From an uncultured Holophagaceae bacterium (GTDB lineage: Bacteria > Acidobacteriota > Holophagae > Holophagales > Holophagaceae): a stretch of 64,000 bases of DNA. Positions 1-64,000 of this stretch are shown here, piece after piece (the first letter of the stretch is position 1; every line of letters starts with the position of its first letter). A program made the position numbers and the translations under genes. The notes beneath the pieces are model-generated. The model searched no databases. It had not been told where the DNA came from and was given only the letters and a program-made list of their open reading frames with translations. Location: assembly GCA_903937385.1 (NCBI GenBank), contig CAIZZF010000005.1, forward strand, positions 124,001-188,000, read 5' to 3'.

Positions 1-639
1 TTTGCGTCCCAGCACCAGGGGCTTTGCGTTGTCCGTCAGGACCTCCTCGGGCACGCCACCGAAGTGCCGGAAGGCATGTTCCAGGCCCATGATCCAGTCC
101 CGCTGACGCAGGCTGCCGGAGATCTCGATGTAGCACCGGCGGGAGAAACCCAGCGTTGCCACGAACACATAGCGTTTCTGGCGCTCGCCCCCGATCAGCA
201 GCCACTTCTCCCCGAAGTCCACCTGCATCTGCTTCCCGGGCATGGTCTCGAATCGCATGGTCGCCTTTTGCGCCCGCTCCCAGGCCTGGCGGAAGGGTTT
301 AACCTCCCGCTCGACCGTCCGCAGGCTCACGGCGACCCCCCTGGACGCCAGTTCCTGCCGCAGCACGTCGGAGTTCCGAACCCCAGCGTGGAACCGAGCG
401 CGGATCCAGTCCCGATGGGGCGTCAGAATCCCTGGGCGACCCTGGTCTCCCCCATACCGGCGACTCTCACCTGACCTGAGCCAGTCCCGGACTGTATTCC
501 GCGACACACCCGTCTCCTGCGAAATACGCTTCGCTCCCCAGCCCAAGGCCTTCAACGCGAATACCTGTGCCACTGCCCCCTCACCCAGCATCGTGGCCTC
601 CGATCTCCGGACGCCAGGATCCTCCCTCTCCACTTCCAT
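1..639 (-). CDS. istA: IS21-family transposase IstA (3' end beyond window)
   Basis: The minus strand from ATG 639 reads without stops to the window edge, giving about 213 residues. A helix-turn-helix near residues 25-55 (KRISQETGVSRNTVRDWLRS) is followed by the start of a DDE integrase core: QMQVDFGEKW, then YVFVATLGFSRRCYIEI, then VPEEVLTDNAKPLV, which contains the second catalytic Asp. These are characteristic IstA motifs. A Shine-Dalgarno-like AAGGGGG lies six bases before ATG 639; a second in-frame ATG at 591 is less well placed. IstA is the DNA-cleaving and joining subunit of IS21 elements and normally works with the IstB ATPase, which would lie off the left edge. Confidence 0.9.
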   Translation of the reverse strand, partial: MEVEREDPGVRRSEATMLGEGAVAQVFALKALGWGAKRISQETGVSRNTVRDWLRSGESRRYGGDQGRPGILTPHRDWIRARFHAGVRNSDVLRQELASRGVAVSLRTVEREVKPFRQAWERAQKATMRFETMPGKQMQVDFGEKWLLIGGERQKRYVFVATLGFSRRCYIEISGSLRQRDWIMGLEHAFRHFGGVPEEVLTDNAKPLVLGRK

Positions 640-707
640 TGCTTCCCCCTTCCTCAGGGGGTCAATATTCGTGTCGCAGGGGGGTCAGTTTCTGATGTCG
701 CCTGACA
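1..707 (-). mobile_element. IS21-family insertion sequence, istA-proximal end
   Basis: An IstA-type transposase reads leftwards out of the window. Its upstream end (651-707) holds two related blocks, GGGGGTCAATATTC and GGGGGGTCAGTTTC, and finishes with TGTCGCCTGACA. Such repeated terminal blocks are typical of IS21-family ends. The element's outer end is taken as 707 because a small reading frame on its flank loses its own sequence there. The istB gene and the other end are beyond position 1. Confidence 0.75.
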
Positions 708-853
708 AAAGGCTGTCTTGCATCCGACTTGCCATCGGTGACTATCATCATGTCGCCATCGTCGAAGAGCATCTTAATAAGCCCGTCACCAATAGGGGCA
801 TAACTGCCTTCCCGTCCGTCATCCAATTTGAACCGTTTGACCTCGATTGGCAT
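708..853 (-). pseudogene. Small hypothetical gene truncated by the IS21 element
   Basis: From ATG 853, with AAGGA eight bases upstream, about 48 codons read MPIEVKRFKLDDGREGSY and onward, a compact charged peptide with a plausible beta-rich pattern (FKLDDGREGSYAPIGDGLIK). At the IS boundary (707) the frame runs into the element and stops after about 15 foreign residues at 662. I do not recognise the family. Its 3' part may survive on the far side of the element, outside the window. It is called a pseudogene because the natural C-terminus is missing. Confidence 0.5.
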
Positions 854-986
854 TGCTGCACGTCCTTAGGGAGACAGTCGAAGGGACCGGAAGTTGTGGT
901 TACGAGCTACCCTTAGGATATCTCTACTCGGAGCACAAATTACTTGAAGGCCTGAGAACGTTCGGAGATCGAGCCCCCTGGTGGCG

Positions 987-1553
987 CTAAAGGGGGTCGG
1001 TGAAGTCTGGCCAGCAAAAGACCTGACCTGCGTCATCATTCTCGGCCTCCCTACGAATGTTCTCCTGGCGAAGGGCTACCATCTGTTCTGATCGATCATA
1101 GGCTTCAACCAGAACGCCTTCCTTGAAGACCAGTTCGTGCACCTCCTCGTACTTCCAGGACAACTGCGTCCCCATGTGGACATAGAGTGCAGGAATGAAG
1201 TCAACCCCCAGCAACAGCTTCCCCGTGTACTTCAGCGGGTAGCCTAGATCCAGGTAGTGATTGTTGAACCAATCGCGACCTTCACCCTGACCTTTGGGTT
1301 TTACACCCTTGATGCTCGGACCTTTTTTTGGCGCATAGTCCTTCCCGGCCAGATAAATGTGAAGCTGATCCAACACGAGGTGGGAGTCCGAGATTGCAAA
1401 GCGTGCATAGAAACCTCGCCAACAAGCAGTACATGGCGCCACTGGTTCCAGCCCTAGCTGCGCAGGCCGGAACCAGGATTTATCGTCGCTGATCCCGGCA
1501 ATATCGAAGTCACGATCTTGATAGCGGAAGCCATCACTGATTTGGCCTGTCAT
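987..1553 (-). CDS. Hypothetical protein, 188 aa
   Basis: I do not recognise the family. The protein begins MTGQISDGFRYQDRDFDI, is rich in aromatic residues (W, Y, F) and contains short beta-strand-like blocks such as KLLLGVDFIPALYVHMG and EVHELVFKEGVLVEAYDRS. It has no signal peptide or membrane segment and looks like a small soluble globular protein. An upstream in-frame TTG at 1583 would add ten residues; ATG 1553 is preferred because GAGG lies at a reasonable distance. It sits downstream of the DUF4258 gene and behind a short sequence repeated at 19.3 kb, so it could be exchangeable cargo, an immunity protein or a single-gene defence factor. None of these is demonstrated. Confidence 0.6.
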   Translation of the reverse strand: MTGQISDGFRYQDRDFDIAGISDDKSWFRPAQLGLEPVAPCTACWRGFYARFAISDSHLVLDQLHIYLAGKDYAPKKGPSIKGVKPKGQGEGRDWFNNHYLDLGYPLKYTGKLLLGVDFIPALYVHMGTQLSWKYEEVHELVFKEGVLVEAYDRSEQMVALRQENIRREAENDDAGQVFCWPDFTDPL

Positions 1554-1647
1554 GTCGAACCGACCTCGTTTCTCAATGTTCAAAGGAAAGCATTTGTGAG
1601 GCTATTGGGTCCCGGCCAGATTGGGGGGCCCAAGTCTTGCTGGCCAC

Positions 1648-1938
1648 CTAGGCTGACCGCCGCAAGGAACGAAAGTCGTGGTTGCGATAGACGGTGAGGA
1701 CGGCCCCGCTGGGAGCACACAAAACCTGAAGGCCAGCAAATGGCCGAAGATCAATCCCCTTGCGCGAGGCGAACTGGACTTCCTTCTCGCCCAGCGCGTA
1801 GATCTGAGCGCCCCGCGCCCAGACCATGCGGCCATAGGCCAGGACGGTCTCAACTGCCTCGGTAGAGATTCGGCGACCATCCATCCGAGTTCGGGCATGG
1901 ATGGTCAAGGGGAGTGGAGCGATGTTCGATGGGCTCAT
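1648..1938 (-). CDS. DUF4258-type small protein, 96 aa
   Basis: The protein carries the pattern of the DUF4258 family: an N-terminal HARTRMDGRRISTEAVETVL helix pair around residues 14-34, a YALGEKEVQF strand, and a C-terminal GLQVLCAPSGAVLTVYRN strand pair ending in HDFRSLRR. DUF4258 proteins are small RelE/BrnT-like folds often found with toxin-antitoxin or defence genes, but their activity is poorly known. A very strong GGAGGTGAT precedes ATG 1938. A truncated, near-identical copy of its 3' end lies at 19.4 kb. No partner antitoxin is obvious next to it. Confidence 0.75.
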   Translation of the reverse strand: MSPSNIAPLPLTIHARTRMDGRRISTEAVETVLAYGRMVWARGAQIYALGEKEVQFASRKGIDLRPFAGLQVLCAPSGAVLTVYRNHDFRSLRRSA

Positions 1939-2029
1939 GGATCACCTCCAGGTGCCCAAGTTTCTCCCTTCCGACTGGACATCGGCTGTCCATTCGATTC
2001 ATATCGATAAGTTATTTATTTTTTGCTAC

Positions 2030-2175
2030 TTACGGTGTCCGTAGCGTCTGCTCGCCCCGGAGAGTCACTTGCTTACGTCGCGGATCAACGAAACTGACGA
2101 ACTCCGCCGGAGAGGAGATGGCGTGCATCGCGGTAAAACCGAGCACGGGGAGATGATAGCGATATGCCTGAAGGG
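2030..2175 (-). pseudogene. 3' remnant of a second ComF-like phosphoribosyltransferase gene
   Basis: Reading the minus strand into stop 2030-2032 gives a C-terminus containing LPVLGFTAMHAISSPAEF and ending VTLRGEQTLRTP. It aligns without gaps to the C-terminus of the intact phosphoribosyltransferase at 4.8 kb (LPIFGFAAMRAVSPPDKF, VTLRGDQTYRTP). Homology stops at about 2175; no start codon or PRPP loop precedes it. It is therefore a broken, diverged copy of only the last 45 or so codons. It lies downstream of the 799-residue gene, which separates it from the intact copy. The rest of the 1939-2265 gap shows no gene; 2176-2265 is AT-rich. Confidence 0.8.
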
Positions 2176-2265
2176 GCCTAGCAGTCAGTGGCTATCCACC
2201 AAAACATGGCGGTACAATTAGAAATGTCTTAATCATGCCGAAGTCAAAATCTTCCCTAATTTATT

Positions 2266-4665
2266 TTAGATATTCGATTTCAATTCATCTGTGAAGAGAT
2301 ATTGAACTGGGTTTTCATCTGGAAGCCTATTTAATAATTCCCGCCAAACTGCACCATTATTTGTAACATTTTCTTTAATGTCCCTAAAGAGAATTGGTTC
2401 TTTAGCAAGTTGGAATCGTTTTTTGCTAAAGATGAAACCACCTGTTTCTCGTGATTTCAACGTTAAACTACAGGATCTATGAAAAGAATCATCATATTCA
2501 TAGTAACTATATTCGAATTTCCATTTCATATCATCACCGCTTTTAACTTCTTCTGAAAATTTATAGTAGCGTTTATGATGAGGCAGTAGAATCTGATTAT
2601 ACACTCCAATATGTTCCATTAAACTAATGAAATCAGAAAATTTTGCTAAATCTGAACAATCATTACCATTGTCGTCCTTACAAGCTTCTTGTATCTGACC
2701 ATAACGGCCGAGAATGAGCATTATTTCGAAAATTATCGATGAAGACACAGCGGCAGGTAACCCAGTTAAATTAACAAGGGGGTGATTTTGGTCCAATTTG
2801 CTTAAGATCGATTTTCGAAGTGGAAATACTAGTGCAACTGGCCCCAATAGCTCGGCTTGCCAAACCTTTAGATCAGTTTCTAGTGTTTTTAGTTCACTAA
2901 AGTTAATTCCTTCGACACCTTTCGGAGAAGTTATAATATTTATCATCTTAACCGAGAGCGGTGATAATTTGAGTTCTAGGTTATAGAATTTACATCTATT
3001 TCGAATTTGGCTAAATACCCCGTAAAATTGTGACATTTCAATCCAAACACTTTTCCATAGGGAGCCCTTGGATTCCGCATATATCATTTGACTAATTTGA
3101 TCTCGAACAGAACTAAAAATTGGGTCATCAATCAGGCGTTGTAACTCTTCTAGACTCCATAAATCTGGGAATGAGCTAGGCAGTTTTTCAAAGGCAGCAA
3201 TGGAGACATTCAGAGCACCTTTGATTAGAGGCAGGGCGGCTACTGGGCCCAAATTGGGTGCGAGCGCAATTGCATACACTAAACCCCAATTATTTGATTT
3301 TGTTCGTAAAATTCCATTGTTCCATTTTTTCTTAAAGGTATCCGATTTAGTCTGCACCTCAACGGGGTTTTCACTGGATTCTATTTCTGATAAAATTTTA
3401 TAAATTTCCAACTGTTGGGCACTAGTTCCAAGATAAGTTGGCTTAAAATTATGATCAAATCTCGCCCAGTTACAATCATAAGTTCTCGTGTCTGGCAAGA
3501 GAGACAAAGTTGAATCAACATATTCTCTAACACATCGTCTTGGGAATTGTTTTAGATTCTCAGTGTATTTTGGTAGACCATTTATAATTAATTCAGAAAG
3601 TGGAATGAAATCAGGCTCAGAAAATGTCCTTATTAGAACAGATGGGCTTTCAGGGATACACTTTGCAAACAACAAGCTAACGGCTTCATTCAACTTTCCT
3701 TGTTTTGTTTTATATCGTGCAAGATCATATGCTGTATCAAAATCAAGATCATTTTTGTTTATCATGCTTAGCATTTCTTCAGCAGCACTGAAGTTATTAA
3801 GCAAATAATGCATGTGAGCGCAGTGGCGAAGAGCTTTTTTGAACCATTCTTGTTCTTCTTGGCCGTACAGCCTTGCTGAACGCTCGAAAGCCTCACACGC
3901 CTCTTGAAATTGTGAAAGGACCCCATCGTCTGCCTGTGCACCCTCGGCACACTGCCAAATCAGATACCCCTTCTGAAACCAGATCAGGGGATTGGATTGA
4001 CCAAAGGCACTGAGCAGGACTTCGCGAATTACCCCCATAGCATCTTGAAAATTGTCACGTTGCCATTTGCCAGTAGTAACCATCCCTTGGCTTGTGAGTT
4101 TTACGGCGCGGGCTATCAATTCGCGCAAACTTGTGTCGTTTGGGTTTGTAAGTAGTTTCTCAATCCGTTGGAGGCTTTTGTTACTTTCCTCGGAAAGGGC
4201 CTGCAGGTGAGCCATATCGCCATGGAGGACCTCGCAGGCCGCTTGGATGGCATCCGATATTCTCTCGCCGACTCCTTCCAATGCGCCCGTTAACGCCTCG
4301 CGTGACTCCCTTTCTGCCTCCAGAAGCTCTGAGAATCGGTCATCCATCCTGATCTCTCGAAGCCTTGCATCCTCCTGCGCTGCTTGATGCATCGCCAACG
4401 ATGATGCACAAAGAGATCGGATTTCGGTGGAGGTTTGCCCCTGTTCCTCCGCTAACCGATTTAAGGCTCGGATTGACGCGGCCCCAACTTCAACCTGGGT
4501 GAGCAGAGATTCAGCCAAAATTTTCTTGGTCGCATCGTCTCGACTAGAGAGCATGGTCACGCGATGGTCGTAGTCGATTTGGCGTATTTTCCAGGCCGAA
4601 ACCTTGCCAACCTCACCGCCAAACCATTTATTGGTGAACGAATCGTCCAGACCTGTAGTTTTCAT
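2266..4665 (-). CDS. Large coiled-coil/TPR-like protein, 799 aa, unknown function
   Basis: I do not recognise a named family. Residues 45-190 are strongly helical and heptad-like (AEEQGQTSTEIRSLCASSLA, ERESREALTGALEGVGERIS), suggesting a coiled coil. Residues 200-340 look like a few TPR-type helical repeats (NPLIWFQKGYLIWQCAEGAQ, FKKALRHCAHMHYLLNNFSA). The remaining 450 residues have no motif I know. A good GGAGGTGGGCT precedes ATG 4665. The DNA is GC-rich over the first 700 or so bases and then clearly AT-rich, so the gene looks like a fusion of segments with different histories. It sits between the intact phosphoribosyltransferase gene and the remnant of a second copy. It may be a sensor or scaffold in a defence locus, which is inference only. 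Confidence 0.75.
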   Translation of the reverse strand: MKTTGLDDSFTNKWFGGEVGKVSAWKIRQIDYDHRVTMLSSRDDATKKILAESLLTQVEVGAASIRALNRLAEEQGQTSTEIRSLCASSLAMHQAAQEDARLREIRMDDRFSELLEAERESREALTGALEGVGERISDAIQAACEVLHGDMAHLQALSEESNKSLQRIEKLLTNPNDTSLRELIARAVKLTSQGMVTTGKWQRDNFQDAMGVIREVLLSAFGQSNPLIWFQKGYLIWQCAEGAQADDGVLSQFQEACEAFERSARLYGQEEQEWFKKALRHCAHMHYLLNNFSAAEEMLSMINKNDLDFDTAYDLARYKTKQGKLNEAVSLLFAKCIPESPSVLIRTFSEPDFIPLSELIINGLPKYTENLKQFPRRCVREYVDSTLSLLPDTRTYDCNWARFDHNFKPTYLGTSAQQLEIYKILSEIESSENPVEVQTKSDTFKKKWNNGILRTKSNNWGLVYAIALAPNLGPVAALPLIKGALNVSIAAFEKLPSSFPDLWSLEELQRLIDDPIFSSVRDQISQMIYAESKGSLWKSVWIEMSQFYGVFSQIRNRCKFYNLELKLSPLSVKMINIITSPKGVEGINFSELKTLETDLKVWQAELLGPVALVFPLRKSILSKLDQNHPLVNLTGLPAAVSSSIIFEIMLILGRYGQIQEACKDDNGNDCSDLAKFSDFISLMEHIGVYNQILLPHHKRYYKFSEEVKSGDDMKWKFEYSYYEYDDSFHRSCSLTLKSRETGGFIFSKKRFQLAKEPILFRDIKENVTNNGAVWRELLNRLPDENPVQYLFTDELKSNI

Positions 4666-4813
4666 AGCCCACCTCCGATTTACCTAGTCCGCGAAGGGGA
4701 AAAGGGCAGACTTGGATTATTACTTCACATTACCAGAGGGGCTTCGGCTAAGGATATCCGCGCCAAGGTGTTGCCCTTCCGTAAGCTTGTGGATGCCTAT
4801 ACTGGCACTGCTC

Positions 4814-5467
4814 TTACGGGGTTCGATAGGTCTGGTCACCGCGCAAGGTCACCTTGCCGCGTTGGGGATCAAATATTCGCTCGAATTTGTCTGGCGGTGA
4901 CACCGCGCGCATCGCCGCAAACCCAAAGATGGGTAGCCCTGGATAGGCTTCCATCACTCGGGCGCAGATCCCCAAAAGAGTGGCTCCACGAGTGATGACA
5001 TCGTCCACCAGCAAGATGGACGTGGCGCCAGTTAGAGTCCTCGTCACTTTCACTGAGTCATAGTGATCAGCAGCCTTGGAGCGCGCGCTGGCCTGGCTGA
5101 AGGCCGACTTGGGCAAGGCTCGGGTGCGTTCCGCTATGGGCGCCACTTCCCCAACCAGACCCGCCTCCTTGAGGCTGTTGGCAAGCTCTAGGGGCATTTG
5201 GAGCGAGCCTGGTTGTTTCAGCGAACTGCTGGGGATCGGGATCGCCAGAACGTTCTCGCCGAACAGGCCAGCAAAGGCGGCACAGTCCTGGTGCTCCTGG
5301 ACCCGGAGGGCAATCCATTGGCTGATGGGGCGGGCCGGGTTGCCCACACTCTTGTCTTGTTTCAGTTGGACCGACACTTGCTTGGATTTTTTCTCGTCCT
5401 CAGTCTCTGGTCGGGTTGCATAGGAAAGCAGCGAACAGAACCCAACCTCAGAAGGCAAGTTCGGCAT
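4814..5467 (-). CDS. ComF-like phosphoribosyltransferase, 217 aa
   Basis: A type I phosphoribosyltransferase fold is shown by the PRPP-binding loop LLVDDVITRGATLLG around residues 152-166 and an upstream VLAIPIPSS strand at 73-80. The nearest familiar group is ComF/amidophosphoribosyltransferase-like proteins. There is no N-terminal zinc finger of the ComFC type, but Cys-rich spots occur at residues 11 and 62. It overlaps the end of the DprA-like gene by 20 bases and is last in the five-gene operon from 8794. ComF and DprA both act in DNA uptake in competent bacteria, but here, in an island without competence genes, the pair more likely acts in defence or on nucleotide-derived signals. The substrate cannot be read from sequence. 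Confidence 0.8.
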   Translation of the reverse strand: MPNLPSEVGFCSLLSYATRPETEDEKKSKQVSVQLKQDKSVGNPARPISQWIALRVQEHQDCAAFAGLFGENVLAIPIPSSSLKQPGSLQMPLELANSLKEAGLVGEVAPIAERTRALPKSAFSQASARSKAADHYDSVKVTRTLTGATSILLVDDVITRGATLLGICARVMEAYPGLPIFGFAAMRAVSPPDKFERIFDPQRGKVTLRGDQTYRTP

Positions 5468-6149
5468 AACCAGCCTGCAAGGAAGGAGGAATCAGATCGA
5501 GCACGTCTTCAGTGCGGCCGAGCACAGAGGCTCCATACTCAATCAATTCCGCTGGCCAATGCAGGGCCTCATTATCAAGGATGGATTGCAGCAGGAAGAG
5601 CGGCCGTCCCAGCCGGAGTGCTTCCCAGCCTTGCGACAAGGAACCGCTCGATTCCCCTGCCTCAATGATCACGGAAGCATGGCTGATCAGGGCCATGGTG
5701 CGATTGCGTTGGGGGAAGTTCTTCGGCTGGGTGGGCGTCCCCGGTGCGAATTGAGAGATCACCAATTGCTCGTCGGCCAGCCGGGCCTGGAGGCTGCGGT
5801 TTTTGGCTGGATAAGAAATATTGAGGGGGGTGCCAATGACCGCCACGGTCCGCCCTTTGGCATCGAGAGCAGCCTGATGGGCAGCCGTATCGATCCCTTC
5901 CGCGAGCCCAGAGACAATCGTGACTCCCGCCTCCACCAGTTCTCTGGCCAGTTTGGTGGCTCTACGCAGACCAGCCTCAGAAGCTTGGCGGGACCCGATG
6001 ATCGCCACTCTGGGGCCAGCCCGGAGCAGTTCCTGATCCCCTACCGCATAGAGACATTTGGGGGCGTACTTCGTTTCCACCTCGTTCAGGGGACCGAGCA
6101 ATTCCTCTGCAGTAAGGGTCGCGAACTGTCCCCCAAACTCCGACGCCAT
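5448..6149 (-). CDS. DprA/Smf-like DNA-processing (SLOG-fold) protein
   Basis: The Rossmann-like core of DprA is clear: VAIIGSRQAS at residues 48-57, VSGLAEGIDTAAHQAAL at 79-95, the NFPQRNR motif at 144-150, VIIEAGESSGSL at 160-171 and GRPLFLL. It has neither the N-terminal SAM-like domain nor the C-terminal winged helix of full-length DprA; at 233 residues it is close to a minimal core. DprA binds single-stranded DNA and loads RecA in transformation; related SLOG domains bind nucleotide signals. An in-frame TTG at 6209 would add 20 residues (YTWALLQGE); ATG 6149 is preferred for its GGGTGAG site. It is fourth in the operon and overlaps the phosphoribosyltransferase gene. Confidence 0.85.
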   Translation of the reverse strand: MASEFGGQFATLTAEELLGPLNEVETKYAPKCLYAVGDQELLRAGPRVAIIGSRQASEAGLRRATKLARELVEAGVTIVSGLAEGIDTAAHQAALDAKGRTVAVIGTPLNISYPAKNRSLQARLADEQLVISQFAPGTPTQPKNFPQRNRTMALISHASVIIEAGESSGSLSQGWEALRLGRPLFLLQSILDNEALHWPAELIEYGASVLGRTEDVLDLIPPSLQAGYAELAF

Positions 6150-6254
6150 TGGCTCACCCTGAAGCAATGCCCAAGTGTAGCGGTTTTCGGGCGGCTGGCG
6201 CGGCAACAATACGCAATTTTTTCGCCCTCGCCTGGGGAATGGACCCTCTTGGCG

Positions 6255-6824
6255 TCAGAAGCCTTCTGAAACCACGCCAATTCGAAACTCGCGTTCGTCG
6301 GGGCCAGGCAACGAGTTGCAGTCCGCGAGTTCGGCTTCCCCGAGGGTGAACAAGATGCCCTGACGCGCAGTTTCCCGGACCTTACTGCTCTTGTCGTTGG
6401 CTTGAATGGCCGCCAGGATCTCGACCAAGAGCGGCACCTGGTACAAGCCCAAGCACTGCACCAGGTATTGCCGAACCTGCCAGCTTTTCGCCGTGAGATG
6501 CGGCAGGATGGCCTCAGCACACTCCACGCCCAGACCAATGAGGGCATTCCGGGCCCGGATGGCGTTGGCACTGTCCGGCTGGGCCAGCAGCAACTCCACC
6601 AGCGCTGGCGCTGCCATCGTGGCTTCCGTGGCAACCAGCACTCCAGTGATGATCTCGATGGTCTGTTTCCGTTGACTTTTGAGGCCGCCGAGCAGATCGG
6701 CTGGGTTGAAGTCCAGGTGGATACCGACTTTGATCAAGTCCCCAACCTCAGCCCAGGTGGCCAGTTCGGCTCTGGCGAGAAAGATCTGTGGGGTGTAGGT
6801 GAATTCCTGTTCAGGGGTGCTCAT
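6255..6824 (-). CDS. HEAT-like repeat protein, 189 aa
   Basis: The protein is almost wholly alpha-helical with alternating helix pairs such as ATMAAPALVELLLAQ, AIRARNALIGLGVECAEAIL and SWQVRQYLVQCLGLYQV, the pattern of HEAT/Armadillo repeats covering roughly residues 60-165. Such repeats form protein- or nucleic-acid-binding solenoids. It starts at ATG 6824 behind GGAGG with six-base spacing. It is third in the operon, between the small membrane protein and the DprA-like gene, so it may bridge the membrane-anchored J-domain protein and the cytoplasmic DprA/phosphoribosyltransferase pair. That role is inference; repeat assignment is by eye. Confidence 0.7.
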   Translation of the reverse strand: MSTPEQEFTYTPQIFLARAELATWAEVGDLIKVGIHLDFNPADLLGGLKSQRKQTIEIITGVLVATEATMAAPALVELLLAQPDSANAIRARNALIGLGVECAEAILPHLTAKSWQVRQYLVQCLGLYQVPLLVEILAAIQANDKSSKVRETARQGILFTLGEAELADCNSLPGPDEREFRIGVVSEGF

Positions 6825-6842
6825 TGGCAACCTCCGTTAGCA

Positions 6843-7112
6843 TTATTGGGGCGGACGCGGTTGGCTAGGCTGCACCCTGGGAGTCTTGGGTTTCGCAGAC
6901 AACGGCGGAGGTGCTGCCACGGCCGGAGGCGCTGGTTTGGGAGCCGGGGCGCCGCCAGGTGCGCTCAGGCTGGCGCGGATGACACACGCAATCCCAACGA
7001 CGACCAAGGCCGCAATGCCGAACTTCTGGCCAAAGCCAATCGAAGCGAGCGGCTTGTTCAGCATGAAGGCGTGGGAGTCAAAGCGGATCTTCCAGGGAAC
7101 GTTCTGAGTCAT
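6843..7112 (-). CDS. Small membrane protein with proline-rich tail, 89 aa
   Basis: One predicted transmembrane helix (about residues 32-50, IAALVVVGIACVIRASL) separates a basic N-terminus from a tail made largely of Pro and Ala with a few Lys (PAPKPAPPAVAAPPP). No known family. It overlaps the upstream DUF4236/J-domain gene by four bases (ATGA), so the two are translationally coupled. The tail is likely unstructured and could span the periplasm or serve as a docking strand. Function is unknown; membership of the operon is the main information. Confidence 0.75.
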   Translation of the reverse strand: MTQNVPWKIRFDSHAFMLNKPLASIGFGQKFGIAALVVVGIACVIRASLSAPGGAPAPKPAPPAVAAPPPLSAKPKTPRVQPSQPRPPQ

Positions 7113-8794
7113 GGAGTCTTCCCCTTCCCCAAGCCCTGCGAGGAGAGGAAGTCATAGGCTTCCGTTATCTCTGACATTTTTTTATGGGCCAACTCGCGGA
7201 ACTCAGGTGGCAGGTTGGCGTGGATGTCAGGGTGATAATCCTTGGCCATGCGCCGATAAGCGACGACCAAATCCTTCTCGGTCCACTCTCCGACCAAGTT
7301 GAAGAGGGCGATGGCGCGCTCCTTTCGTTGCAAAGGAGAGTCCCGCACCGGTGGAGGGGGCGGCGGGGGGGCTGGCGCTGGTTTCGCTCTGGGCTTGCGA
7401 GTCTTCTCCGAGGAGGCTTTCGGAGCGGGCGCAGGCGGTGGTGCTGGCGGCTTGGGCGCGGCCTCCTGCCTTGGCGGCTCGTAGGGTGGCGTCACGCCAG
7501 TACGCAAGCCTTCCAGGGCCATCACCAAAACTCGGTACATAACCTCAGCAACATAGGGGTGCGAGAATACGATTTCGATGGTCGTACTCTCCACGGTGAA
7601 AGCGACCGCCCCCACCTTGAACACGACCGTACTGGGATTGAATTTGAACCGCCGGTCAGGGCCCCCGCTCACCCGTTCGTGTTGCCAGCGCCTGCTCACC
7701 ATAGGACTATCGGGCGGTGGATTTCCCTGGGTGGAGGAATAGCGCACTTTGTGCTCGACCGTCACCTTGGCCCAGTCGTAACCCAGGAACCGGTTCCGGT
7801 GGTGGTCGAAAATGAGTAACCCGTTGGGGCCAAAGTAGAGATCCAGGAGTTGACTATGCACGCCCGTCATCTGGCAGGGGGTGGCCACGTGCGGCGGCGT
7901 CAGCAGTCCTGCTGTCGCTTGAAACATGGCCCCGTCGGTGGCCACCCAGAGCGCAGACGCGTTAGCAAAGCCCTCCGTCAGGAGCTTGGTCCAGTCACTA
8001 TCCTCTGTGACTTTCCCCTCCCAGGAATAGCCGAGAAACAGCCAGCGAGAGTTCTTCTCGACCAAGCCCAGGACCCCGATGCTGCCAGCAGCCACCGCCG
8101 AGACCAGACCATCCGGCGTCACCAAGGCTAGACCGAGAAACCCCACCGCGAAGGCCAAGGAGACCTCGGAGAACTTCCAGTTGGCGGCAGCGACAGTGGC
8201 ACCGCCCAGAAAACCGGCCATCACCCCAAGACCAGCCAAGTCGTCAGCCGTGCCTTTGAAACCGCCAGCCTGAGTCAAGAGATCGGCTGGCAGGTGGTAG
8301 CAAGCAATCGCACCCAAACCCAGACCTAGGATGCTGAAGAACTTCCACTGACCAGGCTTGTCCTCCCAACGAGCGCCCGTGAAGTACCTGGGACCGCCCA
8401 CTAGCACGATGGCAAACAGCAGCAGGGCCCAGTAAGGACTCCCGAGCAGGAAGAGCGGGAGGGGCAGGAGAAAGCGCAGGGTCAGGAGAACATCGGAGGC
8501 GAGGGCTGCATTAAGGCCATCAAAATCCGGATCGGTGTTTTGCAGAGCAGCGGGCAGAGTGACTGAGGTCGTGGAGGGTCTTGAGGTGGTTGGATAAGCG
8601 TTGGCCCGCAGGCCAGTGAACGTCTTGAGGCGTTTTCGGTAATAGAAGCCCCCTCGGCCAAGAGACAGCGTGGTTCCTTGTGGGCCGACCCCAATCCTCG
8701 CCCCCGTGATGCCGGTGGAAACACCGATACCCGAAGTAGAGAAGTTGAAGTTGAAGGGGCCAGCCGACCTGGTCTTACGGAAGAAAAAACCCAA
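7109..8794 (-). CDS. DUF4236 / multi-pass membrane / J-domain protein, 561 aa
   Basis: The N-terminus (MGFFFRKTRSAGPFNFNFS, then GIGVSTGITGARIGVGPQG) matches the DUF4236 domain. Residues 100-250 contain about four to six hydrophobic helices (PLPLFLLGSPYWALLLFAIV; LGLGLGAIACYHLPADLL; VSLAFAVGFLGLALV). A soluble middle follows, then a Pro/Ala/Lys linker at about 435-475. The last 70 residues form a J-domain with the HPD triad in MAKDYHPDIHANLP, the signature that stimulates DnaK-type Hsp70. The start is TTG 8794, with GGAG seven bases upstream, because DUF4236 proteins begin with MGF. It is first in the five-gene operon. A J-domain suggests chaperone-driven assembly or disassembly of a membrane complex. 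I know of no characterised protein with this architecture. Confidence 0.8.
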   Translation of the reverse strand: MGFFFRKTRSAGPFNFNFSTSGIGVSTGITGARIGVGPQGTTLSLGRGGFYYRKRLKTFTGLRANAYPTTSRPSTTSVTLPAALQNTDPDFDGLNAALASDVLLTLRFLLPLPLFLLGSPYWALLLFAIVLVGGPRYFTGARWEDKPGQWKFFSILGLGLGAIACYHLPADLLTQAGGFKGTADDLAGLGVMAGFLGGATVAAANWKFSEVSLAFAVGFLGLALVTPDGLVSAVAAGSIGVLGLVEKNSRWLFLGYSWEGKVTEDSDWTKLLTEGFANASALWVATDGAMFQATAGLLTPPHVATPCQMTGVHSQLLDLYFGPNGLLIFDHHRNRFLGYDWAKVTVEHKVRYSSTQGNPPPDSPMVSRRWQHERVSGGPDRRFKFNPSTVVFKVGAVAFTVESTTIEIVFSHPYVAEVMYRVLVMALEGLRTGVTPPYEPPRQEAAPKPPAPPPAPAPKASSEKTRKPRAKPAPAPPPPPPPVRDSPLQRKERAIALFNLVGEWTEKDLVVAYRRMAKDYHPDIHANLPPEFRELAHKKMSEITEAYDFLSSQGLGKGKTP

Positions 8795-8964
8795 GGAAAC
8801 TCCAGGAAGACGCCCTTGCCAATACGAGGATGCTGGCAGTTTACCTGGGTCGTAGTGGTCTTACCCGCCATCGGGGCCCAATGTGACTGATGCCATGGAG
8901 TAATTTCCCGACCTGTTCTTCTGTTTGGCCAAGCCCACAGGATCAGGCTCTGCCAGGTGGTCGC

Positions 8965-9540
8965 TCAGGGTGCTTGATAGCTTTCGGAGTGGGCCAGGTG
9001 CGCCTCCCAATTCTGCCGATAGACACTCGCTAGGCCCCGGTCGGAAATGATGAGCAAGTTCTCTGCGTTATGTTCCTCGGCCGCCTTGGTGAAGTTGAAG
9101 CTGCCGGTGATCAGCGTGGCCTCATCAATCACCATGACCTTATTGTGGGCGATGGCGTGACTGGCATCGATCCATACTGGAATACCGGCATGAGCGAGAA
9201 AAGTGGCGCTGGTATAGCGCTCGGTGCGCTGACTCTTATCGAGAATGACCCTGACTCCCACGCCCCGGTCGTGAGCCGCCTTTAGGGCTGCCGCGATGGG
9301 GGCAGAGGTGAAGGAATAGGCTTGGACTAGAACCGATTTCTTGGCCTGACTCAAGGCGGCCACGACAGCTTCAGTGGCCCCTCCTTTCGGACTGAAATAG
9401 ACCTTGGTCGGCACCGACTGCAGGGTGAGTTCGGTCCCACCGGCCATTAATGGCCTCGCGCTGGGCCCCAACATGCTCCAGAGCGCGACCAGCGCCGCCC
9501 CGAGAAGAGAAAGAAGACCGACTTGCCGACGGGGACGCAC
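8965..9540 (-). CDS. Secreted phospholipase-D-family endonuclease (Nuc-like)
   Basis: A single HKD motif, HNKVMVIDEATLITGSFNFT, lies near residue 140, as in small dimeric Nuc-type nucleases that use a phosphohistidine intermediate to cut DNA without sequence specificity. A hydrophobic N-terminal segment (VGLLSLLGAALVALWSML) suggests export or membrane anchoring. KVYFSPKGGATEAVVAALSQ and VLVQAYSFTS are standard PLD-core strands. GTG 9540 is chosen because GGAGGG lies just upstream; GTG 9552 is the longer alternative. It lies upstream of the DprA operon on the same strand with a 170-base gap, in which I see no other gene. Confidence 0.85.
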   Translation of the reverse strand: MRPRRQVGLLSLLGAALVALWSMLGPSARPLMAGGTELTLQSVPTKVYFSPKGGATEAVVAALSQAKKSVLVQAYSFTSAPIAAALKAAHDRGVGVRVILDKSQRTERYTSATFLAHAGIPVWIDASHAIAHNKVMVIDEATLITGSFNFTKAAEEHNAENLLIISDRGLASVYRQNWEAHLAHSESYQAP

Positions 9541-9667
9541 GGTGCCCTCCACACTGAAAGTTCATTCGCTCAGGCCTTGGAGGTCATCTCAAAGGGAGAT
9601 TGCATCTGATTGCTCAAGATCGGGCAGTTCGGGCAACTCCATGATAGAAAGGGACTTCAAAATTTTT

Positions 9668-11464
9668 TTAATCAATGGCATTTGTCTCATATCCACAATA
9701 CTTACATCGCCATCCAGATTCAAATCGTTTCATGGCCTTTTCTCGTTCGCAGAGGATGCATACCAACCGCTGAAACGCTCGGTGATTCTTAGATCTATCC
9801 TTGGCTTCCCGCTGAGCCTTTACTCTATGAGCGTCCGCCTGCCAGGAACTTAGCCGCATTGCTGCCTCGACCCTGTCCGTATAAAAAAGGCGAGTAAGAC
9901 TAGGAGCAAAATCCTCCTTTTCTAAGTCGAGAACCGTTCCTTCTGCATTCATAAGAAAATCGGGATTCCCCAGATATTTCCTGATAAGTGTGTCAGTCCA
10001 ATAGGGCCAGAGCCTGATCTCGCTATGTTTTATAAAACCTGAAACGCCGCCAGCGTATTCATTCGCAGATAGAAAGCCAGGTTCCTCAGTCCGATAAATG
10101 GTATAGGTCAGCGAATCAGCATGGACAAGGCTTTCCTCATCGCCATTCTTACGCGGCCGGGGTGCACTATCCACAATGGAGGTGGAATGTTCTGTTGGCA
10201 AGTCTGGGGTCGTCTTAGGCAATTCTGAAGTGAACCCAGCGGCAAGTGCTAGTTCACTTCCTGGCTCAATTAGTTTGCCAATTTCGGAATAGGTCAACCG
10301 AAGCCATTCAGGAGCATCGTCCGAAGGACACCCAAGGCAAATATGGAATTCCTTCAGAAAAACCAAGCTGCGTTCGGCTGGGCCAATCACAGGGCCATTC
10401 TTAACATCCAAGAACATAGCTGGTTGAAAGATGTCGATGCCCTGTGCCTTTAGGTTGTGGGGGATGCGGAATAGAATCGAAACGATTTCTTCCGGGACAC
10501 CGAGACTTCGCCAGCTAATACCCAGCACGAAACATCCAGTTTGGCTGAATACGATGACCGTATTGTTTAAAAAGACAGTCATCCGGGTTTCTGGGAAATT
10601 CAAACCTGCATGCGCCAGAGCCCGTATTCCAATATCCCTTAGCACTCTGATGAGATTTAGATCCGCCTCTTGGTGACTGATGAAAGCAGCAGGCTCGTTA
10701 GATTTCTTCTGCGTGGGAATTTCGAGCGTTGCGCGAGGCTCTGTTGACTCCTCCTGAACGATCTTTCCCATTGAAGGCGGTTGATGTAGGCTGTCATTTT
10801 TCTGATGCTTAGTCGCCTCCTCAATTTTGTGGGCTTTGAGGTCCATGATGTCGATGAGCTTTAGTTGAAAAGCCAGGACACTTTTCAGCACTGGGTTGAC
10901 CGCGCTCTGAATTCCTTTGTTGGCCCAATAGACTGCAGCTTTATGGTCCCCGGAACGGCGAAGCAGATCAGTAAGCAGAGCCTCATTTCCTCCAATATCA
11001 GAGGCCAACTGTGTTCCTGAGGCCATGGCTCTTTCCACCAGAAGGGCTGCCTCCCTGCGAAGGGCGGGGGCCGCAATGGGCTTGGAGTCATCTGCGGCCC
11101 AAACGGCGCGTAAGGCCATCCAGACAGCACCCTTTAAATCCTGGCTGAAAACCTGAATGATTTCGCCTCGTTTGAAGTTGACTGCGAGTGAGGGGAGATC
11201 CTTCCGCTTCAGAAGTTCATGCCACTCTGTGCTTGCCATAGCCGTCTGGGTTCCAGCCGGAGGAGGATGATCAAGGTGTATCGCGGTGTAGAAGCAATTG
11301 TCACAAGTCTCGATCATGTAATGCAGCAAAGTCCCCTCATCTGGGGGTGGGCGAAGATCGAGATCTGGAGACCCAATAGCATGTGTGCTCAATAGGCGCT
11401 CAGGGCTATTGACGGCCTGGCAGATCGGACAAATCACTTCCTCGGGTTCGGCCGGGTATGTCAC
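9668..11464 (-). CDS. Zinc-binding protein with DUF2225-like N-terminus, 598 aa
   Basis: The N-terminus resembles DUF2225: CPICQAVNSPERLL, then SPDLDLRPPPDEGTLLHYMI, then ETCDNCFYTA, with two Cys pairs likely to bind zinc. The C-terminus carries another zinc ribbon, CILCEREKAMKRF and CKYCGYETN. The middle is helical and then alpha/beta (VLRDIGIRALAHAGLNF; FHICLGCPSDDAPEWLR). GTG 11464 is used because GGAGGTG lies just before it and because a longer start at 11572 would run into the HU gene. It is 52 bases downstream of the HU/IHF gene on the same strand. Function is unknown; a DNA- or RNA-binding role is possible because of the zinc ribbons. Confidence 0.7.
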   Translation of the reverse strand: MTYPAEPEEVICPICQAVNSPERLLSTHAIGSPDLDLRPPPDEGTLLHYMIETCDNCFYTAIHLDHPPPAGTQTAMASTEWHELLKRKDLPSLAVNFKRGEIIQVFSQDLKGAVWMALRAVWAADDSKPIAAPALRREAALLVERAMASGTQLASDIGGNEALLTDLLRRSGDHKAAVYWANKGIQSAVNPVLKSVLAFQLKLIDIMDLKAHKIEEATKHQKNDSLHQPPSMGKIVQEESTEPRATLEIPTQKKSNEPAAFISHQEADLNLIRVLRDIGIRALAHAGLNFPETRMTVFLNNTVIVFSQTGCFVLGISWRSLGVPEEIVSILFRIPHNLKAQGIDIFQPAMFLDVKNGPVIGPAERSLVFLKEFHICLGCPSDDAPEWLRLTYSEIGKLIEPGSELALAAGFTSELPKTTPDLPTEHSTSIVDSAPRPRKNGDEESLVHADSLTYTIYRTEEPGFLSANEYAGGVSGFIKHSEIRLWPYWTDTLIRKYLGNPDFLMNAEGTVLDLEKEDFAPSLTRLFYTDRVEAAMRLSSWQADAHRVKAQREAKDRSKNHRAFQRLVCILCEREKAMKRFESGWRCKYCGYETNAID

Positions 11465-11516
11465 GGGTGCACCTCCGATGATTTCCAGAGCGTGGACTGT
11501 CCTGGAATGATCGCTC

Positions 11517-11813
11517 CTATTCCTCGATGAGCTTGGTGCGCAATTCCTTGCCAAGCTTGAAATAGACCACACGCTTTGGTGCTACCTGGATGTTTTCTCC
11601 GCTGCGAGGATTCCGGCCCTGTCGGGCACGGCGGTCCCGTAGGCGAAAGCTACCGAACCCTCGAAGCTCGACCCCTTCACCGGCCCTAAGGGAGGCGATG
11701 ATGCTTGCCAGAAAGGTTCGGACTAACAGGTCGGTGTCTGCCTTCCCGAATTCCAGATGCTCCATCAAATGCCGAGAGAGATCGGCTTTCGTGAGGGTCT
11801 CGGGCGCTTCCAT
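11517..11813 (-). CDS. HU/IHF-family DNA-bending protein
   Basis: The 98-residue protein has the full HU/IHF fold: LTKADLSRHLMEHL at the N-terminus, the GEGVELRGFGSFRLRDRRAR beta region, the intercalating-proline arm motif GRNPRSGENI and the C-terminal KRVVYFKLGKELR. IHF-like residues (GFGSF, RNPRSGE) dominate. ATG 11813 has GGAG six bases upstream; ATG 11825 would add four residues. These proteins bend DNA and assist site-specific recombination, transposition and transcription. Being carried on an island with an integrase, it could act as an accessory factor for excision, or be a nucleoid protein of the mobile element. It heads a likely two-gene unit with the DUF2225-like gene. Confidence 0.9.
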   Translation of the reverse strand: MEAPETLTKADLSRHLMEHLEFGKADTDLLVRTFLASIIASLRAGEGVELRGFGSFRLRDRRARQGRNPRSGENIQVAPKRVVYFKLGKELRTKLIEE

Positions 11814-11899
11814 TTGAGGCTCCAATGGGGAATGAGCTTAGCCTGACAGGCTTGGCCCTGAGGCCAAGTTCATGATGAGGAGGATATATATGACGTCGG

Positions 11900-12121
11900 T
11901 TAGTGGTGGCAAAGGCCCCACTGATGTCCACACTGATTGCAACGCCAAGCGGGGTCATCTGATCCAACGACACAGCCCCCTAGGGCAATCTCACCGCGAT
12001 CAAGCGCCTCTTGGAGGTCATCGTTCCAAAGTGTGTAGCCGTACATAATCCTAGCCGGGTGGATCTCTCCACAGGCGGGACAAGGCCCAGGTTTCCGGAC
12101 ACGGCTAATTGGCTTGGTCAT
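11900..12121 (-). CDS. Small zinc-ribbon protein, 73 aa
   Basis: Two cysteine knuckles, PCPACGEIHPARIMYG at residues 12-27 and CNQCGHQWGLCHH at the C-terminus, flank DRGEIALGGCVVGSDDPAWR. Similar small proteins with CPxCG...GGCxxxxxxPxWxCxxCGHxW are scattered widely in bacteria, and I know of no experimental function. ATG 12121 is preceded by GGGAGG at good spacing. The upstream ATG at 12181 would add residues without any similarity. It lies between the HU gene and a divergent plus-strand frame. Confidence 0.75.
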   Translation of the reverse strand: MTKPISRVRKPGPCPACGEIHPARIMYGYTLWNDDLQEALDRGEIALGGCVVGSDDPAWRCNQCGHQWGLCHH

Positions 12122-12213
12122 GTCTAGGCCTCCCACAGGCGACGGATAGCCCGAGTATCGGCCTCTGGACTGGTCGTCCACTGTCCAATGGTCCGGCCCA
12201 AGCTGGTCCTCCC

Positions 12214-12693
12214 ATGCGCCACCCGTTTCAGACAGACACCTTTGACCCTGGCGATCCAGAGTTGATCAAGCGGGTCTACGCGGGGCGAAAGCTTCACGAG
12301 GGGTTCCACATCGGATCCAACGCCCACGAGGTGGATGGGACGCGTTGGATTCACCTCCACCAGAACTACCCATACCCACGGCGCTACACCTTTGCCACCC
12401 CTTTCCAGGGTGATCTGGCCTATCCCATGCCCGAGTCCTACGGGGAGTGTCCACACCTGGCTATGAACGCCTTTGTGAGTGCCTGGAACGCCGAGCGCCT
12501 CCGCCTTTGGGCACTGGAGCCACCTCCAGAGCCGGAACCGCAACCCCCGCCGCCTGTAAGACGAGCAGCACTTCCTCCTCAGGTTCGTTCACAGCCTCGA
12601 AGATCACCCAGGGACCTTCACACCTTGGCACAGGCTGGTGACGTGCCTCTGCCAGGGTTTGAACCTTGGACCGGGTTTGGTCATCGGGGATGA
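12214..12693 (+). CDS. Hypothetical protein, up to 159 aa
   Basis: The first 110 or so residues look like a genuine globular protein rich in aromatic and charged residues (HPFQTDTFDPGDPELIKRVY, TRWIHLHQNYPYPRRYTF, LAMNAFVSAWNAERLRLW), followed by a Pro/Arg-rich tail. I do not recognise it. There is no clear ribosome-binding site at ATG 12214, and the frame stays open upstream to 12109. It is the only plus-strand candidate in the island interior and overlaps head-on the minus-strand frame 12461-12709, so the C-terminal part of one of the two is suspect. Confidence 0.45.
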   Translation: MRHPFQTDTFDPGDPELIKRVYAGRKLHEGFHIGSNAHEVDGTRWIHLHQNYPYPRRYTFATPFQGDLAYPMPESYGECPHLAMNAFVSAWNAERLRLWALEPPPEPEPQPPPPVRRAALPPQVRSQPRRSPRDLHTLAQAGDVPLPGFEPWTGFGHRG

Positions 12694-12709
12694 AGTGGAG
12701 GATCCGCAT
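12461..12709 (-). CDS. Hypothetical small protein, 82 aa
   Basis: The frame from ATG 12709 reads MRILHFIPDDQTRSKVQTLA, EGPWVIFEAVNEPEEEVLLV, then an Ala/Val and Arg-rich tail. The alternating hydrophobic pattern of the first 55 residues is protein-like. No Shine-Dalgarno sequence is visible, and it overlaps the plus-strand frame 12214-12693 over most of its length. It follows the coiled-coil membrane gene on the same strand after 61 bases. No family recognised. Either this or the opposing frame may be an accident of GC-rich sequence. Confidence 0.4.
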   Translation of the reverse strand: MRILHFIPDDQTRSKVQTLAEARHQPVPRCEGPWVIFEAVNEPEEEVLLVLQAAGVAVPALEVAPVPKGGGARRSRHSQRRS

Positions 12710-12770
12710 GGGGGGCACTATAAAACGAAAACCCCACCCAGACGATCCAGGTGGGGCCTGCCCTCAAGCA

Positions 12771-13466
12771 TTAGCGAACACGAAATGCCGTCCACACTAC
12801 CAGGGCTGAAGCTAGGAAGGATAGGACGGAACCAACAATTACCAGGGTCTTGATCATTGAAAGCCGCCCATTGAGTTGTTGACTGAACTCAGTGAATTCC
12901 CTGGCGCGGTTGCCCTGATCAGTTTGCATGGAACTCCGTAGTCTGGTCACATTTTCGGTAATCGTCTTATTCGCCTCAGCGGTCCCAGTCTGGACGGTTC
13001 GCAAGTCAACCTGCAAGGTTCCGATGCTAGAGATGAGAGTCTCAGAGTCCGCCCGAAGCCCCTTGATGGATTCGGTGAATCCACTCTCAATCGATGCCAA
13101 TTGAGTGCGCATTTCTTTTACCACATCGAGAGCCTTCTCTAGCTGCTGGGAAGTGGCAATACTGCGATTGTCGACTCCCGTCATGGCCGACGTGAAGGCA
13201 CTCAATTCACCCGTCAATCGTTCTATCCCGACTTCCCTGGTCGCCTCCGAGAAACTCTTGATGCTCTGAATCGAGTCAGTCAGGGCCGCTAACGTGGTCT
13301 GCATGGTTCGATTCGTATCCATAACCGAAGCCGAGGCTGTTCCCAAATTTGTACTCAACTCGCCAAGAAGTCGCTCTGCTTCAGCGAACCGCGCAACGGC
13401 CCCAGTAGCCGCGTCTACCTTTTTCAGCGCCTCTTCCAACCGACTCGCCAGCAATCCCTCAGTCAT
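12771..13466 (-). CDS. Coiled-coil protein with C-terminal membrane anchor, 231 aa
   Basis: Nearly the whole protein is a long helix-rich region with few Pro or Gly and many Thr, Ser and Gln, similar in texture to methyl-accepting or DUF-type coiled coils (ALTDSIQSIKSFSEATREVG; ESGFTESIKGLRADSETLIS). The last 30 residues form one hydrophobic helix (MIKTLVIVGSVLSFLASALV) followed by WTAFRVR, so it is probably tail-anchored in the inner membrane with its coiled coil in the cytoplasm. It starts ten bases after the helicase stop codon with GGAG upstream, so it is co-transcribed with the helicase and likely a partner of it. No named family. Confidence 0.75.
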   Translation of the reverse strand: MTEGLLASRLEEALKKVDAATGAVARFAEAERLLGELSTNLGTASASVMDTNRTMQTTLAALTDSIQSIKSFSEATREVGIERLTGELSAFTSAMTGVDNRSIATSQQLEKALDVVKEMRTQLASIESGFTESIKGLRADSETLISSIGTLQVDLRTVQTGTAEANKTITENVTRLRSSMQTDQGNRAREFTEFSQQLNGRLSMIKTLVIVGSVLSFLASALVVWTAFRVR

Positions 13467-13476
13467 CTCGGACTCC

Positions 13477-16400
13477 TCATGCCGTCAAGGCTCTAATGTA
13501 TGAGTTGGCTATTTCTACAGCCTTAATAAATTCCGCTTCGAGCTTCTTTCCTCGTTGACCAGCCATCGAGGAGATCCAACTCCCCACGGCAGCCCCATCT
13601 GGAGAAAGTTGATCAATTCCCGCCCTGACTGGATCGAGATCTAGGTTATTACCCGTGCTTTCCAAAACTATCGAAGCACACGACTCTTCGATATCGCCCA
13701 GAACCAGAATCAAGGTTGGGACTAGCACAACGCGTCTGGCTGCCAAGCAGAGGAATAATCGTTCAAGAGCAGAGGTCAGGACATCGCAATGAATGCTGTA
13801 TTGAGTTAGAGCGTTTAGACACGCAGCGAGAATGTTTTCTCGAATGACGGTGTCATCAGCATCGCTACAAAGTGCTTCACTGAAGCCTCGGAGGAGGAGT
13901 AGCCCTGGGTGGCTTGGATAAGACTCAAGGAATCGAATTGATTCTCCTCGAAATTCTCCCGCTTCGAGGGTGTTGCTGATTTTTTCGGCATAAGTACACC
14001 AATCATCAAGGCTCACTGTCTCCTGGAGAACCAAGGATTGGATGGCTTCAGCCCCGATCCCTTCCTGGAGATAGTCCAACAGACGTCGCCTGAAGGCATC
14101 ATCACTGATGCCATGTCGAGCCGCATCCATCGCTTCCTGGATTGCGCGGCGACGGGCACGTTCCACAACGTCATAGCTGAATTCGGTTAACACTCGTACA
14201 AAGGTCTCTAAGGTCTGTTCTGGATTTTCAACATTGCTTGCATCCAGAAATTCAGACATAGCCTGTTGCCGACCGGGTTGGGAGCGTCGAACATACGTGA
14301 GAATTCGTTCTTTGGCCACTTCTGGACTGAATGGCCTTGCATCTACTTCATATTTTCCTGAACCAAAGTCTACGGTGTAATCCTCGACCAGCCCGACTTG
14401 AAGCAGGCGAAAGATGGCTCTCTCTCTGAGCTTTTTCTCGGTGTCGTCTGCCCCAAAGCCCAAGGTCACCCGCCCTGACTTGGAGGCTCCACCGATCTCT
14501 TTGATCACCTGGGAAATTCGCTTACGCTCTTCCTCGGCCCCCGGATAGCTATTGTGGTGAAACCACAATTCATTGGCCGCGTCACTCCGATAACCACGCG
14601 GCTGCTCACCCATGATCCGCTTGCTTTCCTCAATGGAAATTCGAGGATCCACCATTCGTTGCGTGGTGGCCTCGTCACCTTCACCGTAGATGACGATGCA
14701 ATGTGCCGTGGAACCCTTGGCTCGACCTGCCCGCCCCGCTTCTTGGTAGTAGGCTTCTAACGAGCCAGGCATCCCCATGTGAATGACATAACGGATGTTC
14801 TTTTTGTCGATTCCCATCCCAAAGGCCTTGGTGGACACAAGAATCGGTGTTCGGTTCTGAATGTAGTTCTTCGCATTATTCTTTTTTTCTCTCCCCCATG
14901 TCTTAGAGGATTGGCCACCGAAGGGGGATTTCCCGCTATATATGCCGACTTCAGTGTTGACTACGCCCTTTATGACCTCTCGGAGGATCCCAACACCTAG
15001 ATCACCGGAGGCATATTTCGTGAACACCAACCCACTGTAAGTTTCCTTTCCTCTTGATTGGAAGAATCGCCCATGTTGGACCCGGAAAATATCTGGCAAG
15101 CGATTCAGGGCACCCTTCAATGCCGCCGTGCGCTCGTCTGGCCTTACTCTTCGAATCTCGAAGGTGAGTTCCTTCCGGTTGAAGGACGTTGGTCGAATCA
15201 CAGCGTCTGAGTCCGAGGGATCGATTTCTAAGTCGGCTAGCATATCTCGCAGAACGGCTCTGGAGGCAGTCCCGGTGAGGGCCAAAATTGGCGGAGGAAC
15301 CCCCTCCTCGGCCTTGCAGTGACTTCGGAGGTTTCGCCCGAGGTTCAAATAGGCAGTGCGAAAATCATGGCCCCACTCTGAAACACAATGGGCCTCGTCG
15401 ATGACCGCTAAATTGATTGAGGAGTGCTCCCGCAAGGCCAGCAAGGTCCTGCGAAAATCTGGAATCTGCAGCCGCTCAGGGGACATGAGCAAAAACAGAT
15501 ACTCGCCGGATTCCACCCTGTTCAGGACAGCCTGGCGCTTCCCACCGAGTGAAAGGGATTCCATAGTAATTCCCATCACTCGTTCAATCCCGTATCCAGA
15601 TAGACCACGGACTTGGTCATCGACCAGTGATACGAGTGGGTCGATGACAATGGTTATCCCTGGCTGAATCAGGCCCGCGAGTTGGTAGACGATACTCTTC
15701 CCGGCACCGGTTGGAAGAAGGACGACCGTGTCCTTGCCCATTACGGTGCGTCTGATGGCCTCGCGCTGACCCTCCCGGAACTGACGCTTCCGAAACACCG
15801 TTTGTAGGAGGTGGACCAAGGCCGCATCAGCTTGATCTATGTCCATGCTCGCGACGGAGGGGCGTTGTCCGATGAACTGACACCGCATTTTGAGGGGGAC
15901 GGGGAGAAAGGCCGACCTGATCAGTATGTCTGCCTGAAATGCCTCACCCTTCGTGGTGTCGTGATAGGGACCAAAGTCGTTCTCAAGGGCAAGCCTAAAC
16001 GGTTCATCCCCCCATTCACAAACGGCCTCTCCAACTACTTGTTCTCCATCTCGGAATCTCGCTCTGACCTTCGTAGGTGCAGTCGTGATTCCATAGATTG
16101 CATCCAGTGCGCGAAGTGTTTCAACCAGATCGAATATTGCTGCAGCAAATTCCTGCGAGGCATCGAACTGCAGATCCCACGGACCACCGGCTTGGATCCA
16201 GCCATTCTCCAGCGCTCGCACCAAGGCGTATTGTAAGCGCGCTGCTGAGCTACAAAATCGCACGGACCTGGCCAGGCCGATGCCTCTAGCATCCTCCTCT
16301 TGGCCGTTGTGTTCGGTCATTCGAGTCTGCATTAGGGTCAGGGCGTCTGCTAGATTTTTCCCTCCCCCGGAATCTATTTCAGCGTTGGGAATGCGTACCG

Positions 16401-17595
16401 TGTCATAGCCACAGGCAGCCAATTGCTGCTCCCGCTCCTTATCAATTGCCTGATTGTCGTCGTGTTCCCCGCCATCGATTTCGATCACAAGGGGACGAGA
16501 GCCAGGATAGAAGAACAGGAAGTCGGCACGACGCCCCTCAGCAACCTCCTTCGCACCGCGCCCACGCGCCATCGCCGAGAAGGAAGCCTGCGGATAAATA
16601 TAATTCCCGGCGGCAGGGAGATTGTGAGGGATCACTTCTTTCAGAAATTTCTCTTCAAGGGGTGAATCCAGCCCAATCCTGGAGGCCGTTTTTACTCTTA
16701 GATCATTCGACGGAGTCCATTCGTCATTAAGCCTAATCGCCTCGATCATCGAAGCTTCTGAGATTTCCTCCGCGATATCTCGCTTTAGTCGCCAGCCGAT
16801 TTCATCGCTATCGTCGTTTATCTCCACCAGGTCCTCTAGCCCACAGGAGACGACGCATTGGTCTTCAACACACATGGTATTAAGAGCGAGGTAGCCTCGC
16901 TGGAGCAACTTCTTGGCGACATTCGCAACGATGCGCACATCATTGCTGACTGATGGGCGCTCCTTTGACTTACGGAGAAGCAAGGCACATCCAGCGGCAG
17001 TACGCATGATGTCACTTGAGATTTCGCCAAGAGAATTCATTAAGAAACCAGGAGCCGCTCCAAGTTCAAGGAACTCTGTCTCCCAGTGGGTTCGTTCAAT
17101 GTACTCGGCCCAATCTACTGGTACTGCTTGAATCCCAGCCAAGCCTTCCGTGTCGGTCTCTGGGCTCCCGTCCTCGTTCAGATTGCGCGTACCCTTACAA
17201 CCGTCGCGATACTTGGTGCACCCATAAAATTTCGACCCCTCATTGCCGCCTTTTTTTGCGGTTCGCAATACCATCGGCGCTCCACATTCCGGGCACAGCA
17301 CTGCCTCGACCGGGGTGTGTGGGGTTGGCGGGGTGGCCCCTTGCGCAAACGCCTCGGAATGCGATGTGTTTGTGGCGACGGACGCAGTGGCTGGGGCCAG
17401 TTGGGGCCCAGGAATGCCATCTCTACGTTTCCACCGATAGCTGGCATCAACCTGCACCATGGCCAGCATGTCCTTCGCGTAGAGCCTTTTGTTGATATCA
17501 CTGGAGCCAACCTTTAAGAGTCGGCCAATCTCCTTTGCCAACACATCTGGCTGTTGGTCGATGATCTCTAGGATTCGACGGCCAAGCTCATCCAT
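13477..17595 (-). CDS. RecQ-type helicase fused to winged helix, zinc finger and DUF559/Vsr-like nuclease
   Basis: Domains in order (approximate residues): winged helix 3-58; topoisomerase-type zinc finger 101-135 (CPECGAPM and GCTKYRDGCKGTRN); a Vsr/DUF559-like endonuclease region 310-410 with RRADFLFFYP, LVIEIDGGEHDDN, DKEREQQLAACGYDTVRIP; and a RecQ-like superfamily 2 helicase from about 590 (LLPTGAGKSIVYQL Walker A; VIDEAHCVSEWGHDFR Walker B and RecQ motif; AFGMGIDKKNIRYVIHMGMP and EAGRAGR, motifs V and VI). The C-terminal 350 residues are helical and unassigned. TTG 17661 would add 22 residues; ATG 17595 is preferred. It probably unwinds and cuts DNA and fits an anti-phage role. A membrane-anchored coiled-coil gene follows ten bases downstream. 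Confidence 0.85.
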   Translation of the reverse strand: MDELGRRILEIIDQQPDVLAKEIGRLLKVGSSDINKRLYAKDMLAMVQVDASYRWKRRDGIPGPQLAPATASVATNTSHSEAFAQGATPPTPHTPVEAVLCPECGAPMVLRTAKKGGNEGSKFYGCTKYRDGCKGTRNLNEDGSPETDTEGLAGIQAVPVDWAEYIERTHWETEFLELGAAPGFLMNSLGEISSDIMRTAAGCALLLRKSKERPSVSNDVRIVANVAKKLLQRGYLALNTMCVEDQCVVSCGLEDLVEINDDSDEIGWRLKRDIAEEISEASMIEAIRLNDEWTPSNDLRVKTASRIGLDSPLEEKFLKEVIPHNLPAAGNYIYPQASFSAMARGRGAKEVAEGRRADFLFFYPGSRPLVIEIDGGEHDDNQAIDKEREQQLAACGYDTVRIPNAEIDSGGGKNLADALTLMQTRMTEHNGQEEDARGIGLARSVRFCSSAARLQYALVRALENGWIQAGGPWDLQFDASQEFAAAIFDLVETLRALDAIYGITTAPTKVRARFRDGEQVVGEAVCEWGDEPFRLALENDFGPYHDTTKGEAFQADILIRSAFLPVPLKMRCQFIGQRPSVASMDIDQADAALVHLLQTVFRKRQFREGQREAIRRTVMGKDTVVLLPTGAGKSIVYQLAGLIQPGITIVIDPLVSLVDDQVRGLSGYGIERVMGITMESLSLGGKRQAVLNRVESGEYLFLLMSPERLQIPDFRRTLLALREHSSINLAVIDEAHCVSEWGHDFRTAYLNLGRNLRSHCKAEEGVPPPILALTGTASRAVLRDMLADLEIDPSDSDAVIRPTSFNRKELTFEIRRVRPDERTAALKGALNRLPDIFRVQHGRFFQSRGKETYSGLVFTKYASGDLGVGILREVIKGVVNTEVGIYSGKSPFGGQSSKTWGREKKNNAKNYIQNRTPILVSTKAFGMGIDKKNIRYVIHMGMPGSLEAYYQEAGRAGRAKGSTAHCIVIYGEGDEATTQRMVDPRISIEESKRIMGEQPRGYRSDAANELWFHHNSYPGAEEERKRISQVIKEIGGASKSGRVTLGFGADDTEKKLRERAIFRLLQVGLVEDYTVDFGSGKYEVDARPFSPEVAKERILTYVRRSQPGRQQAMSEFLDASNVENPEQTLETFVRVLTEFSYDVVERARRRAIQEAMDAARHGISDDAFRRRLLDYLQEGIGAEAIQSLVLQETVSLDDWCTYAEKISNTLEAGEFRGESIRFLESYPSHPGLLLLRGFSEALCSDADDTVIRENILAACLNALTQYSIHCDVLTSALERLFLCLAARRVVLVPTLILVLGDIEESCASIVLESTGNNLDLDPVRAGIDQLSPDGAAVGSWISSMAGQRGKKLEAEFIKAVEIANSYIRALTA

Positions 17596-17971
17596 CAGGC
17601 ACTCAGCAATTCCAAGACCACGTAGCCCTCCAAGCTCATCGATTATTCCCGAGCCAAACAAACCCCAGATGTACTCTAGAACACCAATACAACAGTTTGT
17701 GGACTAGTAGGTCACATGTGATGATAGTCTAGCCGAATATTAATAGTGGCAAGCCTAGAGACTCCTATTGCAGGCCTCTCCACCTCGTGAGGACCCGCGT
17801 AGTTGACTCGCCCTGACGGTTATCGGAATTTAGAGCCCAGCCCTCCCAGCCAAGCACCGGAGATAGCTTTCCGCCGACGGCGGCTCGATAGCCCGGCCAG
17901 AACCCAATGGTGGTGGGACAAACGCTCCTGAAGGCTCATCCGGATTAGCATGAAGTGGCCAGCGTCTACGC
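17596..17971. other. Gene-free gap between ATPase/TOPRIM and helicase genes
   Basis: I see no convincing coding frame here. It must contain the helicase promoter (minus strand, just above 17600) and the 3' end of the ATPase gene's transcript. Base composition returns to GC-rich from about 17770, in contrast to the AT-rich ATPase gene at its right, so a transfer junction probably lies within or close to 17970-18040. No long repeat or terminator was recognised by eye. Confidence 0.5.
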
Positions 17972-19285
17972 CTAGCCGATCTTCGCCTCGACGTGACGCA
18001 GAAGCATCGAAGTGAATTCTGGATGCAGCGCAGTCGTCGCATCCGTGAGTGTTAAGACTTTCTCTAACAGTTCACCCTTATTGTGCGAAATACCATTCCT
18101 AGACACGATATCTCCATCTATAGTTATTTCTCCACCACTACCAAAGATTTTATCCATCACAATGGGCGGATAATAATATTCAATTCCATTTTTTGGCCAA
18201 ACTATAATATGCTCTCTCAATACACCCATGGATACTAATTGATCTGTTAACCCGTGGACATGGACTGAATCAAGTACAACAAAAATGCGATCCCGATAGG
18301 GGCTCTTCTGTATGTCAGCGAAAAGGGATTTTGTAAGATTTAGTATTTCTTTGATTCTGGAATCCGAATTTGCAGAGATGACACTGATACAATTATTTTG
18401 ATACCGTATGGATAGGATTCTATCTATAAATTTATGGTCGCATTTCCCTTCTACAAGCATGATTGCAGATGGGAGATAAAGGGTTTCAAAGCGATTTCCG
18501 AGCAAGAAAAAATGAATATTATTGAATTCAATTTGATTTGTAACCTGTTTTATATTAATTGCATCACCAGATTTTGTTACCGTGAAATTATTTTTCAAAT
18601 TTACTCGATCCAGAAATATTGTAGAATGAGTTGCAAAAATTATTGTCTTTATGTGTGGGAAAAAGGTTGCTCTATGGGCCCTATCAAATAAAAAATCAGC
18701 CAAAATACCCTGAGCTTCCGGACTAATTCCAAGCTCTGGCTCATCAATTAAAAATGTATCATATTCGTCGTTTAGCAGGCTCGTGACCAAGGTCATAATC
18801 AACCTAAAGCCAGAACTTGTGTATGATAGATTGTGGCCGCCGCTGGAAATATACTGCTGAGACATAGAATTATTTGGGATGGTGTGTTTGATCTCCAAAT
18901 CTATACCGAGAATTAGTTTAACTATCTTCTTAAGAGATTCCCTGCGTTCATCGGAGAGTTCTGCAATAGATTCTTGTAGATTGACCGGGGAATTGTCCAT
19001 ATTCTGTTGTTGATGCTGCCAGGAATGTATGAATTCACTCCATTTTTGATCCTTTCTGTTTTGATTTGGCGCAAAAAAGCTAAGCAGATTAAAATTTTGA
19101 TACCTTGCCGGTCCAATAAATGAAGCATTTTTGCCAATTTCCTGTGTTAATTGCTTCAAGACAAATGATTTCCCACAATTATTTTTCCCTACTAGAACGG
19201 AATACTCTGAGCTTTTTATGTGTTGGCATATCGGCACCGACTCATCAGTGAGGTGAGTGGCTGGTTTTTGGTCATATTGATACAT
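17972..19285 (-). CDS. OLD-like AAA ATPase with TOPRIM-type C-terminus
   Basis: The ABC/SMC-type ATPase core shows a Walker A at about 31-42 (VLVGKNNCGKSF), Walker B at about 179-188 (FLIDEPELGI) and the H-loop ATHSTIFLDRV. The C-terminal part has a TOPRIM-like start, AIMLVEGKCDHKFIDRIL, and a later acidic strand, FVVLDSVHVHG, as in OLD-family nucleases. At 437 residues it is shorter than classical OLD (about 580). OLD-family proteins are used in anti-phage defence (P2 Old, Gabija GajA), with ATPase-regulated DNA cleavage; no GajB-like UvrD helicase is adjacent. The gene is clearly AT-rich relative to neighbours, suggesting recent acquisition. AGGGG precedes ATG 19285. It may act alone or with the helicase downstream. 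Confidence 0.8.
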   Translation of the reverse strand: MYQYDQKPATHLTDESVPICQHIKSSEYSVLVGKNNCGKSFVLKQLTQEIGKNASFIGPARYQNFNLLSFFAPNQNRKDQKWSEFIHSWQHQQQNMDNSPVNLQESIAELSDERRESLKKIVKLILGIDLEIKHTIPNNSMSQQYISSGGHNLSYTSSGFRLIMTLVTSLLNDEYDTFLIDEPELGISPEAQGILADFLFDRAHRATFFPHIKTIIFATHSTIFLDRVNLKNNFTVTKSGDAINIKQVTNQIEFNNIHFFLLGNRFETLYLPSAIMLVEGKCDHKFIDRILSIRYQNNCISVISANSDSRIKEILNLTKSLFADIQKSPYRDRIFVVLDSVHVHGLTDQLVSMGVLREHIIVWPKNGIEYYYPPIVMDKIFGSGGEITIDGDIVSRNGISHNKGELLEKVLTLTDATTALHPEFTSMLLRHVEAKIG

Positions 19286-19334
19286 TCGGAACCCCTGTTG
19301 GATTGGCTGACAACGTTGCGAGCCTTCATCCTAT

Positions 19335-19497
19335 CCGACCTCGTTTCTCAAGTATCGATGGGGAGCCTGGTTGTGGCTGTTAGCCATATAGGCTGACAGC
19401 CGCAAGGAGCGAAAGTCGTGGTTGCGATAGGCGGTGAGGACGGCCCCGCTGGGAGCACACACAACATGGAGGCCCGCAAACGGTCGAAGATCTATTG
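19335..19497 (-). pseudogene. DUF4258 3' remnant plus repeated junction sequence
   Basis: Positions 19389-19497 encode on the minus strand IDLRPFAGLHVVCAPSGAVL and YRNHDFRSLR, matching the C-terminus of the intact DUF4258 protein at 1.65 kb almost exactly; the first half of the gene is missing. About 40 bases further on, 19335-19351 holds CCGACCTCGTTTCTCAA, identical to 1560-1576 just past the intact gene. So a block of DUF4258 end plus downstream linker is present twice, about 17.8 kb apart in direct orientation, each time followed by a different cargo gene. The remainder of the 19286-19644 gap (19500-19640) shows no gene. Confidence 0.85.
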
Positions 19498-19644
19498 CAC
19501 CTGTACTATCATTTGCAGCCCTACCACCACTCGTGCGCGAGTCGGCTGAGGTCTTTTTGGGGAAGTAAAAGAATGAAATAATTAGGCTTCTAGCTAATTT
19601 TGACCCCGGAAGTGGAATTTGACATCCCACCTAGTGTTCCGTGG

Positions 19645-21024
19645 TCAGGACACCACTCGCGCCGAGACAGGCTCTTTGTCGACCATCCTCCGTTTGATTC
19701 GAGGATCGAGTTCAATGATCGGCTTTGGAAGCTGGCATTGATTGCGTTCTGCGGCAGCAGCTTCAAGGCCCAAATGTGGTGCTTTAGAATCAATCTCTTC
19801 TCCGGCCCACCCAGGGAGCAGGTGGCCATAGTGCTTCTCGATCATACGGGTCGACTTGTGTCCGAGTGCCTTAGCCAATGCAACCGGATTGGCGCCAGCC
19901 ATCAAGAGGGTCGAGGCATATGTATGACGCAATTCATGGAAGACCAGCTTATCAATTCCTGCCTTTTTGACCGCATCCTGGAACGGGCGTACATGATGGT
20001 TCTTCTCCCATGGTGTTCCGTCTGGACGTAAGAAGACGTACGACTCAGGCCTTCTGTTCTCAGTCATCCGGGCCATAAAGGCAGAAGCCTCTGTCGTAAT
20101 TGGAACCGTCAGATTCGCCCCTCCCTTACTCGCCGGAAGCAGGATGGCCTTCGAGTGAACATGAACATCGCGAACCCTCAACTTGCACAGACTCCCGAAA
20201 CGCAGGCCAGTGTACAAAGCCCCTTCCACAAGTTCGCAAATGCCAGGAGCGCAGGCCGCAACCAATAGCTGCTGCTCTTCCAGGCTGAGGAAGCGCGTGC
20301 GGATGCCGTCCACCTCGCGAAAGCCCCCAACCAGCCGCCAAGCGTTCGCCCCTCCGTCGGCACCGCTCCGAACCGCTCGGTTGAGCGCTGCCTTGAGCAT
20401 GTTCAAGATCCGATTCGCTGTTGATTTACGCTTTCGCAGCGCGTCATCACGCTCTTCATCTGTCGCGAAGACCCTGGGTTTTTTGGGGCCCTTTCCTGAG
20501 CGGTTTAGACGCTGACTCTGGGCAATGCCATTCCGCCACTGTTCAACCAGCCGTACTGTCAGTGCTGAAAGGGGTAGCTTGGCAATCGAATGTTTCAGTA
20601 CGTAGCAATGGAAGGAGAGCGCGGCTGCGACTGCAGTCTTCTTTTCCAGTTCGAGGTAAGCCACATATTCATATACCGCCTGGGTAACAGAAAGCGCCGG
20701 TGTCAGGACTCTCGAATTATCATGAGCCACCATGGTGCCCCGGACCCACTTCACAGCGCGGTCACGGGCTTGGTCGTACGACAAGATCGCTATGCCATCC
20801 GCGTCTGCTAGGTCATCAGCCACGCCGATTTTGGTTTGAACACGACCGCTTTTCACGCCTGGAACGGTAAGACGGACTAGCCAACGACCAGCTTGTCCAT
20901 GCCCGGTGCGATACCCAATCTGAGAACCCTCTTCGAGCCTTACCCAATAGGGTGATTTCCGGATCTTCAGGAGTTCCCGTGCACTGCGGGTGGCTAACGG
21001 TTCAGATCGACGCTTCCTCGCCAT
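19645..21024 (-). CDS. Tyrosine-type site-specific recombinase (island integrase)
   Basis: The catalytic set of tyrosine recombinases is present: Arg in YTGLRFGSLCKLRVRD (residue about 275), Lys in SKGGANLTVP, HELRHTYAS (about 363-371), LGHKSTRMIEKHYGH with the last His (389) and the nucleophilic Tyr (399). The N-terminal half contains a core-binding SAM-like domain and an arm-binding region rich in Lys/Arg. The start is ATG 21024, eight bases behind GGGGGG; upstream in-frame ATGs are too close to it. The gene lies next to the tRNA-Glu fragment and is transcribed away from it, so it is most likely the enzyme that integrated the island. No excisionase gene was recognised beside it. Confidence 0.92.
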   Translation of the reverse strand: MARKRRSEPLATRSARELLKIRKSPYWVRLEEGSQIGYRTGHGQAGRWLVRLTVPGVKSGRVQTKIGVADDLADADGIAILSYDQARDRAVKWVRGTMVAHDNSRVLTPALSVTQAVYEYVAYLELEKKTAVAAALSFHCYVLKHSIAKLPLSALTVRLVEQWRNGIAQSQRLNRSGKGPKKPRVFATDEERDDALRKRKSTANRILNMLKAALNRAVRSGADGGANAWRLVGGFREVDGIRTRFLSLEEQQLLVAACAPGICELVEGALYTGLRFGSLCKLRVRDVHVHSKAILLPASKGGANLTVPITTEASAFMARMTENRRPESYVFLRPDGTPWEKNHHVRPFQDAVKKAGIDKLVFHELRHTYASTLLMAGANPVALAKALGHKSTRMIEKHYGHLLPGWAGEEIDSKAPHLGLEAAAAERNQCQLPKPIIELDPRIKRRMVDKEPVSARVVS

Positions 21025-21190
21025 TTTCATTCCCCCCATAGATTCGGAAACCGAAGAATTGACGCGCTCCAAAGCGCTCCAAATCGGGGGAAAATCGTAT
21101 GATTTTCTCGACCCTTATTTACATCATACTATCTTCTAACATCTCTGATTCAAATATTTCAAAACCGCTTCTATTGCACTTACCCGACGA

Positions 21191-21234
21191 CTTTCACGGC
21201 GGTAACACGGGTTCAAATCCCGTTAGCCCTACCA
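21191..21234 (+). other. attachment site: 3' fragment of tRNA-Glu (anticodon loop to CCA)
   Basis: From CTTTCAC (anticodon loop, anticodon TTC) through GGCGG, GTAAC, the ACGGG/TTCAAAT/CCCGT T-arm, TAGCCCT acceptor strand, A and CCA, the sequence matches a bacterial tRNA-Glu 3' half. The bases before it (TACCCGACGA) cannot pair with the GGCGG stem, and no AGGGCTA-like 5' acceptor strand occurs in the AT-rich upstream sequence. It is therefore a duplicated att core of about 44 bases and not a working tRNA. The intact gene should be on the plus strand at the other end of the island. Confidence 0.85.
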
Positions 21235-21243
21235 GAACAAAAA

Positions 21244-21275
21244 GGCGACCACCAACTGGCGGTCGCCTCTTTGTT
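21244..21275 (+). terminator. Rho-independent terminator of the original tRNA-Glu gene
   Basis: GGCGACC (21244-21250) and GGTCGCC (21261-21267) form a seven-bp stem around ACCAACTGGC, followed by a T-rich run. It sits ten bases behind the CCA end. This shows that the chromosome resumes at the fragment's right side and that the tRNA originally terminated here. Confidence 0.8.
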
Positions 21276-21380
21276 ATTGATCTCCCCTTGGGGCCCTTCT
21301 CCCTGGCGGTGGCTTGGCCTTCTGCCGATCAGATCATCTTCCCTGCCGACGTTCCCGCCCTAGGAGGCCCTGAAGCAAAA

Positions 21381-21400
21381 GCGGGGGCCGAAGCCCCCGC
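21381..21400 (-). terminator. Terminator downstream of the OmpA-family gene
   Basis: GCGGGGGC and GCCCCCGC form a perfect eight-bp stem with a CGAA-type loop. Read on the minus strand it is followed by TTTTGC, and it lies 21 bases past the OmpA-family stop codon. Confidence 0.85.
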
Positions 21401-21421
21401 TTTGATACAACGAAACGATTT

Positions 21422-22522
21422 CTACTTTTTCTTCTTGGTTGCGTGCTTCTTGGGTGCGCGGGTGGTCTCCACGAGGCCGGTCTCGTTCTTGCGGACTTCG
21501 GCCTTGCCGTCGATCACCTTCACCTCGATCTCGGTTCGGCGGTTCTTGGCCTGACCTGCCTTCGTCGCATTGTCGGCGACGGGCTTGTCCTGGCCCAGTC
21601 CCTCGGTGGTCACCTTGGAAGCCGGCACACCCGAGGCCACCAGGGCCTTGGCCGTCACCTTGGCGCGGCGCTTGGCGATGGCCTTGTTGCCAGCTCGAGT
21701 CCCGGGGGAAGACGCGTGGCCCCTGACTTTCACGGAGTAGTCACCCTTGAAGGCCTTCAGACCATCAGCCACTTTCTGAATGGCTGTGATGGCTTCCGGG
21801 ACCAGCTCAGCCTTGGCATTGGCGAAGTGGACGACCGTTTCGTCAAGCATCACCTGGGCCGGAGGCGGCGCTTGCACAGCCTTATCAGCTGCCTTCGGAG
21901 AGGCCTGGGTGGGCGCGGGCACCGGGGGTGGCGGCGCGACGACAGGTGCGGGCTTGGGAGCCGGAGCAAGGACCGGCGCGGCAACGGGGGCAGGCGCAGC
22001 CTTCTTGGCTCCCCCCCAGGTGTAGCCGATGCCGGCCAGAGCCAAAATTTCACTGTGGTGGCTGCTGCTGAGGGGAACGCGAACGGCCTTGACATCGAAC
22101 TGGGCGATCCAGCGCTCGTCGAGGTGCCCGAAGAGGCCGGCCCCCACGTGGAAGTTCACCTTTGACTCGTCCCCACTGGCGAGGGGCTTGTGCACCCGCG
22201 TGCCACCCAGACCCGCAGACAGGTAGGGGTTCCAGTTCGCGCCCGGACGGAGGTTGTACATGACGGAACCCAGACCCAGGTATTCGTGAGTGTTGGTTCC
22301 CGTCGAGCGAACTTCGTGGTCCGTCCGGAGGGCCTTGAAATCCAGCCCCCACTGATTGCTGAACCAGTGCCCGGTTCCCAGGCCGTAGGTCAGACCGCTC
22401 TTGAAATAGTTCGTGTCCCGACGGAAGGCACCGCCGAGCTCGATGGTTCCGTAGGACTGGCCTTCCTGAGCCGAAAGCGTCAGGGCCGTGCCCGCGAGAA
22501 GAAAAAGCAGTGTCCGTTTCAT
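21422..22522 (-). CDS. OmpA-family outer-membrane protein, 366 aa
   Basis: Signal peptide MKRTLLFLLAGTALTLSAQ; residues 20-170 form an eight-strand-like outer-membrane barrel (YGTIELGGAF, NPYLSAGLGGTRVHK, ILALAGIGYTWGG); a Pro/Ala/Val linker spans about 172-225; and the C-terminal OmpA/Pal domain (VVHFANAKAELVPEA, VKVRGHASSPGTRAGNKAIA, AKRRAKVTAKALV, NRRTEIEVKV) binds peptidoglycan. A Lys-rich tail (KKHATKKKK) is unusual. In the OmpA domain the usual FDSxSA motif reads FANAKA. It anchors the outer membrane to the cell wall. It is monocistronic with its own terminator and is the first chromosomal gene beyond the island. Confidence 0.9.
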   Translation of the reverse strand: MKRTLLFLLAGTALTLSAQEGQSYGTIELGGAFRRDTNYFKSGLTYGLGTGHWFSNQWGLDFKALRTDHEVRSTGTNTHEYLGLGSVMYNLRPGANWNPYLSAGLGGTRVHKPLASGDESKVNFHVGAGLFGHLDERWIAQFDVKAVRVPLSSSHHSEILALAGIGYTWGGAKKAAPAPVAAPVLAPAPKPAPVVAPPPPVPAPTQASPKAADKAVQAPPPAQVMLDETVVHFANAKAELVPEAITAIQKVADGLKAFKGDYSVKVRGHASSPGTRAGNKAIAKRRAKVTAKALVASGVPASKVTTEGLGQDKPVADNATKAGQAKNRRTEIEVKVIDGKAEVRKNETGLVETTRAPKKHATKKKK

Positions 22523-22829
22523 AAGTTCCCCTGTCGATCGAAGCTGTGTTCTCCGTCACCGATGAAGGTATCCCATTGGACCTGTCGAGTCAAAGATAAA
22601 TCCATACCGTACAGGCACTCAGAGGTAAGAAACAGTGCGGATTCAGGCCCCGGCAACCTCCACTGGAGGATGGTCTTTGCGCCCCAGTTGTGACCTGCAA
22701 TCTTCAGAGCGGCAACCTGGGCGAGTGGGCTTCCCCGACGCCCAGGTTTCGCCAAGAGTCTTCCGCTTCCTGCGCTCGACCTCGCCCTGCGGAAGGACGA
22801 GTTCCGCACCCTTTGCCAGGGCGGCCCGA
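22523..22829 (-). other. Leader/gap upstream of OmpA-family gene with strong hairpin
   Basis: No gene recognised. A ten-bp inverted repeat, AACCTGGGCG (22714-22723) with CGCCCAGGTT (22739-22748), forms a stable hairpin 82 bases past the stop codon of the DUF2892 gene. There is no T-run, so it could be a weak terminator or an mRNA-stabilising element. The remaining 190 bases before the OmpA start form a long untranslated leader or promoter region. Confidence 0.5.
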
Positions 22830-23027
22830 TTACTTCCTGGTCCCGCAGGTGTTCAGTCCGACGAGGGGGTAGAGCGGGCAGAAGCTGAAGGCCGCGGTGA
22901 GCAGGGCGACGATGCCGAGGACCCCGAAGTAGCGGGCCTTGCCTTCGAGGAGGAAGAACAGGCTCAGGAGCGCCACGCCCGCGACGAGGCGGATGGTCTT
23001 GTCCACGGATCCGACATTGGCTTGCAT
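22830..23027 (-). CDS. DUF2892 (YgaP-type) small membrane protein, 65 aa
   Basis: The family pattern is complete: N-terminal NVGSVDKTIRLVAGVALLSL, a second hydrophobic stretch FGVLGIVALLTAAFSF, and the conserved CPLYPLVGLNTC end. Two transmembrane helices are expected. DUF2892 domains occur alone or behind rhodanese domains (YgaP) and are thought to relate to sulfur or redox handling; the two Cys in CPLYPLVGLNTC are conserved in many members. GGAGG precedes ATG 23027. The gene stands alone and is divergent from the sigma-54 activator, with a 287-base AT-rich promoter region between them. Confidence 0.85.
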   Translation of the reverse strand: MQANVGSVDKTIRLVAGVALLSLFFLLEGKARYFGVLGIVALLTAAFSFCPLYPLVGLNTCGTRK

Positions 23028-23314
23028 GGTTCCTCCGAAAAGGGGACTCCCCCGGGGCTTCCACAGGACCTGCCTGTGCCAGGAAATAGTGGCATAGAAA
23101 CTATTTTAAATTCTTAACTAAATAGGCATTAATTTTATAACCAGACAGGCGGCACCGCGCGTCAGTCCATAATCAAGTTATGTATTTGCAAAATATCAAT
23201 GCGAGACCTTCCCGATGAATCCGACCAGTACAGTGGAATGCCGCAGGTCATAACCTCCCTCCAGGCGCGGGTCGAAGCAACCCAGGACTGCATAATGCAA
23301 TGCGGGAGACCGCC
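23028..23314. promoter_or_regulatory. Divergent promoter region, DUF2892 gene / sigma-54 activator
   Basis: AT-rich sequence (23096-23210) stands out from the GC-rich surroundings and separates two divergent genes. Just before the activator start, TGCATAATGCA (23290-23300) resembles half of the TGCAATTTGCA dyads behind the gene, so the activator may bind its own promoter. Exact promoters were not assigned. Confidence 0.4.
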
Positions 23315-24676
23315 ATGAAGTACTTCGCCCGCAAGGGTCCACCGGGTGCCGCTTCGGCCACGCTCTCCCTGGACCTCCGCACGATCCTGGACTCCATCAA
23401 CGATGGCGTCTTCACCGTGGACGACGACTTCCGCATCACCTCGTTCAACCGGGCCGCCGCCGAGATCATCGGCATCCCCCCCGAGCAGGCCCTGGGCCAG
23501 CAGTGCTGGAAGGTCTTCAACGCCGACATCTGCGAGGGCTCCTGCGCCCTCAAGGAGACCATGAGCACCGGGTCACCGCTGATCAACAAGCACGTGAACA
23601 TCCACACGTCCGCCCGGAAGAAGGTCTCCATCAGCGTGAGCACGGCCCTCCTGCGGGACCAGTCCGGCAAGGTGGTGGGCGGGGTCGAGTCCTTCCGCGA
23701 CCTGACCCTGGTGGAGGAGCTGCGCAAAGCCGTAGAAGGGCGCTCCAGCTTCCAGCACATGACCTCGGCCAACCACCAGATGTGGGAGATCTTCAAGCTC
23801 ATGCCCCTCATCGCCCAGAGCGACAGCACGGTGCTGATCCAGGGCGAGAGCGGCACCGGCAAGGAGCTCATGGCGCGGGCCATCCACGACCTCAGCGCCC
23901 GGGCCCGGAAGCCTCTGATCACGCTCAACTGCGGCGCCCTGCCCGACACCCTGCTGGAGGCAGAGCTGTTCGGCCACAAGGCCGGCGCGTTCACAGATGC
24001 CAAGCGGGACCGCAAGGGTCGCATCGCCGCCGCCGAGGGCGGCACGCTGTTCCTGGACGAGATCGGGGACATCTCACCGGCCCTCCAGGTCCGCCTCCTG
24101 CGGGTCCTGCAGGAGCGGACTTACGAGCCGCTGGGCTCCAGCGACTCGCTGAAGGCAAACGTCCGCTTCCTCGCGGCCACCCACCGGAATCTCCGCACCG
24201 AGGTCCAGGAGGGCCGCTTCCGGGAGGACCTCTTCTACCGGCTGAACGTCATGCAGATTGCAATACCCCCTCTGCGGGAACGGAAGGAAGACATCCCCGC
24301 CCTGGCCCATCGGTTCCTGGATCGCCAGACGGCCCTGCACGGCAAGCAGCTCCAGGGCTTCAGCCCCGAGGCCATGGACCGCCTGATGCGCCACGCCTGG
24401 CCTGGCAACATCCGGGAGCTCGAGAACGCCGTGGAACACGCCTTCGTGCTCTGCCGGCAGGGCCAGATCCGGCCCCAGGATCTGCCCGCCGCTCTGCAGG
24501 GCACGGCCTCCGAACCCCTCGCCGAAGGCGGGACGTTCCGAAGCAAAGACCTGCGCAGTCAGGAGATGGCCTCCATCCAGGCCGCCCTGGAGCGCCACGC
24601 CGGGAACCAGACCGCCGCGGCACGGGAGCTGGGGATTCACCCCACTACCCTCTGGCGCAAGCTCCGCCGCGCCTGA
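23315..24676 (+). CDS. Sigma-54-dependent transcriptional activator (PAS-AAA+-Fis)
   Basis: An N-terminal PAS domain (residues 20-135; ILDSINDGVFTVDDDFRITS) contains a Cys-x8-Cys-x3-Cys cluster at about 64, 73 and 77. The AAA+ domain spans about 147-385: GESGTGKELMARAIH (Walker A), GAFTDAKRDRKGRI, GGTLFLDEIGDIS (Walker B), the R-finger region and AWPGNIRELENAVEHA. A Fis-type helix-turn-helix ends the protein (NQTAAARELGIHPTTLWRKL). The sigma-54 contact loop reads GAFTDA in place of GAFTGA, a variant that occurs in other activators. ATG 23315 is chosen over ATG 23300 because GGGAG precedes it. Two dyads and a -24/-12 promoter lie directly downstream, so it most likely activates the adjacent cytochrome operon, perhaps in response to redox state. 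Confidence 0.92.
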   Translation: MKYFARKGPPGAASATLSLDLRTILDSINDGVFTVDDDFRITSFNRAAAEIIGIPPEQALGQQCWKVFNADICEGSCALKETMSTGSPLINKHVNIHTSARKKVSISVSTALLRDQSGKVVGGVESFRDLTLVEELRKAVEGRSSFQHMTSANHQMWEIFKLMPLIAQSDSTVLIQGESGTGKELMARAIHDLSARARKPLITLNCGALPDTLLEAELFGHKAGAFTDAKRDRKGRIAAAEGGTLFLDEIGDISPALQVRLLRVLQERTYEPLGSSDSLKANVRFLAATHRNLRTEVQEGRFREDLFYRLNVMQIAIPPLRERKEDIPALAHRFLDRQTALHGKQLQGFSPEAMDRLMRHAWPGNIRELENAVEHAFVLCRQGQIRPQDLPAALQGTASEPLAEGGTFRSKDLRSQEMASIQAALERHAGNQTAAARELGIHPTTLWRKLRRA

Positions 24677-24683
24677 GTCAAGT

Positions 24684-24730
24684 ATTGCAATTTGCATAAA
24701 TTCAAAGCTCCAATTGCACTGCAATTTGCA
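24684..24730 (+). promoter_or_regulatory. Two activator-binding dyads (TGCAATTTGCA)
   Basis: TGCAATTTGCA occurs exactly at 24686-24696 and 24720-24730, 34 bp apart. Each is a TGCAA-N-TTGCA dyad. They lie about 85 and 120 bp upstream of the -12 element, the normal distance for sigma-54 enhancer sites, and immediately behind the activator gene. Confidence 0.65.
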
Positions 24731-24797
24731 ATTCTTGTATTACCGTTTGGTTGATTATTAATATTCAAATAGTTGATAACATTGTAATTTTTCAAAC

Positions 24798-24813
24798 TGG
24801 CCTTGCAATTGCT
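24798..24813 (+). promoter_or_regulatory. Sigma-54 (-24/-12) promoter
   Basis: TGGCCTTGCAATTGCT fits the consensus TGGCAC-N5-TTGCW, with GG (-24) and GC (-12) separated by exactly ten bases. Transcription would begin near 24824 and run into the TroA-like and cytochrome genes. Confidence 0.75.
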
Positions 24814-24823
24814 TTTAGAGATC

Positions 24824-25046
24824 TAGCTGGGGTGTCTCCACGACCCCAGCCACTCATGGACCCAGCCCCCTGGGGCTTTCCGTCCACCCCCCAGCCCGAA
24901 AGGTCCGCGAGGACGGTCCCTCTTGACCGTCGCCCTGGGTCTACCGGCTCCCCCCTCAAGAGCACCCGAGCGCTGCTGCCAGGCACGGCTGAGCCGTCTC
25001 TGTCCAGGGCCTGCCCGGGGCCTGCCACCCACCCCGGGAGGTTGTC
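24824..25046 (+). other. Long structured 5' leader of the cytochrome operon
   Basis: About 220 bases separate the sigma-54 promoter from the first start codon. The segment can form two adjacent hairpins: GTCC-GCGA-GGAC, and ACGGTC-CCTCTT-GACCGT (within about 24904-24938). There is no convincing open frame. I could not match it to a riboswitch class. It may affect mRNA stability or translation of the downstream gene. Confidence 0.4.
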
Positions 25047-25967
25047 ATGCGAACCATCGGATTGTCTCGAGTGCTGGGCGTCCTCCTGGCCTGTCTGGCC
25101 CTGGCCGGTCCGGCCCTCGCCGCGCCCCCGAAGGCCCGGGAGGGCCACCTCACCGTGGCCGTGGCCGTGACCGATCTGGAACCCATCGTCCGGGCCGTGG
25201 GCGGCGGACAGGTGGAGACCGTGAACCTGTTCAAGGGCTGCCTCCTCAGGAAGGATCTGCATGTGGAGCCCGCTGCGAAGACCCGACTGGCCGCCTCGGA
25301 AGCCATCGTCTGGACCGGCTTCCTGAACGAGTCCGCGGCGATCTCCGCGGCGCTCCGTACCGCGGGAGCGCCTACGCCGAAGTGGATCGACGTGTCGAAG
25401 GGCGCGGCCCGGACCAACCTGCCCACCTCCAGCTGCGGCGGCTATGTGGATCCGGCCTACGCGGCGGGCGATCCGTTCTTCTGGCTGAATCCCAGCAACG
25501 GCGGCCTCATGGCCCGCTCCATCGCCCGGGGCCTGGGTGAGCTCCGACCGGCCCACCGGGCCCTGTTCATGGCCAATGCCGAGGCCTTCGAGAAGGCCCT
25601 GGCCCGGGACATCGACCGCTGGAAGGCAGCCCTCAAGCCTGTGCAGGGCCTGCGGGTGTTCGCGGCCCAGTGCGGCTGGCAGAACTTCTCTGCCGCCGTG
25701 GGGGGACCAGCCTTCGTGACCTGCAAGGGCACGCCGGACGAGCCGCCGAGCCCCCAGGCCCTGCTCCTGCACATCCGTGGCATGAAGGCAGAGCTGATCC
25801 TGGTGGATCCCAACACCCCCCAGGACTACATCGAGGCCTTCCGCGAGCACTCGAAGCTCAAGGTGCTCGAGGTCCCGTCCTCCATCGAAGGCATTCGCGG
25901 CGCCACGACCTACAGCGCCCTCTTCGAGAACCTGGTCAAGGTGCTCGTGGGCCAGGCCAAGCACTAG
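25047..25967 (+). CDS. TroA/ZnuA-like periplasmic metal-binding protein, no ABC partner
   Basis: A signal peptide (VLGVLLACLALAGPALAAPP) precedes the cluster A-I solute-binding fold: LTVAVAVTDLEPIVRAVGGG, then DLHVEPAAKTRLAASEAIVW at about 72-91, DPFFWLNPSNGGLMA, and the C-terminal LKVLEVPSS. In zinc/manganese-binding relatives the ligands are His residues in DPHxxEP, DPHxWLxP and a third His; here only the first His remains (DLH), the second is Phe (DPFFW) and the third region reads FAAQCGWQNF. Four Cys (LFKGCLL, TSSCGGY, AAQCGW, FVTCKG) could replace them. No ATPase or permease is adjacent. It is first in the sigma-54 operon; GGGAGG precedes ATG 25047. A metal or cofactor chaperone role for the cytochrome operon is inference. 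Confidence 0.75.
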   Translation: MRTIGLSRVLGVLLACLALAGPALAAPPKAREGHLTVAVAVTDLEPIVRAVGGGQVETVNLFKGCLLRKDLHVEPAAKTRLAASEAIVWTGFLNESAAISAALRTAGAPTPKWIDVSKGAARTNLPTSSCGGYVDPAYAAGDPFFWLNPSNGGLMARSIARGLGELRPAHRALFMANAEAFEKALARDIDRWKAALKPVQGLRVFAAQCGWQNFSAAVGGPAFVTCKGTPDEPPSPQALLLHIRGMKAELILVDPNTPQDYIEAFREHSKLKVLEVPSSIEGIRGATTYSALFENLVKVLVGQAKH

Positions 25968-26010
25968 GTCAGCCAAGCCTGCCCTCCTACGACTCTCACC
26001 GAGGTGCCCC

Positions 26011-26493
26011 TTGATCGAGCTCAACCTGGACCCCCGCGGGGAAAGAGGACCGGCCCCGGCCGTGGCCTTCACCCTCCGGCCCATCGGCCTCGTCCACGCG
26101 GCGTCGGTTAAGCGGGCCCGTCTGCCGAAATATTTTGTGCCCCGGGGGCGCGCCGCCCTCGAGCTGTTCCACCCCTACGCGCCGGGCCTCCAGGGCCTCT
26201 ACGAAGGCATGGACCTCTGGGTGATCACCTTCCATGCCCTCTCCGGCTACCTCCCCGGGGACGCCTGGCAGGGCGGGGAAGGCCTCCCCGGCGTCTTTGC
26301 CACCACAGCCCTCCAGCGGCCGAATCCCATTGAGTTCCTGCGGGCCAAGGTCATGACGGTCGATCCCGCGCAGGGGCTCCTCCACGTGGAAGGGCTGGAT
26401 GCGGAGGATGGCGCCCCCATTCTCGACATCCGCCCCGCCACCTCACCTCGCCACAGGCTCACCAGGCCCGGCGAAGACAAGGGCTCCCGATGA
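26011..26493 (+). CDS. TsaA-domain (TrmO/UPF0066-like) protein, 160 aa
   Basis: The TsaA fold is shown by FTLRPIGLVHA at residues 20-30, LQGLYEGMDLWVITFHALSG and the hallmark GVFATTALQRPNPIEFLRAK (canonical GVFATRSPxRPNPIG). TrmO uses S-adenosylmethionine to methylate N6 of t6A in tRNA; related proteins in metal-related operons are uncharacterised. The hallmark here lacks the usual Arg-Ser (TT in place of RS), so tRNA methylation is not assured; a second, canonical TsaA protein is encoded at 51.1 kb. Start TTG 26011 has GAGGTG five bases upstream. Its 3' end overlaps the NifX-like gene by four bases (ATGA). Confidence 0.8.
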   Translation: MIELNLDPRGERGPAPAVAFTLRPIGLVHAASVKRARLPKYFVPRGRAALELFHPYAPGLQGLYEGMDLWVITFHALSGYLPGDAWQGGEGLPGVFATTALQRPNPIEFLRAKVMTVDPAQGLLHVEGLDAEDGAPILDIRPATSPRHRLTRPGEDKGSR

Positions 26494-26882
26494 AGGTCGC
26501 CATCGCCATCAACAACCGGTCCGAGGTCTCGGCTCACTTCGGCCGCAGTCCCGCCTTCCTTGTCTTCCAGGTGGAGCAGGGCCAGATCCTGCACCGGGAG
26601 ATCCGGCCGAACGACCAGGCCGGGGCAAGTCATGAACACGGCGGGCCACAGGCTCATCCCCACGACCACAACCGGTTCGTCCAGCTGCTGGGGGACTGCC
26701 AGGCCGTGATCGGCCTCGGCATGGGGCCTGGCGCACGCCAGGCCCTGGAAGCGGCCGGCATCACTGTCCGCCTGCTGGAAGCGCCCACCTCCCCCGAAGA
26801 GGCGGCGATCCACTTCGAGACGGGCATGCTGCCCGCGGGGCCCCGTAGCTGCGGCGGAGGCCACGCCCACCCGCACCCCTGA
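26490..26882 (+). CDS. NifX/NifB-like FeMo-cofactor-type domain protein, His-rich
   Basis: The 130-residue protein begins MKVAIAINNRSEVSAHFGRS, the start pattern of the dinitrogenase iron-molybdenum cofactor domain (NifX, NafY, NifB C-terminus, MTH1175-like), and continues with GDCQAVIGLGMGPGARQALE and an AGITVRLLEAP strand. Inserted His-rich stretches (SHEHGGPQAHPHDHNR; CGGGHAHPHP at the C-terminus) suggest metal binding. No nitrogenase genes are present here, so a role in carrying iron, molybdenum or another metal cluster is more likely. It is translationally coupled to the TsaA gene and followed after 124 bases by the octahaem cytochrome gene. Confidence 0.8.
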   Translation: MKVAIAINNRSEVSAHFGRSPAFLVFQVEQGQILHREIRPNDQAGASHEHGGPQAHPHDHNRFVQLLGDCQAVIGLGMGPGARQALEAAGITVRLLEAPTSPEEAAIHFETGMLPAGPRSCGGGHAHPHP

Positions 26883-27006
26883 CCGCTGACTTCTCCCCAT
26901 CCAACCGGCCCCCGGGAGGGCGCAGCCCTGCCCTCCTCACTGAACCTTCTGGGGCGTTCCTGCCACCACGCCCTCGCCATGCGCTGTCCTGCCTTCTGGA
27001 GACCCC

Positions 27007-28623
27007 ATGCCGCACCCACCCCGAAGACCCTCGCCGCCGATGATGAGGCGGGCCTTGCAGACCCTGCTGGGACTCCTGGCCCTGCCCCTCGCCCTGGCCC
27101 AAGAGCCAGCACCGCCGCCAACGCCAGCGGGCCATGGTTCCTACACCATCGTGCATGTGGCCAAGAGCCGGCGCCAGACCGCGGATCACAGCAAGTTCAA
27201 GATCCTCAAGGGCCCCTTCAAGGATAGCGACGGCCCCGCGGTGACCCGGGCCTGCCTGACCTGCCACATGAAGGCGGCGGAGCAGGTCATGGCGACCTCC
27301 CACTGGACCTGGAACATCGCCAAGGACGGCAAGGACGGCTTCGGCAAGTCCACGCTCCTGGTGAACAACTACTGCATCTCCATCATCGGCGGCAACACCG
27401 AGTCCTGCGCCCGCTGCCATGCCGGCTACGGCTTCAAGGACAAGAGCTTCGACTTCACCAAGCAGGAAAACGTTGACTGCCTGGTCTGCCATGACACCAC
27501 CGGCGACTACGAGAAAGAGAAGGCCGGCTGGCCCAATCCCGGCGTGTCCCTGGCGGAAGTCGCCCAAAAGGTCGGTGCGCCCAGCAACCGCAACTGCGGC
27601 GTGTGCCACTTCTTTGGCGGCGGCGGCGACGCCACCAAGCACGGCGACCTGGACGACACGATCCTGAAGGCCCCCCGCGCCGAGGATGTGCACATGTCCA
27701 GACAGGGCGCGGGCATGGACTGCATCGACTGCCATGCCTCGGACGCGCACAAGGTGGGTGGTCCGAACTATGTCGTCCCCGCCGACCGGCGGGAGCAGGC
27801 CAAGTTCGCTGGGGAGAGCGTCTCCCGGATGTCCTGCGCCGCCTGCCACAGCGACTCGCCCCACAAGTCCTACATCCTGAACCGCCACTACCAGAAGGTG
27901 GCCTGCCAGACCTGCCACATCCCCACCTACGCACGCGGCACGCTGCCCACCAACACCTTCTGGGACTGGGCCTCCGCCGGGCGCCTGAAGAATGGCCGGG
28001 GCTACAAGGAAGAGGACGCGAACGGCTACGAGAAGTACAACAGCATCCATGGCGAGATGATCTGGGCGCGCAACGTCCGGCCCAGCTACGTCTGGTACAA
28101 CGGCACCCTGAAGTTCACCCGCCTGACGGATCGCATCACCGTGCCTGCCGATGGCAGGGTCATCCTGAATCCCGCAGAAGGGTCCTACACCGATCCCAAC
28201 GCCAAGATCTGGCCCTTCAAGTTCCATGAGGCCACCCAGCCCTTTGACCCTATCCTGCAGCACTTCGTGGCCCCCTACACCGCGGGGCCCAAGGGGTCCG
28301 GCGCCTACTGGGGCGACTGGGACTGGGACGTGGCGATCAAGATGGGCATGGAAACGGCTGGTCTGCCCTACAGTGGCCAGCACAGCTTCGTGAAGACCTC
28401 CATGCTCTGGCCTGTCACCCACATGGTGGCTCCCAAGGAACAGGCCCTTGCCTGCACGGAGTGTCACAAGCGCAATGGCCTCCTGGCCCAGGTCCCCGGT
28501 TTCTACCTCCTGGGACGGGACCACGGCGCTGGCGTCGATCTGCTCGGGTTCGGGGTGATTCTCCTGACCCTTCTCGGCGTGGGTATCCACGGCTTCATTC
28601 GCTTCACCCACGGACGCCCCTAG
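27007..28623 (+). CDS. Octahaem cytochrome c, tetrathionate-reductase (OTR) family
   Basis: Eight CxxCH haem-attachment motifs are present in order: CLTCH, CARCH, CLVCH, CGVCH, CIDCH, CAACH, CQTCH, CTECH. The order, spacing and flanks (TRACLTCHMKAAEQVMATSH near the N-terminus, SHWTW) match the OTR family, whose Shewanella member reduces tetrathionate, nitrite and hydroxylamine in vitro. An export signal (ALQTLLGLLALPLALAQ) starts the protein and one hydrophobic helix near the C-terminus (LLGFGVILLTLLGVGIHGF) would anchor it to the inner membrane facing the periplasm. GGAG precedes ATG 27007. The cytochrome b gene follows after eight bases and probably passes electrons from the quinone pool. 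The physiological substrate is unknown. Confidence 0.92.
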   Translation: MPHPPRRPSPPMMRRALQTLLGLLALPLALAQEPAPPPTPAGHGSYTIVHVAKSRRQTADHSKFKILKGPFKDSDGPAVTRACLTCHMKAAEQVMATSHWTWNIAKDGKDGFGKSTLLVNNYCISIIGGNTESCARCHAGYGFKDKSFDFTKQENVDCLVCHDTTGDYEKEKAGWPNPGVSLAEVAQKVGAPSNRNCGVCHFFGGGGDATKHGDLDDTILKAPRAEDVHMSRQGAGMDCIDCHASDAHKVGGPNYVVPADRREQAKFAGESVSRMSCAACHSDSPHKSYILNRHYQKVACQTCHIPTYARGTLPTNTFWDWASAGRLKNGRGYKEEDANGYEKYNSIHGEMIWARNVRPSYVWYNGTLKFTRLTDRITVPADGRVILNPAEGSYTDPNAKIWPFKFHEATQPFDPILQHFVAPYTAGPKGSGAYWGDWDWDVAIKMGMETAGLPYSGQHSFVKTSMLWPVTHMVAPKEQALACTECHKRNGLLAQVPGFYLLGRDHGAGVDLLGFGVILLTLLGVGIHGFIRFTHGRP

Positions 28624-28631
28624 GAGGCAGC

Positions 28632-29255
28632 ATGCGACGCATTGTTCTGTATGAAGGCTTCGAACGTTTCTGGCACTGGGCCCAGGCCCTCATCATCCTC
28701 ACGATGATGCTCACGGGCTTCGAGGTGCGGGGAGTCGGATGGCATCTCTTTGGGTTCCAGCGGGCCGTGGCCCTCCACAACATCCTGGCCGTGACCCTGC
28801 TGGTTCTCATCGTCTTCGCCATCTTCTGGCACTTCACCACTGGCGAGTGGCGCCAGTACATCCCGACCCGGAAATTTCTCCGCGAGATGATCGCCTTCTA
28901 TGTCACGGGGATCTTCAAGGGCGCGCCCCACCCGGTGCGGAAGCACCGCATGGCCAAGCTGAACCCCCTGCAGCGGCTGGCCTACTTTGGCTTCAAGGTG
29001 CTGATCATTCCCGTGCAAGTCACCAGTGGCGCCCTCTACTACTACTACCCAAACCTGCAGCACAGCCTGGGCTGGCCGCCCGCCACGCTCTGGGTCATTG
29101 CCGTGGTACACGTTCTGGGGGCCTTCGGCCTGGTGGCCTTCCTCATCGGCCACGTCTATCTGACCACCACCGGACACACGCCCTTGACCAACATCAAGGC
29201 GATGCTCACCGGCTGGGAAGAGCTTGAAGATGATGCGTATTTCGACGAGACCTAG
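28632..29255 (+). CDS. Di-haem cytochrome b561-type membrane subunit, 207 aa
   Basis: Four transmembrane segments with His residues placed for haem b ligation: FERFWHWAQALIILTMMLTG, VALHNILAVTLLVLIVFAIF plus WHFTTGEW, KVLIIPVQVTSGALYYYY, and VIAVVHVLGAFGLVAFLIGH. The family is the Ni-hydrogenase/formate dehydrogenase gamma-type cytochrome b. It starts at ATG 28632 directly behind AGGAGG and follows the octahaem cytochrome stop by eight bases. It likely oxidises menaquinol and hands electrons to the octahaem protein in the periplasm. The acidic C-terminus (EELEDDAYFDET) faces the cytoplasm. It is the last gene before a hairpin-containing gap and cydA. Confidence 0.9.
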   Translation: MRRIVLYEGFERFWHWAQALIILTMMLTGFEVRGVGWHLFGFQRAVALHNILAVTLLVLIVFAIFWHFTTGEWRQYIPTRKFLREMIAFYVTGIFKGAPHPVRKHRMAKLNPLQRLAYFGFKVLIIPVQVTSGALYYYYPNLQHSLGWPPATLWVIAVVHVLGAFGLVAFLIGHVYLTTTGHTPLTNIKAMLTGWEELEDDAYFDET

Positions 29256-29308
29256 AATCATTTTTTCTGAGTGAGACGGAGCCCGCTCCTGTGTTCCGGA
29301 GGAGGGAA

Positions 29309-29336
29309 GCCTTCACTGGAACGCAGGAGTGAAGGC
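29309..29336 (+). terminator. Hairpin between cytochrome b and cydA
   Basis: GCCTTCACT (29309-29317) and AGTGAAGGC (29328-29336) form a perfect nine-bp stem with a ten-base loop. No T-run follows, so it may be a Rho-assisted terminator, an RNA-processing site or an operator rather than a strong intrinsic terminator. It lies in the 149-base gap upstream of cydA. Confidence 0.45.
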
Positions 29337-29404
29337 CGTCTCCAGGTGCGCGTGAGACGATGTTTCTGGCTAGCGATCACATTGGCAACTGAGCAGGAGG
29401 CACC

Positions 29405-30733
29405 ATGGGCGATCCCCTTTTCTGGCACCGTTTGCAGTTCGGGTTTACGGCCACCTACCACTACCTGTTTCCGCAGCTCACCATGGGGCTGGCGCTTGTC
29501 ATCGTCATCTTCAAGGCCCTGGGGCTCCGGACCGGTGAGGCGCGGTACAGCGACGCGGCGCGCTTCTGGATCCGCATCTTCGGCATCAACTTCGCCGTGG
29601 GCGTGGTGACGGGCATCCCCCTCGAGTTCCAGTTCGGCACCAACTGGGCGCGCTTCTCCCAGCTCTCCGGGGGCATCATCGGCCAGACCCTGGGCATGGA
29701 GGGCATGTTCGCCTTCTTCCTCGAGAGCAGCTTCCTGGGCCTGCTGATCTGGGGCGAGAAGAAGCTCTCACCGAAGGGGCACTTCGGCGCGGCCGTGGCG
29801 CTGTGGCTGGGGAGCTGGCTGTCCGGCTACTTCATCATCGCCACCAACGCCTTCATGCAGCATCCCACGGGCTTCGCGGTGGCCGCGGACGGGACGCTGC
29901 AGCTCACCAGCTTCTGGGCCTTCCTGCTCAACCCCTGGGCTCTGGGCCAGTACGCGCACAACATGATCGCGGCGGTGGTGACCGGCTCCTTCGTGGTGGC
30001 CGCTGTCGGGGCCTACTGGACCCTCAAGGGCATCCATCCCGTGCAGGCCAATCTGAACCTCCGTACGGGTACCATCATGGGCTTGGTCTTCAGCGTCCTC
30101 GTCGCCTTCCCCACCGGGGATATTCAGGGGAAGCTCGTCGCGAAGCACCAGCCCATCACCCTGGCCGCCATGGAAGGGCGCTTCGAGAGCGGTCCCCGGG
30201 CGGCGCTCACCCTCATCGGGCAACCCGATGTCACCATGCACAAGATCGAGAACCCCATCAAGGTGCCCGCGGTGCTCAGCTTCATCGCCTTCGGGACCTT
30301 CTCCAGCAACGTCAAGGGCCTGCTGGAGTTTCCGCAGGACCAGTGGCCCCAGAACATCGAGCTGCTCTACTACGGCTTCCACATCATGGCCGGCCTCGGC
30401 ACCCTCATGATCGGCCTGATGGCCCTGGCCGTATTCCTGCTCTGGCGGGGCAAGCTGGCCACCACACGACCCCTCCTGTGGGCCGTGATGCTGGCAGTGC
30501 CCTTCCCCTACATCGCCACCACGGCCGGCTGGGTCGTGGCGGAGTTCGGCCGCCAGCCCTGGCTCATCTACGGCGTCCTGCGCACGGCCCAGGGCAGCTC
30601 GCCCCTGGTCCACGCGGGCCACACGGCCTTCACCACCCTGGGCTTCGCAGGGATCTTCGTCGTGCTCTCCATGCTGTGGCTGTTCCTGATCGGGCGAGAG
30701 CTTGCCCACGGCCCCGAATCCCCGGCGCACTAG
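29405..30733 (+). CDS. cydA: Cytochrome bd-type quinol oxidase subunit I (CIO-like)
   Basis: Subunit I of cytochrome bd: His19 in TATYHYLFPQLTMG (haem b595 ligand), QYAHNMIAA with the haem b558 His, and GFHIMAGLGTL with the Met ligand are all present, as is GRQPWLIYGVLRT. At 442 residues and with a short loop between helices 6 and 7, it is of the short Q-loop, cyanide-insensitive-oxidase (CioA) kind rather than the 520-residue E. coli type. About nine transmembrane helices. It reduces O2 to water using quinol without pumping protons, and typically protects anaerobes from oxygen. AGGAGGCACC precedes ATG 29405. cydB follows after eight bases. Confidence 0.95.
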   Translation: MGDPLFWHRLQFGFTATYHYLFPQLTMGLALVIVIFKALGLRTGEARYSDAARFWIRIFGINFAVGVVTGIPLEFQFGTNWARFSQLSGGIIGQTLGMEGMFAFFLESSFLGLLIWGEKKLSPKGHFGAAVALWLGSWLSGYFIIATNAFMQHPTGFAVAADGTLQLTSFWAFLLNPWALGQYAHNMIAAVVTGSFVVAAVGAYWTLKGIHPVQANLNLRTGTIMGLVFSVLVAFPTGDIQGKLVAKHQPITLAAMEGRFESGPRAALTLIGQPDVTMHKIENPIKVPAVLSFIAFGTFSSNVKGLLEFPQDQWPQNIELLYYGFHIMAGLGTLMIGLMALAVFLLWRGKLATTRPLLWAVMLAVPFPYIATTAGWVVAEFGRQPWLIYGVLRTAQGSSPLVHAGHTAFTTLGFAGIFVVLSMLWLFLIGRELAHGPESPAH

Positions 30734-30741
30734 GAGACCCC

Positions 30742-31788
30742 ATGGAAACCCTCTGGTTCTGGCTCGTCTCAGTGATGGTCGCGATCTATGTGGTGATGGA
30801 CGGCTTCGACTTCGGGGCGGGCATCCTGCACCTCGTCGTCGCCAAGACCAACGAGGAGCGCCGACAGGTGCTCGGCGCCATCGGCCCCCTCTGGGACGGC
30901 AACGAGGTCTGGCTGCTCGCGGGGGGAGGTTCCCTGTTCCTGGCCTTCCCCAAGGTGCTGGCCTCGGGCTTCTCCGGCTTCTACCTGGCCATGTGGCTGG
31001 TGGTCTGGAGCCTCATGCTCCGCGGCATCTCCATCGAGTTCCGCTCCCACGTGCAGGACGGCCTCTGGCGGCACTTCTGGGACGCGACCTTCGCGGTCTC
31101 CAGCGTGCTGCTCCCAGTCCTGCTCGGGGCGGCGCTGGGCAACGTGCTCCGCGGCGTGCCGCTGGATGGGACGGGCTACTTTAGCATGCCGCTCTGGACC
31201 GACTTCCAGCTTGGCCCCCAACCCGGGATCCTGGACTGGTACACCGTGCTGATCGGCGTCTTCGCCCTGGTCACCGTGGCCGCCCATGGCGCCCTCTTCC
31301 TGGCCTGGAAGACCGAGGGCCCCGTGCATCTCCGCGCCAAGCACCTCGCGCCGAGGCTCTGGCTCCTGGTCCTGGTGGTGTGGGTCGCGGCCAGCGCCGC
31401 CACCGCCCGCGTGAACCCGGCGATCCTCCACAACCTGCCCGGGGCGCCCCTGGCCTGGGTGGCGATCCTGCTCTACCTGGCCGGCCTGGGGCTGGTCTTT
31501 GTCGGCCTCGGGCGGGAGCGCTTTCTGCTGGCCTTCCTGGGCTCCGGCGCCTTCATCCTCGGCCTGCTGGCGGCCAGCGCCGCCTGCGTCTTCCCCGTGA
31601 TGCTGCGATCCACCCTGAACCCCGCCTTCGATCTCACGGCCCTGAACGCCAGTGTGGGCGGTCATGGGCTGCGCACGGGCCTGGTCTGGTGGCTGCTCGG
31701 GTTCCCCCTCGCCCTCGGTTACGTCGCCTTCCTGTTCCGGTTCCATCGCGGCAAGGTGGCCGCGGCCGAGGAAGGCGAAGGCTACTGA
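30742..31788 (+). CDS. cydB: Cytochrome bd-type quinol oxidase subunit II
   Basis: The 348-residue protein starts at ATG 30742 behind AGGAGACCCC and shows the CydB signature VVMDGFDFGAGIL, GPLWDGNEVWLL and GISIEFRSHV, with about eight to nine hydrophobic helices and C-terminal CVFPVMLRSTLNP. It pairs with CydA to form the oxidase in the inner membrane. A CydX-like small subunit is not obvious: the sequence after the stop (31789-31804) leads directly into the convergent DUF3187 gene. The two cyd genes form an operon of their own or are read through from the upstream cytochrome operon. Confidence 0.95.
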   Translation: METLWFWLVSVMVAIYVVMDGFDFGAGILHLVVAKTNEERRQVLGAIGPLWDGNEVWLLAGGGSLFLAFPKVLASGFSGFYLAMWLVVWSLMLRGISIEFRSHVQDGLWRHFWDATFAVSSVLLPVLLGAALGNVLRGVPLDGTGYFSMPLWTDFQLGPQPGILDWYTVLIGVFALVTVAAHGALFLAWKTEGPVHLRAKHLAPRLWLLVLVVWVAASAATARVNPAILHNLPGAPLAWVAILLYLAGLGLVFVGLGRERFLLAFLGSGAFILGLLAASAACVFPVMLRSTLNPAFDLTALNASVGGHGLRTGLVWWLLGFPLALGYVAFLFRFHRGKVAAAEEGEGY

Positions 31789-31804
31789 CCGGCCCGCTCC
31801 AAAC

Positions 31805-32902
31805 TCAGAAGGAGGCCGTGAGGATCAGCCCGATCCCCATGTCCGCGGTGTTCTCGTTGTGGGTGATGTTGTTCAGGTAGCGGAAGGTCAGGGTCGCCTC
31901 GCGGCGGAGCTGCCAGTGGAAGCCCAGGTCGTGCTGGAGGCTGGGGCGGTCCAGCTTCTGGGAGAGCTGCCTCGGCAGGTAGCCGCTCTGGGCATAGAGC
32001 TGGAAGAAGGGACGAATCCGGGACCAGCCCCGGAACTCCCAGGTTCCGTGAGCTCCCACACCATTGCGAATCCGCCCGAACGGCGAGTCGTTGTAGGCCA
32101 AGCTGCCACCGGGGCGCCGGAGGAAGCCCGCGCCAAAGTAGAAGACATGGCGGGCACCCGGCTGCCACCGGGCACTGAGGCCCAGCGTCTGGTCCCACCC
32201 GGACTGGTAGACATCGTAGGTGGTGGTCAGGGGGGGCTTGAGCGCCCCGTAGATCGACAGGGTCCAGCCGGGTTCCTGGGCCAGCACGTGGACCAGGCCG
32301 AGGGTGGGGTCCTGGGTCTTGCCTCGGATCGGCTGGTCACTGAAGAACTGCAGCTGGCCATGAGTCATCACCACCAGGGTCAGCTGGTTCCTGACCACCC
32401 GGTCCCGCCCGAACTGCTCGAAGCCCAGGTGGTGGAAGCCCTCGATGACGTTGTCGAGGTAGCCGCCGGTGTGGCTCTGGAAGGGCAGTTCCATCCACAC
32501 GTCCGTTCGGTCGGTCAGCCCGTAACGAACTCGGAGCGTCGTCCGCACGATCTCCTCATCGAAGTAGTAGACCAGCGGCAGGGCGGCATACTGCGCGAAC
32601 TGGGACAGGATGAAGGCCTTGGTGATGGCCACCCGTCCCTGGGCATCACGAGGCACCTGATCCTTGAACACCTCCGAGAACTCGAAGGTGTTGGCGCGGA
32701 CGTGGTCGAGGGAGACCCGCCAGCGGCCCTGACCCACGGGAGTCGGGTTCACGGGCTGGTAGACCAGGGGTGGGAGGAACAGGGGGAACATCTCCCGGGT
32801 CGGGACCGGCCCCAGCTCCATGAGTTCCTGACTCAGCACCGGCAGGCCGCCCAAGAGCAGCCAAGCCAAGCCACCGCCGAGGATCCCCTTCACCTTAGGC
32901 AT
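31805..32902 (-). CDS. DUF3187-family outer-membrane protein, 365 aa
   Basis: A signal peptide (GGGLAWLLLGGLPVLSQ) is followed by a long series of amphipathic beta strands ending in the aromatic terminus MGIGLILTASF, typical of an outer-membrane barrel. The pattern VSLDHVRANTFEFSEVFKD and TLRVRYGLTDRTDVWMELPF fits the DUF3187 family, whose function is unknown. ATG 32902 is preferred over GTG 32908. It is convergent with cydB (16-base gap) and divergent from the PAP2 gene. Nothing in the sequence indicates a substrate. Confidence 0.8.
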   Translation of the reverse strand: MPKVKGILGGGLAWLLLGGLPVLSQELMELGPVPTREMFPLFLPPLVYQPVNPTPVGQGRWRVSLDHVRANTFEFSEVFKDQVPRDAQGRVAITKAFILSQFAQYAALPLVYYFDEEIVRTTLRVRYGLTDRTDVWMELPFQSHTGGYLDNVIEGFHHLGFEQFGRDRVVRNQLTLVVMTHGQLQFFSDQPIRGKTQDPTLGLVHVLAQEPGWTLSIYGALKPPLTTTYDVYQSGWDQTLGLSARWQPGARHVFYFGAGFLRRPGGSLAYNDSPFGRIRNGVGAHGTWEFRGWSRIRPFFQLYAQSGYLPRQLSQKLDRPSLQHDLGFHWQLRREATLTFRYLNNITHNENTADMGIGLILTASF

Positions 32903-33051
32903 CGCCACTCATCGATCCACCCCAACGATACGGCGCGTGGCTCGGCGGGCAATGCCTGGAAGGGGGCAGGGTCGAATGCGCCGACCCAGAGCCAGCTTCC
33001 GTCTATCCTGGAGCAACCGGTCTGGCTCCGCACCAGCCCCGAAGGAGAACC

Positions 33052-33924
33052 ATGAGCCCCGCCACCCATCTTCAGAACCTGGGGCTCCGCCTGCTTCTCC
33101 CTTGCCTGGCTGCTTCCCTCGGGGCCCAGGCGCCCACCGATGGTGTTGCGCCCGCACCGGTCCAGGCCCCCGCCAAGGCTGACCCCGAGGCCTTTCCACG
33201 CCTCCCCCGGCTACTGATGCGAGACACAGTGCATGTGGTGACGCGGCCCGCGGACTGGGAGGCTTCGGACTGGAAGCAGGTGGGCCTCGGGGCGGTGGCC
33301 GTGCTTGGCGCGGGCCTGGCCCTGGACGCCCCCCTGGACCGGGCCTTCGCCCGCAACGCCCGGCCCTCCTGGGACAACCTGGCCAAGAACGTGGAGTATC
33401 TGGGCGGCACCGGCAGCCTGATCATCGCCGGGGGCGTCTACCTGGGCGGGGCGGCCCTGAAGGATCCCGCCGTTCGGGCCGTAGGCATCGACGCGGGCAT
33501 GGCCATGGTCATCGCCCAGCTCACCCTGACCCTGCCCCTGAAGGTGCTGGCGGGGCGCTCCCGCCCCAACGCGGGAGAGGGCAGCTCCCACTTCAAGCCC
33601 CTCTCCGGGGGCCAGTCCTTCCCCTCGGGGCACACCACCCAAGCCTTTGTGCTGGCCTCGGTCATCAGCGCTCACGCGGACCAGCCCTGGGTCACGGGCG
33701 TCTCCTACGGGCTGGCGACCCTGGTGGGGGTCGCGCGCATGGAGCGGCGGGCCCACTTCCTGTCGGATGTCCTGGGGGGCGCGGCCATCGGAACCTTCGT
33801 GGGCCGCGAGGTGGTGCACTTCAACCAGTCGCTGCGCACCTCGGCCAAGGGGGACGTCAAGGTATCCTTCCAGCCTGTGGTGGGTCCCGCCTACCAAGGC
33901 GCCACCCTGCGCGTCAGCTTCTGA
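33052..33924 (+). CDS. PAP2-family phosphatase, exported, 290 aa
   Basis: All three phosphatidic-acid-phosphatase motifs are present: KVLAGRSRPN (about 162-171), PSGHTT (190-195) and RMERRAHFLSDVLGG (226-240). An N-terminal signal-like stretch (LLLPCLAASLGAQAPTDG) and hydrophobic helices suggest the active site is periplasmic. Likely substrates are lipid phosphates such as undecaprenyl pyrophosphate or phosphatidylglycerophosphate. The protein ends in strand-like KVSFQPVVGPAYQGATLRVSF, resembling an outer-membrane-type C-terminus, which is unusual for PAP2 enzymes but seen in some outer-membrane lipid phosphatases. GGAG precedes ATG 33052. The convergent neighbour is DgkA, also a lipid-phosphate enzyme. 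Confidence 0.88.
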   Translation: MSPATHLQNLGLRLLLPCLAASLGAQAPTDGVAPAPVQAPAKADPEAFPRLPRLLMRDTVHVVTRPADWEASDWKQVGLGAVAVLGAGLALDAPLDRAFARNARPSWDNLAKNVEYLGGTGSLIIAGGVYLGGAALKDPAVRAVGIDAGMAMVIAQLTLTLPLKVLAGRSRPNAGEGSSHFKPLSGGQSFPSGHTTQAFVLASVISAHADQPWVTGVSYGLATLVGVARMERRAHFLSDVLGGAAIGTFVGREVVHFNQSLRTSAKGDVKVSFQPVVGPAYQGATLRVSF

Positions 33925-33944
33925 GGCTCAGCCAGGGTCCGGCG

Positions 33945-34310
33945 TCAGCGCGGCCAGAGGGGCCAGCGGGCGACGAGCAGGGCGATGAAGGTCCCCAGGG
34001 CGCAGCAGCTGAACATCAACACCGCCCCCGCGGCACAGTCCTTGGCGATGCGGATGCTCGGGTGCAGCTCGGGATGGAGCCGGTCCAGCGTGTGCTCCAA
34101 CGCCGTGTTGAAGAGCTCCGCGCCCAGCACTAGGCCGCAGTTCATCAGGACCAGGGCCCACCAGACCGCCGGGGGCCGCAGCCAGAGCAGGAACGCCACC
34201 GCCCCCCCGGCCATCAAGGTCTGGCTGCGGAAGCTCGCCTCCAGCCGCCAGGCGGTCGAGATCCCGGCCAGGCTGAACCCCAATCGCTGCAGAAACGACC
34301 TGTTTTTCAT
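33945..34310 (-). CDS. dgkA: Diacylglycerol/undecaprenol kinase (DgkA-like), 121 aa
   Basis: The DgkA signature ELFNTALEHTLDRLHPELHP (ExxNTxxE) is followed by RIAKDCAAGAVLMFSCCALG, with three transmembrane helices, and the N-terminal SLAGISTAWRLEASFR with the conserved E. The length matches E. coli DgkA (122). It phosphorylates diacylglycerol or undecaprenol using ATP at the inner membrane. ATG 34310 has GGAG four bases upstream; ATG 34340 would add ten residues. It is convergent with the PAP2 phosphatase gene. Confidence 0.9.
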   Translation of the reverse strand: MKNRSFLQRLGFSLAGISTAWRLEASFRSQTLMAGGAVAFLLWLRPPAVWWALVLMNCGLVLGAELFNTALEHTLDRLHPELHPSIRIAKDCAAGAVLMFSCCALGTFIALLVARWPLWPR

Positions 34311-34397
34311 GGACTCCGCCGATTCTCTCCATTGTGACATGTCTTAATTACACAGAACACAACACATGAGTCCAGCACATTGAATCCATCCATAGAT

Positions 34398-34477
34398 GCG
34401 GGAACCAAACTTCCTTTTAGAATCGGAGGCACCGGGGTGGATGACCAATTGGGTTCGCTGCATAATAAGGTTCCCGC
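34398..34477. repeat. Inverted repeat upstream of XRE regulator
   Basis: GCGGGAACC (34398-34406) and GGTTCCCGC (34469-34477) are perfect nine-bp inverted arms 62 bases apart, about 100 bases before the XRE regulator. It could be a pair of operator half-sites or a large hairpin; no other gene was found in 34311-34580. Confidence 0.4.
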
Positions 34478-34580
34478 GACCTCTCGCAAATCCTGAGGGC
34501 GTGCGGACATTCAGATCCCGGTCCCTGGTTGGGAACCGGCTTCTCCAGTCCATTCAACCAAACCCACAGGGATACCCGTC

Positions 34581-35021
34581 ATGCCGAACATTGCCTCCGT
34601 CCTCAAGGAAGAGATCATGCGCCTGGCCCGCAAGGAGCTGCGCAGCGAGACCGAGAGCCTGAAGAAGGCCTCGGCCCTCTATCGCTCCGAGATCGCCACA
34701 CTCAAGCGGCGCCTGACCGCGCTGGAAAAGCAGCTAGCCCACTTGGGCAAGAAGGTGGTCGGCAAGGGCGAGGGCCAGGAAGCAGCGGCCCCCGAGTCCC
34801 GGGTGCGGTTCAGCGCCAAGGGCCTCAACTCCCGGCGCCAGAAGCTGGGCCTCTCCGCCGGCGACATGGGCGCCCTCCTGGGCGTCTCTGCCCAGACCAT
34901 CTACAACTGGGAGGCCGGCACCACCCGCCCCCGCGGCCCCCAGGTGGAGGCCATCGCCGCCCTCAGGGCCATGGGCAAGCGGCAGCTCCTCGCCAAGCTG
35001 CAGGAGCAGCAGGCCAAGTAG
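34581..35021 (+). CDS. XRE-family DNA-binding protein with N-terminal coiled coil
   Basis: Residues 1-60 form a charged helix with heptads (RKELRSETESLKKASALYRS, EIATLKRRLTALEKQLAHLG). The C-terminal 65 residues hold a Cro/C1-type helix-turn-helix (NSRRQKLGLSAGDMGALLGV, SAQTIYNWEAGTTRPRGPQV), which recognises DNA. Proteins of this layout are common in proteobacteria and acidobacteria, with no described target. The coiled coil suggests a dimer. It is divergent from DgkA across a 270-base region that contains a nine-bp inverted repeat, and convergent with the B12-type regulator. No ligand domain is present. Confidence 0.85.
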   Translation: MPNIASVLKEEIMRLARKELRSETESLKKASALYRSEIATLKRRLTALEKQLAHLGKKVVGKGEGQEAAAPESRVRFSAKGLNSRRQKLGLSAGDMGALLGVSAQTIYNWEAGTTRPRGPQVEAIAALRAMGKRQLLAKLQEQQAK

Positions 35022-35035
35022 CCTGCCCGCTCAGT

Positions 35036-35878
35036 TCACCCGACACAGAGTTCCTTCGTTTTCCGGATGCCCGGCACCTGGCGCAACCGGGCTGCGCCTT
35101 TGCCGCCAATGACCAGCCGGCACCCCTCGGGCAGCCGCTCCCGCAACTCCAGGAGCAGGCCCCGGGCGGGTTCGCCGGTGAGGTAGACGGACATGCTCAC
35201 GGCCACCTTGTCCACCTTCAGGGTGGCCGCCGCCTCGGCGATGTTGGCGATGGGAACATCCTCTCCCAGCACTTCCGTGCGTGCGCCAAGGGCCGCATGG
35301 GCCAGGGCGGCCATCAGCAGGCCCAGGCGGTGGCGCTCGCCCGGCAAGGTGCAGAGCAGCACCTTACCCCGCCCCGGCTGGGAGTGGAACTCCTGGCGCA
35401 GGGTCCGGAGGAAGTCCTCCAGCAGCTCCGAGATCAGGTGCTCGTGGTGGATCCCGATCTCGCCATCGGCCCAGGCGATGCCCACGCGATCCAGCAGGGG
35501 GGACGCGACCTTCAGCAGGAAGGGCTCCCAGCCCAGCTCCTGCATGTTCTGCCGGAGGAGTTGCCGGATGAGGTCCGGGTCCATGGCAGCCACCCCCCTG
35601 AACAGGGCCTCCACCCGGGTGTTGCCATCGGGCAGGATCAGTTGGCGAAGGTCAGCCTCGCTGGCATAGGCCGCCATCGAGGGTTTGTGGCCCAGGGTGA
35701 CCGCCTGGGCCATGAGCTTCAGCCGAGCCACCACGTCTTCCCCGTAGCGCCGGTGACCGGTGGGCAACCGCTGGGAGACAGGGAAACCGTAGCGACGCTC
35801 CCAGGCCCGCACGACGTCCACCGTGAGGCCCGTTTCCGCACAGACCTCACCGATGCTCCGCAGCCCTGTCTGGTCCAT
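35036..35878 (-). CDS. MerR-family regulator with B12-binding domain (CarH/LitR-like)
   Basis: An N-terminal MerR helix-turn-helix (SIGEVCAETGLTVDVVRAWE, RRYGFPVSQRLPTGHRRY) is joined to a helical cap with the CarH signature W-x9-E-H (W136...E146-H147 in AWADGEIGIHHEHL) and a cobalamin-binding domain with E-x-H-x-x-G (GERHRLGLLMAAL), then LVIGGKGAA. In CarH these residues bind adenosylcobalamin, and light breaks the tetramer and releases DNA. So this is a candidate light- or B12-responsive repressor. Start ATG 35878 has GGAGGT ten bases upstream; TTG 35914 is the longer form. A palindrome at 35950 could be its operator. The usual targets, carotenoid genes or photolyase, are not in the window. 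Confidence 0.85.
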   Translation of the reverse strand: MDQTGLRSIGEVCAETGLTVDVVRAWERRYGFPVSQRLPTGHRRYGEDVVARLKLMAQAVTLGHKPSMAAYASEADLRQLILPDGNTRVEALFRGVAAMDPDLIRQLLRQNMQELGWEPFLLKVASPLLDRVGIAWADGEIGIHHEHLISELLEDFLRTLRQEFHSQPGRGKVLLCTLPGERHRLGLLMAALAHAALGARTEVLGEDVPIANIAEAAATLKVDKVAVSMSVYLTGEPARGLLLELRERLPEGCRLVIGGKGAARLRQVPGIRKTKELCVG

Positions 35879-35949
35879 GAGGGAAGGTACCTCCGCTGCC
35901 GCGTCCAGGGTCAAGAGTCGAGTGCTCGTTCAGAGTTAAACAATAAATA

Positions 35950-35965
35950 GTTCAGACTGCTGAAC
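35950..35965. promoter_or_regulatory. Palindromic operator candidate upstream of the CarH-like gene
   Basis: GTTCAG-ACTG-CTGAAC is a perfect six-bp inverted repeat in an AT-rich stretch, 72 bases before the regulator's start. Its place and symmetry suit autoregulation by a MerR/CarH-type dimer. Confidence 0.45.
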
Positions 35966-36055
35966 CACATTATCTGGTAATTATTTTGAATTCATATGAT
36001 TGATATTATTTATTTTAAATAAGCTGTTTTACGTATTTTTATTTTATCAATAATT

Positions 36056-36223
36056 ATGAAAAAATTGTTTTCAGTAGACTTATATCTCTCCAATAACCGT
36101 CCCCCACCGGCTCCGACCCCAAGCCAAGGTCCGGCAGCACCTGCCGATCAGGCGTCGGCTTGGCTTTGGTTTTTCCCGGCAGGTTCCCTCACCCCTGGTT
36201 GGACCTCCCAACCTTCTTGTTGA
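36056..36223 (+). CDS. Possible 55-aa leader ORF with Trp codons before trpR
   Basis: ATG 36056 opens a frame ending at TGA 36221-36223 that begins MKKLFSVDLYL and contains ASAWLWFFPAGS and later PGWTS, giving three Trp codons, two of them one codon apart within the right arm of the terminator-like hairpin at 36119-36174. No Shine-Dalgarno sequence is visible and the composition is Pro/Ala-rich, so translation is doubtful. It would matter if it were a leader peptide for attenuation of trpR-trpB2. A leader peptide this long would be unusual. Confidence 0.25.
   Translation: MKKLFSVDLYLSNNRPPPAPTPSQGPAAPADQASAWLWFFPAGSLTPGWTSQPSC
36119..36174 (+). terminator. Terminator- or attenuator-like hairpin upstream of trpR
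   Basis: CCAAGCCAAG (36119-36128) pairs with CTTGGCTTTGG (36159-36169, one bulge), with an inner GGCAG/CTGCC stem, and a five-T run follows. It sits 80 bases before trpR, in plus orientation. It could end transcription of a leader RNA or attenuate trpR-trpB2. Confidence 0.5.
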
Positions 36224-36248
36224 CGGACACTTCCAGGTTTGATGGAAT

Positions 36249-36266
36249 GTTTCTATGCATAGAAAC
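36249..36266. promoter_or_regulatory. Perfect 18-bp palindrome over the trpR start: likely operator
   Basis: GTTTCTATGCATAGAAAC is its own reverse complement and contains the trpR ATG (36255-36257). An upstream TTGACG (36220-36225) and TGGAAT (36243-36248), 17 bases apart, give a promoter whose start point would fall inside the palindrome. A dimeric repressor such as TrpR bound here would block its own transcription. Confidence 0.6.
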
Positions 36267-36548
36267 AGCCTGGATCGCCTGGCCGAGCTGGCCGCGCTGC
36301 TCCACCAGTCCGGAGATCCGGATCTGGTGGAACAGTTCCTGCGCGAGATCCTGACCCCCTCGGAGGTCCAGGGCATCAGCTCCCGCTGGGAGCTGGTGAA
36401 GCGGCTGGACGGCGGCCAGAGCCAGCGGGCCATCGCCTCCGAGCTGGGCCTGAGCCTCTGCAAGATCACCCGGGGTTCGCGGGAGCTGAAGAAGCCCCAC
36501 TCGGCCCTCCGGACCATGCTGGACCACCACCACCGCCTCCAAGGCTGA
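36255..36548 (+). CDS. trpR: Trp repressor family protein (TrpR)
   Basis: The 97-residue protein has the TrpR fold: [40 protein letters not shown] and [16 protein letters not shown]. The TPxE and R-x-x-I/L-V helices and the reader-head helix-turn-helix ([10 protein letters not shown]-x-x-L-x-K-I-T-R-G-S) match E. coli TrpR and the YerC/TrpR-like group. It would bind L-tryptophan and repress trp genes. It precedes trpB2 by 28 bases in an apparent operon, and an 18-bp palindrome covers its start, suggesting autoregulation. If transcription starts near 36255 the mRNA would be leaderless; a GGA eight bases upstream of ATG is an alternative ribosome site. Confidence 0.88.
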
Positions 36549-36576
36549 TCCCCCCCACGACGCACCAGGAGACCCC

Positions 36577-37950
36577 GTGTCCAACCGCAGCATCCTTCCC
36601 GACAGCGAGATTCCCCGCCAGTGGTACAACCTGGCCGCAGACCTGCCCCATGCACCCCACCCGCCCCTGGGGCCCGACGGCAATCCCGTCAGCCCTGACC
36701 AGCTGGCCGCCGTCTTCCCCATGAACCTCATCGAGCAGGAGATGAGCCAGGAGCGCCACATCACGATCCCGGACGAGGTCCTGGAGATCATGCTGCGCTA
36801 CCGCCCCACCCCCCTGCACCGCGCCCGGGCCCTGGAAGCGGCCCTCAAGACCCCTGCCCGGATCTACTTCAAGAACGAGAGCGTCAGCCCCGCGGGCAGC
36901 CACAAGGTGAACACGGCCATCGCGCAGGCCTACTACAACAAGCAGGCGGGCATCGAGCGCATCACCTCCGAGACCGGCGCAGGCCAGTGGGGCAGCTCCA
37001 TCGCCTTCGCCTGCAGCCAGTTCGGCCTGGAGTGCAAGGTCTACATGGTGAAGGTGAGCTTCGAGCAGAAGCCCTTCCGCAAGATGATGATGAAGACTTG
37101 GGGCGTGGACTGCATCTCGAGTCCCAGCATGGAGACCCAGGCGGGCCGGGACATCCTGGCGCAGGATCCCAACTGCACCGGCTCCCTGGGCATCGCCATC
37201 AGCGAGGCCGTGGAAGCGGCGGTAACGGATCCCACGGGCAAGACGCGCTACACCCTGGGCAGCGTGCTCAACCACGTGCTCCTGCACCAGACCATCATCG
37301 GCCTGGAGGCCCAGAAGCAGATGGCCGCCATGGGCGAGCGCAAGGTCGACAAGGTCATCGCCTGCGTGGGCGGCGGCAGCAACTTCGCCGGCATTGCCTT
37401 CCCCTTCGTGAAAGAGAAGATCAACGGCGCCGACATCGACATCATCGCGGTGGAGCCCGCCTCCTGCCCCACCCTGACCCGCGCGCCCTATGTCTACGAT
37501 CACGGGGATGTGGCCCGCATGACGCCGCTCATGGCCATGCACAGCCTGGGCCACACGTTCATGCCCCCGGGCATCCACGCCGGCGGCCTGCGCTACCACG
37601 GCATGGCCCCGCTGGTGAGCCAGACCGTCATGGAAGGCCTCACCCGCGCCGTGGCCATTCAGCAGCTGGAGTGCTTCGAGGCCGCCGTGCTCTTCGCTCG
37701 CACGGAGGGCATCATCCCCGCGCCGGAGAGCAGCCACGCCATCGCCCAGGTCATCCGGGAGGCCAAGCAGGCCCGCGAGGAGGGCAAGGAGCGCGTGATC
37801 CTCTTCAACCTCAGTGGCCACGGCCTCATGGACCTGAGCGGCTACAGCGACTTCCTGGACGGCAAGCTCTCCGACCACTCTCTCTCCGATGAAGAGATGG
37901 CCAAGGGCCTCGCCTGCCTCGAAGGCCTGCCCAAGCCCGCAGCGCGTTAG
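36577..37950 (+). CDS. Tryptophan synthase beta-like protein, TrpB2 type
   Basis: At 457 residues with an N-terminal extension ([20 protein letters not shown]) this is the TrpB2 form and not the 400-residue TrpB1. PLP-binding Lys is in [30 protein letters not shown], the phosphate-binding GGGSNFAG and the terminal [13 protein letters not shown] are conserved. TrpB2 joins indole and serine to make tryptophan and usually works without a stable TrpA complex, for example in indole salvage. No trpA is next to it. Start GTG 36577 follows AGGAGACCCC. It is co-directional with trpR, whose product probably regulates it, and ends before a palindromic repeat. Confidence 0.93.
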
Positions 37951-37976
37951 ACGCGAACACTGGGAAATAGCCTTAG

Positions 37977-38048
37977 CCACGAAGTCAGGAAGACAGGAAG
38001 ACCACGAAGAAAAGCCAAGCACTCTTCGTGGTCTTCCTGTCTTCGTGG
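37977..38048. repeat. Palindromic CCACGAAG-type intergenic repeat, copy 1
   Basis: The left arm 37977-38010 and right arm 38023-38048 share 21 continuous complementary bases (AAGACAGGAAGACCACGAAGA, which is 37990-38010) plus an outer CCACGAAG, around a 12-base loop. Built of repeated GAAGAC/CACGAAG units. It lies between the convergent trpB2 and ferredoxin genes and may serve as a bidirectional terminator. Similar elements are at 47.4 and 61.0 kb. Confidence 0.85.
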
Positions 38049-38060
38049 TGAATTTTCTTG

Positions 38061-39335
38061 TCAGTACCTCGCCAGCAACCGATCGAGGTACCTGGACTTG
38101 AGCTGTTCGGAGGCCAGGGCCTGCTTGAGAGGGGGCAGCTTCAGGACGGCGCCGAGGATGGCGGCGGCAGCGCGGTGGCCCTGGGTAGACTGGCCATCCA
38201 CCAGCAGCTCCGCCAGCTTCCCGCGCTCCAGGGCCATGACCACGGTGCGGTGGGCGGTGTTGACGGGGGTCAGCACCCGCGAGGGGCGGGGCTTCAGCTG
38301 GATGGCCTCCTTGGCGCAGGCCCGCACGCACACGCCGCAGCCCAGGCAGCGCTCCTCGTTCAGCTGGGCCGTGCGGGCCACGCGGCGGTGGGGGTCGTGG
38401 GCGCTCACGAGTCCGAGCGCCTCCACCGGACAGGCGTCCAGACACTTGCCGCAGCCGTTGCAGCGCCCGCTGTCCACCTCGGGCAGGTAGTTGGTGGTGT
38501 GCACGGGCTTCATGAAGGCGAAGCGCCGCGCGGCGATCAGGGCCTCGCAGCAGCAGCCGCAGCAGTTGCAGATGAAGCTCACCTGCTCGCGGACATTCTC
38601 GCCGAACTGCACCAGCCCCCGCTCCCGGGCCTGGGCCAGCAGGTCCAGGCACTCGACGGCATCCACTCGCCGGGCCACTTGGTGCCGCGTGAGGGAGTCC
38701 GCACAGCTGCCAAAGGTCATGCAGATGTCCATGGGCGCGTCGCAGGCCTGGCCCTTCCGCGCCATTTTGTGGCGGCAATAGCAGGCGCTGATCCCGATGG
38801 CCTTGGCGGAGCGCACCACCTCGCTGGCCCGCTCGTGGTCCAGCACCACCAGGGCGGGCAGGGCCGTCTCGTCCACGAAGACCCGGCCCAGCTGGGTCTG
38901 GCCGGTGGCGAAGAGTTCCCGGCAGAAGTCCTCCTCCATGTTGATGTAGTCGTAGTAGAGCTCTGCCAGGGCCTGCTGATCCATATCGCCCCGCACCCGC
39001 ATCATCGAGAACTCGAAGAAGCCCGCCATGGGAGGCGGCAGCACGTAGCGGGTCTCGCCGCCTTCAGGGTAGTCCAGCAGCATGGCGCGGTCCGCGAGGC
39101 CGTCGAGCACCTCCCGGGCCCGGGTCTCGGGCAGGCCCCAGAGCGCCGCGGCCCGGCGGGCGGTGAAGGGCCGGATCGGCACCTGGGCCAGCAGCCCGGC
39201 CTCCTCCTCACTTACCAGCAGACGCAGGATCTGGAAGAGGCGCTCGGAGGGAGGCGCCCCCTGGGGCGAGCGGTTGAGCCGCTCCACCAGACGGTCGTAG
39301 GTGCCCTGGCCGGGCCCGAGAAGCGCATTGCCCAT
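38061..39335 (-). CDS. 4Fe-4S ferredoxin-type protein with winged-helix-like N-terminus
   Basis: Near residues 290-360 two classic 4Fe-4S motifs occur: CNGCGKCLDACPVEALGL and CLGCGVCVRACAKEAIQL. A further Cys-rich run, ICNCCGCCCEAL, and ISACYCRHKMARKGQACDAP with CMTFGSCADS precede them, as in proteins of the 4Fe-4S/DUF362-like group that process menaquinone-dependent electron flow. The N-terminus (RLFQILRLLVSEEEAGLLAQ, FTARRAAALWGLPETRAREV, RAMLLDYPEGGETRYVLPP) looks like a winged-helix segment. ATG 39335 follows GAGGATCCTC; GTG 39347 is longer. It may pass electrons to an unidentified partner or act as an iron-sulfur sensor. No catalytic partner is adjacent. Confidence 0.8.
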   Translation of the reverse strand: MGNALLGPGQGTYDRLVERLNRSPQGAPPSERLFQILRLLVSEEEAGLLAQVPIRPFTARRAAALWGLPETRAREVLDGLADRAMLLDYPEGGETRYVLPPPMAGFFEFSMMRVRGDMDQQALAELYYDYINMEEDFCRELFATGQTQLGRVFVDETALPALVVLDHERASEVVRSAKAIGISACYCRHKMARKGQACDAPMDICMTFGSCADSLTRHQVARRVDAVECLDLLAQARERGLVQFGENVREQVSFICNCCGCCCEALIAARRFAFMKPVHTTNYLPEVDSGRCNGCGKCLDACPVEALGLVSAHDPHRRVARTAQLNEERCLGCGVCVRACAKEAIQLKPRPSRVLTPVNTAHRTVVMALERGKLAELLVDGQSTQGHRAAAAILGAVLKLPPLKQALASEQLKSRYLDRLLARY

Positions 39336-39442
39336 GAGGATCCTCACGCGGTGGCATCGGAAGGAATCGACGAAAGGATCGGGCGATGGGATGGAAGCGT
39401 CAAGCCGTGGAACCTACATTGGGGGCGGAAGCGAGGTGCCCC

Positions 39443-39865
39443 GTGTTCGAACGTGTCCTTGTTGCCGTCGATTTCTCGGAGAACAGCCGCCGCGCCCTGG
39501 ACCGGGCGGCTGGGTGGGCCCGCCAGCTAAAAGTCCCCCTCACGGTCGTCCATGTGGTGGAGGGGCCCAGCCTGGCCGCCTACTCGGTCTACGCTCCCAT
39601 GGGTGACCCGTCCTGGTTCATGGATGCCCAGCCCAATGCGAGCTTGATCATGGACAGCTGGCTGGCGCCTTATCCCGAGGCCAAGGGGATCATCCTCGCC
39701 GGTGCCCCGGCTGAGGAGATCCTTGGTGTGCTCGACCCGGAAGCACTCCTGGTCATTGGTCAGGTGGGTCACAGCGCCCTGGAGCACCTGCTCTTCGGCT
39801 CCACGGCCACGAAGCTGGTGCGCCACGCCCCCTGCGATGTCCTCGTGGTCCGCAACGGCGGCTAG
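39443..39865 (+). CDS. Universal stress protein (UspA family), 140 aa
   Basis: The protein begins with the UspA start FERVLVAVDFSENSRRALDR and ends with VRHAPCDVLVVRNGG; the ATP-binding-type motif reads GQVGHSALEHLLFGSTATKL, close to G-x2-G-x9-G(S/T). It is a single-domain cytoplasmic protein that probably binds ATP or AMP and helps under stress or growth arrest. Start GTG 39443 has GAGGTG five bases upstream. Its last four bases overlap the convergent PAP2 gene's stop region. Confidence 0.92.
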   Translation: MFERVLVAVDFSENSRRALDRAAGWARQLKVPLTVVHVVEGPSLAAYSVYAPMGDPSWFMDAQPNASLIMDSWLAPYPEAKGIILAGAPAEEILGVLDPEALLVIGQVGHSALEHLLFGSTATKLVRHAPCDVLVVRNGG

Positions 39866-40704
39866 TCCAGCTTCCCGAGGAGCCGCGCCACATGGGGGGC
39901 GAGCAGCAGCGTGAGCGGCGCGAGGGCCGCCCCCGCCACCACATCGACCACGTAGTGGGCCGAGATGTAGACCGCCGCGAAGATGATGCCTCCCGCCCAG
40001 AGCGCCAGCAGGGGGGCGACCCGGGGAAAGGGCCGCGCGGCCAGCAGCACTGCCAGCAGCGAGAGCAGGGTGTGACCGCTGGGGAAGGCGTCCAGGGTGG
40101 TGCGCTCCGCGTGGCGCAGGAACATCCGGACGCCGTCAGAGAAAGGCCCCCCGCCCAGCTGCGCAGCTTCGAACGCCTGGAGAATCCGGGGTCCCTCTGC
40201 GGGCCAGAGGAAGTAGCCCAGGAAGGAGAGGTAGAAGCCCAGCAGCAGGGTGAAGACCACCCGCTCGAACCGGGCCGCGTCCAGCCGCACCCGGGCGAGA
40301 ATAGCCACGCTCAGGGGCAGGAAGTAGAAGCTGGCGTAGGCGCCGTAGACCAGGTCTGTGAAGGCGGCGGGTCGACCGAAGCTGTTCCGCCAGTGCGCCG
40401 CGACGCCGCCCAGCCACCGGGCGTCCGCCTGGGCCAGGAGCCCATCGAAGCGCTGGGGGTTGACCCCGGCCACCAGGGGCTGGAGCAGGACATAGGTGGC
40501 CAGCACGGCACCCGCAGGCGCGAAATCGCGCACCAGGCCGAACCCGCCACCCGCAGTGGCTCCCCCCAGGAGCACCTGGGCCAGCAGCAGGCCGGCCAGA
40601 GCCAGGGCCGTGGCGCCCCAGCCCGGGGGCCTCACCAGGCAGGCCAGGGCCAGGAGGACTGCCAGCGTGAGAGCGGTGAGCCGCTCCGAGGGCCGCAAGC
40701 TCAT
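39862..40704 (-). CDS. PAP2 superfamily membrane phosphatase, 280 aa
   Basis: About seven hydrophobic helices surround the PAP2 motifs: DAFPSGHTLLSLLAVLL (motif 2) and VYISAHYVVDVVAGAAL (motif 3); the expected motif 1 is reduced to LWPAEGPR. The layout (FLGYFLWPAEGPR, FRHAERTTLDAFPSGHT style) is that of Aur1/inositolphosphotransferase-like PAP2 proteins, which may transfer or remove phosphate headgroups from lipids. ATG 40704 overlaps the stop of the upstream acyltransferase gene in ATGA fashion, so the two are coupled and may modify the same lipid. Substrate unknown. Confidence 0.85.
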   Translation of the reverse strand: MSLRPSERLTALTLAVLLALACLVRPPGWGATALALAGLLLAQVLLGGATAGGGFGLVRDFAPAGAVLATYVLLQPLVAGVNPQRFDGLLAQADARWLGGVAAHWRNSFGRPAAFTDLVYGAYASFYFLPLSVAILARVRLDAARFERVVFTLLLGFYLSFLGYFLWPAEGPRILQAFEAAQLGGGPFSDGVRMFLRHAERTTLDAFPSGHTLLSLLAVLLAARPFPRVAPLLALWAGGIIFAAVYISAHYVVDVVAGAALAPLTLLLAPHVARLLGKLD

Positions 40705-41567
40705 GTCCAGGGGTGGCCCGTCCAGGTGGGCGCGCCCTCGGGCGGCCCCAGCCACTGGGCGGGATCCTCAGTGACCTTGCGGATGATGTCCAGGCCCCCG
40801 GCGCAGGAGAAGGCGTCATCGATGCGCTCGTCGAAGGTCCACCGCACGGTCAGGCCGGACTCGACCACACCCCGGTCCTCCCGGGGAAAGAGCGTCGGCC
40901 GGGGGGCGGAGACGGCACCGAAGATCGAAGTGGTGCCGTACTCGAACAGGTGGTGGTAGACATCGGAAACGCCGACGGAGCCCAGGTTCGCCAGGAACAC
41001 CGTCGAGTACATGGGATCGTTCCGGATCATGAACGCCGGATAGAGGTTCCAGCGATCCAGGCAGCGGGCCAGACTCACCAGCCCCTGGATGAGGAAGCCC
41101 GGCAGCAGCATGATCAGATTGACCTCCTGGTCCACGGACCGCCGCGTGGTCCGAGCCTCGTCCACGAGGGCGGCCAGCCGGGCGGACCACTCGGTGAAGG
41201 GCTCCCCCCGGGGGGCCAGGACCTTCACCGTGGCGCCCGCGGCCTCATCCCGGAAGGCGGTCTTCACCACAAAGGCCAGGGACACCTCCCGGCGCTGGTA
41301 GTGCCGCCCACCTGAGACGAAGCGGTTCAGCCGCGGCCGCTCCTGCATGGCCAGCGCCGTGGCGTAGGCCACGAGGTGGAAGAGGGTGGCCCGGGTCGGA
41401 TGGGCCCGGTTATAAGCCTTCAGCCAGTCCTGGGTGGCGGCCACCCGGAAGGCCGTCTCCTGGTAGACACAGCTCTCGTTCCGGCCTCGCATCAGGTAAG
41501 GCATGACCTGCCTCACTGGAGCTTCCCCTCGCACCAGGTCGCCGTCGGACCTCCGGAATAGTGGCAT
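40701..41567 (-). CDS. CAT-fold acyltransferase-like protein (2-oxoacid dehydrogenase E2-like)
   Basis: The 288-residue protein resembles the catalytic domain of dihydrolipoamide acyltransferases and chloramphenicol acetyltransferase (PTRATLFHLVAYATALAMQE; SLAFVVKTAF; FLANLGSVGVSDVYHHLFEY; TFDERIDDAFSCAGGLDIIR) but lacks lipoyl and E3-binding domains. The active-site HHxxxDG is replaced by FDERIDDAF, so the usual His and DG are missing and catalysis is doubtful or different. Similar stand-alone proteins are found beside lipid- or polyketide-type genes. It is coupled to a PAP2 gene by a four-base overlap. Its role may be to transfer or bind an acyl group. Confidence 0.7.
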   Translation of the reverse strand: MPLFRRSDGDLVRGEAPVRQVMPYLMRGRNESCVYQETAFRVAATQDWLKAYNRAHPTRATLFHLVAYATALAMQERPRLNRFVSGGRHYQRREVSLAFVVKTAFRDEAAGATVKVLAPRGEPFTEWSARLAALVDEARTTRRSVDQEVNLIMLLPGFLIQGLVSLARCLDRWNLYPAFMIRNDPMYSTVFLANLGSVGVSDVYHHLFEYGTTSIFGAVSAPRPTLFPREDRGVVESGLTVRWTFDERIDDAFSCAGGLDIIRKVTEDPAQWLGPPEGAPTWTGHPWT

Positions 41568-41682
41568 GCCCCAAGTTCCGGACGATTCGGCACACTGTCA
41601 AGGTGCCGCTATTTCACCATTAGGTCCATTGACAACAAGGCGATCGGGATTATCCATGAAGGAGTCTCTGCGAGGTGCACCC

Positions 41683-42405
41683 ATGAAGGTTTGTCCTGCC
41701 TTTTTCGCGCTCGCCTGCCTTCTTCCCGCTTCCGCCCAGGGCTTCACGGGGCCCTGGTCCACCACGATCTACCTTCAGCAGAGCTGGCCGAAGCAGACCG
41801 AGGCCAACCGGCAGATCAAGCAGGACATCAACGGGGCCTTCGGCACCCACTTCCAGACCTGGGATGACGTGGCGAACCTGAATGTGGGAGTTCAGGTTTT
41901 CCGGGACCTCTCGCCCCAGTGGAGGGTGGGGCTGGAGTTCGACTACTCCTCGGGTCGGATCCGAGGCTCGGAGACAGTCGCAACCCTCGCTGGCCCCGCG
42001 ATCATGGGCTTCGAGCAGAAGTACACCACCTATGCCGACCTGCTCGCGGTGGTGCACTACCGCCCCCTGGGTAACACCGGCCCCTGGTATCCGTTCCTGG
42101 TGGCGGGCGCGGGGCTGGCCTACGACAAGGACCGCACCCTCCTCACCCTGCGGAATTCCCTACTCGATGAGCACCTCCAGGTGGATAACAGCGGCTGGTT
42201 CCCCATGCTCACCGTGGGCGCTGGCGCCGACATCTACCTCTCGGACGCCCGGACCTGGTATGTCGAAGTCGGCGTGAGCTACTCCTGGGCCCGGCTGAAG
42301 CACACCGCCGACGCCAGGGGCAGCCTAGCGTCCAGCCCAACCGTGACTGCCGACACCGACTCCACGGGCCCCAATGTCTGGGTGGGCTTCGGCCGCAGGT
42401 TCTGA
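41683..42405 (+). CDS. Outer-membrane beta-barrel protein, 240 aa
   Basis: Signal peptide MKVCPAFFALACLLPASAQG, then repeated amphipathic strands (WSTTIYLQQSWPKQ, WRVGLEFDYSSGRIRG, YPFLVAGAGLAYDKDRTLL, WYVEVGVSYSWARLKHTAD) and a final aromatic VWVGFGRRF, all as in OmpW/OmpA-type eight-strand barrels. No peptidoglycan domain. GAGGTG precedes ATG 41683, which is preferred over ATG 41656 because it starts the signal peptide. It stands alone, divergent from the acyltransferase gene. Function unknown. Confidence 0.8.
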   Translation: MKVCPAFFALACLLPASAQGFTGPWSTTIYLQQSWPKQTEANRQIKQDINGAFGTHFQTWDDVANLNVGVQVFRDLSPQWRVGLEFDYSSGRIRGSETVATLAGPAIMGFEQKYTTYADLLAVVHYRPLGNTGPWYPFLVAGAGLAYDKDRTLLTLRNSLLDEHLQVDNSGWFPMLTVGAGADIYLSDARTWYVEVGVSYSWARLKHTADARGSLASSPTVTADTDSTGPNVWVGFGRRF

Positions 42406-42498
42406 AGGCACCGACCTGGAAGATCCCCTTCCATCGCGCGGTGGGGTGGGGGGCATAATGGGGCAACCGGATTCGATCGTCGCCTATGGAGTGTCCCC

Positions 42499-43485
42499 AT
42501 GCGTAGAAGCCTCCTCCCGCTGCTGCTGGCCTTTGCCTTCCTGGGCGGCACCCTCCAGGCCCAGGAAAAGGTCATGGTCTATACGTCCATGAAGGAGAGC
42601 CTCATGGGCAAGCTGCGGGACGCCTTCAAGAAGAAGCAGCCCAACGTGGCCTTTGACTACTACTCCGCCGGGGCCGGCAAGGTGATGGCCAAGCTGGCGG
42701 CGGAGCGGCAGGCCGGCAAGGTGGCCGCGGACATCCTGTGGCATAGCGAGGTGCCGGACTTCTTCCAGCTCAAGGCCGAGGGCATGTTCGAGCCCTACGC
42801 CTCGCCCGAGGCGGGAGCCATCCGCAGCACGGTCACGGACCCCGACAAGACCTTCGCCATCGCCCGCCTGGGCACCCTGGGCATCGTCTACAACACGGAC
42901 AACGCCGCCAAGGTGGGCAAGGTGCCCAAGACCTGGGCGGACCTGCTGGACCCGGCCTTCAAGAACAAGGTCACCATCGCGAACCCCGCCCTGTCCGGCA
43001 CCTCTTTCATGAGCTGCGCCATGCTGGTGGAGAAGTTCGGCTGGGACTACTTTGCCAAGCTCAAGGCCAACGGCGCGAAGATCGGCCAGGGCTCGGGCCA
43101 GGTGGTGGACGACACGGCATCGGGCGACTTCACCATCTGCATCGGCGTGGACTACATCGCCCTGGACAAGATCCAGAAGGGCGCCCACCTGAAGCTGGTG
43201 TTCCCCCCCGAGATGCTGGTGATCCCCAGCCCCATCGCCATCATGAAGACCAGCCCCAACAAGCCCGCGGCCAAGAAGTTCATCGACTTCCTGCTCTCGA
43301 AGGAAGGCCAGTCCATCATCACCGCCTCGGGCACCCTGCCCGCCCGGGTGGATGTCCCCATCGACAAGAGCATGGGTCTGGTGGCCCCCGAGGAGGCCAT
43401 CAAGCGGGCTATCAAGCTGGACTACCCCGCCGCCATCAAGCTGAAGGAAGGCTTCGTCAAGCAGTTCGAGAAGACCCTGCGCTGA
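42499..43485 (+). CDS. Periplasmic ferric/polyamine-type ABC solute-binding protein
   Basis: The signal peptide MRRSLLPLLLAFAFLGGTLQ precedes a class II solute-binding fold of the FbpA/PotD group: KVMVYTSMKESLMGKLRDAF, ADILWHSEVPDFFQLKAEGM, FAIARLGTLGIVYNTDNAAK, PKTWADLLDPAFKNKVTIAN. A typical FbpA pair of Tyr ligands is not obvious, so iron is only one possibility; 2-aminoethylphosphonate or polyamine are alternatives. It is first in a four-gene operon with two ATPases and a fused permease. The next gene begins after 25 bases. Confidence 0.85.
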   Translation: MRRSLLPLLLAFAFLGGTLQAQEKVMVYTSMKESLMGKLRDAFKKKQPNVAFDYYSAGAGKVMAKLAAERQAGKVAADILWHSEVPDFFQLKAEGMFEPYASPEAGAIRSTVTDPDKTFAIARLGTLGIVYNTDNAAKVGKVPKTWADLLDPAFKNKVTIANPALSGTSFMSCAMLVEKFGWDYFAKLKANGAKIGQGSGQVVDDTASGDFTICIGVDYIALDKIQKGAHLKLVFPPEMLVIPSPIAIMKTSPNKPAAKKFIDFLLSKEGQSIITASGTLPARVDVPIDKSMGLVAPEEAIKRAIKLDYPAAIKLKEGFVKQFEKTLR

Positions 43486-43510
43486 ACCCTGGCCCTCTAG
43501 GAGTGAGGCC

Positions 43511-44587
43511 ATGGGCCGAGTCTCAGTGGAAGGTGTGGCAAAGGCCTACGGGCCCAAGCAGGTCCTGCAGGACCTGAGCCTCGCCGTGGAGGATGGCGAG
43601 TGCTTCACCCTGCTGGGGCCCTCGGGCTGCGGCAAGACCGTCCTCCTGCGCCTGGTGGCGGGCTTCGAGACCCTGGACGCCGGAGCGATCCACATCGGCG
43701 GCCGCCTGGTGTCGGGCCGGGGCACCAACCTCCCGCCCGAGGCCCGGAACCTGGGCGTGGTCTTCCAGGACTATGCCGTCTGGCCCCACCTCACGGTGCG
43801 CGCCAACACCGCCTACCCCCTGAAGTTCCGGACGGACGCAGCCCCGCAGCGCGCCGCGGCGGTGCAGGGCGTGCTGGACCAAGTGGGCCTGGGCGCCCTC
43901 GGGGAGCGCTACCCCTCGCAGCTCTCCGGCGGCCAGCAGCAACGGGTGGCCCTGGCCCGGGCCCTGGTGGCCCACCCCGAGGTGCTGCTGCTGGACGAGC
44001 CCCTCAGCAACCTCGACGCCAACCTGCGTGAGGAGATGCGCTTCGAGATCAAGGACCTGCAGCGCCACCACGGCGCCACCATCCTCTACGTCACCCACGA
44101 CCAGGAGGTGGCCCTGGCCCTCTCGGACCGCATCGGCATCCTGGACCTGGCGGGGCGGCTCCGGCAGGTGGGCACGCCACGCGAGGTCTTCGACCAGCCG
44201 GCGGATCTGGAGGTGTTTCGCTTCCTGGGCGTCACCAGCTTTGTGGACCTGACCTTCGACGGCGAGCAGGCCCTCATCGCCGGCACCCCCATCGACCTTC
44301 AGCCCGAGGGCCCGCGCCCCGGCACTGGCGCCCTGGTGGGCGGCTTCCGGCCCATGGAGGCCGAGCTGGTCCAGGCGGGCGGGGTGCCGGGCCTCGTGAA
44401 GCGGGTGGCGCTGCTGGGGGCCGCGGTGGACTTCCGCGTGGAGGTCGGTGGCCGCGAGCTGCGCATCCAACAGGAGACCTCCGAGGTCATGGCCGGCTTC
44501 GGCCTCCCCGAGGAGGGCCAGCCCTGCGGCGTGCGCTTCCACCGCCTGCGGACCTTCCCCGCTGCGGCCCTGACCAGGGAGGCCTGA
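43511..44587 (+). CDS. ABC transporter ATPase 1 (Fbp/Pot type), 358 aa
   Basis: ATP-binding cassette with Walker A (LLGPSGCGKTVLLRLVAGFE), signature LSGGQQQRVALARALVAHP and Walker B LLLDEPLSNLDANLREEM; then H-loop TILYVTHDQEVALALSDR. A C-terminal TOBE-like domain (residues 250-358) would sense the transported compound. It belongs to the FbpC/PotA/PhnT family and powers the fused permease downstream. The spacing to the permease is one base. Two ATPases in one operon suggest a heterodimer. Confidence 0.92.
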   Translation: MGRVSVEGVAKAYGPKQVLQDLSLAVEDGECFTLLGPSGCGKTVLLRLVAGFETLDAGAIHIGGRLVSGRGTNLPPEARNLGVVFQDYAVWPHLTVRANTAYPLKFRTDAAPQRAAAVQGVLDQVGLGALGERYPSQLSGGQQQRVALARALVAHPEVLLLDEPLSNLDANLREEMRFEIKDLQRHHGATILYVTHDQEVALALSDRIGILDLAGRLRQVGTPREVFDQPADLEVFRFLGVTSFVDLTFDGEQALIAGTPIDLQPEGPRPGTGALVGGFRPMEAELVQAGGVPGLVKRVALLGAAVDFRVEVGGRELRIQQETSEVMAGFGLPEEGQPCGVRFHRLRTFPAAALTREA

Positions 44588-44588
44588 C

Positions 44589-46274
44589 ATGCGTCCGCGC
44601 CGCTTCGGCACCGCCGAGCTCCTGCTGCTCCTGTCGATCCTCATCCTCGTGGTGGTGGTGGCCATCCCCATCCTGCTCATCTTCTGGAATGCCTTCGTGG
44701 TGGAGGGGAAGCCGGACTTCCTCCGGGCCCTGGCCCTCCTCAAGGAACCCGACACCCTCGAGGCCCTGAAGAACTCCCTGGTCATCGCCGGGGGCACCAC
44801 GGTGCTGAGCACGATCATCGGCGTGTTCTTCGCGTGGCTGGTGTCGCGCACGGACCTGCCCTACAAGGCCACCATGAAGGTGCTGTTCCTGGTGCCCTTC
44901 ATGCTGCCCTCCTTCATCGGGGCCCTCGCCTGGAAGATCCTGCTCTCGCCCCGGGGCGGTCACATCAACCGGCTGCTCATGGACCTCCTCCACCTGGAGG
45001 ACCCGGTCTTCAACATCATGAGCCTCGGCGGCATCATCGCCGTGGAGACCATGTATCTCTTCCCCTTTGTGTTCATCCAGGTCTCAGGCGCCCTGGAGCG
45101 CATGGATCCCACGCTGGAGGAGGCCGCGCGCATCTCCGGGGCCGGGCTCTTCACCATCACCCGCCGCATCACCCTGCCCCTGATGATGCCCAGCATCCTC
45201 GCCGGAGCGCTGCTGGTGGCCCTGTATTCCCTGGCCCACTTCGGCGTGCCCGCCATCCTCGGCACCGAGCGCAACATCTTCATCATCCCGACCAAGATCT
45301 ACGAAAAGATCTACGCCAGCGGCGGCAACTTCGAGGCCATCCGCACGGGCACCATGCTGTCCTCCATCCTGGTGCTCAGCGCTGCGGCCATCCTCTATCT
45401 GCAGAGTCTGGTGCTCAGCTCGGGCCGCTTCCAGGTGATCTCGGGCAAGAGCATGCGGCCCATGGTCCTGAAGCTGCGCGGCCTCAAGTGGCCCCTGCTG
45501 ATCCTCAGCGTGGTCTACATCGCCCTCACGGTGGTGCTGCCCACGGCCACCATCTTCCTGGTGGGCACCCTCAAGACCTACGGCCTGGCCTTCAAGCTTG
45601 AGAACATGACCCTCGACAACTTCACCTACATCCTCTTCAAGTGGGAGCTCACCCGGGACGCCATCTGGAACAGCTTCTACCTGTCCCTCTGCGCCGCCGC
45701 CGTGACCATGCTCATCGGCACCCTCATCAGCTACGTGCTGGTGAAGACCAAGATCCGGGGCAAGTTCCTGCTGGAGTTCCTGGGCGTGCTGCCCTTCTCG
45801 GTGCCCGGCACCGTCATCGCCCTGGGCGTGATCCTCATGTGGAGCGGCCGCTTCGGCGTAAACCTCTACAACACCGCCTGGATCATCTTCGTGGCCTACA
45901 TCGCCCGGTACATGGCCTTCGCGCTGAAGTCCACCTCTGCGGCCCTGGAGCAGGTCCACGACAGCCTGGAGGAGGCCGCCCGGGCCTGCGGCGCCAGCAA
46001 GTGGCAGGCCATGAAGGATGTGGTGCTGCCCCTCATCAAGCCCGGCATGGTGGCGGCGTTCTTCCTGATCTTCCTGCCGGCCCTGCGGGAGCTCACCACC
46101 TCGGTGCTGCTCTACGGCCCCCACACCCGCACCATCGGCGTCGCGATCTACACGCTCAACGAGGACGGGGAGACCGTCTACGCCGCCGCCCTGGCCGCCA
46201 TCGCCCTGGTGATCATCGTACTGGGCCAGCTGCTCATCAAGCGCGTCACCCGCGCCAAGATCGAGAGCGCCTAG
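44589..46274 (+). CDS. Fused ABC permease (two BPD domains), 561 aa
   Basis: Two binding-protein-dependent permease domains lie in tandem, each with about six helices and an EAA-type loop: LEEAARISGAGLFTITRRIT (about 176-195) and LEEAARACGASKWQAMKDVV (about 463-482). Such double permeases occur in FbpB and PhnU-type iron and phosphonate systems, so one polypeptide forms the whole channel. It follows the first ATPase by one base and overlaps the second ATPase's GTG by one base. The ATPases probably contact both EAA loops. Confidence 0.92.
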   Translation: MRPRRFGTAELLLLLSILILVVVVAIPILLIFWNAFVVEGKPDFLRALALLKEPDTLEALKNSLVIAGGTTVLSTIIGVFFAWLVSRTDLPYKATMKVLFLVPFMLPSFIGALAWKILLSPRGGHINRLLMDLLHLEDPVFNIMSLGGIIAVETMYLFPFVFIQVSGALERMDPTLEEAARISGAGLFTITRRITLPLMMPSILAGALLVALYSLAHFGVPAILGTERNIFIIPTKIYEKIYASGGNFEAIRTGTMLSSILVLSAAAILYLQSLVLSSGRFQVISGKSMRPMVLKLRGLKWPLLILSVVYIALTVVLPTATIFLVGTLKTYGLAFKLENMTLDNFTYILFKWELTRDAIWNSFYLSLCAAAVTMLIGTLISYVLVKTKIRGKFLLEFLGVLPFSVPGTVIALGVILMWSGRFGVNLYNTAWIIFVAYIARYMAFALKSTSAALEQVHDSLEEAARACGASKWQAMKDVVLPLIKPGMVAAFFLIFLPALRELTTSVLLYGPHTRTIGVAIYTLNEDGETVYAAALAAIALVIIVLGQLLIKRVTRAKIESA

Positions 46275-47329
46275 TGGCCACCGTCACCCTCTCCCACGTC
46301 ACCAAGCGCTTCGGCGGCGTCACCGCCGTGCGGGACCTGGATCTGGAGATCCGCGACGGCGAGTGCTTCTCCCTGCTGGGCCCCAGCGGCTGCGGCAAGA
46401 CCACGACCCTGCGCATGCTCGCGGGCTTCGAGGACCTGGACGAGGGCGAGATCCGCGTGGGCGACCGGGTCTTCTCCAGCAGCGCGCGCCGCTACTACCT
46501 GCCCCCGGAGAAGCGGGACTTCGGCATGGTCTTCCAGGCCTTCGCCGTCTGGCCCCACCTGAACATCTTCGACAACGTGGCCTTCCCCCTGCAGATCAAG
46601 GGCCTCAACCGCGCCGACATCCAGGCGAAGACCCGCCGCGCCCTGGCGGACACGGGCCTGCTCAAGGTGCAGAACGCCTTCCCGGGCGAGCTCTCCGGAG
46701 GCGAGAAGCAGCGCATCGCCCTGGCCCGCGCCATCGCCATCAACCCCCAGGTCATGCTGCTGGACGAGCCCCTGTCGAACCTGGACCCCAAGCTGCGCGA
46801 GGAGATGCGCTTCGAGATCAAGGACCTCCAGCGCCGCCTGGGCTTCACCATCGTCTTCGTCACCCACGACCAGGCCGAGGCCATGGCCATCTCCGACCGC
46901 ATGCTGGTCATGCGCGACGGCGTGCTACAGCAGGTGGGCAGTCCCATCGCCATCTACGAGCAGCCCGCCAGCCGCTTCGTCTTCAGCTTCATCGGCCTCT
47001 CCAACTTCCTGCCCATGGAGGATCGGGATGGCCGCAGCTACGTGCAGGACGCCCCCGAGGTCGGTCCCCTGGAGGTGCCTCGGCCTGACAGCGTGGCAGG
47101 CCCCACCTGGACCCTGGCCAGCCGCCCCACCCACATCGACCTCCAGGCCGAGGGCGGCCTGCGCGGCACCGTGCTGCGCCGCGTCTACCTGGGCGAGCTC
47201 GTCGAGTACCGCGTCCGCGTCGGACCCCACGAGCTGCGCATCCAGAAAGGCGCCCGCGACCAGACGTTCGAAGAGGGCGCCCCCGTCGGCCTGAGTTTCC
47301 GCCGCTGCCTGGGCTACCCCGAAGACTGA
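46274..47329 (+). CDS. ABC transporter ATPase 2 (Fbp/Pot type), 351 aa
   Basis: A second cassette: LLGPSGCGKTTTLRMLAGFE, LSGGEKQRIALARAIAINPQ, VMLLDEPLSNLDPKLREEMR and FVTHDQAEAMAISDRMLVMR, with a C-terminal TOBE-like region (SRPTHIDLQAEG; LGELVEYRVRVGPHELRIQK). Start GTG 46274 overlaps the permease stop TAG by one base. About half of residues match ATPase 1, indicating ancient duplication. It is last in the operon and followed by a long palindromic repeat. Confidence 0.92.
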   Translation: MATVTLSHVTKRFGGVTAVRDLDLEIRDGECFSLLGPSGCGKTTTLRMLAGFEDLDEGEIRVGDRVFSSSARRYYLPPEKRDFGMVFQAFAVWPHLNIFDNVAFPLQIKGLNRADIQAKTRRALADTGLLKVQNAFPGELSGGEKQRIALARAIAINPQVMLLDEPLSNLDPKLREEMRFEIKDLQRRLGFTIVFVTHDQAEAMAISDRMLVMRDGVLQQVGSPIAIYEQPASRFVFSFIGLSNFLPMEDRDGRSYVQDAPEVGPLEVPRPDSVAGPTWTLASRPTHIDLQAEGGLRGTVLRRVYLGELVEYRVRVGPHELRIQKGARDQTFEEGAPVGLSFRRCLGYPED

Positions 47330-47363
47330 GCGTTTCCTCTCGAAAGACAAAGGCAAAAAAAGC

Positions 47364-47538
47364 TCACCACGAAGACACGAAGACACGAAGAAAAGAATCT
47401 GGGCTCATAAAGATTCAGGTTCCGAGATTGTCCAGGCGAGACCAGTTCATGCGCAGTGGTCGTCATGTTCTGTTGAGAAGTCCTTCTTGGCTTCTCTCCT
47501 TCTTCGCTTTTCTTGGTGTCTTCGTGTCTTCGTGGTGA
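47364..47538. repeat. Palindromic CCACGAAG-type intergenic repeat, copy 2
   Basis: The arms 47364-47395 and 47507-47538 are 32 bases each and complementary at all but one position; the left one starts TCACCACGAAGACACGAAGA. They enclose 111 bases without a gene. It lies between two convergent genes, the ABC operon and the methyltransferase. Confidence 0.88.
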
Positions 47539-47556
47539 ATCAGTTTGTTCTTTTCC

Positions 47557-48327
47557 TCATCCCCGCTCAGCAATCACCACCAGGTCGGACGAGGTAGGTC
47601 CCCACGCTTCGCCGGTCATGGTGCCGAGGGTCTCGCGGACGCGGAAGCCGGACGCTTGCAGCAGCACCTCCACCTCGGCCCGGCGCCAGCCGCGGAGAGC
47701 GACCTCCTCGGCAGCGAGCAGCTCCAGGGGCGGGACGGCGCCGGGTCGGTGGCGCAGGGTGGCGGGGGTGAAGGTGAGGCGACCCCCGCCGTGGTGGGTC
47801 ATCAGGCGCAGGAAGAGCGTGTCCTCGCCCTCAACCTCGCCGGGCCGCAGCACCAGCGGGAAGGTCCGCTCGCCACGGTCCAGGATGCGGTCGTAGTTGA
47901 GCAGCTGGAGCAGGAAGGTCGCCCCCGGGCTGAGGCAGGCGGCGAGGCCCGCGAAGAAGGCCCTCAAATCAGCCTCTTCGCAGAGGTGCGGCAGGGTGTT
48001 CCCTAGGCAGAGGGCGCCGCCCTGGGAGGCGAGGTCCGCCACGGGCAGAGCCGTGAGGCTGGCCTGGAGGTAGCGGCCCTGGGGATCGGCCTCGGTGGCC
48101 GCCTGCACCTGGGAACACGAGGCGTCGAGGCCCGTCACCTCGAAGCCCTGGGCGGCCAGGAAGCGGCTGTGCTCGCCGCTGCCGCAGCCCAGATCCAACA
48201 CCCGGCGCGAGGGACCAGCCCCCAATGCCCGCAGCAGCAGAGGCGCCTCCCGCTGGAGCCGCTCGGGCCAGGCGATGAGGCCGCGGTAGGCCATGCGTCC
48301 ATAGGCGTCCTGCTCAGGCTTGTCCAT
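47557..48327 (-). CDS. Class I SAM-dependent methyltransferase, 256 aa
   Basis: Rossmann-like methyltransferase motifs: VLDLGCGSGEHSRFLAAQGF (motif I, residues 43-62), VTGLDASCSQVQAA (motif II), GALCLGNTLPHLCEEADLRA (motif IV/post) and TFLLQLLNYDRIL. No signal peptide, one domain. The target may be a small molecule, lipid or protein; the sequence does not say. It is divergent from the hydrolase gene at 48.4 kb with a 53-base gap and convergent with the ABC operon. Confidence 0.85.
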   Translation of the reverse strand: MDKPEQDAYGRMAYRGLIAWPERLQREAPLLLRALGAGPSRRVLDLGCGSGEHSRFLAAQGFEVTGLDASCSQVQAATEADPQGRYLQASLTALPVADLASQGGALCLGNTLPHLCEEADLRAFFAGLAACLSPGATFLLQLLNYDRILDRGERTFPLVLRPGEVEGEDTLFLRLMTHHGGGRLTFTPATLRHRPGAVPPLELLAAEEVALRGWRRAEVEVLLQASGFRVRETLGTMTGEAWGPTSSDLVVIAERG

Positions 48328-48380
48328 GGGTTGAGTCTAGTCTTTACCGTAGACTTGCCAGGACCCATCTCGAGGCTTCC

Positions 48381-49184
48381 GTGCACCCGCTGCTGCTCCC
48401 GCTGATCCTGCTTGCCGCCAGCCTCGCAGCCGCGCCAGCCCCCCGCGTGATCCAGCGCGAGCTGCTGAGAATTCCCACGCGGCCCGGCGTGATCCAGCCT
48501 GTGCTGCTGCTGACGGAAGGAGTCACCCCCAAGGCCGTAGCGGTCATGTTCCCCGGCGGCTCCGGCAAGCAGGGCCTGCTGCGCCGTCCCATCGAGGTCG
48601 TGCTCGGACCCCGGGGCAACTTCCTGGTGCGCAGTGCCGAGCAGTTCCTGACCCCGGACTTGGCGGTGCTCATCCTCGACTGCCCCTCGGACCAGGCCGA
48701 GGGCATGAACGACGCCTTCCGGATCAGCGACGAGCATGCCGCCGATGTCCGCGCCGTCCTGACCGCCCTGCGGGTCCGGTTCAAGGGCGCGAAAATTCAC
48801 CTGGTGGGCACCAGCCGGGGCACGGTCTCGGCGGCCTACGTGGCCCAGGAGCTGGGTCCGGCGGTGGATGGCGTGGTGCTGTCCTCCTCGGTGTTCCGCG
48901 CCAGCGGAAACAACCTCGGCCTCAGCCTCTTCAAGTTCGAGCGCCTGAAAACGCCCCTGCTGCTGGTGCACCACGCCGAAGACGGCTGCCCGGTCTGTCC
49001 CTACGGCCAGGCCCTGAAGTTGGCGGACAAGGTGCCGCTGATCACTGTACGCGGCAGCATCGAGCCGGAGTCAGGCCCCTGCGATCCCCTGGCGAACCAC
49101 GGCTACTTCGGCCGCGAAGCCGCCGTGGTCCAGGGCATCCGGAACTGGATCCTGGGCCTGCCCTTCGAGCGGGACATCCCCTGA
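48381..49184 (+). CDS. Exported alpha/beta-hydrolase, 267 aa
   Basis: A hydrophobic signal (LLLPLILLAASLAAAPAP) is followed by an alpha/beta-hydrolase fold: AVAVMFPGGSGKQGLL (oxyanion side), nucleophile elbow HLVGTSRGTVSAAYVAQELG (Ser at about 152), and the late LLVHHAEDGCPVCPYGQAL with candidate acid and SHH/GYFG histidine (CDPLANHGYFG). Two Cys in CPVCPYG could form a disulfide. Start GTG 48381. It probably cleaves an ester or similar bond outside the cytoplasm; substrate unknown. Confidence 0.78.
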   Translation: MHPLLLPLILLAASLAAAPAPRVIQRELLRIPTRPGVIQPVLLLTEGVTPKAVAVMFPGGSGKQGLLRRPIEVVLGPRGNFLVRSAEQFLTPDLAVLILDCPSDQAEGMNDAFRISDEHAADVRAVLTALRVRFKGAKIHLVGTSRGTVSAAYVAQELGPAVDGVVLSSSVFRASGNNLGLSLFKFERLKTPLLLVHHAEDGCPVCPYGQALKLADKVPLITVRGSIEPESGPCDPLANHGYFGREAAVVQGIRNWILGLPFERDIP

Positions 49185-49211
49185 TACCGATCTTGAAGCA
49201 ATGCGCCGTAC

Positions 49212-51032
49212 CTAGGCCTTCCGGCCCAGGGTTCCAGCCAGCGCCATCAGTTTCCCGGTCATGGCGGGGCTCAGTTGCTTGAAGAGCTCGGCGTTGTAGG
49301 AGCCCCTGGGCATGAAGTGGATGCTCTTGTCTCCGGTTGGATTTTGGGCTTCCACCTGGTCGCCGTCCTTGACGATCTGACTGGCCGCGATGGCGTAACT
49401 GCGGGACTTCGCCGCGAGGGTGCCGGCCTGGACAGCCGGATCCACGTTGGTGGTGACCACCGAGATCGTTCCATCGCCGTTGAGTCGGATCGCAAAGGTC
49501 CGGAACTGCTGCGGGAAATCCCTCAGCGAGGAGGTTTCCACCTGCCAGAACCCGGACTCCGGCGTGGGCCCCACGAAGGCCTTGACCGTGTTGAGATGGC
49601 GATGTCCTGACAGCCAAAGCAGCAGGTTCGGATGGCGATGCAGCTCGGCCAGCAGTCCCGGAAGGTCCACGGCATTCTGCACCCTCGCCTTGGGATCGGG
49701 ATTCACCCACCAGGCCATGGGGTCCTGCTTGCGGCCCGGCAGGAGCGGGGCAGGCGGATTGGTTTCCGCCACGCAGAGCGGAATATGCGCCGCAATGATC
49801 ATCAGCTGTCCCGCCGCATCCCCACTCGCCAGCTCGCCCTTCAGCCAGTCCCAGCGCGCCTGATCCAGGAACCCATGCCCGTGGATCTCCAGGGAGCCAT
49901 CGTCATCCCGCTGCGTGTCGTCGAGCACGATCACCTTGAGCGGCAGGTTCGCCTTGGGCAGGAAGCTGTAGCAGGCAAAGCCCGTCCTGGCTTGGGCCGG
50001 ATCGAACCCGTGGCCGGCTGGAGCTGAGGTGCTCCTGCTGAACTCGGCCATCCACTCCCCGATCCCCAGGGGCCGCCGATCAGGATCCGCAGCCACCTTG
50101 GGCGCCGGTTGGAAGTCCGTGGCCTTCCCCGCGTATTTGATCTCCCCGTAGGGCGTCGAACCATCGAGTACGCCCATGGAATACGTGTGGTCCTTCAGGT
50201 TTGCAACATCTGCAAGCACATTCCCGGCCGTGAACACCGTGTCGCTTGTATAGGCCGCCCGCAGGTCCGGCCTCAGCGTGTTGTCCACAGGAAAGGACCC
50301 CATGAACAAATGGTCATGGTTCCCCAACGTCTGGTACCAGGGGATGCTCCGGTTCAGACCCGCCGCCTGGAAGGGTTTCTGATAGTCGATGGAATCAGCC
50401 CCGAGGTGGGCCCCTGAGCTGGGATGGATGACCTTCCCATCAAGCACGTCGATGTACCAGCGCAGCTCATTGAATTGGGCGCTGTTGCATACGTCCCCGA
50501 GCGAGAGCCCAAAGTCGATGGGGTGCTTCGCATGCAGCGCATTCACCGTGCGCACCACAGCATCCAGGACCTGCGTGGTGCACATCATGACCGGCGAATA
50601 GATTGAAGCCGAGATCGGCGTCACCGCCTCCGTCATCCGCCCCACCTGAATGAGCTGGTTGGGCGCCTCCTTGTCCGTGATATGGACATCCGTGATGGTG
50701 AAGAAGCGCAGCAGCTCCGTCCCCTTCCCAGCGGCCGAGGCCTCATAGCCCCCAGGCATGAGATCCGTGCGCAGCTCTGCCTTGAGCCCGCCGCCAAGCT
50801 TCCAGGTCCCATACCCATGCTGCTTGAACTTGCCCACCTCACTCAGGGGAATCCGCAGGGCCGGCTTTGCCCCCGGCACCACTGTGGCCTCCAGCGTCGT
50901 TGGCACCTGGGCAGCAATCGGCTGCAAGGGCGCCGCGCCCCTCTTGGGCACACTCCGCGCCGCCAACCCCGTGAAGTGAAGCCCCGGAACCACACCCACG
51001 GCGAATTTGAGGAAATCACGGCGCCTGGTCAT
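49212..51032 (-). CDS. Metallophosphoesterase (TIGR03768-type), Tat-exported, 606 aa
   Basis: Twin-arginine-like signal MTRRRDFLKFAVGVVPGLHF. Calcineurin-like metallophosphatase motifs occur in order: FFTITDVHITDK (DxH), GLSLGDVCNS (GD), YQTLGNHDHLF (GNHD) and, later, LLWLSGHRHLNTV (GHxH). The length and the SFxxDxT region (YTSDTVFTAGNVL) match the family of large exported phosphatases known as TIGR03768. It acts in the periplasm on a phosphate ester of unknown identity. It is convergent with the hydrolase at 48.4-49.2 kb and divergent from no close gene; the TsaA gene upstream lies on the same strand. Confidence 0.85.
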   Translation of the reverse strand: MTRRRDFLKFAVGVVPGLHFTGLAARSVPKRGAAPLQPIAAQVPTTLEATVVPGAKPALRIPLSEVGKFKQHGYGTWKLGGGLKAELRTDLMPGGYEASAAGKGTELLRFFTITDVHITDKEAPNQLIQVGRMTEAVTPISASIYSPVMMCTTQVLDAVVRTVNALHAKHPIDFGLSLGDVCNSAQFNELRWYIDVLDGKVIHPSSGAHLGADSIDYQKPFQAAGLNRSIPWYQTLGNHDHLFMGSFPVDNTLRPDLRAAYTSDTVFTAGNVLADVANLKDHTYSMGVLDGSTPYGEIKYAGKATDFQPAPKVAADPDRRPLGIGEWMAEFSRSTSAPAGHGFDPAQARTGFACYSFLPKANLPLKVIVLDDTQRDDDGSLEIHGHGFLDQARWDWLKGELASGDAAGQLMIIAAHIPLCVAETNPPAPLLPGRKQDPMAWWVNPDPKARVQNAVDLPGLLAELHRHPNLLLWLSGHRHLNTVKAFVGPTPESGFWQVETSSLRDFPQQFRTFAIRLNGDGTISVVTTNVDPAVQAGTLAAKSRSYAIAASQIVKDGDQVEAQNPTGDKSIHFMPRGSYNAELFKQLSPAMTGKLMALAGTLGRKA

Positions 51033-51125
51033 TTGCGTACCTCCAGCTCTACTATGTAAGCAGTGGTATCAAACCGATATAAGAACTGGCCTGGCTGGCA
51101 GGCATTTGACGGCAGACTCGGTCTC

Positions 51126-51650
51126 TCAGTTCGTCGTGCGCCTCGGCTTCTTGGGCCCCGGCGCAGAGTGGACGCCGGTGGCGGCGTCCACGGCGTCGAT
51201 CCAGCCGGCCCGAGCCCCGGGGAAGGCATCGGCGTAAGGCACGTAGGGTTTCACGTCCAGCACCGGCGTGCCGTCCAACAGGTCCACGCCCCGCAGGCGC
51301 AGGGTGCGACCCTCCACGGCCACCAGCTCCACGCAGGAGAGGCCGATGGGGTTGGGCCGGTGGGGCGACCGGGTGGCCAGCACCCCACGCTTGCCCTTCG
51401 GTCCCCGGGGCGGCTGCACCAGCGGCGCCCAGCCCTCGCTGAGGTGAAACACGAAGACCAGCCACACCCGCTCGAAGCCCGCCAGGTCCCGCAGGGCGGT
51501 CTCAGGCACCCAGGGCTCCAGCTCCAGCGTGGCCTCGGCCACGGCGCCGGACTCGGTTCCCTCCACCACCGTCGGCTGGTGAGGCGCGTCGATCCGCTTC
51601 GCATACGGCGAGCGCACAAAGCCGATGGGGCGGAAGGAAGGCATCTCCAT
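51126..51650 (-). CDS. tRNA (adenine-N6)-methyltransferase TrmO-like (TsaA domain)
   Basis: Canonical TsaA hallmark GVLATRSPHRPNPIGLSCVE at about 90-109, with FRPIGFVRSPYAKRIDAPHQ and the WLVFVFHLSEGW strand. TrmO methylates N6-threonylcarbamoyladenosine 37 of tRNA using SAM. The 174-residue length is that of single-domain members (E. coli TrmO is 235 with an extra C-terminal domain). ATG 51650 is used because it starts the conserved domain. It is the canonical counterpart of the divergent TsaA protein at 26.0 kb. Divergent neighbour: the alpha/beta-hydrolase at 51.7 kb. Confidence 0.85.
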   Translation of the reverse strand: MEMPSFRPIGFVRSPYAKRIDAPHQPTVVEGTESGAVAEATLELEPWVPETALRDLAGFERVWLVFVFHLSEGWAPLVQPPRGPKGKRGVLATRSPHRPNPIGLSCVELVAVEGRTLRLRGVDLLDGTPVLDVKPYVPYADAFPGARAGWIDAVDAATGVHSAPGPKKPRRTTN

Positions 51651-51699
51651 GCTGGAAGGGTAGCGGGTTGCACCCCTAGGATGGAGAAGGGAGGCCGCC

Positions 51700-52476
51700 G
51701 TGCCCATGCAGCACCTGGTCCTGGAGGGCCGACGCATCGAGTATCGGGACCTGCCGGCCGCCGTCCCAGACCAGCCCGTGCTGGTGCTGCTCCACGAGGG
51801 CCTGGGCTCCGCCTCGATGTGGGGCAGGTTCCCGGAGCGCCTGGTGGCGGCCACGGGCTGCCGGGTTCTGGTGCCTTCCCGGGCGGGCTACGGCCAGTCG
51901 GAGCCCTACCTCGAGCCCCGCACCGCCCGCTACCAGCACCGGGAGGGGGAGGAGGCCCTGCCGGCCTTCCTGGCGGCCCTGGGGGTGGAGCACCCCGTCG
52001 TCATCGGGCACAGCGACGGAGGCACCATGGCCCTGCTCTACGCGGCGGCCCACCCGGACGCCCCCCTGGGCATCGCCCTCATCGCCCCCCACGAGTTCAT
52101 CGAGGAGGAGACCCTGGCAGGCATCCGGGCCGCCGGCGAGGCCTGGCGCACGACTGAGTGGCCCGCGCGCCTGGCCCGGCACCACGCTGATGCCGCCCGG
52201 GTGTTCCGGGAGTGGCACGACACCTGGCTCTCCCCCGAGTTCCGGCACTGGAACATCGAGGACCGCCTGCCCTTGATCACCTGCCCTGTCCTCGCCATCC
52301 AGGGCGTGGACGACGAATACGCCAGCCTGCGCCAGATCGAAGTCATCGCCGACCGGGTGCCCGGCACCCGCTTCCTGGCCCTCCCGAACTGCGGCCACGC
52401 CCCCCACCGCGACCAGGAAGCCGCCGTGCTCACCGCCCTGGTTGAGTTCATTCGCACCCTGCCTGCAGCGGGATGA
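51700..52476 (+). CDS. Alpha/beta-fold hydrolase, 258 aa
   Basis: An alpha/beta-hydrolase with HEGLGSASMWGRFPERLVAA (oxyanion HE/HG position), nucleophile elbow VVIGHSDGGTMALLYAAAHP (Ser about 108) and late GCGH-type NCGHAPHRDQEAAVL with His (about 240), and Asp in GVDDEYASLRQ. Related to BioH/MhpC-type esterases and peroxidases. No signal peptide. Start GTG 51700 follows GGAGG by five bases; ATG 51706 is also possible. Substrate unknown. It precedes rsmH by 82 bases on the same strand. Confidence 0.85.
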   Translation: MPMQHLVLEGRRIEYRDLPAAVPDQPVLVLLHEGLGSASMWGRFPERLVAATGCRVLVPSRAGYGQSEPYLEPRTARYQHREGEEALPAFLAALGVEHPVVIGHSDGGTMALLYAAAHPDAPLGIALIAPHEFIEEETLAGIRAAGEAWRTTEWPARLARHHADAARVFREWHDTWLSPEFRHWNIEDRLPLITCPVLAIQGVDDEYASLRQIEVIADRVPGTRFLALPNCGHAPHRDQEAAVLTALVEFIRTLPAAG

Positions 52477-52558
52477 GTCTGGAGACGCCGGGCCTCCGTG
52501 CCCGCGATGATGAAGAGCCTTTCTTTCAACTCTCTGCGGTTGCCTCTACCATTCGGGG

Positions 52559-53602
52559 ATGAGTGCTGACGAAGTTCCCCGCCGCCGGGTCCGCTACAAG
52601 GGGACGCACCCGCGCCGCTTCCAGGAAAAGTACAAGGAGCTGGCGCCCGGCGACCACGCTGCGGAACTGGAGAAGGTCATTGCCCGGGGCCATACCCCGG
52701 CGGGCACCCACCGCCCCATCTGCGTCGCGGAGATCCTCGAGATGCTGGCTCCGCAACCCGGCGAGGTGGCCCTGGACGCCACCCTGGGCTACGGGGGCCA
52801 CACCCGGGAGCTGCTGCCCCGGCTGCTGCCCGGAGGGCGCCTGTTCGGCGTGGACGTGGATCCTCTGGAGCTGCCCCGCACCGAGGCCCGGCTGCGGGAG
52901 CTGGGCTTCGGCGAGGACGTGCTCACGGTGCGCCGCATGAACTTCGCGGGCCTGCCGCGGCTGCAGGCCGAGTCCGGCGGCTTCGACCTGGTGCTGGCGG
53001 ACCTGGGCGTGTCCTCCATGCAGATCGACAACCCGGCCCGGGGCTTCACCTGGAAGGCCAACGGCCCCCTGGACCTGCGCCTCAACCCCAACCGCGGCCG
53101 CTCCGCCGCGGACCTGCTGGCCGCCCTGGACGAGACGACCCTGGCCGAGCTGCTCGTGGAAAACGCGGACGAGCCCCACGCCGCCGCCATCGCCCGCGCC
53201 GTCCACGGGGCGTCGATCCACACCACCCGGGACCTGGCCGAGCGGGTGCGGGCAGCCCTGCGCCTGGAGGTGCCCGGGGACGAGGAGGAGGGGGAGACCA
53301 AGAAATCCCTCCAGCGCACGTTCCAGGCCCTGCGCATCGCGGTGAACGATGAGTTCACGGTGCTGGACCAGTTCCTGTCCCTGCTGCCGGGCTGCCTCAA
53401 GCCCGGGGGCCGCGTGGCGATCCTGACCTTCCACTCCGGCGAGGACCGCCGGGTGAAGAAGGCCTTCCAGCAGGGCCTGCGGGACGGAACCTACGCTGCC
53501 GTGGCGCCGGAGCCGATCCGGGCCTCGGCCGAGGAGCGCCGCTCCAACCCCCGGTCCACCAGTGCGAAGCTGCGCTGGGCGAGGGTCCCGACCCTGGGCT
53601 AG
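52559..53602 (+). CDS. rsmH: 16S rRNA (cytosine1402-N4)-methyltransferase RsmH-like
   Basis: RsmH/MraW motifs: ICVAEILEMLAPQPGEVALD, ATLGYGGHTRELL (motif I), GVDVDPLELPRTEARLREL, DLVLADLGVSSMQIDNPARG (family hallmark), GFTWKANGPLDLRLN and ILTFHSGEDRRVKKAFQQG. The 347-residue length fits. It methylates N4 of C1402 in 16S rRNA. The N-terminal 35 residues (RRRVRYKGTHPRRFQEKYKE) are an unusual basic extension, and the gene is not inside a division/cell-wall (dcw) cluster: mraZ, ftsL and murE are not beside it, so it could be a second copy or a relocated gene. The membrane-protein gene follows after 11 bases. Confidence 0.88.
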   Translation: MSADEVPRRRVRYKGTHPRRFQEKYKELAPGDHAAELEKVIARGHTPAGTHRPICVAEILEMLAPQPGEVALDATLGYGGHTRELLPRLLPGGRLFGVDVDPLELPRTEARLRELGFGEDVLTVRRMNFAGLPRLQAESGGFDLVLADLGVSSMQIDNPARGFTWKANGPLDLRLNPNRGRSAADLLAALDETTLAELLVENADEPHAAAIARAVHGASIHTTRDLAERVRAALRLEVPGDEEEGETKKSLQRTFQALRIAVNDEFTVLDQFLSLLPGCLKPGGRVAILTFHSGEDRRVKKAFQQGLRDGTYAAVAPEPIRASAEERRSNPRSTSAKLRWARVPTLG

Positions 53603-53613
53603 AATGGTCGGCT

Positions 53614-54498
53614 ATGGCCACGACCACTCCGATCTCCCGAACCCGCAGCGTCCTCCTCTGGACCGCCGCCGCGCTGCTCATGGCCACGGCCCTGATCTAC
53701 CAGCGCAAGACCGGCCCGACCTACCCGCTCCGAGGCACGGCCGCCATCGCTGGCAAGGACGTGACCTACAGCCTCGTCCGCAGCCAGGAAACCGTACGGG
53801 AAGCCCGCGTGGCCCTGCCGGATGCCGGCGTGCCCGGCACCCTGGTCTGGCGGCACTATCCCACCCAGGAAGCCTGGACCCGCCAGCCCATGGTCCAGGA
53901 GACGAAGAACGGCAAGGCCGAGCTCGCTGGCTACCTGCCCATCCAGCCCCCGGCCGGCAAGGTGGAGTACAGCGTGGAAGTGGGTTCGGGCCCGGCGCCC
54001 GTGCGCATCCCCAAGAGCGATCCCATCGTGCTGCGCTTCAAGGGCCCCGTGCCGCTCACGGTGCTACTGCCCCATGTGTTCATGATGTTCATGGCGGTGA
54101 TGCTGGGCCTGCGCACCGCCCTGGGTTGCCTCTTCGGTCAGACCGTGCCCCGCCGCCACCTGTGGGTGACCCTGGCCTTCATGACCGTGGGCGGCCTCAT
54201 CCTGGGCCCCATGGTGCAGAAGCACGCCTTCGGGGCCTACTGGACCGGCTGGCCCTACGGCTACGACCTCACGGACAACAAGACCCTGCTCATGTGGCTG
54301 GCCTGGGTGCTGGCGGCCCTGGCGGCCGGCCCCCGCGTGCATCCCCGGGAGGCCTGGAGCCGCGTGGGCGTGGCGCTGGCCACGGTGGCCATGATCGTGG
54401 TGTACGTGATCCCCCACAGCCTGCGGGGCAGCCAGCTGGACTACAGCAAGGTGAAGGCCGGCGGCTCGGCCCACGAGGCCATTACTACCGGGCGGTAG
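53614..54498 (+). CDS. Membrane protein of unknown function, 294 aa
   Basis: An N-terminal helix (SVLLWTAAALLMATALIYQR) is followed by an immunoglobulin-like periplasmic domain at about 35-140 (GKDVTYSLVRSQETVREARV, AGYLPIQPPAGKVEYSVEVG) and then five or so transmembrane helices (LPHVFMMFMAVMLGLRTALG; VTLAFMTVGGLILGPMVQKH; LLMWLAWVLAALAAGP; VGVALATVAMIVVYVIPHSL). I do not recognise the family. It follows rsmH by 11 bases, so it is probably co-transcribed. Its last 14 bases overlap the convergent M28 peptidase gene. Confidence 0.75.
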   Translation: MATTTPISRTRSVLLWTAAALLMATALIYQRKTGPTYPLRGTAAIAGKDVTYSLVRSQETVREARVALPDAGVPGTLVWRHYPTQEAWTRQPMVQETKNGKAELAGYLPIQPPAGKVEYSVEVGSGPAPVRIPKSDPIVLRFKGPVPLTVLLPHVFMMFMAVMLGLRTALGCLFGQTVPRRHLWVTLAFMTVGGLILGPMVQKHAFGAYWTGWPYGYDLTDNKTLLMWLAWVLAALAAGPRVHPREAWSRVGVALATVAMIVVYVIPHSLRGSQLDYSKVKAGGSAHEAITTGR

Positions 54499-56014
54499 CC
54501 GCCAACCGGCCCAGCTCCAGCGCGAAGCGCAGCTGCTGCAGCATCCCCTCCAGGTTCCAGGCGGGGTCGTAGCGGTCTGTGGGCCGGTGGTAGCGGGTCA
54601 GGAAGGCCGCAGCCTTGGCCTGGGCGGCGGCCTTGTCGCCCAGGTAGTCCCAGCCGCCGTCCAGGGAGAAGCCCGGCGACAACGCGGGGACGCCGACCTT
54701 GGCGAAGGGGAAGTGATCCGAGCGGAAGCAGAGTCCCGCAGGGTCAGCCTTGGGCGGCGTGAGCACCAGCCCCGTGGCCGCGGCGGCCTTGACACAGAGC
54801 TTCAGCAGCGCGGGCTCAGAGGAGCCCAGCAGCCCGATATCCCGGGTGGGGCCCACCACGTTGAGGCTCTCCAGGTTGATCACCAGCTTGGTGCGGGCCA
54901 GAGGCCAGAGGGGCGCCTCCACGTAGGCCGCCGAGCCCAGGAGGCCCTGCTCCTCGGCGCAGGGGAAGAAGAACAGCACGCTGCGCGCCGGCGGTTTCGC
55001 CGCCAGGGCCTGGGCGATCGCCAGCGCCCCCGCGCAGCCCGTGGCGTTGTCCACGGCTCCGGCGTAGATGGCTCCATCGGCGCCCTTGCCGAAGTGATCC
55101 CAGTGGGCGGAGTAGATCACCAGCTCCCGGGCCCGCTTCGGATCCCGGCCGCGCAGCAGGCCCGCGACGTTCCACTGCTCCAGGGTCCGAACGGCTGTGC
55201 GCAGGGAGCCCCGGGCATGGACGTTCAGCGACACCGGCTGGAAGGCCAGGCCGTCCGCCCCAGCGACGAGTGTCTGGAAATCTTGCCCGGCCAGCGCGAA
55301 GAGACGCCGGGCCGCGGCCTCCGTGAGCCATCCCTGCACCGCGCCGAGCTGTCCTGAGCCCGCGCGCTGGAAGCGCTCCTGGGACCAGCTGTTGCGCACC
55401 ACGGCCCAGCCGTAGCCCGCCGAAGCGTCCGTGTGGATCAGCAGCGCACCCGCGGCGCCCCGGCGGCGGGCCTCCTCGAACTTGTAGGTCCAGCGCCCCT
55501 CGTAGTTCTCCGCCTCGCAGCAGAGGGGCATGGGCGGGCCGTTCTTACGGTCGCCCACCAGCATCACCAGGATGCGGCCGCGCACGTCCAGGCCCTTGTA
55601 GTCGTCCCGGTGGCCGTCGGCAATCCCGTGGCCCACGAAGACCAGCGGGGCGTCCACGGCCAGCAGCGCCTCGGGAGCGGCCGCGCCCAGGGCCAGCTCT
55701 TCCCCCAGGGACGGCGTCAGCACGCCCTGCGGACCCTCGAAGCGGAGACTGCTGGCGGCTGAGTCCAGGCGCAGGCCCGCCAGCGCCACCTTCTGCCGGT
55801 AGCTGGCCCCGTTGGCGGGCGCCAGGCCCAGCGCCTGCAGCTGAGTCTCCAGGTAGCGCACAGCCAGCTCGCCGCCCCGCTGTCCGGTGCCGCGGCCCTC
55901 GAGGACATCATCCGCCAGGAAGGCCAGGTGGGCCCGCACGGTCCGCTCGTCCAGGCGCGGGGCCTGGGCCTCCAGGGTGAGACAGGCGAGCAGGGCGAGC
56001 AGGATCGGTTTCAA
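54485..56014 (-). CDS. Exported M28-family zinc aminopeptidase with PA domain, 509 aa
   Basis: A signal peptide (ILLALLACLTLEAQAP) starts the protein. A protease-associated (PA) insert lies at about 120-240 (PLVFVGHGIADGHRDDYKGL, GAAGALLIHTDASAGYG). The M28 metal centre is visible: YSAHWDHFGKGADG (His, Asp), GAVDNATGCAGALAIA (bridging Asp), FPCAEEQGLLGSAAYV (catalytic Glu pair), INLESLNV and SDHFPFAKVGVPAL (last His). It removes N-terminal residues from peptides outside the cytoplasm using two zinc ions. It is convergent with the membrane-protein gene, overlapping by 14 bases. Confidence 0.92.
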   Translation of the reverse strand: MKPILLALLACLTLEAQAPRLDERTVRAHLAFLADDVLEGRGTGQRGGELAVRYLETQLQALGLAPANGASYRQKVALAGLRLDSAASSLRFEGPQGVLTPSLGEELALGAAAPEALLAVDAPLVFVGHGIADGHRDDYKGLDVRGRILVMLVGDRKNGPPMPLCCEAENYEGRWTYKFEEARRRGAAGALLIHTDASAGYGWAVVRNSWSQERFQRAGSGQLGAVQGWLTEAAARRLFALAGQDFQTLVAGADGLAFQPVSLNVHARGSLRTAVRTLEQWNVAGLLRGRDPKRARELVIYSAHWDHFGKGADGAIYAGAVDNATGCAGALAIAQALAAKPPARSVLFFFPCAEEQGLLGSAAYVEAPLWPLARTKLVINLESLNVVGPTRDIGLLGSSEPALLKLCVKAAAATGLVLTPPKADPAGLCFRSDHFPFAKVGVPALSPGFSLDGGWDYLGDKAAAQAKAAAFLTRYHRPTDRYDPAWNLEGMLQQLRFALELGRLAATAR

Positions 56015-56052
56015 GGCGGCCTCCCAGGGTCCACCTTAGCCGTTCCAGCCCC

Positions 56053-56811
56053 TTAGAGGTTTTCCTTGAAGAAGTCCTGCAGGTGCCGCCAGCTGCGACG
56101 ATGGGCCGTCTCGTTGTAGGCCGCGCCCTTGCTGTTGTCGTTGCCAGCCTCTTTCTGGGTGAAAGCGTGGACGGCACCCGCATAGGCAATGAACACGTAG
56201 TCGGCCTTGGCCTTCCGCATCTCGTCCTGGAAGGCCGCCACCTCGGCGGCGGGCTCGTAGGGATCGTCGGCGCCGTGGCAGACCAGCACCTTGGCCGTGA
56301 TGGGGCCCGGCACGTAGGACGCAGGCACGTCCAGGCCGCCATGGAAGGAGACCACGGCCTTCACGCCCAGCCCGCCCCGGGCGGCCTCGAGGGCGCCGGT
56401 GCCGCCGAAGCAGTAGCCGATGACTGCCACCCGGGCGCCGTCCACATCCTTCTGCGCCTTCAGGGCCGCAATGGCTGCAGCCACGCGGCGCCGGTAGAGC
56501 GCACGGTCACCCTTGTAGGTCCCGGCCAGCTTGCCAGCCTCGCCCCCGGACTTGGGGTGCACGCCCTCGCCGTAGATGTCCGCCGCCAGAGCGACATAGC
56601 CCAGCTTCGCCAGATCGTCCGACACCCTGCGCTCGTGATCCGAGAGTCCCATCCACTGGTGGACCACGACCACACCCGGCACCTTGCCCTTGGCCCCGGC
56701 GGGCTGGGCCAGGTAGCCCGACAGCTTCGTGGCGCCATCCTGGTAGGCCAGCGGCTCCCCGGCAAAGGCAGGCAGAACAGCGAGGGAAAGGGCGAGGGCG
56801 GTGCGGCGCAT
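56053..56811 (-). CDS. Dienelactone-hydrolase-family protein, exported, 252 aa
   Basis: Signal peptide ALALSLAVLPAFAGEP; then a dienelactone hydrolase fold: VPGVVVVHQWMGLSDHERRV, DLAKLGYVALAADIYGEG, nucleophile VAVIGYCFGGTGALEAARGG (Cys in GYCFGG), KVLVCHGADDPYEPAAEVAA (Asp) and AGAVHAFTQKEAG (His). The Cys-His-Asp triad is the family's own. Related proteins cleave lactones or esters. GGAGG precedes ATG 56811. It lies between two palindromic or convergent neighbours and stands alone; substrate unknown. Confidence 0.88.
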   Translation of the reverse strand: MRRTALALSLAVLPAFAGEPLAYQDGATKLSGYLAQPAGAKGKVPGVVVVHQWMGLSDHERRVSDDLAKLGYVALAADIYGEGVHPKSGGEAGKLAGTYKGDRALYRRRVAAAIAALKAQKDVDGARVAVIGYCFGGTGALEAARGGLGVKAVVSFHGGLDVPASYVPGPITAKVLVCHGADDPYEPAAEVAAFQDEMRKAKADYVFIAYAGAVHAFTQKEAGNDNSKGAAYNETAHRRSWRHLQDFFKENL

Positions 56812-56878
56812 GGGGCCTCCGGTGGTGGGACTCCGATCATATAGCTGTTTGAACGTGGATTCCAGGAGAAGCAAAAGC

Positions 56879-56971
56879 AACCACTCTCGCAGAGGACGCG
56901 GAGAAGAACGCGGAGGGCACAGGGCTCCCCTGCGAATCTCTGCTGTCTCCGCGTCCTCTGCGAGAGTGGTT
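56879..56971. repeat. 26-bp perfect inverted repeat (CTCTCGCAGAGG type)
   Basis: Arms 56879-56904 and 56946-56971 are exact reverse complements over 26 bases (start AACCACTCTCGCAGAGGACG) around a 41-base loop. The motif differs from the CCACGAAG elements but the architecture (intergenic, long arms, short loop) is the same. It lies directly after dut and upstream of the dienelactone-hydrolase gene, both on the minus strand. Confidence 0.88.
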
Positions 56972-56976
56972 AGGCC

Positions 56977-57432
56977 CTAGCGCCCGGTGCTGCCGTAGCC
57001 GCCACTGCCGCGCTCGGTGTCGCCCAGGGCCTCGACGCTGGGCTCAGGCACCCAGGTCCAGCTGGCCACGGGGGCCACCAGCAGCTGGGCGATGCGCTCG
57101 CCGCGGCGCAGCTCGAAGGGCTGGTCGCCGTGGTTGACGAGCAGCACCTGCACCTCGCCGCGGTAGTCGGCATCGATGGTACCGGGCGCGTTCAGCACCG
57201 TGAGCCCATGCTTCAGGGCCAGTCCCGAGCGGGGCCGCACCTGGGCCTCGAAGCCCGGCGGGATGGCCATCACCAGTCCCGTGGGCACGAGCCGCCGCGC
57301 GCCGGGATCAAGCGCCCAGACCTCGCCTTCAGGCAGCGCCGCCCGCAGGTCCATGCCCGCCGCGTGGGCCGTGGCCGCCGAGGGCAGGTCAAGGCCGAGG
57401 CCGTGAGGGAGCTGATGGACCGGAATGCGCAT
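56977..57432 (-). CDS. dut: Deoxyuridine 5'-triphosphate nucleotidohydrolase (dUTPase)
   Basis: All five dUTPase motifs appear: [10 protein letters not shown] (1), [10 protein letters not shown] (2), [15 protein letters not shown] (3), [13 protein letters not shown] (4) and the C-terminal [11 protein letters not shown] (5). It hydrolyses dUTP to dUMP and pyrophosphate as a homotrimer, keeping uracil out of DNA and feeding dTMP synthesis. The 151-residue length fits. ATG 57432 has AGGGAC about nine bases upstream. It follows RlmN on the same strand with a 47-base gap. Confidence 0.95.
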
Positions 57433-57479
57433 GAGAAAAGAGTCCCTGGAACGGGGAGAAAACGCAAAGGGGTCGTCCC

Positions 57480-58562
57480 TCAGCCCCGCACCGGGGGCTT
57501 CACCAGCTGCCCGCAGGCGCCCTGGATGTCGCGGCCGCGGCTGCGGCGGACGGTGACGAAGCAGCCCCGGCCCTTGAGCCACCCGGCAAACTGCTGGACG
57601 CGGGCCTCGTCCGGAGCGCGGAGGGCGCTGGCGTCGTGCTCGTTGAGGGGGATGAGGTTCAGGTTGTGCGCCGAGCGCAGGTCCCCCAACCAGTCCGCCA
57701 GGCGCGCGGCATCGCCCTCGGTGTCGTTCTCCCCGGCGATGAGCACGTATTCGAAGGTGAACTTCTCACCGCGGCGGGGGCCCCAGGCATCCAGGGCCTG
57801 GCGCAGGCGGGCCAGGTTCCACACCCGATTCACGGGCATGGTGCGGCTGCGGGCCTCATCTGTGGTGGCGTTGAGGCTGAGGGCCAGCAGCGGGCGCGGC
57901 TCCAGGGTTGCCAGCTTCTCGATGCCGCTCACCAGGCCCGAGGTGCTCACGGTGATGCGGCCCTTGCCCAGGCCCAGGCCCGCGGGGTGGCAGAGCAATC
58001 GGATGGCGCGGTGCAGGTGGTCCAGGTTGTGGAGGGGCTCGCCCATGCCCATGAACACCAGGGTCAGCTCGTGGCCCCGGGTGGGCCCCAGCGCTGCCAT
58101 CATCGCCAGCACCTGGCCCAGGATCTCGCCCGGCTGGAGGTTGCGCAGGATGCCCATGCTGCCCGTGGCGCAGAAGGTGCAGCCCATGGCGCAGCCCACC
58201 TGGCTGGAGACGCAGTAGGTCACACGGGGATTGCGCACGCGGCGCGGCATGTGGACGGCCTCGATGCGCTTCCCGTCCGCCAGCTCCAGGGCCAGCTTGG
58301 TGGCGCCGTCCTCCGAGGGCTGGCGCTCCACAATGCCCGGCAGCGCGAGGTCCGCGACTCCCTCGAGCCAGCGGCGGATGGCGGGGCCGAGCACCGGCCC
58401 ACCGGCCTCCCAGGTCCAGGGGCGGTGCAGGCGGCGGAAGGTCTCCAGGGCGCTGCCGGGACAGCCCAGGGAGGCAAAGTCCTCCGGGAACATCGACCAG
58501 GCCGAGGGCAGTCCCTCCCGCTCGGGGGCGGGGCGGTCCCAGGGCATGGCCCCGGCGGCCAT
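57480..58562 (-). CDS. rlmN: 23S rRNA (adenine2503-C2)-methyltransferase RlmN
   Basis: Radical-SAM motif [11 protein letters not shown] (CxxxCxxC) at about 130-140, [32 protein letters not shown] and [20 protein letters not shown]; the C-terminal region [15 protein letters not shown] holds the second catalytic Cys. It uses two SAM molecules to methylate C2 of A2503 in 23S rRNA and A37 of some tRNAs. ATG 58562 overlaps the stop codon of the M16 peptidase gene by one base (TGATG), so the two are coupled. Length 360 is typical. Confidence 0.95.
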
Positions 58563-59830
58563 CAGGCGACCAGGTCCTGCGGGCGGACGTCGCAGCCGGC
58601 GCGGCTGCCGAGGACGCTCACACCGAGCTGGGCCGGATCCAGCAGGGTCTGGGCCATGCGCGCCAGGTCCTCCAGGGTGACGGCCGCGATCTCGGCCATC
58701 TGCTGGTCCAGGCTGCGGAGGCCACCTTGGTGGATGGCCTGGTGGGCCAGGCTGAACATCCGGCTGCTGCTGCTCTCCTGGCTGAACACCAGGCCGGTGC
58801 GGGCCTGGAGCTTGGCCCGCTCGAGCTCGTCCGCGCCCACGCCCAGGTCGCGGATGCGGGCGCACTCGGCCATGGTGCGCTGCACCAGCTCGCGGAGCTG
58901 GGCCGGGGCGCAGGAGGCGCTGATCTGCAGGGCGCCCGTGTCGGCGTAGGGGCTGAGGTAGCTGCCCACCTGGTAGCAGAGGCCCCGCCGCTCGCGCAGC
59001 TCCAGGAAGAGGCGCGAGGCCATGCCGCCCCCGAGCACGTGGCTCAGGAGGTGCGTCGCGGCGCGGTCCGGCGAGCGGTGCCCCGGGGCGGGAAATCCCA
59101 GCACCAGGCTCGCCTGCTGGAGGTCCTTGCGGCGCACGTTCCGCAGGAAGGAACGGCTCTGCGCGAGCACCTCGGGCGCATGGGCGGTGGTCTTCGGCAG
59201 GCGGTCCAGGATGGGCTGGAGCAGCTCCAGGAAGGGACCCTCGGCGATGTCGCCCGCGGCCGCCACCACCAGGTTCGGGGCCCGGTAGGTGTGGTCGAAG
59301 AAGGCCCGGGCCTCCTTGGCGCCATACTCGGCCACCTGCTCGGGTCGGCCCAGGATCGGGTGCGCCAGGGGCGTGCCCTCCCAGAAGCCGCCGTAGAACA
59401 TCTCGCTGACCCAGTCGTCAGGCTGGTCCTCGCTCTGGGCGATCTCCTCCAGGATGACGCTGCGCTCCCGCACCAGTTCCTCAGGGTCGAACCGGGGCGC
59501 CGTCATCAGCTCGCCGAGCAGATGCACCAGCTCCGGCAGCTGCTCCGCCAGCACCTTGCCGTAGAAGCAGGCCACCTCCTTGCCGGTGAAGGCATCCACA
59601 TGGCCGCCCAGGCGATCCGTGGCCGCGGCCAGCTCGTCGGGGGTGGGATAGGCCTCGGTGCCCTTGAAGACCGTGTGCTCCAGGAAGTGGGCCAGGCCCT
59701 CCTCGGCCTGACCTTCGTGGCGCGAGCCGCGTCGCACCCAGAAGCCCACGGAGCAGCTCCGCACGTGCGGGAGCGGCTCAATGTAGATCTCGGTGCCTTC
59801 CGGCGTGACGGTGGGGAGTGGTAGGGCCAT
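58562..59830 (-). CDS. M16-family zinc peptidase, 422 aa
   Basis: The inverted zinc motif HFLEH at about 48-52 in GLAHFLEHTVFKGTEAYPTP, with the distal Glu region (FTGKEVACFYGKVLAEQLPE; ERSVILEEIAQSEDQPDDWV), is the M16B signature of mitochondrial-processing-peptidase-like enzymes (YmxG/PqqL type). Its second half (QQASLVLGFPAPGHRSPDRA; LSHVLGGGMASRLFLELRER; GLCYQVGSYLSPYADTGALQ) is the structural repeat. Probably a cytoplasmic or periplasmic peptidase with no signal peptide. It is coupled to rlmN and divergent from the quinone oxidoreductase. Confidence 0.93.
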   Translation of the reverse strand: MALPLPTVTPEGTEIYIEPLPHVRSCSVGFWVRRGSRHEGQAEEGLAHFLEHTVFKGTEAYPTPDELAAATDRLGGHVDAFTGKEVACFYGKVLAEQLPELVHLLGELMTAPRFDPEELVRERSVILEEIAQSEDQPDDWVSEMFYGGFWEGTPLAHPILGRPEQVAEYGAKEARAFFDHTYRAPNLVVAAAGDIAEGPFLELLQPILDRLPKTTAHAPEVLAQSRSFLRNVRRKDLQQASLVLGFPAPGHRSPDRAATHLLSHVLGGGMASRLFLELRERRGLCYQVGSYLSPYADTGALQISASCAPAQLRELVQRTMAECARIRDLGVGADELERAKLQARTGLVFSQESSSSRMFSLAHQAIHQGGLRSLDQQMAEIAAVTLEDLARMAQTLLDPAQLGVSVLGSRAGCDVRPQDLVA

Positions 59831-59936
59831 TCAGTCAGTCTATCGTCCAATGGCCCCGGGGGCTTTGCCGAAGGCCGGAGGGATACCTGGATTGAGGGCC
59901 GGCATTGCGACAGACTGGCAGCCCATGGAGGTGCTC

Positions 59937-60923
59937 GTGAACCATCGCATCCAGTTCGAGGCAACCGGAAGTCCCGAGGTCCTGGGGTGGGTAGAGGCCC
60001 CCCTCTCGGAACCGGGTCCTGGCGAGGTCCGCGTCCGCAACACCGCCATCGGCGTGAACTTCATCGACATCTACCAGCGCCTGGGGTTCTACCCCGTGAC
60101 ACTGCCGGCGCCCCTGGGCTTCGAGGCCGCGGGCGTCGTCGAGGGCCTGGGCACAGGGGTCACCGGGCTGGCCGTGGGTCAGCGGGTCGCCTATGTGGAT
60201 GGCCCCACGGGCTCCTACGCCGAGGCCCGGAACTACTCGGCCCATCGCCTGGTCTCGCTGCCGGACACGGTCTCCGACGACCAGGCCGCCGCCCTGCTGT
60301 TCAAGGGCCTGACCACCCACATGCTCATCCGGCGGGTCTGGCGCCGGGAGAACGGACCCTGGGCCCTGGTGCACGCGGCGGCCGGTGGCGTGGGCCTGCT
60401 GCTGACGCGCTGGCTCACCCACGAGGGCGGCCGGGTCATCGGCGTGGTGAGCACCCCGGAGAAGGCCAAGGCCGTGGTGGCCGAGGGGGCCGAGGCGGTC
60501 ATCGTCGTCCCCCGCGGAGGTTCCTACAAGGAGTTGGCCGCCGAGGTGAAGCAGCTCACCGGAGGTCTTGGGGTGGGCACGGCCTTCGATTCCACGGGCA
60601 AGGACACCTGGGAGGCCTCCCTGGACAGCCTCGCCCCCTTCGGCCTGCTGGCCTCCTTCGGCCGCGCCAGCGGCGCACCCCCTGCAGTGGAGCTGGTGGA
60701 GCTGGGTCGGCGCGGCTCCCTGGCCGTGCAGCGGCCCACCTTCTTCAACCACATCGCTACGCCGGAGGCCCTGCAGGCCGCCGCCAAGGACCTCTTCGAC
60801 GCCCACGCCCAGGGCATCCTCAAGGCCCATATCCACACCCGGATGCCACTCAAGGAAGCGGGTGCCGCCCACGCCCTCCTGGAGTCCCGCGCCACCACCG
60901 GCGCCGTTGTCCTGGTGCCTTGA
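59937..60923 (+). CDS. NADPH:quinone oxidoreductase (zeta-crystallin type), 328 aa
   Basis: Medium-chain reductase without catalytic zinc: NTAIGVNFIDIYQRLGFYPV, LGFEAAGVVEGLGTGV, VAYVDGPTGSYAEARNYSAH, nucleotide loop ALVHAAAGGVGLLLTRWL (AAxGGVG), and GSYKELAAEVKQLTGGLGV. QOR-type enzymes reduce quinones by one electron using NADPH. Start GTG 59937 has GGAGG five bases upstream; ATG 59925 would add four residues. It lies between two minus-strand operons and before a palindromic repeat. Confidence 0.92.
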   Translation: MNHRIQFEATGSPEVLGWVEAPLSEPGPGEVRVRNTAIGVNFIDIYQRLGFYPVTLPAPLGFEAAGVVEGLGTGVTGLAVGQRVAYVDGPTGSYAEARNYSAHRLVSLPDTVSDDQAAALLFKGLTTHMLIRRVWRRENGPWALVHAAAGGVGLLLTRWLTHEGGRVIGVVSTPEKAKAVVAEGAEAVIVVPRGGSYKELAAEVKQLTGGLGVGTAFDSTGKDTWEASLDSLAPFGLLASFGRASGAPPAVELVELGRRGSLAVQRPTFFNHIATPEALQAAAKDLFDAHAQGILKAHIHTRMPLKEAGAAHALLESRATTGAVVLVP

Positions 60924-60940
60924 CCAAGAAGCGAAGGATT

Positions 60941-61018
60941 AACCACGAAGACCACTAAGACCACGAAGGAAAGACGGCCTACCCTGTCTTCCTTCGTGGT
61001 CTTTCCGTCTTCGTGGTG
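60941..61018. repeat. Palindromic CCACGAAG-type intergenic repeat, copy 3
   Basis: CCACGAAGACCACTAAGACC (from 60943) to GGAAAGAC on the left and CTGTCTTCCTTCGTGGTCTT to GTCTTCGTGG (60984-61016) on the right are complementary over about 25 of 33 positions. It lies between the convergent quinone oxidoreductase and the ABC-2 permease gene. Confidence 0.8.
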
Positions 61019-61057
61019 AGAAGTTGTTCTTCTCTCAGTCCCGGCGGGCAGCGACGA

Positions 61058-61843
61058 TCAGCCTTCCGCTTCGCTCCCGGCGAGGCCCACGGGGGTGCGC
61101 TGGAGCTTCCAGCCGGCGAAGGCCCAGCAGAGGGCGCCGAAGGCCACCAGAATCAGGAAGGCCAGCAGCGGGTGGGTCGTCACCTGCTCCTGGGCCAGCA
61201 GCTGGCTGGTCTGCACCGACGTCGACCGGCTGCCCGCGAGGCTCTCGATGTAGTGCGTGAAGGTGAGCCGCTGCAGGAAGGGCGGGAAGATCCGCACCAG
61301 GGGCTCCCAGATGAAGAAGTAGAGGGCGCCCCACAGGGTCCCCCGCTTGAAGAGCAGGCCCACCAGCGTCATGAGCGCCAGCTCGCCCCACCAGGCCCCC
61401 ACCTGGGCGCCGAGGCGGCCCAGCAGCAGGGAGGGATCACCCCCCAGGAGCTGCAGGCCCAGGGTGCCCACCACCAGCCAGAGCGCACCCCACAGGAACC
61501 AGGGCAGGCCCTTGCCCAGCGGCAGGGCCCAGGCCGGTGCGGGCCGCACCAGCAGCAGGGGCAGGGTGCGCTGCTCCAGGTCCTCGCGGATGCCCGCCGG
61601 GGCCGCCACCAGGGCCATGATGGGCAGCATCATGCGGATCATCTCGTGGAAGATCTGGAGGGCTTCGCCCGCGCTGGACTCCGCGCCCTGCAGTCGGGCG
61701 ATGAGGTGCCCGCCGAGGACCAGCACCACGGGCCCGATGGCGCTGGCCGCCAGCACCCAGCCGCGGCCCTGGAAGATGCGCGGCGCATAGCCCAGCGCCA
61801 TGGCGCGGATCGTCGCCAGGGGTGAGGGGGCGGTTGTCGTCAT
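61058..61843 (-). CDS. ABC-2-type transporter permease, 261 aa
   Basis: About six hydrophobic helices with the ABC-2 layout (GWVLAASAIGPVVLVLGGHL; MLPIMALVAAPAGIREDLEQ; LPLLLVRPAPAWALPLGK; LALMTLVGLLFKRGTLWG; HPLLAFLILVAFGALCWAF). The sequence EDLEQRTLPLLLVRPAP resembles the EExrGtl cytoplasmic loop of exporters. It comes last in the minus-strand cluster, after the terminator-like hairpin at 61.9 kb and the ATPase gene. Substrate unknown; gene neighbourhood suggests an ATP-driven exporter or membrane-remodelling complex. Confidence 0.82.
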   Translation of the reverse strand: MTTTAPSPLATIRAMALGYAPRIFQGRGWVLAASAIGPVVLVLGGHLIARLQGAESSAGEALQIFHEMIRMMLPIMALVAAPAGIREDLEQRTLPLLLVRPAPAWALPLGKGLPWFLWGALWLVVGTLGLQLLGGDPSLLLGRLGAQVGAWWGELALMTLVGLLFKRGTLWGALYFFIWEPLVRIFPPFLQRLTFTHYIESLAGSRSTSVQTSQLLAQEQVTTHPLLAFLILVAFGALCWAFAGWKLQRTPVGLAGSEAEG

Positions 61844-61886
61844 GTCTTCCCCTTCGTGCAGTGGGCGAGCCGTGCGAAATGGAAAA

Positions 61887-61915
61887 GCCAGGGACGGGCT
61901 TCGCCCGCCCCTGGC
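61887..61915 (-). terminator. Hairpin terminator inside the ABC exporter cluster
   Basis: GCCAGGG-A-CGGGC and GCCCG-C-CCCTGGC form a long GC stem with a TTC-type loop, and on the minus strand it is followed by TTTTCC. It lies between the ATPase (ends 61962) and the second permease (starts 61843), so it may reduce expression of that permease. Confidence 0.7.
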
Positions 61916-61961
61916 GCGGGGGCCCGGGGGTGTACGCGCAGCGTGGAACCCCCGGATGACA

Positions 61962-62881
<920 letters not shown>

Positions 62882-62882
<1 letters not shown>

Positions 62883-63742
62883 CAGATCACCGCCTCCGAG
62901 GGCTTCGTCCGCTTCGCGGCGACGAAGGTCCAGAGCCCGATGTGGGCGGCGGTGCCCACCAGCGCCGGCACCCAGGCCACCAGGGGATGGTCCACCCCCA
63001 CCAGCAGCTGGGGCCAGGCCTCGGCCAGCAGCACGGGGTTGAGGGCATCGATGCCCCGGAACCCGGTGAGGTGGTGGATCATGCTGGCCAGGGTGCCCGC
63101 TCCCAGGACCAGGCCCAGCACCCAGCCAATGCCGGCCCGGGGGGTGGAGGCCATGCTGGAGGCGCCCACGGCCAGGGAGCCCATGAGGACCGAGCTGAGG
63201 GCCATGGCGGGCAGGAGGCGGAGGGGAGCCGTGGCCCAGACAGGGCCGTTGAGGCCCGCCAGCAGCAGCGACATGAGCCAGGGCAGGATCGCGAAGGGCA
63301 GCAGGATCGCAAAGGGCAGTGCCGAGGCGAAGCCCAGCTTGGCCAGCAGGTAGTCCCGGGGGGCCACCGGGTGGGCATACATCAGGGGGCGCACCCGGTA
63401 GAGGGTGTCCCGGGCCACCAGCCCGCCGCCCACCAGGGCCACCAGGAACCAGAGCAGGTAGCTGGCGGGGTTCAGCAGGTCCGCCTGGAAGGCGGCGCCC
63501 TGGGTCAGGATGGTCTTGGCGAAGTCCTGCATGGGCTTGAAGGCCTGGTTGGTGTTCAGCAGGTGGTCCACGTAGATGCGTGCGATCTTCCAGAGCAGCA
63601 TGGCCAGGAAGGCGAACCCGAAGAAGCGGCCGATCTTCTGCCGCCAGAGCCGGGTGAGGTCAAAGCGCATGAGCACCACGGCCGGAGGGTGGCCATGGCG
63701 CAGGTCCGGCGCCGGGGGCAGCGTGGGGGCGTAGATGGGCAT
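62882..63742 (-). CDS. ABC-2-type transporter permease, 286 aa
   Basis: A cytoplasmic N-terminus (DLTRLWRQKIGRFFGFAFLA) and about six transmembrane helices (SYLLWFLVALVGGGLVARDT; KLGFASALPFAILLPFAI; LLPAMALSSVLMGSLAVGAS; GIGWVLGLVLGAGTLASMI; VAWVPALVGTAAHIGLWTFV) fit the ABC-2 exporter permease. Coupled to the downstream ATPase by a one-base overlap and to an upstream ATPase two bases away. Substrate unknown. Confidence 0.85.
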
Positions 63743-63744
63743 GG

Positions 63745-64000
63745 TCAGTTCCCCCCGTCGGCGGCTGGTCCAGGATGGAGGGCCCGGAGCAAGACCTCAT
63801 CCAGGCGGTCGTGGCGGGGCGTGACCTGCACCAGCGTGGCGCCCTGGGCCTGGGCCCAGCGGAAGGTCGCGGTGGGATCCGCCTCGGTCAGTTCCAGGTC
63901 GTAGAGCCCGTTCCGGGCCTCCAGCACCGCGCCCAGCTCCGCCAGGGCGGCCTCCTGGGCCGCATCCAGGGGGTCCAGAAAGCGCAGCTCCACCCGCCGG
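63745..64000 (-). CDS. ABC transporter ATPase, C-terminal part (5' end beyond window)
   Basis: About 85 residues are visible, reading MELRFLDPLDAAQEAALAEL if started at 63993, but the frame is open to the window edge and the true start lies further right. The composition (FRWAQAQGATLVQVTPRHDR, LDEVLLRALH) matches the C-terminal regulatory domain of ABC-2 exporter ATPases. It ends two bases before the permease gene, so a four-gene exporter cluster is cut by the window edge. Confidence 0.7.
   Translation of the reverse strand, partial: RRVELRFLDPLDAAQEAALAELGAVLEARNGLYDLELTEADPTATFRWAQAQGATLVQVTPRHDRLDEVLLRALHPGPAADGGN

What the first reader, a model, noticed from the sequence alone, without database searches (positions are those of the whole stretch)
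4814..8794. Five-gene operon: DUF4236/J-domain membrane protein, Pro-rich membrane protein, HEAT-like protein, minimal DprA, ComF-like phosphoribosyltransferase
Seen directly: overlaps of 4 and 20 bases and short gaps make one operon; the DprA core and PRPP loop are intact, and the J-domain HPD is present. Known: DprA binds single-stranded DNA in transformation and ComF is a competence protein, but no competence genes are near and the operon sits in an integrated island between nuclease and helicase genes. Inference: this could be a membrane-linked system that detects incoming DNA or a nucleotide signal and uses a phosphoribosyltransferase effector, with Hsp70 recruited by the J-domain. I recall DprA/ComF-like pairs being mentioned in surveys of defence islands, but know of no characterised system with these five parts.
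Basis: partly seen in the sequence, partly recalled or inferred. Interest (0 to 1): 0.75.

Follow-up and report, generated by a model that had tools for sequence, protein, structure and literature searches.

The report
ShosTA-like toxin–antitoxin pair, chance neighbours
Two of the five genes form a compact version of ShosTA, a known phage-defence toxin–antitoxin pair found on plasmids and in phages; the other three genes were not found beside that pair anywhere else, so this is probably not a new five-part system.

Summary
The five minus-strand ORFs exist as described, but they do not behave as one conserved unit. Genes 4 and 5 (DprA core and phosphoribosyltransferase, PRTase, overlapping by 20 bp) are a ShosTA-type toxin–antitoxin pair. 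The DprA falls in a strongly supported clade (0.996) with DprAs from nine other DprA–PRTase pairs, on plasmids and in two genomes of the same phylum. That clade is sister to PADLOC ShosA proteins and apart from housekeeping DprA, of which the genome has its own copy. The pair is a compact, divergent variant: no N-terminal DprA extension, and a PRTase only 12–18% identical to other ShosT proteins. Genes 1–3 are absent from all ten other pair loci examined. Gene 1 (DUF4236 plus J-domain) has homologues of the same architecture in three genomes of the phylum, none with these neighbours. Genes 2 and 3 have no detectable close relatives. So the five-part membrane/Hsp70 sensor is not supported; what remains is a divergent member of a known defence family inside an integrase-bearing island. 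Toxin, antitoxin and defence roles are inferred from published ShosTA and RqlHI work, not tested here. Interest low to moderate.

The parts
4814..5467 (-). Gene 5: ShosT-like phosphoribosyltransferase, 217 aa, proposed toxin/effector
   Evidence: PADLOC ShosT 2.5e-14; PRPP loop invariant across relatives; directly after a DprA gene in relatives
5448..6149 (-). Gene 4: ShosA-like minimal DprA (233 aa from ATG 6149; open frame from TTG 6209), proposed DNA-binding antitoxin
   Evidence: Pfam DprA 6.8e-57; PADLOC ShosA 1.8e-72; clade with other pair DprAs, support 0.996
6255..6824 (-). Gene 3: HEAT-repeat-like protein (about 189 aa from ATG 6824), orphan; not shown to be part of the pair
   Evidence: HEAT_2 1.1e-5, below cut-off; no close relatives; absent from other pair loci
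6843..7112 (-). Gene 2: 89-aa protein with one predicted membrane helix and a Pro-rich tail, orphan
   Evidence: no family match; 4-bp overlap with gene 1
7109..8794 (-). Gene 1: DUF4236 - hydrophobic segments - conserved central region - Pro-rich linker - J-domain protein, 561 aa; homologues elsewhere without a ShosTA neighbour
   Evidence: Pfam; same architecture in three other genomes, none next to a DprA-PRTase pair

Best explanation
Genes 4 and 5 are a compact ShosTA-type toxin-antitoxin pair carried by a mobile island. The PRTase (gene 5) would be the toxin, acting through PRPP-dependent chemistry on the nucleotide pool and so damaging DNA metabolism. The DprA-core protein (gene 4) would be the antitoxin, binding DNA and restraining the PRTase or repairing its effects. 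Phage infection or another disturbance would upset this balance and stop the infected cell. Genes 1-3 are neighbours not shown to take part. Shown here: gene identities, the conserved pair, the DprA clade, and the absence of genes 1-3 at the other pair loci. Inferred from ShosTA and RqlHI literature: the toxin and antitoxin roles and phage defence.
For: PADLOC ShosA 1.8e-72 and ShosT 2.5e-14 on adjacent genes. The DprA-PRTase pair, mostly overlapping by about 10-20 bp, recurs in two genomes of the phylum and on plasmids of Allochromatium, Paracoccus, Sulfitobacter, Pseudosulfitobacter, Roseivivax and Chryseobacterium. DprA tree: window plus nine pair partners 0.996, joined to ShosA of PADLOC model PDLC03961 (0.874), apart from housekeeping DprA. 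A separate housekeeping DprA is in the genome. Full-length ShosT relatives in 3 of 396 genomes, the pattern of a mobile gene. A DprA+PRTase pair from a P2-like phage protects against T7 and lambda (PMC9122126). A review of Pu et al. 2025 gives PRTase/pyrophosphatase toxin and DNA-binding ShosA antitoxin (PMC12593503). In RqlHI, PRTase-dependent genotoxicity is restrained by a DprA-like partner and lost in a PRPP-pocket mutant (PMC4670107).
Against: The ShosT model does not discriminate: a ComF protein scores 9.8e-16, slightly better than gene 5. Gene 5 is only 12-18% identical to phage/plasmid ShosT proteins and has no significant match to the ShosT of the P2-type phage. Housekeeping DprA also hits the ShosA model (4.6e-49). 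The P2-type ShosA lies outside the window clade on a long branch. No experiment is known to me on any compact pair, and the Pu et al. paper itself was not available to read.
Confidence: 0.82

Rival explanations
1. All five genes form one defence system: a membrane J-domain protein and a HEAT protein sense or localise the signal, DprA and PRTase respond.
For: Same strand, 4-bp overlap of genes 1-2, short gaps, 20-bp overlap of genes 4-5.
Against: Genes 1-3 absent from all ten other pair loci. DUF4236 proteins occur in 17 of 396 genomes and full-length ShosT in 3 of 396; only this genome has both. Same-architecture gene-1 homologues occur without the pair. About 105 bp separate gene 3 from the likely start of gene 4.
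Confidence: 0.04
2. Genes 4 and 5 are displaced competence genes (DprA plus ComF) serving natural transformation.
For: Fold-level similarity of gene 5 to ComF and of gene 4 to DprA.
Against: Separate housekeeping DprA; gene 4 lies outside the housekeeping clade; comF match is E 0.006 against a 233-bit cut-off; relatives lie on plasmids; patchy distribution.
Confidence: 0.04
3. The pair is a plasmid/island maintenance (addiction) module whose selected role is stability of the element, with phage defence incidental.
For: Relatives are mostly on plasmids, some next to replication and partition genes; the window island carries an integrase.
Against: Related pairs lie in phage genomes and a P2-type pair blocks phages. 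Not exclusive of the main explanation.
Confidence: 0.2

Closest known systems
ShosTA (PADLOC models PDLC03961 ShosA / PDLC03962 ShosT; for example pairs in Burkholderia phage Mana and an E. coli plasmid)
   Same: DprA-family gene directly upstream of, and overlapping, a PRTase gene; sister clade in the DprA tree; found on phages and plasmids
   Different: Window DprA is the core only (233 aa against 282-303) and the PRTase is just 12-18% identical
ShosTA of P2-like phages (PADLOC PDLC02997 / PDLC03012; P2_4C9)
   Same: DprA-like plus PRTase gene order; this kind of DprA+PRTase pair was reported to defend against T7 and lambda
   Different: 349-aa and 424-aa proteins; ShosA about 30% identical to gene 4; PRTase with no significant match to gene 5
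RqlHI / PsyrTA
   Same: In RqlHI a DprA-like protein restrains a PRTase-dependent toxin
   Different: In RqlH the PRTase is fused to a RecQ-like helicase; gene 5 is a free PRTase
DUF4236-J-domain proteins (gene 1 homologues in three genomes of the phylum)
   Same: DUF4236, central GGPDRRF motif and C-terminal J-domain with HPD
   Different: Those genes have no ShosTA, HEAT or gene-2 neighbour; the window protein has an inserted hydrophobic region and a long Pro-rich linker

Membership tests
ShosTA | DprA-family gene immediately upstream of a PRTase gene, same strand | tested here: met
   Genes 4-5, 20-bp overlap; arrangement kept in the nine other pair loci used in the tree
ShosTA | DprA of the ShosA lineage rather than housekeeping DprA | tested here: met
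   PADLOC ShosA 1.8e-72 against 4.6e-49 for the genome's own DprA; tree
ShosTA | PRTase specifically of the ShosT family | tested here: inconclusive
   ShosT model 2.5e-14, but a ComF control scores 9.8e-16; 12-18% identity to other ShosT
ShosTA | Intact PRPP-binding loop | tested here: met
   LLVDDVITRGAT; D155, D156, T159, G161 invariant
ShosTA | PRTase toxicity neutralised by ShosA, phage protection | not testable with these tools
   needs bench work
ComF/DprA competence pair | ComF family membership and competence neighbours | tested here: not met
   comF E 0.006, far below cut-off; no competence family among the neighbours scanned
Five-gene system | Co-occurrence of the five genes in other genomes | tested here: not met
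   0 of 10 pair loci; 0 of 3 gene-1 homologue loci

The most novel reading that the evidence does not exclude
The J-domain/DUF4236 membrane protein and the HEAT protein have been recruited in this one lineage as accessory sensors or regulators of a compact ShosTA pair, giving a membrane-linked, Hsp70-regulated toxin-antitoxin defence system.
Probability: 0.04. Interest if true: 0.65.

Novelty: new variant of a known kind. Interest (0 to 1): 0.22.

Why it matters
It shows that the DprA-PRTase toxin-antitoxin theme has a compact branch, mostly plasmid-borne in the records searched, with a minimal DprA and a PRTase so divergent that current profile models cannot separate it from ComF. That branch would make a small test case for whether the DprA core alone is enough as antitoxin. 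It also removes a proposed five-part system from serious consideration.

Tried and rejected
Five-gene co-occurrence: rejected. Competence role: rejected. Filing gene 5 as ShosT by model score alone: rejected because a ComF control scores as well. Structure of gene 5 without an alignment: mean pLDDT 33.7, unusable. Gene 1 in the GTDB contigs gave only a J-domain hit; that method reaches close relatives only. Genes 3 and 5 in viral contigs: no relative. Promoter scan: no hit, uninformative. Empty-site comparison with the nearest relative ended at an IS element in that relative, so only the right edge near 21,237 was seen.

Full report
What is there. Five intact minus-strand ORFs occupy 8794-4814. 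Gene 1 has an N-terminal DUF4236 (2.4e-11) and a C-terminal J-domain with HPD (DnaJ 1.2e-6), with three hydrophobic segments at residues 114-132, 186-204 and 213-231. Gene 2 has one hydrophobic segment and a Pro-rich tail. Gene 3 is HEAT-like but below the Pfam cut-off. Gene 4 is a DprA core (6.8e-57). Gene 5 carries a PRPP loop but reaches no curated PRTase cut-off. The overlaps of 4 and 20 bp are real. From the sequence and the alignment to homologues, gene 4 more likely starts at ATG 6149, which leaves about 105 bp after gene 3.

Genes 4-5 are a ShosTA-type pair. PADLOC names them ShosA (1.8e-72) and ShosT (2.5e-14). As a control, the genome's own housekeeping DprA scores 4.6e-49 on ShosA, and a ComF from the phylum scores 9.8e-16 on ShosT, so the models alone do not settle membership. 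Three other lines bear on it. First, a DprA gene directly before a PRTase gene, mostly overlapping, recurs in two other genomes of the phylum and on plasmids of Allochromatium, Paracoccus, Sulfitobacter, Pseudosulfitobacter, Roseivivax and Chryseobacterium; DprA identity to gene 4 is about 50-59% and PRTase identity about 26-34%. In two plasmid records (L081, L082) the annotated PRTase gene is shorter than the match and may be degraded. Second, in a DprA tree the window protein and nine pair partners form a clade (0.996), joined to ShosA proteins of the PDLC03961 kind from a Burkholderia phage, an E. coli plasmid and Rhizobium (0.874), apart from housekeeping DprA. Third, full-length relatives of gene 5 occur in only 3 of 396 genomes of the phylum (E < 1e-78; the next match is 1.6e-12). 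All three were in the alignment used as query, so that gap is partly by construction, but the single-sequence search also puts them first.

What differs from described ShosTA. The DprA lacks the N-terminal extension of the other ShosA proteins (233 aa against 282-349), and the PRTase shares little beyond the PRPP loop with other ShosT proteins (12-18% identity). I therefore call it a compact divergent variant.

Genes 1-3 are not part of it on present evidence. tblastn of all five proteins against ten other pair loci finds genes 4 and 5 in all and genes 1-3 in none. DUF4236 is found in 17 of 396 phylum genomes; this genome alone has both it and full-length ShosT. Three of those genomes (G299, G359, G370) encode gene-1 homologues with the same DUF4236 ... 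GGPDRRF ... J-domain layout, and in the 14 kb around each there is no relative of genes 2-5. Curtobacterium plasmids carry DUF4236 relatives matching two parts of gene 1, also without the pair. Gene 3 has only weak HEAT-level matches elsewhere. Absence of relatives for genes 2 and 3 limits what can be tested: linkage in a lineage not sampled here cannot be excluded.

How it most likely works. From the literature read here: a DprA+PRTase pair from a P2-like phage protects against T7 and lambda (PMC9122126); a review states that ShosT acts as a phosphoribosyl transferase and pyrophosphatase disturbing purine metabolism, that ShosA binds DNA and counteracts the damage, and that T7 Gp0.7 triggers the system (PMC12593503 on Pu et al. 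2025); in RqlHI, PRTase-dependent genotoxicity is restrained by a DprA-like partner and lost in a PRPP-pocket mutant (PMC4670107). Transfer of these roles to the compact pair is inference. A solved ShosA exists (PDB 9vzo), matched by gene 4 at 1e-17, though canonical DprA structures match better.

Setting. The genes lie in a stretch with a tyrosine integrase (19645-21072), a RecQ-like helicase with a DUF559 domain (13477-17661), an OLD-like ATPase (17972-19285) and a PLD-family protein (8965-9552). Similarity to the nearest relative stops at 21,237, just outside the integrase; the left edge was not found. A remnant of a second ShosT C-terminus lies at 2033-2188.

Verdict. Observation partly confirmed; the five-gene interpretation is not supported, the DprA/PRTase defence idea is. 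Known kind, divergent variant, low to moderate interest.

Noticed in passing
window 2033-2188 (-): Remnant of a second ShosT C-terminus (53% identical to gene 5 residues 167-217), lying just beyond the 799-aa gene at 2266-4665; suggests an older copy was lost or rearranged.
   Followed up: partly
window 1643-1752 and 19383-19492: 110-bp direct repeat (90% identical) from the 3' end of a DUF4258-like gene, bracketing about 17.6 kb that includes the finding; possible trace of the island's assembly.
   Followed up: partly
window 13477-17661 (-): 1394-aa RecQ-like helicase with a Zn-ribbon and a DUF559 nuclease-like domain, matching PADLOC DpdF and PsyrT models; no PRTase domain detected.
   Followed up: no
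window 17972-19285 (-): AAA ATPase with weak OLD TOPRIM and retron-Eco8-effector similarity, low GC; another possible defence gene.
   Followed up: no
window 2266-4665 (-): 799-aa low-GC gene without any confident family match, between gene 5 and the ShosT remnant.
   Followed up: no
window 8965-9552 (-): PLD-family protein with DrmC-like PADLOC matches, directly upstream of gene 1.
   Followed up: no
L109 3764-7550: Rhizobium plasmid with two DprA-PRTase pairs on opposite strands side by side.
   Followed up: no
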